A stretch of 21,657 nucleotides of DNA from IMG/VR virus record IMGVR_UViG_3300025127_000333, positions 1 to 21,657 of that record. One strand, given 5' to 3'. Position 1 is the first letter of the stretch. Each line of letters begins with the position of its first letter. This document shows positions 1-21,657 of this stretch, one piece after another. This DNA is from a virus. Under the pieces are notes generated by a model. The model ran no database searches. It was not told the DNA's origin and saw only the letters and a program-made list of their open reading frames with translations. A program made the position numbers and the translations under genes.

Positions 1-1606
1 CCATGCCACCATCTGACGAGCTACTAGAAAAAGTACCGTCTTCGTCAATTTCATAAACACCAACATAAGCTGGATTTGATCCACCCTTCCATGTAAAATC
101 AAAAGCAAAATCACCAGTAAAAGTCTTGTTGGTTCTGATTGCTCCTTGGTTGCCGCCTGTGGCAACTATGTCAGTGTTAAGAGTGCTAAAGTCTCCCGTG
201 TCTCCGTTCCATTCGGATGACGCTGTAATTGCCGTGCCAACGCCACTTCCTGACTGGTAGTCTGCTCCAAGGTAATTGCTGTCGGTGAAAGGTAGGTAGA
301 AACCATTTGTACCTGCACCTTGAGTAGGACTTAAAACAATAGCAACGGTTCTAGACCTACTATCTGTAGTGCCATCTGTCCTCGCACAAGTTACGGTAAA
401 ATTACCACCAGTTGATTTTGTTGAAGATGCACCAGACTGACACACTCCACCTGGCTCAATGTCTTCATCAATATTCTCTGTTACATCACTACCCCAAGTG
501 ATTCTCTTCCCGCCAGTGCCACCACGACCAGCGAGTATAACGCTACCATCTGGCACACCTGTAAAAGCTAAAGAAGCTGATGTATTTGCTAACTCTGTTT
601 TGATGTCATACAAATTGTGATCGCCCGTGACAGCCCAAGCAATAACTCCGCATCGAGACTGTGGTGTGTTCCATGTAACAACAATATCTCCAGTTGTACC
701 TGATGGAACATCAGCCCTCCAAAGTTCAGACACATATTGTGCTTCGGCAGAGTTAGTCACATCCGCTACTCTAGTAGCAGACACACCACCAACCGTCATA
801 GAACTTACATCAAAGTTAGAAGAGGCTGGTCCTTGCCCTGTTGCAAAAACATAAACAGCACGAGTAGAGGATGCTGTTCCTAATGCTACGCCACTGTAGG
901 TGTAAGTTGTCAACCCGCTTGAGTTTGTAGCACTTGCAGAATTAGCTATCGCTTCGGCTGTTGAGCTTACGGTAAAAAGATCGCTAGAACTAACATCTAT
1001 AGGACGCCAAACACCGTTGTCATCTGTTTCACCAAAACTTGTAGGTGCTAGTTGTTGTCCATTAATATAAATATATTCAGCAAAATATCCGTCATAGTAT
1101 TGAGCAGAGTTTGTTGGATGTTTACCAATAACCATAGCACTGGTGCCGCCAATATCTGGAGCAGCATTTTGACTACCAGTTTGATTTTTTGTAAAATCAG
1201 TTATCTCATCTCCATTTATATACAAACGTAAACGACTATTTACTATTCCATTATTAGAATCAAAAGCTACAACAACATGATACCAAGCGTGTGGATCACG
1301 GAACTGTGCTTCTGTTTCCCAGTACCAAATAGGACTAATACCAGTAAGATAAATATTAATTAAAGCACTTGTTGATGAGTTTTCGTTAATAGAAATATAT
1401 GCTTCATCTTGAGCATAAAACATTTGTCGGCCAGTAACGCTGCCAAACTTAAACCAAAACGAAAGTGTCCATGTGCGTTGATTTCCAGCAGAAACAGGAG
1501 TACGAGTTAAATACTCTGAATCGTCGTCGTTAAACTGTGCGCTATTATTAACTTGATAACCGCCAGAAGAAAAAGATAAAATACCAAGAGGAATAGAGTG
1601 AAGCAT
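1..1606 (-). CDS. LamG/concanavalin-type tail protein, 3' end cut by window edge
   Basis: 535 codons are open from an ATG at 1606 to the left edge with no stop; the C-terminus is outside. The ATG directly follows the fibre stop (TAAATG). Residues about 28-205 form a lectin-like jelly roll: TWTLSFWFKFGSVTGRQMFY, then AWYHVVVAFDSNNG, SRLRLYINGDEIT and YYDGYFAEYIYINGQQLAPT, ending FGETDDNGVWRPI. Residues about 210-430 make a second beta region (AVYVFATGQGPASSNFDVSS, DGSVILAGRGGTGGKRITWG). A third starts near 435 (GFYLPFTDSNYLGADYQSGS). Such proteins sit at tail tips and may bind host surface sugars. The first ATG is used because it is coupled to the upstream stop. Confidence 0.88.
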   Translation of the reverse strand, partial: MLHSIPLGILSFSSGGYQVNNSAQFNDDDSEYLTRTPVSAGNQRTWTLSFWFKFGSVTGRQMFYAQDEAYISINENSSTSALINIYLTGISPIWYWETEAQFRDPHAWYHVVVAFDSNNGIVNSRLRLYINGDEITDFTKNQTGSQNAAPDIGGTSAMVIGKHPTNSAQYYDGYFAEYIYINGQQLAPTSFGETDDNGVWRPIDVSSSDLFTVSSTAEAIANSASATNSSGLTTYTYSGVALGTASSTRAVYVFATGQGPASSNFDVSSMTVGGVSATRVADVTNSAEAQYVSELWRADVPSGTTGDIVVTWNTPQSRCGVIAWAVTGDHNLYDIKTELANTSASLAFTGVPDGSVILAGRGGTGGKRITWGSDVTENIDEDIEPGGVCQSGASSTKSTGGNFTVTCARTDGTTDSRSRTVAIVLSPTQGAGTNGFYLPFTDSNYLGADYQSGSGVGTAITASSEWNGDTGDFSTLNTDIVATGGNQGAIRTNKTFTGDFAFDFTWKGGSNPAYVGVYEIDEDGTFSSSSSDGGM

Positions 1607-3997
1607 TTAACTTACGCCACCATGATTACCTATAAGAAGCCACGTATCAGTAGCTATTTTTAAACAAGATGCTGAAGCATACTGTGCAGCTATTGCGCCT
1701 GATCCTGTGCTTACACCGTTTACAGTCACACCGCTACCGCCCGTAACAGTAGTTGTTCCAGCACCCAACATGACCACATCAATACGATCACCTACTGCAA
1801 AAGCTACACTGGAGTTAGGTGGTATGGTAAGCGTGTTAGCACTAGCGTTACTCATTGTTACTGTTTTAAACGCATCACCAATAACTAACGTATACGATGT
1901 TCCTGTTTGAGCGTTAACAGCACCAGCTATCTTAGCAGGAGTTACAGCGTTATCTTGAATATCCGCTGTTTCAATTGTATCAGCAGGAAGAACAGGAACT
2001 TGACTAAATGTAACTACACCGTTAGATGCGATAGCAATTGCATCTGTGTCACTTGTATGCCCAATATTTGTTCCGTTAATAATAATATCATCTACTGTAA
2101 GAGTAGTGAGAGTACCTACCGAAGTGATGTTACTTTGAGCAGAACCTGTAACAGTAGCTGCTGTGCCACTAACGTTACCAGTTACGTTACCAGTTAAGTC
2201 TCCTTCAAATACTGCATTAATTGTTCCTACAGAACCACTAACGACTTCACTAGAGATACTTGCATCAGGTATAAATTTAAGTTTATAGGAGTCGTTATCA
2301 TCAATACCAAGAAATGCAGTTTTTGCTGCACTACCTGTATGATATTGCATTGCAATACCTACGTCTTTGTTGGTATCTGATCCTAGCACACCACCATCAG
2401 ATGCTGTTTGTAAAGTAATAATAGGATCAACAACGGCCAGTGTCGTTGTGTCAAGTGTTGTAGTTGTGCCGTTAACAGTAAAATTACCCGTTACTGTAAG
2501 ATTCTGTGACATAGATACATTGCCGCTAGAATCAATGGCCATAGAATCTGTATCACTAGCAGAACCAATATTACCACCATCGGGTATAACAAGACCACCT
2601 GCGCTTAGTGTAAGAACACCCGCACCAGACAATTGCATCTTAGAAGCAGGAGTATCGGTATTGGCAGCTTTTGTTTTAAAATCAATAGAAGATGTACCAG
2701 TTCCGTCACCACCACCTGAAGACAGTGTGAGATTACCGCCGTTTACGTTATTAGAACCTGTAGCACTAGAACCAGCAGCAACCGTTAGATTTTTACCTGC
2801 TGTTGTACTAGTAGTAGAAGATACACCAATCTCCCAATTAGCTTCATTGGTAAACGTTACACCACCATCATCTATCTGTACAATATCTGTACCGTCTACA
2901 TCAAAAAGTATCTTACCAGCATCTCCACCAGTATCAGCGGTTGCTGTAGATATCTCTAGATAGTTAAGTGTCTGTGCGCTGGAATCAAATACAGCTTGTA
3001 TCATTCCTTTCTCAGCGTCTGCACCACCTATAGATATAGATGGACTACCATCGTTTACATCTTCTAGAAGTTTGAGATCAGAACCATCAAAGGTAAGGTG
3101 ATCTTCACCTGCAAGAGCGTTAGCACCAGTAACTGTAGCTATTGTATTATTCGTGCTTCCAGTAAGAGAAACGTTGTTAAGTGAGCTTAAACCATCTAAC
3201 AAGTTAAGCTCTGTAGCAGTAGCCGTAACAAGAGTGCCACCTAGTTTAAGACCACCTGCTGCACCATCATGTGTACTAATATCTACTGTAATGTCAGAGT
3301 CACTACTTGCACCTAATATTGAAAGACCTTTAGTAAGAGTGCCGTCATTCTCTGCAACAAAAAAATCTATGCCGCCTTGTTCACCACCAGCCGTAACATC
3401 TACGATGGTAGATTGTATGCGTCCATATGTTGTTGCATTGTCCCCTGCATCTTCACTCAAAAAGTCTATGTTGCCAATTACATCATTTGTTGCTGGGCTG
3501 CTTCCGTCTTTTTTAAATTTAAGTGTTGCACTATTGGCATCTGCATTACTATTAAACAATGTTAGTACAGGTTTGGCAGAGGTTGAACTTTCAATGGCCA
3601 TATCTGATCCTGTCAATACAAGATCATTATCCCCATCTTCATCGTATTCTATTGTCCATTCTGAGCCAGTTCCAAAGATAAGTTTTTCATCATCTGCGAT
3701 CATAACATCGTCAGAATACTTAAACATATCCTCATCTTCTAACCACGTTAGAACACCGTCATTATTTTCCCCGTCAAACGTTACGGTAATGTCTGTTCCT
3801 GCAGTTCCTGCGCCTAGCGTGATAGAGTTACTACCTGCTAACTTTGATAGTCCACCACCATTACCTGCTGTTCCATCATGTGTGTGACCGCTTGTACCAA
3901 AGGCTGTTACAATCGCATCAAACTCATTATTAGAGTCAGACGCATTAATTGTATCGCCAGTTGTATACGTGCTTTGTCGTGATGAGTATCCCGCCAT
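1607..3997 (-). CDS. Tail fibre protein, modular
   Basis: 796 residues, a receptor-binding fibre. The N-terminal attachment part holds TINASDSNNEFDAIVTAFGT and GHTHDGTAGNGGG, common in phage fibres. The shaft includes the known modules TATELNLLDG (259-269), TVTGNFTVNGTTTTLD (501-516) and GTAATVTG...NITSVGTLTTL (611-632). Two copies of an NIGxxSDTDxxAI unit lie at 476-498 and 644-666. The tip (about 697-796) reads TGTSYTLVIGDAFKTVTMSN and ends ATDTWLLIGNHGG, a small beta tip. No C-terminal S74 chaperone peptidase is present. It is coupled to the nozzle gene (TAATG); the stop is followed at once by the next ATG. Confidence 0.88.
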   Translation of the reverse strand: MAGYSSRQSTYTTGDTINASDSNNEFDAIVTAFGTSGHTHDGTAGNGGGLSKLAGSNSITLGAGTAGTDITVTFDGENNDGVLTWLEDEDMFKYSDDVMIADDEKLIFGTGSEWTIEYDEDGDNDLVLTGSDMAIESSTSAKPVLTLFNSNADANSATLKFKKDGSSPATNDVIGNIDFLSEDAGDNATTYGRIQSTIVDVTAGGEQGGIDFFVAENDGTLTKGLSILGASSDSDITVDISTHDGAAGGLKLGGTLVTATATELNLLDGLSSLNNVSLTGSTNNTIATVTGANALAGEDHLTFDGSDLKLLEDVNDGSPSISIGGADAEKGMIQAVFDSSAQTLNYLEISTATADTGGDAGKILFDVDGTDIVQIDDGGVTFTNEANWEIGVSSTTSTTAGKNLTVAAGSSATGSNNVNGGNLTLSSGGGDGTGTSSIDFKTKAANTDTPASKMQLSGAGVLTLSAGGLVIPDGGNIGSASDTDSMAIDSSGNVSMSQNLTVTGNFTVNGTTTTLDTTTLAVVDPIITLQTASDGGVLGSDTNKDVGIAMQYHTGSAAKTAFLGIDDNDSYKLKFIPDASISSEVVSGSVGTINAVFEGDLTGNVTGNVSGTAATVTGSAQSNITSVGTLTTLTVDDIIINGTNIGHTSDTDAIAIASNGVVTFSQVPVLPADTIETADIQDNAVTPAKIAGAVNAQTGTSYTLVIGDAFKTVTMSNASANTLTIPPNSSVAFAVGDRIDVVMLGAGTTTVTGGSGVTVNGVSTGSGAIAAQYASASCLKIATDTWLLIGNHGGVS

Positions 3998-5508
3998 TAC
4001 ATTCTAGCCCCTGGAGTAAATTCTAGTTCAAATCCTTTTAGTGTTATAGGAGGATTACCTGATTCGTCTTCAACTCTTATAACTACTGTAAACCCACTAC
4101 CCTCTACACTTTGTCGAACAATGGGTATTCCTGTTGCACCGTACACGGACGTATCATAGGTTCCTGTTCCGTATACAGCGGCTGTGCTTTGTGTTGTTAA
4201 AGTATAAGCTGCAGGTTGCGGAGAACTTGCATCTTCAAAATCATACTTTACAAATAAAGATGCGTTAACGCTTCCTTCTGTATCAAAGTTAAGATTGATA
4301 CGCTGCATGTTTTTGCGTATACCCGCATCTCCCATAGTGAGGTCAGGAGAACGGTATATCGCTCTTATGTTTGTGCCATCAAAATCGTTACCTAGTTCCT
4401 GTCTAAAAACATAACCATCAAAACTACCATGCACTACAGTTTCATTGGCTCCTATAAAATCAGAGTCAGCAGAAGCTGCTTTAACACCTTTTAAATCTGC
4501 GTATTCCCACCCTATCTGTCCTTGTGGGTTTGACTTGATAACGCCTATAATACCTTGTGCGCTGGCTTCTGAACCGCCTATGGTTGGGTAAAACAAGCGG
4601 TACTGGCTTTTGGTTCTAATAACAGTAGAACATATATTATCAAAACCAATCTCATTAATACGTTGTTGTATTTGTTTTGATACAGTTCCTAGTTCTACGT
4701 CACCAATTCTAGCAGTACCAGCAATTGTACGTAGACCGTCTGGTGCTAGAAAGATTAAGTCACCACCTATTTCTTGCACACTGTTGCCATCGCTACAACC
4801 AATGTTACGAGACACTGGTGCAATTGCAAAGTCAGAACTAGAACTACCTGTTAGTTTAAATATCCTGTCTTTGCCAAAGATAATAAGTGACTCACGAAAC
4901 GATTTAAGAGCAACAACTTCTGTGTCTACTTTTACACTGCCAGAGCCTGAACCTGTGTAATCAGTTTCATCAAACGGCACTGTAAATTGAACCTGTTGTT
5001 TTGCAGCAGAAGTACCAGCATAGAAGATATGGTTTTTAAATGCTGCTACTGATGTAGCGTTAGCTGGTGCGCCTGAAGCGTTTAGCGCGGTCAGTACACC
5101 ACCAGTAGTGTACCTTGCTGGTGTGTTAGCACCATCTATCCATATAATAGAGTCTGTTCCGTTAAAGTTATACTTTTCAAAGCGTGGTCTATTAGGTGTG
5201 TTAGTTTGAGTACCAATAGAAGACCAAGCACTTCCCGTTCCAAACTTAACCGCTGTGCCAGCAATTGCTATAACACCGCTGTTAAATACAGCTACACCCG
5301 TAACCTTATTACTCCCATTAACTTGACCAGAGGCAAACTTAGTTGTTCCGTCTATACGTCTATAACCACCCTTAACAGATGGCTCGTAATTTTGTAGTAT
5401 ACTAGCAGCACCCACAGGCATTGTGTACACATCACGGTCTAGAACAAGACCTCCTGACGTTGTAACAACGTAGGGTGATATATACTCAGGTGCGGTTATT
5501 TGTGCCAT
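3997..5508 (-). CDS. Tail nozzle-like protein, beta-rich (T7 gp12 / P22 gp10 role)
   Basis: 503 residues, almost all beta. The N-terminus (SPYVVTTSGGLVLDRDVYTM and ASILQNYEPSVKGGYRRIDG) is typical of podoviral proteins that describe a tail-tube or nozzle platform. Repeated strands follow with blade-like phrases (VTGVAVFNSGVIAIAGTAVK, ATSVAAFKNHIFYAGTS, EVVALKSFRESLIIFGKDRI, IGGDLIFLAPDGLRTIAGTA), consistent with a beta-propeller. The C-terminus (VVIRVEDESGNPPITLKGFE) is another beta domain. The nozzle hexamer closes the tail tip and opens at ejection. Placement after the adaptor and before the fibres fits. It overlaps the 45-residue gene by 23 nt, and its stop overlaps the fibre ATG (TAATG). 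Confidence 0.85.
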   Translation of the reverse strand: MAQITAPEYISPYVVTTSGGLVLDRDVYTMPVGAASILQNYEPSVKGGYRRIDGTTKFASGQVNGSNKVTGVAVFNSGVIAIAGTAVKFGTGSAWSSIGTQTNTPNRPRFEKYNFNGTDSIIWIDGANTPARYTTGGVLTALNASGAPANATSVAAFKNHIFYAGTSAAKQQVQFTVPFDETDYTGSGSGSVKVDTEVVALKSFRESLIIFGKDRIFKLTGSSSSDFAIAPVSRNIGCSDGNSVQEIGGDLIFLAPDGLRTIAGTARIGDVELGTVSKQIQQRINEIGFDNICSTVIRTKSQYRLFYPTIGGSEASAQGIIGVIKSNPQGQIGWEYADLKGVKAASADSDFIGANETVVHGSFDGYVFRQELGNDFDGTNIRAIYRSPDLTMGDAGIRKNMQRINLNFDTEGSVNASLFVKYDFEDASSPQPAAYTLTTQSTAAVYGTGTYDTSVYGATGIPIVRQSVEGSGFTVVIRVEDESGNPPITLKGFELEFTPGARM

Positions 5509-5623
5509 TTAGTTTCTTCAATCTCTTTTGCCTAGCCATCCACATCTTAATAAGCTCTGGATCACGCTCTTGTTTTGTTGCACTGTGAGAGTATTTACCT
5601 CTCTTGTTCTGCACTTTTGCCAT
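5486..5623 (-). CDS. 45-residue basic protein between adaptor and nozzle genes
   Basis: A short gene filling most of the gap after the adaptor. It starts at an ATG that overlaps the adaptor stop (TAATG) and ends with TGA 23 bases inside the next gene. The protein begins MAKVQNKRGKYSHSATKQER and has a helical basic middle (DPELIKMWMARQKRLKKLNG). Podoviral tail clusters often place a short basic protein at this spot; I do not know its function. Coupling and full use of the gap are the support. Chance alone could give an ORF this short, so confidence is moderate. Confidence 0.65.
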   Translation of the reverse strand: MAKVQNKRGKYSHSATKQERDPELIKMWMARQKRLKKLNGTNNRT

Positions 5624-6714
5624 TATGTGTTTACCTTGATAAGTTTACCAGAGGAACGTAAGCCCCGTGCGTACATGTAATTCTTTCTGTTTAGAAGCTC
5701 GACACGCATACGCTTGATACCTTCAAAGTAATCTTTCTCTGCTGCTTCCTTACCAGCAACATTGGCTCTCATCATGTACGTGTAATACTTTGCTCTGTTA
5801 ACGATGATGTCGTGAAACCTAACAGGCAATGTAGGAATATCTGTGTATGCAGATAAATCAGTGTGTGTTTGGTAGTATTGATACGACACACTTAACACAC
5901 GATTAGGAATAGGAGACAAACCGTACTTTTCATCATTTGTTTTATACACATAATGTGGTAACGCAAACTGATTGGTAGATGTTTGGTCTAGGTCTGTTTC
6001 TGAAAAAGTCTCGAACCACTCATCGTGTGAGATGTAACGTAGTTTGTGTGGTTGCTCGTTCTCGACAACCTCTATTGTGTCTACCTCTGATTCACTACCG
6101 CTTGACTCAGCAAGACCAATGTACGTTGTTGTAGCTGTGGCCGTAAACCTGTTAACTTGCCACTCACCATCTCCAGCATCTGTAACACTAAGCGTTGCAC
6201 TGAGATTCTGCGTTCCTCCAGATGATGTGCCTACCTTTAGCGTTACATCATTAGAGAACGTGCGTGTTCTAACCACATACTCTTTGTTAATGATAGTCTG
6301 AATAGTTTGTGTTACCTCTGCACTTGATAGCCGTAAAGCTCCAACCACAGAGGCACCTGAGTTTGTAGTCTCAACTTTTATTGGTGATCCTGATACTACG
6401 GTCCAGTTAAGTATGTTAGTGTTAAACGTTCCGTTAGTAATTAAATTTTTAGGACGCAACATAAATGTGTCCCAATCAATCTTACGGAAGTCAGAGGGCA
6501 GTGAGTATTCTTGTGTGCCAGCAATTATGTCATCAGTTCTATTTGCAATCAAATAAGGCCACTCAATCTCTGCATTGTAGATGTCGTTAATGGCTTTATT
6601 TACAACATTTTTTACTGTCGTTTGTACGCCCCTTGACGAACCAAAAGTTGTAGCGGTAAGCTCTATTTCATTTAGTTCATTGAGAACATTATTTACAATA
6701 GTAAGATAATTCAT
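5623..6714 (-). CDS. Head-tail adaptor protein with inserted carbohydrate-binding-like domain
   Basis: 363 residues. The outer parts look like a podoviral head-tail adaptor: N-terminal helices NYLTIVNNVLNELNEIELTA and VKNVVNKAINDIYNAEIEWP, then IIAGTQEYSLPSDFRKIDWD. The C-terminal part has KYGLSPIPNRVLSVSYQYYQ, a DIPTLPVRFHDIIVNRAKYY helix and a final basic helix. The adaptor ring sits under the portal and links it to the tail. Residues about 90-218 interrupt this plan with a beta-sandwich like carbohydrate-binding modules (NGTFNTNILNWT, then QTIQTIINKEYVVRTRTFSN, FTATATTTYIGLAES, and EVDTIEVVEN). Ends are coupled (TAATG) to both neighbours. Confidence 0.85.
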   Translation of the reverse strand: MNYLTIVNNVLNELNEIELTATTFGSSRGVQTTVKNVVNKAINDIYNAEIEWPYLIANRTDDIIAGTQEYSLPSDFRKIDWDTFMLRPKNLITNGTFNTNILNWTVVSGSPIKVETTNSGASVVGALRLSSAEVTQTIQTIINKEYVVRTRTFSNDVTLKVGTSSGGTQNLSATLSVTDAGDGEWQVNRFTATATTTYIGLAESSGSESEVDTIEVVENEQPHKLRYISHDEWFETFSETDLDQTSTNQFALPHYVYKTNDEKYGLSPIPNRVLSVSYQYYQTHTDLSAYTDIPTLPVRFHDIIVNRAKYYTYMMRANVAGKEAAEKDYFEGIKRMRVELLNRKNYMYARGLRSSGKLIKVNT

Positions 6715-6872
6715 TATTCCTCACAATCATCGCAACGACAAGTTTTACAAACCTCTACTTGCTGGCTTCCAGTGTCACTACTATGATTTCTAAAAGACCG
6801 TACTGTTGACAAAGTTTTAGTAAGTCTATCGCCACAATGAGAGTCATATTTACAATTACCGCATTTGGCCAT
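6714..6872 (-). CDS. 52-residue Cys-rich protein, zinc-ribbon-like
   Basis: A short gene filling the gap between two larger ones. It has seven Cys: AKCGNCKYDSHCGDR near the start and VCKTCRCDDCEE at the end. Two CxxC pairs (C4/C7 and C42/C45) about 35 residues apart, plus further Cys and His, look like a zinc ribbon or rubredoxin-like knuckle. The start is fixed by a TGATG overlap with the upstream stop and the end by a TAATG overlap with the adaptor gene. This tight packing at both ends supports its reality. No family is recognised; a zinc-bound assembly factor or regulator are both possible. Confidence 0.75.
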   Translation of the reverse strand: MAKCGNCKYDSHCGDRLTKTLSTVRSFRNHSSDTGSQQVEVCKTCRCDDCEE

Positions 6873-7171
6873 CAGCACTTCCACCTTCTTCTGGCTTGCC
6901 TGATGCGCGAGTTAGGATCATTTCTAGTTTTAGCAGAGCTACGTTTCAGTTGTCCTAACGACCTAGCGCAATAGCTTTTTCTACGTTTGGCTGCTTTGCT
7001 TCCTGCTTTAACCTTACCAGTAACAGCACCTTTTAGCTTAGACCCTGGATTAGCTCTACGGTGTGCAGCAATACCTTTTTTTGTCATACCAGCACCTTTT
7101 TTAGTAGGGCGATAGTTTGCTCCTTTACCTTTAGTAGTTTTAGGTATTGCTTTTTGAGGTTTACGTGCCAT
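6872..7171 (-). CDS. Small highly basic protein ending in RRRWKC
   Basis: 99 residues, with about a third Lys or Arg. N-terminal half: MARKPQKAIPKTTKGKGANY, then TKKGIAAHRRANPGSKLKGA. The C-terminal half carries KAAKRRKSYCARSLGQLK and RIRQARRRWKC, with one Cys in each conserved block. I recall the [KR]S[YF]CARS...ARRRWKC pattern in small proteins of many phages, of unknown function. The charge suggests contact with packaged DNA or an acidic partner. Both ends are coupled: the start lies in a TAATG junction, and the stop TGA overlaps the next gene's ATG. Confidence 0.8.
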   Translation of the reverse strand: MARKPQKAIPKTTKGKGANYRPTKKGAGMTKKGIAAHRRANPGSKLKGAVTGKVKAGSKAAKRRKSYCARSLGQLKRSSAKTRNDPNSRIRQARRRWKC

Positions 7172-7380
7172 TAATCCTTACCGTATTTAGATACCTTGCC
7201 TCCGTAGGCATATTTACGTCCACGATACATCATGCCGCCACCCATCATCTTTTTGGGTTTGATCATGCCGCCGCCCATCATCTTCTTGGGTTTCTTTTTC
7301 ATCTGCGCGGCTGCAGTTTTCATCGGTTCCGTTTTGTTACCGTCATTGTCAATGTCAATATAATCTGGTTTCATAGCCAT
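7171..7380 (-). CDS. Small Met/Gly/Lys-repeat protein with DxDxDG motif
   Basis: 69 residues. The N-terminus has YIDIDNDGNKTEPM, a DxDxDG acidic loop like calcium-binding loops, although the final Glu is not at the canonical 12th place. Two copies of KPKKMMGGGM follow, then a basic tyrosine-rich tail (MYRGRKYAYGGKVSKYGKD). I recall similar small proteins in marine phage structural clusters, with no known role. An ATG codon also exists two codons later, but AAAGGA lies 8 nt before the first ATG, which favours it. The stop overlaps the next ATG (TAATG). Confidence 0.75.
   Translation of the reverse strand: MAMKPDYIDIDNDGNKTEPMKTAAAQMKKKPKKMMGGGMIKPKKMMGGGMMYRGRKYAYGGKVSKYGKD
7229..7293 (-). 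repeat. 33-bp direct repeat, 2 copies
   Basis: Two 32-base copies with a period of 33 (7229-7260 and 7262-7293) differ at two positions. They encode the duplicated KPKKMMGGGM peptide of the 69-residue protein. The period is a multiple of three, so duplication or loss keeps the frame. Confidence 0.9.
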
Positions 7381-7392
7381 TGTTAGATTCCT

Positions 7393-7884
7393 TTATGTTG
7401 CTGCAAACACACGCACGTTAGCGGTGCTGCCTGAAGAGTTATAACATTCGATACGATCAATAGTATCTGCAGTCCAGTTTGTTTCCCACGTATCGTTTTC
7501 TGCAAGATAGTTTGCTTCACTAAATGATCCAGCAACGTCACCTCTGTTACGGCTAAGATCATCTGCAAGACAGAACGGAATACCTGCTTGTAGTTTAACA
7601 ACCCATGCGTTCTCTAGGTTACTGCCAGCAACGGTGCCACCCTCATTACACATAAGCTGTATCTCTACAACCTGATCTGACTCAACCCACAAGAAATCAA
7701 AGTCATCCAACATAGTGTCATTCCACACCTCTACTAGCGTACCGTTAGTAATAGAATAACGTTTGTCAAAGTAATGTGTTATTGTAATTGAGTCTGTAGC
7801 TGTAGTGCTGCCACCAGTGATGGTGTGCGAGTCATCATCTGGTATATCTACAGTAAAGTGTGTAGTGAGGCTTAGAGTAGCCAT
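7393..7884 (-). CDS. Hypothetical structural protein, beta-rich
   Basis: 163 residues, not recognised. It is acidic, with alternating hydrophobic/polar strands: SHTITGGSTTATDSITITHY, TNGTLVEVWNDTM, and QVVEIQLMCNEGGT followed by ENAWVVKLQAG, then TIDRIECYNSSGSTANVRVF at the end. No signal peptide, membrane segment or catalytic motif is seen. The fold looks like a small beta-sandwich. Ribosome site GGAG lies 9 nt before the ATG. It sits among head and tail completion genes, so a minor capsid, spike or tail-completion role is likely by context only. Its stop TAA begins the ribosome site (AAAGGA) of the next gene. Confidence 0.8.
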   Translation of the reverse strand: MATLSLTTHFTVDIPDDDSHTITGGSTTATDSITITHYFDKRYSITNGTLVEVWNDTMLDDFDFLWVESDQVVEIQLMCNEGGTVAGSNLENAWVVKLQAGIPFCLADDLSRNRGDVAGSFSEANYLAENDTWETNWTADTIDRIECYNSSGSTANVRVFAAT

Positions 7885-7908
7885 TATAATTTCTCCGTTT
7901 TCTAGAAA

Positions 7909-8547
7909 CTATTTACCCCATTCTTTCTTCAGGTAATTCTGTACAAGAACAGATTTGGTAAAAATTTGCGGTGCTTCTTTATTCTGTGATAAAAATTGAT
8001 TTACCTCATATAGATTTTTTAGTATAAAATATTGTTGATACGAAATGTTAGAAGACATCCAACCTAGTATGTTTGTTCTAACTCCAGACGTTACTTTTGT
8101 AACACCGTGGGGATACGTGATAGGAAAGATAGCTGCTTGCCCCATCTCCAATTTTCTAGAAATAACGCCCAACTCTGTTTCAAAGAATATCTCTCCACCT
8201 TCATAGTTGTCATCCAGATTAATAGTAAAACCATAGTCAAAGAAGATATTATTGGATTTTGGACTTGCTTTAAAATTGTCAACATGAAGATTGTAGTAGT
8301 CTCCTTCTTCGTATCTGTTATAATAATTTACTGAAACTCTGTTGGGACAATACACTGTATCAATATAGTGTGTGTCATACATCTTAGAGATAATCAGTTT
8401 GCGTACTTCATCTGGTACGCCCTGTGATTCTTTGTTTTTTTTGATATCTGATACTGGTTGTGTTTTGTTACCGTCACCAAAAGTATCGTTGTTAATTTCA
8501 TTGTAGCAGAAGTCTGCTTCTTCTTTATTAAGTAGCTGTACAAACAT
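7909..8547 (-). CDS. 2-oxoglutarate/Fe(II)-dependent oxygenase, PKHD/prolyl-4-hydroxylase type
   Basis: 212 residues, close to the usual 200-230 of this class. These enzymes hydroxylate a substrate with O2 and 2-oxoglutarate using one Fe(II). The facial triad is visible: H88 and D90 in YYNLHVDNF and H147 in ITYPHGVT, with the 2-oxoglutarate-binding Arg at R157 (SGVRTNILGW). The double-stranded beta-helix core includes FTINLDDNYEGGEIFFE (107-123) and LEMGQAAIFP (133-142). The C-terminus (170-212) is a helical tail. The substrate is unknown; it could be a virion protein, a host protein or a small molecule. Start ATG has AAAGGG 7 nt upstream. It is an enzyme set among structural genes, a pattern seen in marine phages. 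Confidence 0.9.
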   Translation of the reverse strand: MFVQLLNKEEADFCYNEINNDTFGDGNKTQPVSDIKKNKESQGVPDEVRKLIISKMYDTHYIDTVYCPNRVSVNYYNRYEEGDYYNLHVDNFKASPKSNNIFFDYGFTINLDDNYEGGEIFFETELGVISRKLEMGQAAIFPITYPHGVTKVTSGVRTNILGWMSSNISYQQYFILKNLYEVNQFLSQNKEAPQIFTKSVLVQNYLKKEWGK

Positions 8548-8589
8548 AGTATGGCCCTTTCACAAATAATTGAACACAGCAAGAAAGGT

Positions 8590-8612
8590 GTGGGATTTTT
8601 ACAGAACCCCAC
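8590..8612 (-). other. Small hairpin in the gap before the oxygenase gene
   Basis: In the 78-base gap 8548-8625 the minus strand can pair GTGGG with CCCAC around a 13-base loop. No U-run follows directly (ACACCTTTCTT), so it is a poor rho-independent terminator. It might lower transcription or stabilise the upstream capsid messages. The oxygenase ribosome site (AAAGGG) lies downstream in the same gap. Confidence 0.25.
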
Positions 8613-8625
8613 GAAACTGTTAGAA

Positions 8626-9093
8626 CTACGTTCCAGATGAAACTGTAGCTGATTCGACAGGGTTACGAGAGATGTCGCAGATAACAGCGTGTACGCGCAT
8701 ACGCAACGCAGTTGTTCCACTAGAACCACCATCAAGAACCGTGACTTGAATCGCGTTAGCGGAGGTAACAGTGTTAATCGCTGCTGCTTTCAAATTAAAT
8801 TGAATAAGCGCAGCAGAGTTAGAGCCTCCACCGTCAACTAGCGAATCAACATCCGTCGATACACCAACGTCAAGAGTAATTTGTCCATTACCTGAAGCTT
8901 CTAGAACTTCGAGGCAACCACCAATTACCATCGTGTCTGCAGGAAGATCGATGAGTTTTACCACATCATCTCCTGCAAGGCTGGTGTTGTCTACAGCATC
9001 GTATACTGGAGAAGTAATGACATAAGGAACAGAAGCATTAGAAGGATGTCCTACCGTGCCTCCACCCGTAACTGTCCGATCATAAGTAGCCAT
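8626..9093 (-). CDS. Structural protein, candidate capsid decoration protein
   Basis: 155 residues, not recognised by name. It is beta-rich and Gly/Ser/Ala/Val-rich, with almost no Lys or Arg, as in shell-surface proteins. The middle reads KLIDLPADTMVIGGCLEVLE, then QITLDVGVSTDVDSLVDGG and ALRMRVHAVICDISRNP, suggesting a compact beta-sandwich or jelly roll. It follows the coat gene by 14 nt and has the strongest ribosome site in the window, so it is probably made in high amount. This suits a decoration or cement protein. The alternative is a small tail or head-completion protein. Confidence 0.8.
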   Translation of the reverse strand: MATYDRTVTGGGTVGHPSNASVPYVITSPVYDAVDNTSLAGDDVVKLIDLPADTMVIGGCLEVLEASGNGQITLDVGVSTDVDSLVDGGGSNSAALIQFNLKAAAINTVTSANAIQVTVLDGGSSGTTALRMRVHAVICDISRNPVESATVSSGT

Positions 9094-9102
9094 GATTCAT
9101 AC

Positions 9103-9110
9103 CCTCCTTA
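9103..9110 (-). promoter_or_regulatory. Ribosome binding site overlapping the coat-gene stop codon
   Basis: TAAGGAGG on the minus strand: the coat TAA (9110-9108) supplies the first bases of a full AAGGAGG site, 9 nt before the ATG at 9093. Ribosomes finishing the coat gene end on this site, which should couple high expression of the next gene to coat synthesis. Confidence 0.85.
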
Positions 9111-10079
9111 CGAGCCAAGATCAACAACACCAGAGAACACACCCTTGTAGCCATCGCCGCTACCACGCAGAACTTTACGTCCGAAGACATGAAGACCACG
9201 AACAATATCAGCAAAGCTGTCAGGGTCACGAATAACTTCCGTTTTAGCAATGTGAGAAGCTGTAGCAACAGCACTCATATGTCCATACAGGAAGATGTGT
9301 TCACCAGCATTGGTCGATGAGAATGTGTGACTCGACGCTGAACCAGCACCACCGTTAACGATAGCGTTAGTCTGATACAGTTTAAAGCCGTGAATGATTC
9401 GATCCGTTACCATACCATTCATTAGCGCAGAACCTGCTTCTCCAGTAACACTGGAATCCATCAGTTTTGCATCGGCTTGACGCAGAACTTCATAGAACTC
9501 AGGGTCGGCAACTAGCCAACGGTTTTCATAAGGGACATCGTTTTCGTCCATAACCTTTGCAGCAGCACTGATTGCATTGGCAAGTTCGTTACCCGTGCAA
9601 GCAGAACCAGTACCAGAACCAGTGATAGGAGACGCATCCGTACCCGTGTCACCTGCGCTAGTAGCAGCGTTGCTGTAAATGTTGTTAAGAACGTTGAAGT
9701 CAAACGCTTTCTTCAAAGTGTACGCACCAGAAGAAGTCGCCAGTGACTCAAAGTTAAGGTGAGAATGACGCTCTTCAATGTCATCTACCTTAAAAGCAAA
9801 GTAATTGCCCTGATCCACAACAAGCTGGATTTGGTCATCTGCCAAATCTTGCGTGTTAACTGTGGAACCGCGAGTATACGAAGATACCGAAATGGTCGGC
9901 TCTTTAATGATATTCACGGTGTCACCGAAGTTCTCAATCTCTCCAGAGTAATCGGTGTTGGTAATAGCTTCCGCTACCGAAGACCTACGAAAGTATTTGA
10001 GTACCTTTTGACTGTAGATAACAGGTACGAAATTACCTGACGGTAAGTTTGCGTATCCTGCAGCACTTGCATAAGCCAT
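9108..10079 (-). CDS. Major capsid (coat) protein
   Basis: 323 residues that build the icosahedral shell, in the HK97-like fold group by family resemblance. The N-terminus carries VPVIYSQKVLKYFRRSSVAE and AITNTDYSGEIENFGDTVNI, the typical start of coat proteins of podoviruses and marine phages. A motif YFAFKVDDIEERHSHLNF follows near residues 93-110, the helix that packs the capsomer. An insertion with Gly/Thr/Ser repeats (about 140-165) and the phrase NDVPYENRWLVADPEFYEVL are also typical. Position after the scaffold, a strong ribosome site and a length of 320-330 all agree. The stop codon TAA is part of the next gene's ribosome site. Confidence 0.93.
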   Translation of the reverse strand: MAYASAAGYANLPSGNFVPVIYSQKVLKYFRRSSVAEAITNTDYSGEIENFGDTVNIIKEPTISVSSYTRGSTVNTQDLADDQIQLVVDQGNYFAFKVDDIEERHSHLNFESLATSSGAYTLKKAFDFNVLNNIYSNAATSAGDTGTDASPITGSGTGSACTGNELANAISAAAKVMDENDVPYENRWLVADPEFYEVLRQADAKLMDSSVTGEAGSALMNGMVTDRIIHGFKLYQTNAIVNGGAGSASSHTFSSTNAGEHIFLYGHMSAVATASHIAKTEVIRDPDSFADIVRGLHVFGRKVLRGSGDGYKGVFSGVVDLGS

Positions 10080-10087
10080 TGCTTATA

Positions 10088-10095
10088 CTCCTTTT
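10088..10095 (-). promoter_or_regulatory. Strong ribosome binding site of the major coat gene
   Basis: AAAAGGAG on the minus strand, 8 nt before the coat ATG at 10079. It is among the best Shine-Dalgarno matches in the window, fitting the high copy number expected of coat protein. Confidence 0.85.
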
Positions 10096-10113
10096 ACAAA
10101 AGGTTTCAGTTTA

Positions 10114-11019
10114 TTATAGAGAATCTACTACTCGACCCTCTTTAGCTGCCTTGTCTATATCCTTTTCTACAGCAGCATATTCGTGAGGCTTTAACTTAGA
10201 AATTTCTTCGACAGTCCAAACTTTAGTGTCATCCTGCAGGTCTTCAATATAACGCCGTTGTTGCGTTTTTGTGATAGCCTCTGCAGCACTACGTTTTTGT
10301 GTCTTAGGTTTTCCTTGTGTAGTAGACCTCTTTTTTGACCTCGTTTTAGAGGACATACCTTTATCCGCTTTATACAAGTCAATAACTCTTGCGGCCCATT
10401 TAGCATCAGTATTGTTTTTATAGATACCATCTGCAATTGTAGAAGGCTGCTCATCAAGCCAGTTAAGAAAATCGTCACTCTCTTTCAACTCACCAAAGTC
10501 AGAGTGCATACTTAGAAGTTCTTGTTCTGCAGTTTGAACAACAGCTTCTTGCTCTTTAACTTTAAGGTCTTCAAGACGCGACTCAATATCTTTGACTCGA
10601 TCACTTGCCTTTAACGCTGAGATAGTTTCTACAACATCGTAAACATCTGGATACTTTTCACGGAACTCTGTCAACTCTTCCTCTGTCTTGGGCAGCACTG
10701 GTAGTTCACTAGATTTTTCTGCCATCGAAAGTTTAGCCTCAAGAAGTTCTTGTTGCTGTTTCCATTCGTTTAGTTTGCTGTCATAATGCTTTTTTAAATC
10801 ACCATAACGTTTTTTATAGTCATGTTCATTTGAAGCATTATCCTGCCTATTGACCAGACCTTGTTTTTTAGGTTTCGGAGTAGCCATATCTACAGGGTCT
10901 TCCACCTCATCATCGTCTGGTTCGTCTAAGCTTAACCTATACTGATTCTCGTATGGGGTAGGCTCAAGTTCTTCGTTGTACTCCTCTTCTAAAGCTATAT
11001 CATCATTACGTACAGTCAT
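10114..11019 (-). CDS. Capsid scaffolding protein (inferred)
   Basis: 301 residues. The acidic N-terminus (1-45, many Glu/Asp) leads into long predicted coiled coils (about 65-105 and 130-170, e.g. RVKDIESRLEDLKVKEQEAV). A basic patch follows at 225-245 (SSKTRSKKRSTTQGKPKTQK), and a short helical domain ends the protein (267-295, TVEEISKLKPHEYAAVEKDI). Acidic-helical-basic composition and a place directly upstream of the coat gene are the hallmarks of podoviral scaffolds, whose basic C-terminus binds coat subunits. No protease domain is seen. There is little sequence identity to rely on, so the call rests on composition, size and context. The gap to the coat gene is 34 nt. Confidence 0.8.
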   Translation of the reverse strand: MTVRNDDIALEEEYNEELEPTPYENQYRLSLDEPDDDEVEDPVDMATPKPKKQGLVNRQDNASNEHDYKKRYGDLKKHYDSKLNEWKQQQELLEAKLSMAEKSSELPVLPKTEEELTEFREKYPDVYDVVETISALKASDRVKDIESRLEDLKVKEQEAVVQTAEQELLSMHSDFGELKESDDFLNWLDEQPSTIADGIYKNNTDAKWAARVIDLYKADKGMSSKTRSKKRSTTQGKPKTQKRSAAEAITKTQQRRYIEDLQDDTKVWTVEEISKLKPHEYAAVEKDIDKAAKEGRVVDSL

Positions 11020-11158
11020 CTTTACCTCTCTTTCGTGGGGCCGTACTGAACCAGGATAAATTAAAAAAGCTCATCCAAAAAGTTACTAGCATACGGGTAG
11101 CCTACGGTAGGTTAGCAATGGGGCCAAACAACACCTTGTTACTTGGGTAGCCATTGAT
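11020..11158. other. Longest non-coding gap, between lysozyme and scaffold genes
   Basis: 139 bases without a convincing gene. On the minus strand it holds two copies of GGCTACCC followed by AGTAAC (plus-strand 11138-11152 and 11082-11102), separated by 1 and 7 bases. The sequence between them can fold into an imperfect hairpin that ends just before TAACTTTTT (about 11079-11115). This could be a leaky terminator or processing site splitting the lysis genes from the head genes. Weak -10-like sites (TATGCT, TATCCT) exist but lack a good -35. A purine-rich ribosome site (AGAGAGGTAAAG) lies immediately before the scaffold ATG. Confidence 0.4.
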
Positions 11159-11641
11159 TTAAAGGAACATCTGATAAAATTCAGAATTACGATGTTCCAA
11201 TTCTTTTACTTCGCCATAACCATTGCGATAGTATCTCTTGTATTCCTTGTGCATTGTTTCCGTATCGTTATCTATAGCTGCAGCTACAAACTTAGGAAAC
11301 TTACGTAGTCCGTTTGCACCAAGGTTAAAAACAAAATCAGTAAACATTTCTTTACAATTTTGCGGAAGGCTGTCAAAGTCACCACTGGCAAACTCAGAGA
11401 TAACATGGCTAGCACCATCGCAAGCATTTAGTATATCGTGTATTAGTAACTTCTCTATTTCGTCGTCACTAACACCTTCTTGCATCCACTCTTCACTGTC
11501 TAGTAGCTTGTGTCCGTAACCAATAGTGTCGTTACCGCCTTCTGGTGATTTGTGCGGATACCATGTGCCATCTTGAAAACCAGCTTTACCGCCGTTCTCG
11601 ACACACTTAATGTACTCTATGAACTGCCCACGTATTTCCAT
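11159..11641 (-). CDS. GH24 phage-type lysozyme (T4 lysozyme family)
   Basis: 160 residues, normal for a single-domain GH24 muramidase that cuts the MurNAc-GlcNAc bond. Catalytic Glu is E15 in KCVENGGKAG; the paired Asp is D24 (FQDGTWYPH), nine residues later as in T4 lysozyme (E11/D20). The third residue is T39 in DTIGYGHKL, with about nine extra residues between D24 and T39 compared with T4. FVFNLGANGLRKFPKF (103-118) matches the second conserved helix region. No signal peptide or membrane segment is seen, and no holin is evident nearby, so export needs a partner outside the window or the enzyme is particle-borne. It is coupled to the SleB gene by a 1-nt overlap. Either endolysin or entry enzyme is possible. 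Confidence 0.92.
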   Translation of the reverse strand: MEIRGQFIEYIKCVENGGKAGFQDGTWYPHKSPEGGNDTIGYGHKLLDSEEWMQEGVSDDEIEKLLIHDILNACDGASHVISEFASGDFDSLPQNCKEMFTDFVFNLGANGLRKFPKFVAAAIDNDTETMHKEYKRYYRNGYGEVKELEHRNSEFYQMFL

Positions 11642-14361
11642 TATGCTGCCTCGTCAAGAACCCTATTTACAAAACCACCATCTTTTTTATTAATTCCAAA
11701 AAATATGTGGCTTTTTATTTTAGCTGTTCGTGTCATATTTTTTGCCCAAGACGGTTCTTCTGTTACACCTTCAGGATTGTAATAATGTGTAGCACCATTA
11801 GTGATATCTTCATCTTTACCTTGTAATATTTGTTCTGCTAATTTTTTTGCTTGATTATAAAGTTTATCGCCAGAATCTGTATTCATCATAGTTACAAAGT
11901 TTTCGTATCGTGGACCTTTATATGCTTCAGGGTCATTTAAGTCTGGAAGAATTGCTGAAAATTGTTTCTTTGCTAAAATAACATCAGGAATAGTTTTACC
12001 AAATCTTGTGCCGTATTTAGTGCGATTATTAATAACGTGCATGACGGCTCTCATACCTTCTATACCATCTCCTCTTGCTTCACCCATAGCAACGAGAGCC
12101 ATCATTTGAACAGGATGCAACTTACTAAATAAAGCCATGTTTTTCTTAGCTTCTTGTATTTTTTCTGAATCAGGTGTCATTTGTTCTATTGTTGGTTCAG
12201 CAGTAGCAGGTACACTATCATTAGTCATCCCTGATTCATCTACACCCATTTCTTTCATAGGTTCTAATCGTTTTTGCAAGAACGGGTCTGATTCTGTAGA
12301 AAGTGGAGATTTTGGTTCAGGAGTGTCTAGATATACCCCGCTTTTTGCTATTTCAGGCATAGGTATACCTCCTGGTTCAGTTCCAAGAGCGTATCCCTGT
12401 GGTGCAGCAAAACCTTGCTGTACAACACGGCCCATTGGATCAACCATTGGAGGTTGTTGTGCTTGCCTACGTGTGCGCTCAAGAGCTTGCATTTGATTGT
12501 AAGCAGAAGGTGATTGTTGTGACGCATCAGCTTCTAACACTGCAGCACTAGTTTGCATTTGTCTCTTTTGCGGATCATCTACAAACCCACCTTGTTGCAT
12601 CATTGGTGCTTGGGGTGCTGGAGCCGCCTGTGCTGGTGCTGGTGCAGGTTGTGCTTCAGCCATAGGCTGCTGCTCCTGCATAGATGGTTGCTTTTCTTCT
12701 TCAAGACGCTTACGCAGGTCGAGACCTTCTTGCCTGATTTTATCAAGATACTTTTTGCCACCGCCAAAAAACGGCACAAGCATTTTAGGAATGTGATATT
12801 CATAGTTACTTACTTTAATTGGTACGTCATCAGTTGGGTCTAGGTCTGTGCCTTTAAGATTAACACCGTTCTCCATTGCTAGGTCGATGGCTTCTTTAGC
12901 GTAACGGTTGAGGTCTTTTAGACCAACTAGTAATACTGTCTCGTAGGGCAGAATGTAGTCACCTGCATCAGCTTCGCGTGGTATGTCATCCTTCACAGAC
13001 ATTGCACCGCCCTGTTGTGGCTGCGCTGCTTGTTCGTTGATCATGCCAAGGTTAGACATGTCGGCTTCTGCACCCTGTGCTACTTGACCGCCTTCTTGGT
13101 AGTCACCAAAACCGCCGTCTCCAAAATCGTCTCCTCCAAAATCGTCTGCCCCGCCACCTCCAAAACCAGTGCCACCGCCGCTGCTGTCACCGCTGCCATC
13201 GCCGTCACCGCCGCCATCATCGGCAACTCCATCCTTTTCACCTGGAGCATCTGGAGAACCTGCTTCAGGACCGCCTGATAAGTCTGGTCCTCCTCCACCT
13301 TGATCAAGTCCAAAATAAAAACTATCTTTCTGACCATACGTTTGATTTAAAACTTCATCTACATAACTTCTATTTTCTTGTGATATTCCAAAAAATCCAT
13401 CTCCTCTTACGTCTATAATATTTAATGCAGCAAATGGATCTTTATCCGCTAAATTTTGAAAATCTGCTGTTGTACCCATTGCAACAGTTTGACCACCTGC
13501 AGTTTTAAATGTACCATCTAACTGATATCCAGGTGTAAAAGATCCCGAAGAGTACTCTTCTCCTCCTACTAATTTTAGTAGAGGTTTCATCCAAGTTTTT
13601 TTACTACCGAATACAGGATGATTTTCATAATTATCTTTTTCAATTTCAAAATAAAGGTCTGGGTCTATTACTTTTCCTTCTCTATCAACTGGTTGTCCTA
13701 AAAAATTAAATTGTGAAAAACCTGCTTGAATAGCTGCTATTTCCTTATCATTAAGATCACCTTGAGCTATTAGTGCATCTATTTCTTCAGCCGTTAATGT
13801 ACCTACATCTGTGTATACATTTTCTGATTTCATACCTGATATAAATGCTGCCCCACCTCCAGGTAAAGCTAATTTTAATAAATCCATAACACCTATATCA
13901 GGATTAACCATAGGATCTATAACATCACTACCAGAGGTATCACCATCATCTTGAGCCTTACGCTGTGTCTGTATTACTGATTGTGGTGCATCAACAGACT
14001 CTATAGGTGCAGCAGGAGCAATTGATTCTGCATCTTGAGCCATACCAATACGACCTCTAGAGGAACCAAACGGAGAGGAAGTAAACGTAGATAAGCCACT
14101 AGGCATTAAACCTGATTGTGCTGCAGTACGATAAAACTTTTGTGCAGAAACACCTTCAGGTACTTCAGGCAATAATTCGTTTTGACGAAGACCAATACCC
14201 TCGTTTATTTTTTCAACAATTTCAGGCCAAGAAAGTTTTTTCTTACCAGAAACAGAAGATGTAACACCTTGTGGCGTTATTGTTCCAGGTTCAATAGTTG
14301 TGCCTGTAGACTCTCCTAGTGCTTCTTCAAATTGTTCAGCGATTTCCTCTAGTGTTGCCAT
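11641..14361 (-). CDS. Virion-type protein with C-terminal SleB-like cell wall hydrolase domain
   Basis: 906 residues. Residues 1-350 are polar, with no family I recognise. Residues 354-420 are almost wholly Gly/Asp/Ser, a flexible linker. Two tandem copies of a DD[IV]P...Y.[IL]P unit follow (458-487 and 511-540), then a Gln/Pro/Ala-rich linker (560-660). Residues about 750-890 match the SleB/CwlJ hydrolase_2 fold: MALVAMGEARG with candidate catalytic E761, MRAVMHVINNR, KKQFSAIL, and DITNGATHYYNP with PSWAKNM. The domain cuts peptidoglycan. Fusion to a long flexible body suggests a particle-borne enzyme used at entry rather than a free endolysin. The start has AAAGG 9 nt upstream and overlaps the previous gene by 26 nt. 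The stop overlaps the lysozyme ATG (TAATG). Confidence 0.9.
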   Translation of the reverse strand: MATLEEIAEQFEEALGESTGTTIEPGTITPQGVTSSVSGKKKLSWPEIVEKINEGIGLRQNELLPEVPEGVSAQKFYRTAAQSGLMPSGLSTFTSSPFGSSRGRIGMAQDAESIAPAAPIESVDAPQSVIQTQRKAQDDGDTSGSDVIDPMVNPDIGVMDLLKLALPGGGAAFISGMKSENVYTDVGTLTAEEIDALIAQGDLNDKEIAAIQAGFSQFNFLGQPVDREGKVIDPDLYFEIEKDNYENHPVFGSKKTWMKPLLKLVGGEEYSSGSFTPGYQLDGTFKTAGGQTVAMGTTADFQNLADKDPFAALNIIDVRGDGFFGISQENRSYVDEVLNQTYGQKDSFYFGLDQGGGGPDLSGGPEAGSPDAPGEKDGVADDGGGDGDGSGDSSGGGTGFGGGGADDFGGDDFGDGGFGDYQEGGQVAQGAEADMSNLGMINEQAAQPQQGGAMSVKDDIPREADAGDYILPYETVLLVGLKDLNRYAKEAIDLAMENGVNLKGTDLDPTDDVPIKVSNYEYHIPKMLVPFFGGGKKYLDKIRQEGLDLRKRLEEEKQPSMQEQQPMAEAQPAPAPAQAAPAPQAPMMQQGGFVDDPQKRQMQTSAAVLEADASQQSPSAYNQMQALERTRRQAQQPPMVDPMGRVVQQGFAAPQGYALGTEPGGIPMPEIAKSGVYLDTPEPKSPLSTESDPFLQKRLEPMKEMGVDESGMTNDSVPATAEPTIEQMTPDSEKIQEAKKNMALFSKLHPVQMMALVAMGEARGDGIEGMRAVMHVINNRTKYGTRFGKTIPDVILAKKQFSAILPDLNDPEAYKGPRYENFVTMMNTDSGDKLYNQAKKLAEQILQGKDEDITNGATHYYNPEGVTEEPSWAKNMTRTAKIKSHIFFGINKKDGGFVNRVLDEAA

Positions 14362-14587
14362 CTTTATGTGCCTTTATTGTAGCTTGTGTAGCATCCTTTA
14401 GGTTAATTAAGGTTTCCAGTAAAGCCAGCTTGCCCTGGAGACGGCGCAGTTCCAACTCCGATTCCACCACCACCAACTGCTGTCTCATCGTTTGGGCCAC
14501 TTCCTTGAGGTAGCTTTCCAGCCCCTGCCATTCCAGATTGCTGTTGGCCAGCGGCAGCAGCTTCTGGGCTTGCTCCTTGTTGATCAT
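14336..14587 (-). CDS. Small coiled-coil protein overprinted on the portal 3' end
   Basis: 83 residues in a different frame from the portal. The first 185 bases lie inside the portal gene and the last 26 overlap the next gene. It has its own ribosome site (AAAGGA, about 10 nt before the ATG). The protein is well-formed: EWQGLESYLKEVAQTMRQQL and then a heptad-like helix ELRRLQGKLALLETLINLKD. This looks like a small phage protein family that normally follows the portal, with an LRRLQG-L-LL-L core. In the overlap the portal sequence is low-complexity, so the constrained frame is probably this one. Function unknown; a helical oligomeric structural or assembly role is a guess. Confidence 0.8.
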   Translation of the reverse strand: MINKEQAQKLLPLANSNLEWQGLESYLKEVAQTMRQQLVVVESELELRRLQGKLALLETLINLKDATQATIKAHKDGNTRGNR

Positions 14588-16538
14588 TAGGCATAAGTCC
14601 TTTTAGTATTTCTGCAAAAATTGCCGCATCGTTTATATCATTTACGAGTAAGTCTGGTTCGATGTCTTGACTTATTGCAAGCTCTCGAATCAGGTTCGGT
14701 ATTTTTATAAACGGTGCCAGCATCGGATTCGCAACTGTCTGGAGCAAAGCTGTTAATCGTTGGGTGCGTACCTCTTTTTGTATTACTGCACTGGTTCCTT
14801 TTGGTTTAATCTCTAGATCACCAATCATCTCTGGTGTCTTGTCGTTAAACTGCATGTTCCACTGAAAGAAAGCTTCTCCTAGTGGTTTAAGAAGAAAGTC
14901 ATCAATGTTCTTGATAACAGTCTTTACGCTAAGTCCTGCGCTAGACATTAACATGCTTAGTCCAGCAGCAGTTCGTCCTGTTCCTGTAACACCCGTCTGC
15001 CCGTGTACAATAGACGGTATGCCTGTCTGCTCGTCAGCAAGTTGCCTTGCTTTGTCAAACATCTGCACGTTCTCTACTGCAGTGCTGGGAAACTTAATGC
15101 CGTTGACGGCTGTGCCTGTAACACCAGATTGCCGCCTAAATATCTTGCCTGGGTATACGTCCATTGTCTGACCAGGAACAAGCTGTGTTTCGTCTATGTC
15201 AAACACAAGATTACCTGCCAACGCTAAGTTGTCGATAGCCATACGAATGTGGCCATTCATCAGCATCTGGCTATCTTCCATGTTCTCTGCTACGCCTACA
15301 CCAAACAACTGGTAGGGGTTAAGTTCATACGGGAAAGCTTGGAATGGTATACGTGCAGGAATAAACGGATTGGCTACGAACCGTAGTATCTCGTTGCCAG
15401 ATATCCATATGTTTACTTGGACGGCATCGCCTTGCTGAATTTCTTTCGGAGCTTCGATACCAAGCTCTTCAGCGAACTTAGCGTCCATTGCACCCCAATA
15501 TTCAAATACTTCAAAACGGCGTCCTTGATAGTTAGGATCATCGTCATTAGCATAGAGAGTGCTTTCATAATATTTTTCTTCATAGTTAGGTCCACCTTGT
15601 AAAACATTTTCTATTGCTTCTTCGTTGAAGAAGGGTCGATTGCCTAGATCACGTATCTGTTCTCTATTCATGCGGTGCCGCTGAATAACGTAATCTGCAT
15701 CTCCCAAACTTGTAGCACTTGGGTCGGGATAAAAGTCCCAACAACTTACTGCTTCGACGCGAGGCACAACTTTGTTTGCGGGAGAGTATTCACCGTCCTG
15801 CCAATTGTGTACTGTTTTGTTGTAATTGAATGGACCTTTTATTATTCCTGTGCCAAGCAGCGCACACTCAAATATAGCGTGACGTAATACAGTAACAGCG
15901 TTGGTATCTAGTAGCTGGTCCTGTATGCACGTTTCCATGTTACGTGCTGTTTCTGCTGCAGGACTAATTTGTGGTTCTCCTGAACGAGAGGGACCAGAAG
16001 CTAAATTGGCACCTTCGTACTTGTCTTCAAGACCACTAAGCATTGCCGCTGTTGGTCCTTGTGGACCTTGTTGCATTTCTGTAGCTTGTGTGGCACCTGG
16101 AAGTATTTCTCTACCGTCACCTTCGTAACCAAATAGATCAGTTTGTTCTGGCTGCGCTTCTTCTAATGGAACTTGAGATAAGTGGGCAAACTTGTCGATA
16201 CCCTCTGGTATAGGTGTAGATTCAACAGAGATAGGAAACTTGCTGTTAGCAAATAGTATGTCAATAATTTGACCATACGCAGCAAGAACCTTCGTCTTTG
16301 TTATCTTTACAAAAACTTGGCTACGCTCGTTGTCACGATACTGCGTAGTAGAGTCGTAAATACCACGATAGTTCTTGTAGGCTTTTAGCCACCGATCTTC
16401 GTCGTTTCTACGTCCTGTCTCTGCATCTGAAAACCGTGCCTTAACAGTACCAATGATACTGTTAAAGTCTTCACGGTTCTCACCTAGATCAATTAGCCCT
16501 TCTGTCTCTTCGTCATCTAGAAAAGATTCGTCAGCCAT
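14403..16538 (-). CDS. Portal protein (P22-like head-tail connector)
   Basis: 711 residues. The portal forms the dodecameric ring at one capsid vertex through which DNA enters and leaves. The wing/clip pattern of the P22-type portal is clear. An N-terminal helix contains RNDEDRWLKAYKNYRGIYD. A core strand region follows with EAVSCWDFYPDP (262-273) and FEVFEYWGAMDAKF (342-355). The conserved stem region reads LNPYQLFGVGVAENMEDSQM (406-425), then IRMAIDNLALAGNLVFDIDE. The signature GRTAAGLSMLMSSAG lies at 521-535. Residues about 121-200 are a Pro/Gln/Gly-rich linker. The last 60 residues are low-complexity Gly/Gln/Pro and are overprinted by another gene. The length fits podoviral P22-like portals. 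Confidence 0.93.
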   Translation of the reverse strand: MADESFLDDEETEGLIDLGENREDFNSIIGTVKARFSDAETGRRNDEDRWLKAYKNYRGIYDSTTQYRDNERSQVFVKITKTKVLAAYGQIIDILFANSKFPISVESTPIPEGIDKFAHLSQVPLEEAQPEQTDLFGYEGDGREILPGATQATEMQQGPQGPTAAMLSGLEDKYEGANLASGPSRSGEPQISPAAETARNMETCIQDQLLDTNAVTVLRHAIFECALLGTGIIKGPFNYNKTVHNWQDGEYSPANKVVPRVEAVSCWDFYPDPSATSLGDADYVIQRHRMNREQIRDLGNRPFFNEEAIENVLQGGPNYEEKYYESTLYANDDDPNYQGRRFEVFEYWGAMDAKFAEELGIEAPKEIQQGDAVQVNIWISGNEILRFVANPFIPARIPFQAFPYELNPYQLFGVGVAENMEDSQMLMNGHIRMAIDNLALAGNLVFDIDETQLVPGQTMDVYPGKIFRRQSGVTGTAVNGIKFPSTAVENVQMFDKARQLADEQTGIPSIVHGQTGVTGTGRTAAGLSMLMSSAGLSVKTVIKNIDDFLLKPLGEAFFQWNMQFNDKTPEMIGDLEIKPKGTSAVIQKEVRTQRLTALLQTVANPMLAPFIKIPNLIRELAISQDIEPDLLVNDINDAAIFAEILKGLMPNDQQGASPEAAAAGQQQSGMAGAGKLPQGSGPNDETAVGGGGIGVGTAPSPGQAGFTGNLN

Positions 16539-16552
16539 TGCAACTCTCTTTC

Positions 16553-16786
16553 TTAGCTATAGATGCCTTGCTTGTCAGCAGCCATAATCATGGAGGCTTG
16601 ACCCATGTGCTTGTTACCAGCTTCCGCAGGTGCATCTTCTGTGAGCTTGCCTACGTTAATTGTAGTGTTGAACTCTAGCGGCTCACGATATAGTGATGCC
16701 TCATTTGCGTCAGACATTTCGCCTTGTTTGCTCATCTGGCCCATGATGTAGCCAGCCTTGTATGCTTGTGGATTACCGTATGCCAT
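16553..16786 (-). CDS. Small hypothetical protein upstream of portal
   Basis: 77 residues, not recognised. The N-terminus is Gly/Tyr/Met-rich (MAYGNPQAYKAGYIMGQMSK), with a polar middle and a Met-rich C-terminus (MGQASMIMAADKQGIYS). It has no membrane segment or known motif. A near-perfect ribosome site AAAGGAG (16795-16801) lies 8 nt before the ATG and directly follows the upstream stop, which supports this start and good expression. Only 14 nt separate it from the portal. A minor head or connector component is possible, but that rests on position alone. Confidence 0.75.
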   Translation of the reverse strand: MAYGNPQAYKAGYIMGQMSKQGEMSDANEASLYREPLEFNTTINVGKLTEDAPAEAGNKHMGQASMIMAADKQGIYS

Positions 16787-16801
16787 TTTACTTTCTCCTT
16801 T

Positions 16802-19372
16802 TTAATTAGGTCTGTTTGCGAAGTACCCTCTGTACCTCTGTGTCAGAGACTCACTTTCAAACTTGTCTTCAGCCTCTTGAACCGTTTCACTTCGTTGTTG
16901 TGCAAATGATGGTGACTTACCTTGTATTCGATTTATTAGTTCTTCTCTAGTAGGTCTAAACGTTTGTCTAGATTTTTCTCTGGCAGATTTAATCATAGCC
17001 TCTCTTTGACGACCTGCTAGTTCCCGCTGCATCTTATCTGTTAGTGCTTCTTCTGTTGCATCGCGATTAACAAAACGTTGTGGACTTCCAGGTGCAGCCA
17101 TGCCTGTTTCTAAACTTTCCATTAGCTGCTCTGTTTCTAAATCTTCTTCTGCTACACCTGCAGTTGTTGCATCAAAGGCAAACTCAGCCGCCTCTGCACC
17201 TTTAGCTACTAACCCTGCTGCACCGCCAACAAGGAAGGGTGCTACTGTCTTCACTATCTTTTTAGTACGAGAAAGTATACCTGATCTTATATCAGCCCTT
17301 ACTTTTGCATTTCGTTGGTCAATCAGTTCTCTTTTTCTTAAATTATATTTTTTTGGATTGGTATCATAAAGTTCATTAAGTTCTTCTACAATTTCAGGCG
17401 TAGCTATGTCTGGACCCAGCATTGCTGAGAAGTTAGGTTTAACTTTAGGTTGCTCTTCAGGAAGAACCTCATCCATCTGTTGCTGTGTGGGTGTAGTTGG
17501 TTTTTTTTGTTGTCGTTTTCTTTCTGCTGCTTCTTCTTGTGCTGCTATAAACTCTGGGTCGTTTGATATTTCAAGTATTTGTTTTTGCGTCTCTAGAGTT
17601 TCTAAGTCAATATCTGCCGCTGCTTTTTGCATTCTTGAAGCGTTGAGTTTGCTTTCTGCATCTAGTGCTTCTTTTTGTGCTTCTGTTAAAGGAACTGGTT
17701 TTTGTTTTTCTCTAGCTATCTGTCCAGTTTCAACAGTTTCCTCTAAAGGGTCTACTATCTGTATGCCTTCAGGAAGACCAGAAGTATCTATATTTAATCT
17801 TGTAGGAAGAAAATCTAACGTTGGAGATTCGCTATACCAAGCAATCATATTTTCTATGCCTTGCAAAGCATCTCTCGTAAGATTTTTTTGAAGACCTTTT
17901 ACAGGTGAGATATAATGTCCTCTTGTTATACCTGCAAGCCCTACAACATCTACCAATCCAGCAGAACCCTCTGTGTGTCCCATAACTTGACTTATAAGAG
18001 TACCTGCCATACCGTCTGGAAGACCTGAAGCCTTAACAGCTAAAGAGGGGAATATTTTTCTCCAATCAGACGGACCTTTTATAGACCTACCAAATGTATC
18101 TTTAAATTCTTGATCTAATATGTACCTTATCTTTTTTGTTTCTAAATTGCTTGCTAAAACTTTTTTTCCGTCTACTTTTACATATCTTGGAGAAAAAGCA
18201 GTTCTAACTTCATCAAGAGTAACGGAGAAAATTTTAAAATTGTCATATTCTTTTCTTAATTTAGGATCGTTAATAAGTTCTGCTACAGTTTGCCCTTCTG
18301 AACCATACTGTTCTATAAATCTTGCATCTGCTCTTTCTTTAGCAGAACGTAAAATAGAACTTCCTAAATCGCCTATTTCAGACTTAGCTCTTGTTTTTTG
18401 ACCTCTGCCATATTCTGTAATTGTAAAGATATCTCCAGCCTTTACGTCAGCGTTAGTTAGATTTATTGTTTCTCCTATTCTTTCTAATGTCATTGCGTTA
18501 AGACTTAGTATCGCTCTAATATCTTGAGTTTTAGCAACGTCTATAGGGCCAGGAACAAGTTTTCCTGTTTTATCTTTTGAGTATTTAAAATATTGTAATT
18601 CGTTTATACCGTCTACAATACGAGGTATTATATTTCCTGGCTCTGGAATTTCATCAAATGCAGCAGAGAATCTACCTTGAAAAGCAATGGTTCTTGTTTT
18701 AGGTTTTCTTGTTTCAGAATCTTTTCCTGTTTGTAATGCTGTGCTTGAACCTTTATACTCTGTACCTTTTTCAGCGTTAACGTCAAAATCTCTAACATCA
18801 AAACTTCTGGCAATGCCTTTATCACCAGTGATGCGTAATCCCTCGCCAACAGTAAAGGGATATGATAGTCCTTTAAATTCGCTTCTGTTAGAACTTTTAA
18901 CATTTGTAAAAAATTTTTGAGCGTTGTCTTCAACACCCATGAAACCACCGCTATTAAAAAATGGAGCCTTTATTAAGGGGTGTTCCATTAACTCAAATAC
19001 GCTATCTCTAGTAGCGAGATCAGAAAAAGGTGTATCTAGCGATTTCCCCATACCCTCAAATAGGTCAGTGGCTCTATTGACATACTTATCCCCAGCGCGA
19101 TCAGCCGCTGTTAAAAATTCTCTAATGGTCGCATCACCAGAAGATAATCTTTTAGCAAGATCAACATCGCTGATTTCTACAGGTTTAAATTTTCTTGTTT
19201 TTGAAGGTTCTGGTGCTTCTCCCCGAGGTATACTAAAAGATGGGGATGGTCTTGTATCATCTGTCGGCATTGTAAATAGACCTTTCGGTCCCTTGCCAAT
19301 GCTTTTTCTTACTTGATCAAGAGAAACCCTTCTATCGGGTATAAAGGAGGAAGATTTTTTATCGTCTGCCAT
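16802..19372 (-). CDS. Large virion-region protein with tyrosine-recombinase-like domain
   Basis: 856 residues between terminase and portal. I do not recognise the whole protein, but residues about 285-490 read like the catalytic half of a tyrosine recombinase. A box-I-like RAILSLNAMTLERIGETINL gives R298, followed by a basic hairpin with K326 (GRGQKTRAK). A box-II-like SDWRKIFPSLAV gives R438, then SQVMGHTEG gives H466 and GITRGHYISP gives Y487. The order matches R-K-(H)xxR-H-Y, but the box-II His is Ser435 and spacings are longer than in lambda Int. The C-terminal half has a Glu/Gln/Lys-rich probable coiled coil (560-640), a hydrophobic segment (708-725) and a charged tail. The start ATG overlaps the terminase TGA. 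It could be an ejected internal protein, a degenerate integrase, or a structural fold with chance motifs. Confidence 0.85.
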   Translation of the reverse strand: MADDKKSSSFIPDRRVSLDQVRKSIGKGPKGLFTMPTDDTRPSPSFSIPRGEAPEPSKTRKFKPVEISDVDLAKRLSSGDATIREFLTAADRAGDKYVNRATDLFEGMGKSLDTPFSDLATRDSVFELMEHPLIKAPFFNSGGFMGVEDNAQKFFTNVKSSNRSEFKGLSYPFTVGEGLRITGDKGIARSFDVRDFDVNAEKGTEYKGSSTALQTGKDSETRKPKTRTIAFQGRFSAAFDEIPEPGNIIPRIVDGINELQYFKYSKDKTGKLVPGPIDVAKTQDIRAILSLNAMTLERIGETINLTNADVKAGDIFTITEYGRGQKTRAKSEIGDLGSSILRSAKERADARFIEQYGSEGQTVAELINDPKLRKEYDNFKIFSVTLDEVRTAFSPRYVKVDGKKVLASNLETKKIRYILDQEFKDTFGRSIKGPSDWRKIFPSLAVKASGLPDGMAGTLISQVMGHTEGSAGLVDVVGLAGITRGHYISPVKGLQKNLTRDALQGIENMIAWYSESPTLDFLPTRLNIDTSGLPEGIQIVDPLEETVETGQIAREKQKPVPLTEAQKEALDAESKLNASRMQKAAADIDLETLETQKQILEISNDPEFIAAQEEAAERKRQQKKPTTPTQQQMDEVLPEEQPKVKPNFSAMLGPDIATPEIVEELNELYDTNPKKYNLRKRELIDQRNAKVRADIRSGILSRTKKIVKTVAPFLVGGAAGLVAKGAEAAEFAFDATTAGVAEEDLETEQLMESLETGMAAPGSPQRFVNRDATEEALTDKMQRELAGRQREAMIKSAREKSRQTFRPTREELINRIQGKSPSFAQQRSETVQEAEDKFESESLTQRYRGYFANRPN

Positions 19373-21015
19373 CAGTAACCAAATACACTATCTGCGGGTT
19401 GAAACGAATCTTTCTTAATCTGATTAAATATGCTGTTCTGTGGTAAGCCTGTAGGTCGTGTCATGCACATATACCTCAAAGCATCGTAAGCGTGGTCATC
19501 TGCCTTCGTATCTACATCTTCACTGTTAGTCTTAGACAAGGGTATAGTAGGTAGAGTCCGTATGAGGTTGGTACACGTTGAGAATATCTTTAGTTTTGGT
19601 TCGTCTGTTCTCTCGTCTACTGCTAACCGTCGATGTAGTTCTATCTTTCCTGGTATTCTATTCTTATCTGCTGGAATCCAGCGTGTTCCGTTACGTATCA
19701 TAGTCTCAGCTATGCTTGGCCCTGTGCCGTGCTTTGACCAACAAGCTCCATCTAACACAGAAATCTGCATGAGGGGATCATGTTCCTCTAATGCGTTGAT
19801 TATTCGTGCCAGTGTCTCTCCTGTGTAGCCTTTGTCGTACAGTTCTCTGTAAATCCAGATGTTTCCATCCCAATCTACAGCACCCCAAAGTACGCAACTA
19901 GGACTGCTATAACCATAGTCGGCTGCTCGTAGTCTAGGCCAGTTATATGGAACCTCAAACGGTTCAACAACGTGTTTTGACCTGTCAAACTCTGAGAAAG
20001 CAGCCCCATCCGCAACATCCCAGTCTCCTTCTAGCAGTCTTCTGCGCTCTACTTCAGGAAGAGACAGCAACATTGCTTCGTATTCGCCGCTCTCCATCAA
20101 AAACGGGTTATCTGTTAGTCTCGCAGGTATGAACCGTCTCTGATATAGTGGTTGATCTGCATTTGTCGGGTGATTTGGCCCGTAACGTAGAATATTACCA
20201 CTATCTATGTCCGTAGCCCAAAATGGGTCATTGGGGACCGCTGGGTCTACGAACATTTTCTTTAACCACCACCCACCTACACCTCCAGGGTTAGCAGAGG
20301 CTCTCATATACGTCTGTATCTCTGGGTCTGTGGTACGTAAACGAGAGCGAAGGTAGTTCCAAACGTATGGTGTAGGGTATTGACCCAGTTCATCTACACC
20401 AATCCACGTAAAACTCTGTCCTTGGTAGCGTGTAACGTCATTATCCTTGTCAACATAACTAAAAAGAGCCGTAGCACCGCTAGGAAAGGACCATGTATTT
20501 TTAGATTCTCTGAAAACTGCCCCTGGAAACGCCTTTGGATACAGTTTCCGTGATTGATCTATTAGCTCTGTTAGCTCTGCCAGTGTCCGTCTTAGTAATA
20601 ACGCTCTATGGTTGCCGTTTGAGGCGTAACGTAAGAGGTCTACCAGCATTGCAAACGATTTACCGCCACCTGCAGCCCCACCGTATAGCACTTCTTTCTC
20701 TGGTGCGGCTAGAAAGTCAACTTGTGGCCCTACGTTGGGCCTAAAAACAACCTCTGTGTTCTCCTGAATTGACTCTCGTATGTCTTTGGGCAGTGATTCT
20801 ATAAATTCTTTTGTTGTCGCACCGCCAGAACTAGCTATTTTCTGCCCATTTACCTGCTTAGTCTTGGTTTGTTGTAGTTTTGCTACCTTTTTTTCTAGTG
20901 CTTCTTGCTGTTTCTTAGCATCTCGTAGCTTACGCTGTGCTTCTTGCTTCTTTTTGCGTACACGGGATACGTTATAACGGCCTTTTTCTCCTGGCTTTAG
21001 CTTGGGTCTTGCCAT
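19372..21015 (-). CDS. terL: Terminase large subunit (DNA-packaging ATPase/nuclease)
   Basis: 547 residues. It is the motor that drives DNA through the portal and cuts concatemers. The N-terminus (about 14-52) is a Lys/Glu/Gln-rich coiled coil. The ATPase follows: Walker A GGAAGGGKS at 112-120, and Walker B with catalytic acid WIGVDEL at 204-210 (D208, E209). A motif-III-like region, MRASANPGG, lies at 237-245. The RNase-H-like nuclease has candidate metal ligands D366 (RAADYGYS), D422 (SVLDGA) and D506/D507/D511 (TKADDHAYDALRY). Both halves are intact and the length is normal for the family. The start overlaps the upstream stop (TAATG), so translation is probably coupled. The stop TGA overlaps the next ATG. 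Confidence 0.97.
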   Translation of the reverse strand: MARPKLKPGEKGRYNVSRVRKKKQEAQRKLRDAKKQQEALEKKVAKLQQTKTKQVNGQKIASSGGATTKEFIESLPKDIRESIQENTEVVFRPNVGPQVDFLAAPEKEVLYGGAAGGGKSFAMLVDLLRYASNGNHRALLLRRTLAELTELIDQSRKLYPKAFPGAVFRESKNTWSFPSGATALFSYVDKDNDVTRYQGQSFTWIGVDELGQYPTPYVWNYLRSRLRTTDPEIQTYMRASANPGGVGGWWLKKMFVDPAVPNDPFWATDIDSGNILRYGPNHPTNADQPLYQRRFIPARLTDNPFLMESGEYEAMLLSLPEVERRRLLEGDWDVADGAAFSEFDRSKHVVEPFEVPYNWPRLRAADYGYSSPSCVLWGAVDWDGNIWIYRELYDKGYTGETLARIINALEEHDPLMQISVLDGACWSKHGTGPSIAETMIRNGTRWIPADKNRIPGKIELHRRLAVDERTDEPKLKIFSTCTNLIRTLPTIPLSKTNSEDVDTKADDHAYDALRYMCMTRPTGLPQNSIFNQIKKDSFQPADSVFGY

Positions 21016-21500
21016 TACTTTTTAGTTTTCTTCTTACCACGTTTTAATGTTCCCGATTCCATTGTCATAGGATTTTTCATTCCTTTAGGCGGTCTGGAGT
21101 GAGGTTTGACTTCCTTTGCTTTAGGTAGGGGAGGAGCAGGAGGAGCGGGTTTACGTCCTGGTTTGGTAAATAATCTAGCTTTCTTTGGTTTACGTCCTGG
21201 TGCAACAGCAAGTTTACTTTTTGGTTTAGCTGGAGTTTTTGGTTTAGCTGGAGTTTTTGGTTTAGCTGGAGTTTTTGGTTTAGCTGGAGTTTTTGATAAT
21301 TGATTTATCGTGTCACCTTTTAAAGCGTCTCTAACTGATTTATACGCTTCATACGCCATAACTCCAGCACCTGCTAGACCAACACCAGCAGCAGCTTTTG
21401 CAAAAGGAAGTATTAAAGGTCCACCAGCAACTTTTACACCATCATCTTTATACTTAGCTTTACGCACAGGATTGGCGTATTTTTTAGATTCCTTACTCAT
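21015..21500 (-). CDS. Basic Lys/Pro/Ala-repeat protein upstream of terminase
   Basis: 161 residues, not recognised as a named family. Residues about 28-50 form a hydrophobic, Ala/Gly-rich stretch (LPFAKAAAGVGLAGAGVMAY) that could be a weak membrane segment or packed helix. It is followed by four TPAKPK repeats and a basic tail with two GRKP motifs (PGRKPKKARLFTKPGRKP). The tail resembles histone-H1-like or AT-hook-like DNA-contacting sequence, though the exact R-G-R-P core is absent. The start is placed at the ATG 3 nt after the upstream stop; no strong ribosome site is visible. Its TAA overlaps the terminase ATG by one base (TAATG). The position where a small terminase subunit often lies is suggestive, but the protein does not look like one. 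Role unknown. Confidence 0.75.
   Translation of the reverse strand: MSKESKKYANPVRKAKYKDDGVKVAGGPLILPFAKAAAGVGLAGAGVMAYEAYKSVRDALKGDTINQLSKTPAKPKTPAKPKTPAKPKTPAKPKSKLAVAPGRKPKKARLFTKPGRKPAPPAPPLPKAKEVKPHSRPPKGMKNPMTMESGTLKRGKKKTKK
21218..21289 (-). repeat. Perfect 18-bp tandem repeat, 4 copies
   Basis: Four identical 18-base units (plus strand TTTTTGGTTTAGCTGGAG) run head to tail, followed by five bases of a fifth copy. Each unit encodes TPAKPK on the minus strand. Identity at third codon positions shows recent expansion rather than old protein-level selection. The unit length keeps the reading frame, so copy number can change without breaking the gene. Confidence 0.95.
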
Positions 21501-21503
21501 GAT

Positions 21504-21657
21504 TTACGCTTTTTGACGCTTTTTAATAGGCTTCTTAGCAGTCTTTGCTGCTGCTACAAAGTTTGCTTTTTTAGGCGCACCAGGAGTTCCAGGCTTACGC
21601 ATCTTCTCTCCGCTTCCTGCAGCGATACGTTTACGTTTAGCGTGAATGTTGGCATAT
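21504..21657 (-). CDS. Small basic phage protein, 5' end cut by window edge
   Basis: Fifty codons are visible, ending in TAA at 21506-21504; the start lies beyond the window. The visible protein begins YANIHAKRKRIAAGSGEKMR and is very rich in Lys, Arg and Ala, with a Gly/Pro turn (KPGTPGAPKK) in the middle. It has no membrane segment. From memory, short proteins with a similar YANIHAKRKRIAAGSGE stretch sit just upstream of terminase genes in many marine phages; their function is unknown to me. The next gene starts 3 nt downstream, so the two are probably co-translated. The high charge would suit nucleic-acid or capsid-interior contact, but that is inference. Confidence 0.75.
   Translation of the reverse strand, partial: YANIHAKRKRIAAGSGEKMRKPGTPGAPKKANFVAAAKTAKKPIKKRQKA

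Follow-up and report, generated by a model that had tools for sequence, protein, structure and literature searches.

A tyrosine recombinase with exchangeable catalytic modules in the TerL-portal slot of uncultured marine phages

Gene X and its place in the late block

The locus described here raises the question of why a phage would encode a protein with a tyrosine recombinase signature among its packaging genes, and what such a protein might do there. The window, meaning the whole stretch of DNA analysed, is a 21,657-base virus record (IMGVR_UViG_3300025127_000333) whose late gene block lies on the minus strand. In minus-strand order, the block begins as follows:

21015-21500, minus strand, 161-aa ORF upstream of TerL
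19372..21015, minus strand, TerL, its stop codon overlapping the X start (TGATG)
16802..19372, minus strand, gene X, a tyrosine recombinase with a long C-terminal tail, 856 aa (ORF, family alignment, PDB profile search, AlphaFold/Foldseek)
16553..16786, minus strand, 77-aa ORF in the X-portal interval, no family match
14403..16538, minus strand, portal (PHROG head-tail adaptor/portal)
11641-14361, minus strand, 906-aa protein with a C-terminal cell-wall hydrolase

The 906-aa protein is followed by lysozyme, a 301-aa protein, the coat protein and then more structural genes. This order resembles that of HMO-2011-type phages, but with X inserted, and the window TerL is 48-55% identical to TerL of HMO-2011-type isolates (Pelagibacter, Roseobacter and SAR116 hosts). 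Judged by these sequence relationships, the window appears to represent an uncultured marine podovirus related to the HMO-2011-type phages.

Several other features of the block were recorded. A 2OG-Fe(II) oxygenase gene lies inside the structural block (window 7909-8547), and Ntox30 of Pfam was matched weakly by a 163-aa protein of the same block (window 7393-7884), at E 3e-4 and 21.4 bits where the curated threshold is 25; this match is probably due to chance. The 161-aa ORF upstream of TerL contains a perfect 18-nt tandem repeat (window 21218-21307) and differs among close relatives. The 906-aa protein after portal is a second variable region among otherwise near-identical phages (reverse-complement coordinates ~7717-8560 and 8663-9963).

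The sequence-only reading had placed X within the packaging cluster, and the wider survey bears this out. Of 96 loci with both neighbours visible and a gap >1.2 kb, 88 have X in the TerL-portal slot, and no X matches were found outside the slot in the same survey. All 12 loci found through the recombinase domain alone, a few of which share contigs with the earlier locus set, showed TerL-X-portal, or X-portal at a contig end. Only a few bases usually separate the X start from the TerL stop; in the window the two codons overlap. In near-complete records of 33-61 kb, a single X-like domain is the only integrase; in HMO-2011 a canonical integrase is encoded elsewhere and the TerL-portal slot is without X, and four other phages checked have neither integrase nor X. 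Since X sits in the TerL-portal operon, it should be made late, together with the packaging machinery. Nothing in the literature searched corresponded to a recombinase carried in phage virions or encoded in the terminase-portal interval.

Fold and active site of X

Scanning with the X protein itself recovered near-copies only, whereas scans with TerL and portal yielded about 160 loci, most of which carry an ORF of ~590-1035 aa at the X position. Pfam and PHROGs fail to recognise the window protein and most of its relatives. The window X alone gave no integrase match in Pfam, PHROGs or PDB, a tblastn search of phage records with four members, window X among them, returned no match, and full-length subgroup alignments provided no searchable conserved block. 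Phage_integrase (PF00589) was matched by 20 of 67 members at E up to 0.1, with a best value of 4e-17, and close relatives of window X match it across the catalytic region, under the curated cut-off.

A profile built from 59 relatives placed tyrosine recombinases at the top of PDB, with E-values of 4e-11 for Tn1549 Int, 1.1e-8 for S. aureus Int, 5e-6 for XerH, 9e-5 for XerD and 4e-4 for lambda Int. The recombinase fold that had been proposed from the letters alone was also recovered by structure prediction: the AlphaFold model of X residues 60-545 had a mean pLDDT of 85 and a pTM of 0.81 (81 and 0.81 for the catalytic-domain model), and its best Foldseek matches were XerH, S. aureus integrase, Cre, lambda Int, Tn1549 Int, HP1 Int and P2 Int. 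Foldseek probabilities reached 1.00 and E-values went down to 3.7e-4, with moderate TM-scores (~0.3-0.6), as expected for a core that has diverged and carries insertions. By sequence and fold, X thus belongs to the tyrosine recombinases, with a conserved active-site core. The helical N-terminal domain is probably a core-binding domain, as its position in the model suggests. The parts of X are as follows:

18875..19168, minus strand, residues 69-166, all-helical N-terminal domain at the core-binding place (high-pLDDT helices; the XerH alignment spans it)
17846..18640, minus strand, residues 245-509, catalytic domain (family HMM envelope, ~5-residue offset)
18479..18481, minus strand, R298, box-I Arg (63/64 in the family)
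18470..18472, minus strand, E301, box-I acidic residue (11/11 in the subfamily, D/E 40/64)
18395..18406, minus strand, R323 to K326, beta-hairpin basic residues (323 K/R 57/62; K326 11/11 in the subfamily)
18059..18061, minus strand, R438, box-II Arg, with S435 at the His position (65/65)
17975..17977, minus strand, H466, box-III His (48/65 H, 11/65 R)
17912..17914, minus strand, Y487, nucleophile (65/65)
16805..17845, minus strand, residues 510-856, C-terminal tail common to phages with differing catalytic modules
17204..17260, minus strand, Gly/Ala-rich tail segment ~150 residues from the C-terminus (position conserved, KS p 2e-8)

The five residues that first drew attention to X (R298, K326, R438, H466 and Y487) were found at their sites in the 856-aa ORF, residues 285-490 corresponding to 17903-18520, and Ser replaces the box-II His in the window protein (S435, three before R438). 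For the conservation analysis, 67 same-slot ORFs were aligned and two unrelated ones were removed, leaving 65 relatives that are mostly 11-30% identical. L150 was dropped from the alignment because it does not contain the signature, and Rhizobium phage RHph_N3_19, taken up as a syntenic homologue, was removed because its slot protein is FAD oxidoreductase-like. Among the 431 well-filled columns, the top ones were Y487 (65/65), R438 (65/65), G324 (59/59) and R298 (63/64). The median column maximum frequency was 26%, and the signature is therefore more than a chance arrangement. H466 is mostly kept, its column containing His in 48 and Arg in 11 of the 65 proteins, and the window also has the acidic box-I residue, E301, three positions past the Arg (D/E in 40/64 relatives).

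Two details of the sequence-only reading needed correction. K326 had been taken as the hairpin Lys, and it is invariant in the window subfamily only (11/11, together with R298, E301, R438 and Y487); family-wide the hairpin basic residue is column 323 (K in 44 and R in 13 of 62), which is Arg in ten of the 11 subfamily proteins, including the window. The spacings of 28 residues between R438 and H466 and 21 between H466 and Y487 are correct for the window, but they reflect subfamily insertions, and many relatives have R-H 22 and H-Y 10-11. The observation otherwise held, and its interpretation was partly supported.

The box-II His position is S, K, G or Q throughout the family (K 16, S 12, G 11). 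The box-II His (or Lys) is a member of the listed tyrosine recombinase core set, yet it does not define the fold. X resembles tyrosine recombinases such as those of PF00589, XerH, Cre, lambda Int, HP1 Int and Tn1549 Int in its fold, catalytic order and Arg-Arg-His-Tyr core, and it differs from them in lacking the box-II His, in often having Arg for the hairpin Lys, in its 180-580 extra residues after the Tyr, and in being coded between TerL and portal. The invariant Arg, Arg and Tyr suggest that X remains able to cleave and rejoin DNA by way of a phosphotyrosine; this activity is less secure because the box-II His is missing and, in the window, Arg stands where Lys is usual. Overall, X is well supported as a site-specific recombinase, probably an active one, encoded with packaging proteins.

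Exchange of the recombinase module

Phages whose TerL and portal DNA is mostly 87-99% identical to that of the window have no DNA similarity to it in X, and the junctions of dissimilarity fall at the X start and stop codons. Where TerL was at least 97% identical (59 pairs), the median identity of X was 25%, with 81% of pairs below 40%, against a median of 96% for portal. The exchange can also occur within the gene: in several pairs the tails are homologous (L106/L107, 64%; L024/L025, 79%; L005/L006, 53%) and the catalytic modules have no pairwise similarity, and other pairs share the module more than the tail. Phages that are otherwise near-identical have thus exchanged the whole recombinase module, in some cases onto a tail that they share. 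Within allele clusters, the N-terminal and catalytic module usually has a synonymous divergence below that of the tail and a dN/dS of 0.13-0.49, indicating that it is transferred whole and kept under purifying selection.

The hydrophobic segment previously noted in the tail has a conserved position (KS p 2e-8); its hydropathy, however, was not above that of shuffled tails. Comparison of the X tail with known virion proteins gave no match, and no C-terminal packaging signal common to the X tail and other structural proteins of these phages was found.

Possible roles of X

The reading that we tentatively favour overall, at a little under even chances, is that X is a true tyrosine recombinase that is loaded into the particle by its tail and acts on entry. 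X consists of a helical core-binding-like domain, a catalytic domain with an Arg-Arg-His-Tyr core and a fused tail of ~350 residues, and it would cut and rejoin DNA through a phosphotyrosine. The tail would fasten X to the packaging or virion machinery, so that X is loaded into the particle, enters the next cell along with the DNA and acts at once on a host or phage DNA site. Wholesale module exchange, sometimes onto the same tail, suggests that the DNA site recognised probably changes while the job of the tail stays constant. Carriage of X in the particle is our best guess because the gene belongs to the packaging operon, the tail behaves independently of the module, and an enzyme that is often retargeted would more naturally act on DNA other than the conserved sequence of the phage itself. 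The length of the fused tail also agrees with carriage. Counting against it, the tail matched no known virion protein, its hydrophobic segment was no stronger than in shuffled tails, and the search for a target site found none. The fuller proposal, in which a dedicated tail loads a site-specific tyrosine recombinase into particles for delivery with the genome and exchangeable modules retarget it, is possible rather than probable.

Two other explanations are serious rivals to particle carriage. The first, which we consider somewhat unlikely, is that X is an ordinary integrase that has been relocated: the phage would be temperate, X would integrate it at an attachment site without entering the particle, and module swapping would be site switching. 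Integrase swapping is normal among temperate phages. X carriers have no other integrase and HMO-2011, with its canonical integrase elsewhere, has an empty slot, as if one had replaced the other; moreover, some HMO-2011-type phages are temperate (PMC9038755). Published genomes of HMO-2011-type phages have their integrase gene upstream of the replication module, and these integrases, although tyrosine recombinases of a related phage group, differ from X in size (~300 aa in HMO-2011) and location, none being reported in the TerL-portal slot (PMC9038755). The late packaging operon and the long tail of X do not fit a relocated integrase, and the TerL side of X has no intergenic room for an attachment site.

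Searches for other genes of a temperate lifestyle also argue against it, if weakly. No repressor or excisionase was among the Pfam matches listed (25 of 26 families) for two near-complete carriers (ORFs of at least 80 aa), in agreement with the earlier remark that X has no excisionase beside it. The 49 mostly non-structural proteins of these carriers include DNA polymerase, ribonucleotide reductase, primase/helicase, a Cas4-type exonuclease and T7-type endonuclease I; PHROGs results for the carriers' proteins comprise the best 25 of 73. No tRNA was found in 12 segments of four genomes, nor any other RNA-gene landmark, and a search of GTDB through TerL and the recombinase domain (narrow peptide patterns; one genome per species) found no relatives or prophage.

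The second rival, which we hold to be unlikely, is a late genome-processing role in which X resolves concatemers or dimers, or aids packaging, on the phage's own DNA. It would fit the constant position of X between TerL and portal, and it has a precedent in baculovirus VLF-1, a tyrosine recombinase that is required for capsid formation and whose Tyr mutant is non-infectious (PMC3649998). No other case of a tyrosine recombinase taking part in virion assembly was found in the literature (PMC3649998, PMC11654684); VLF-1 shares with X the superfamily, but it belongs to an unrelated virus, and X is hypervariable and at most a candidate for a structural role. Late processing (concatemer or dimer resolution, or a packaging aid) was also proposed for phiCbK gp143 (PMC3556154). 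Like X, gp143 and the XerC/XerD proteins of Lacusarx are tyrosine recombinases of phages not known to lysogenise (PMC3556154, PMC5648845), but they are encoded outside the TerL-portal slot, and gp143 has only 208 aa and no tail. Module exchange against a conserved TerL and portal is unexpected if X acts on a conserved site of its own genome, unless the site lies inside the module, and no palindromic or repeated target site for X was seen in the window and G001, nor any convincing protelomerase-type palindrome or invertible element.

Iteron-like GCTGACAATTT repeats were considered as recombinase arm sites and rejected: their carriers share no X module, so they are not X-specific. G001 and G002 contain the exact 12-mer, G004 a variant of it. 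Clusters of similar direct repeats, spaced 15-24 nt, lie at L180:13799-13866 and 16450-16546 (G001, intergenic), and others at G002:50253-50348 and 52500-52554 and at L184:9477-9521 and 10941-11031 (G004); they are possibly an origin or operator. In another X-carrying phage, a 10-nt unit, CGGCTCGGCT, is tandemly repeated (L186:9586-9665, G007).

A catalytically inert fold kept for DNA binding, structure or regulation is improbable. In its favour, the box-II His is lost throughout, the window has Arg at the hairpin Lys column, the box-III His varies, and MrpR of SPbeta, a phage protein with a recombinase fold whose best matches are also XerH/Cre/Int, exemplifies such reuse, but MrpR has lost catalytic Arg residues, including that of box I, and recombination activity (PMC10516654), whereas both Arg residues and the Tyr of X are near-invariant in 65 extremely divergent members. 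The conservation of these residues at about 15-20% identity likewise disfavours the suggestion that the fold was reused purely for structure.

What is new about this tyrosine recombinase is where it is encoded, the tail it carries and the striking way in which it is exchanged. An integrase-type enzyme has a fixed place between the TerL and portal genes of these uncultured marine phages, where standard annotation has missed it. Either the phages are temperate and have gone unrecognised as such, or packaging or entry involves site-specific recombination; each possibility, if true, would change how the lifestyles of marine phages are read from their genomes.
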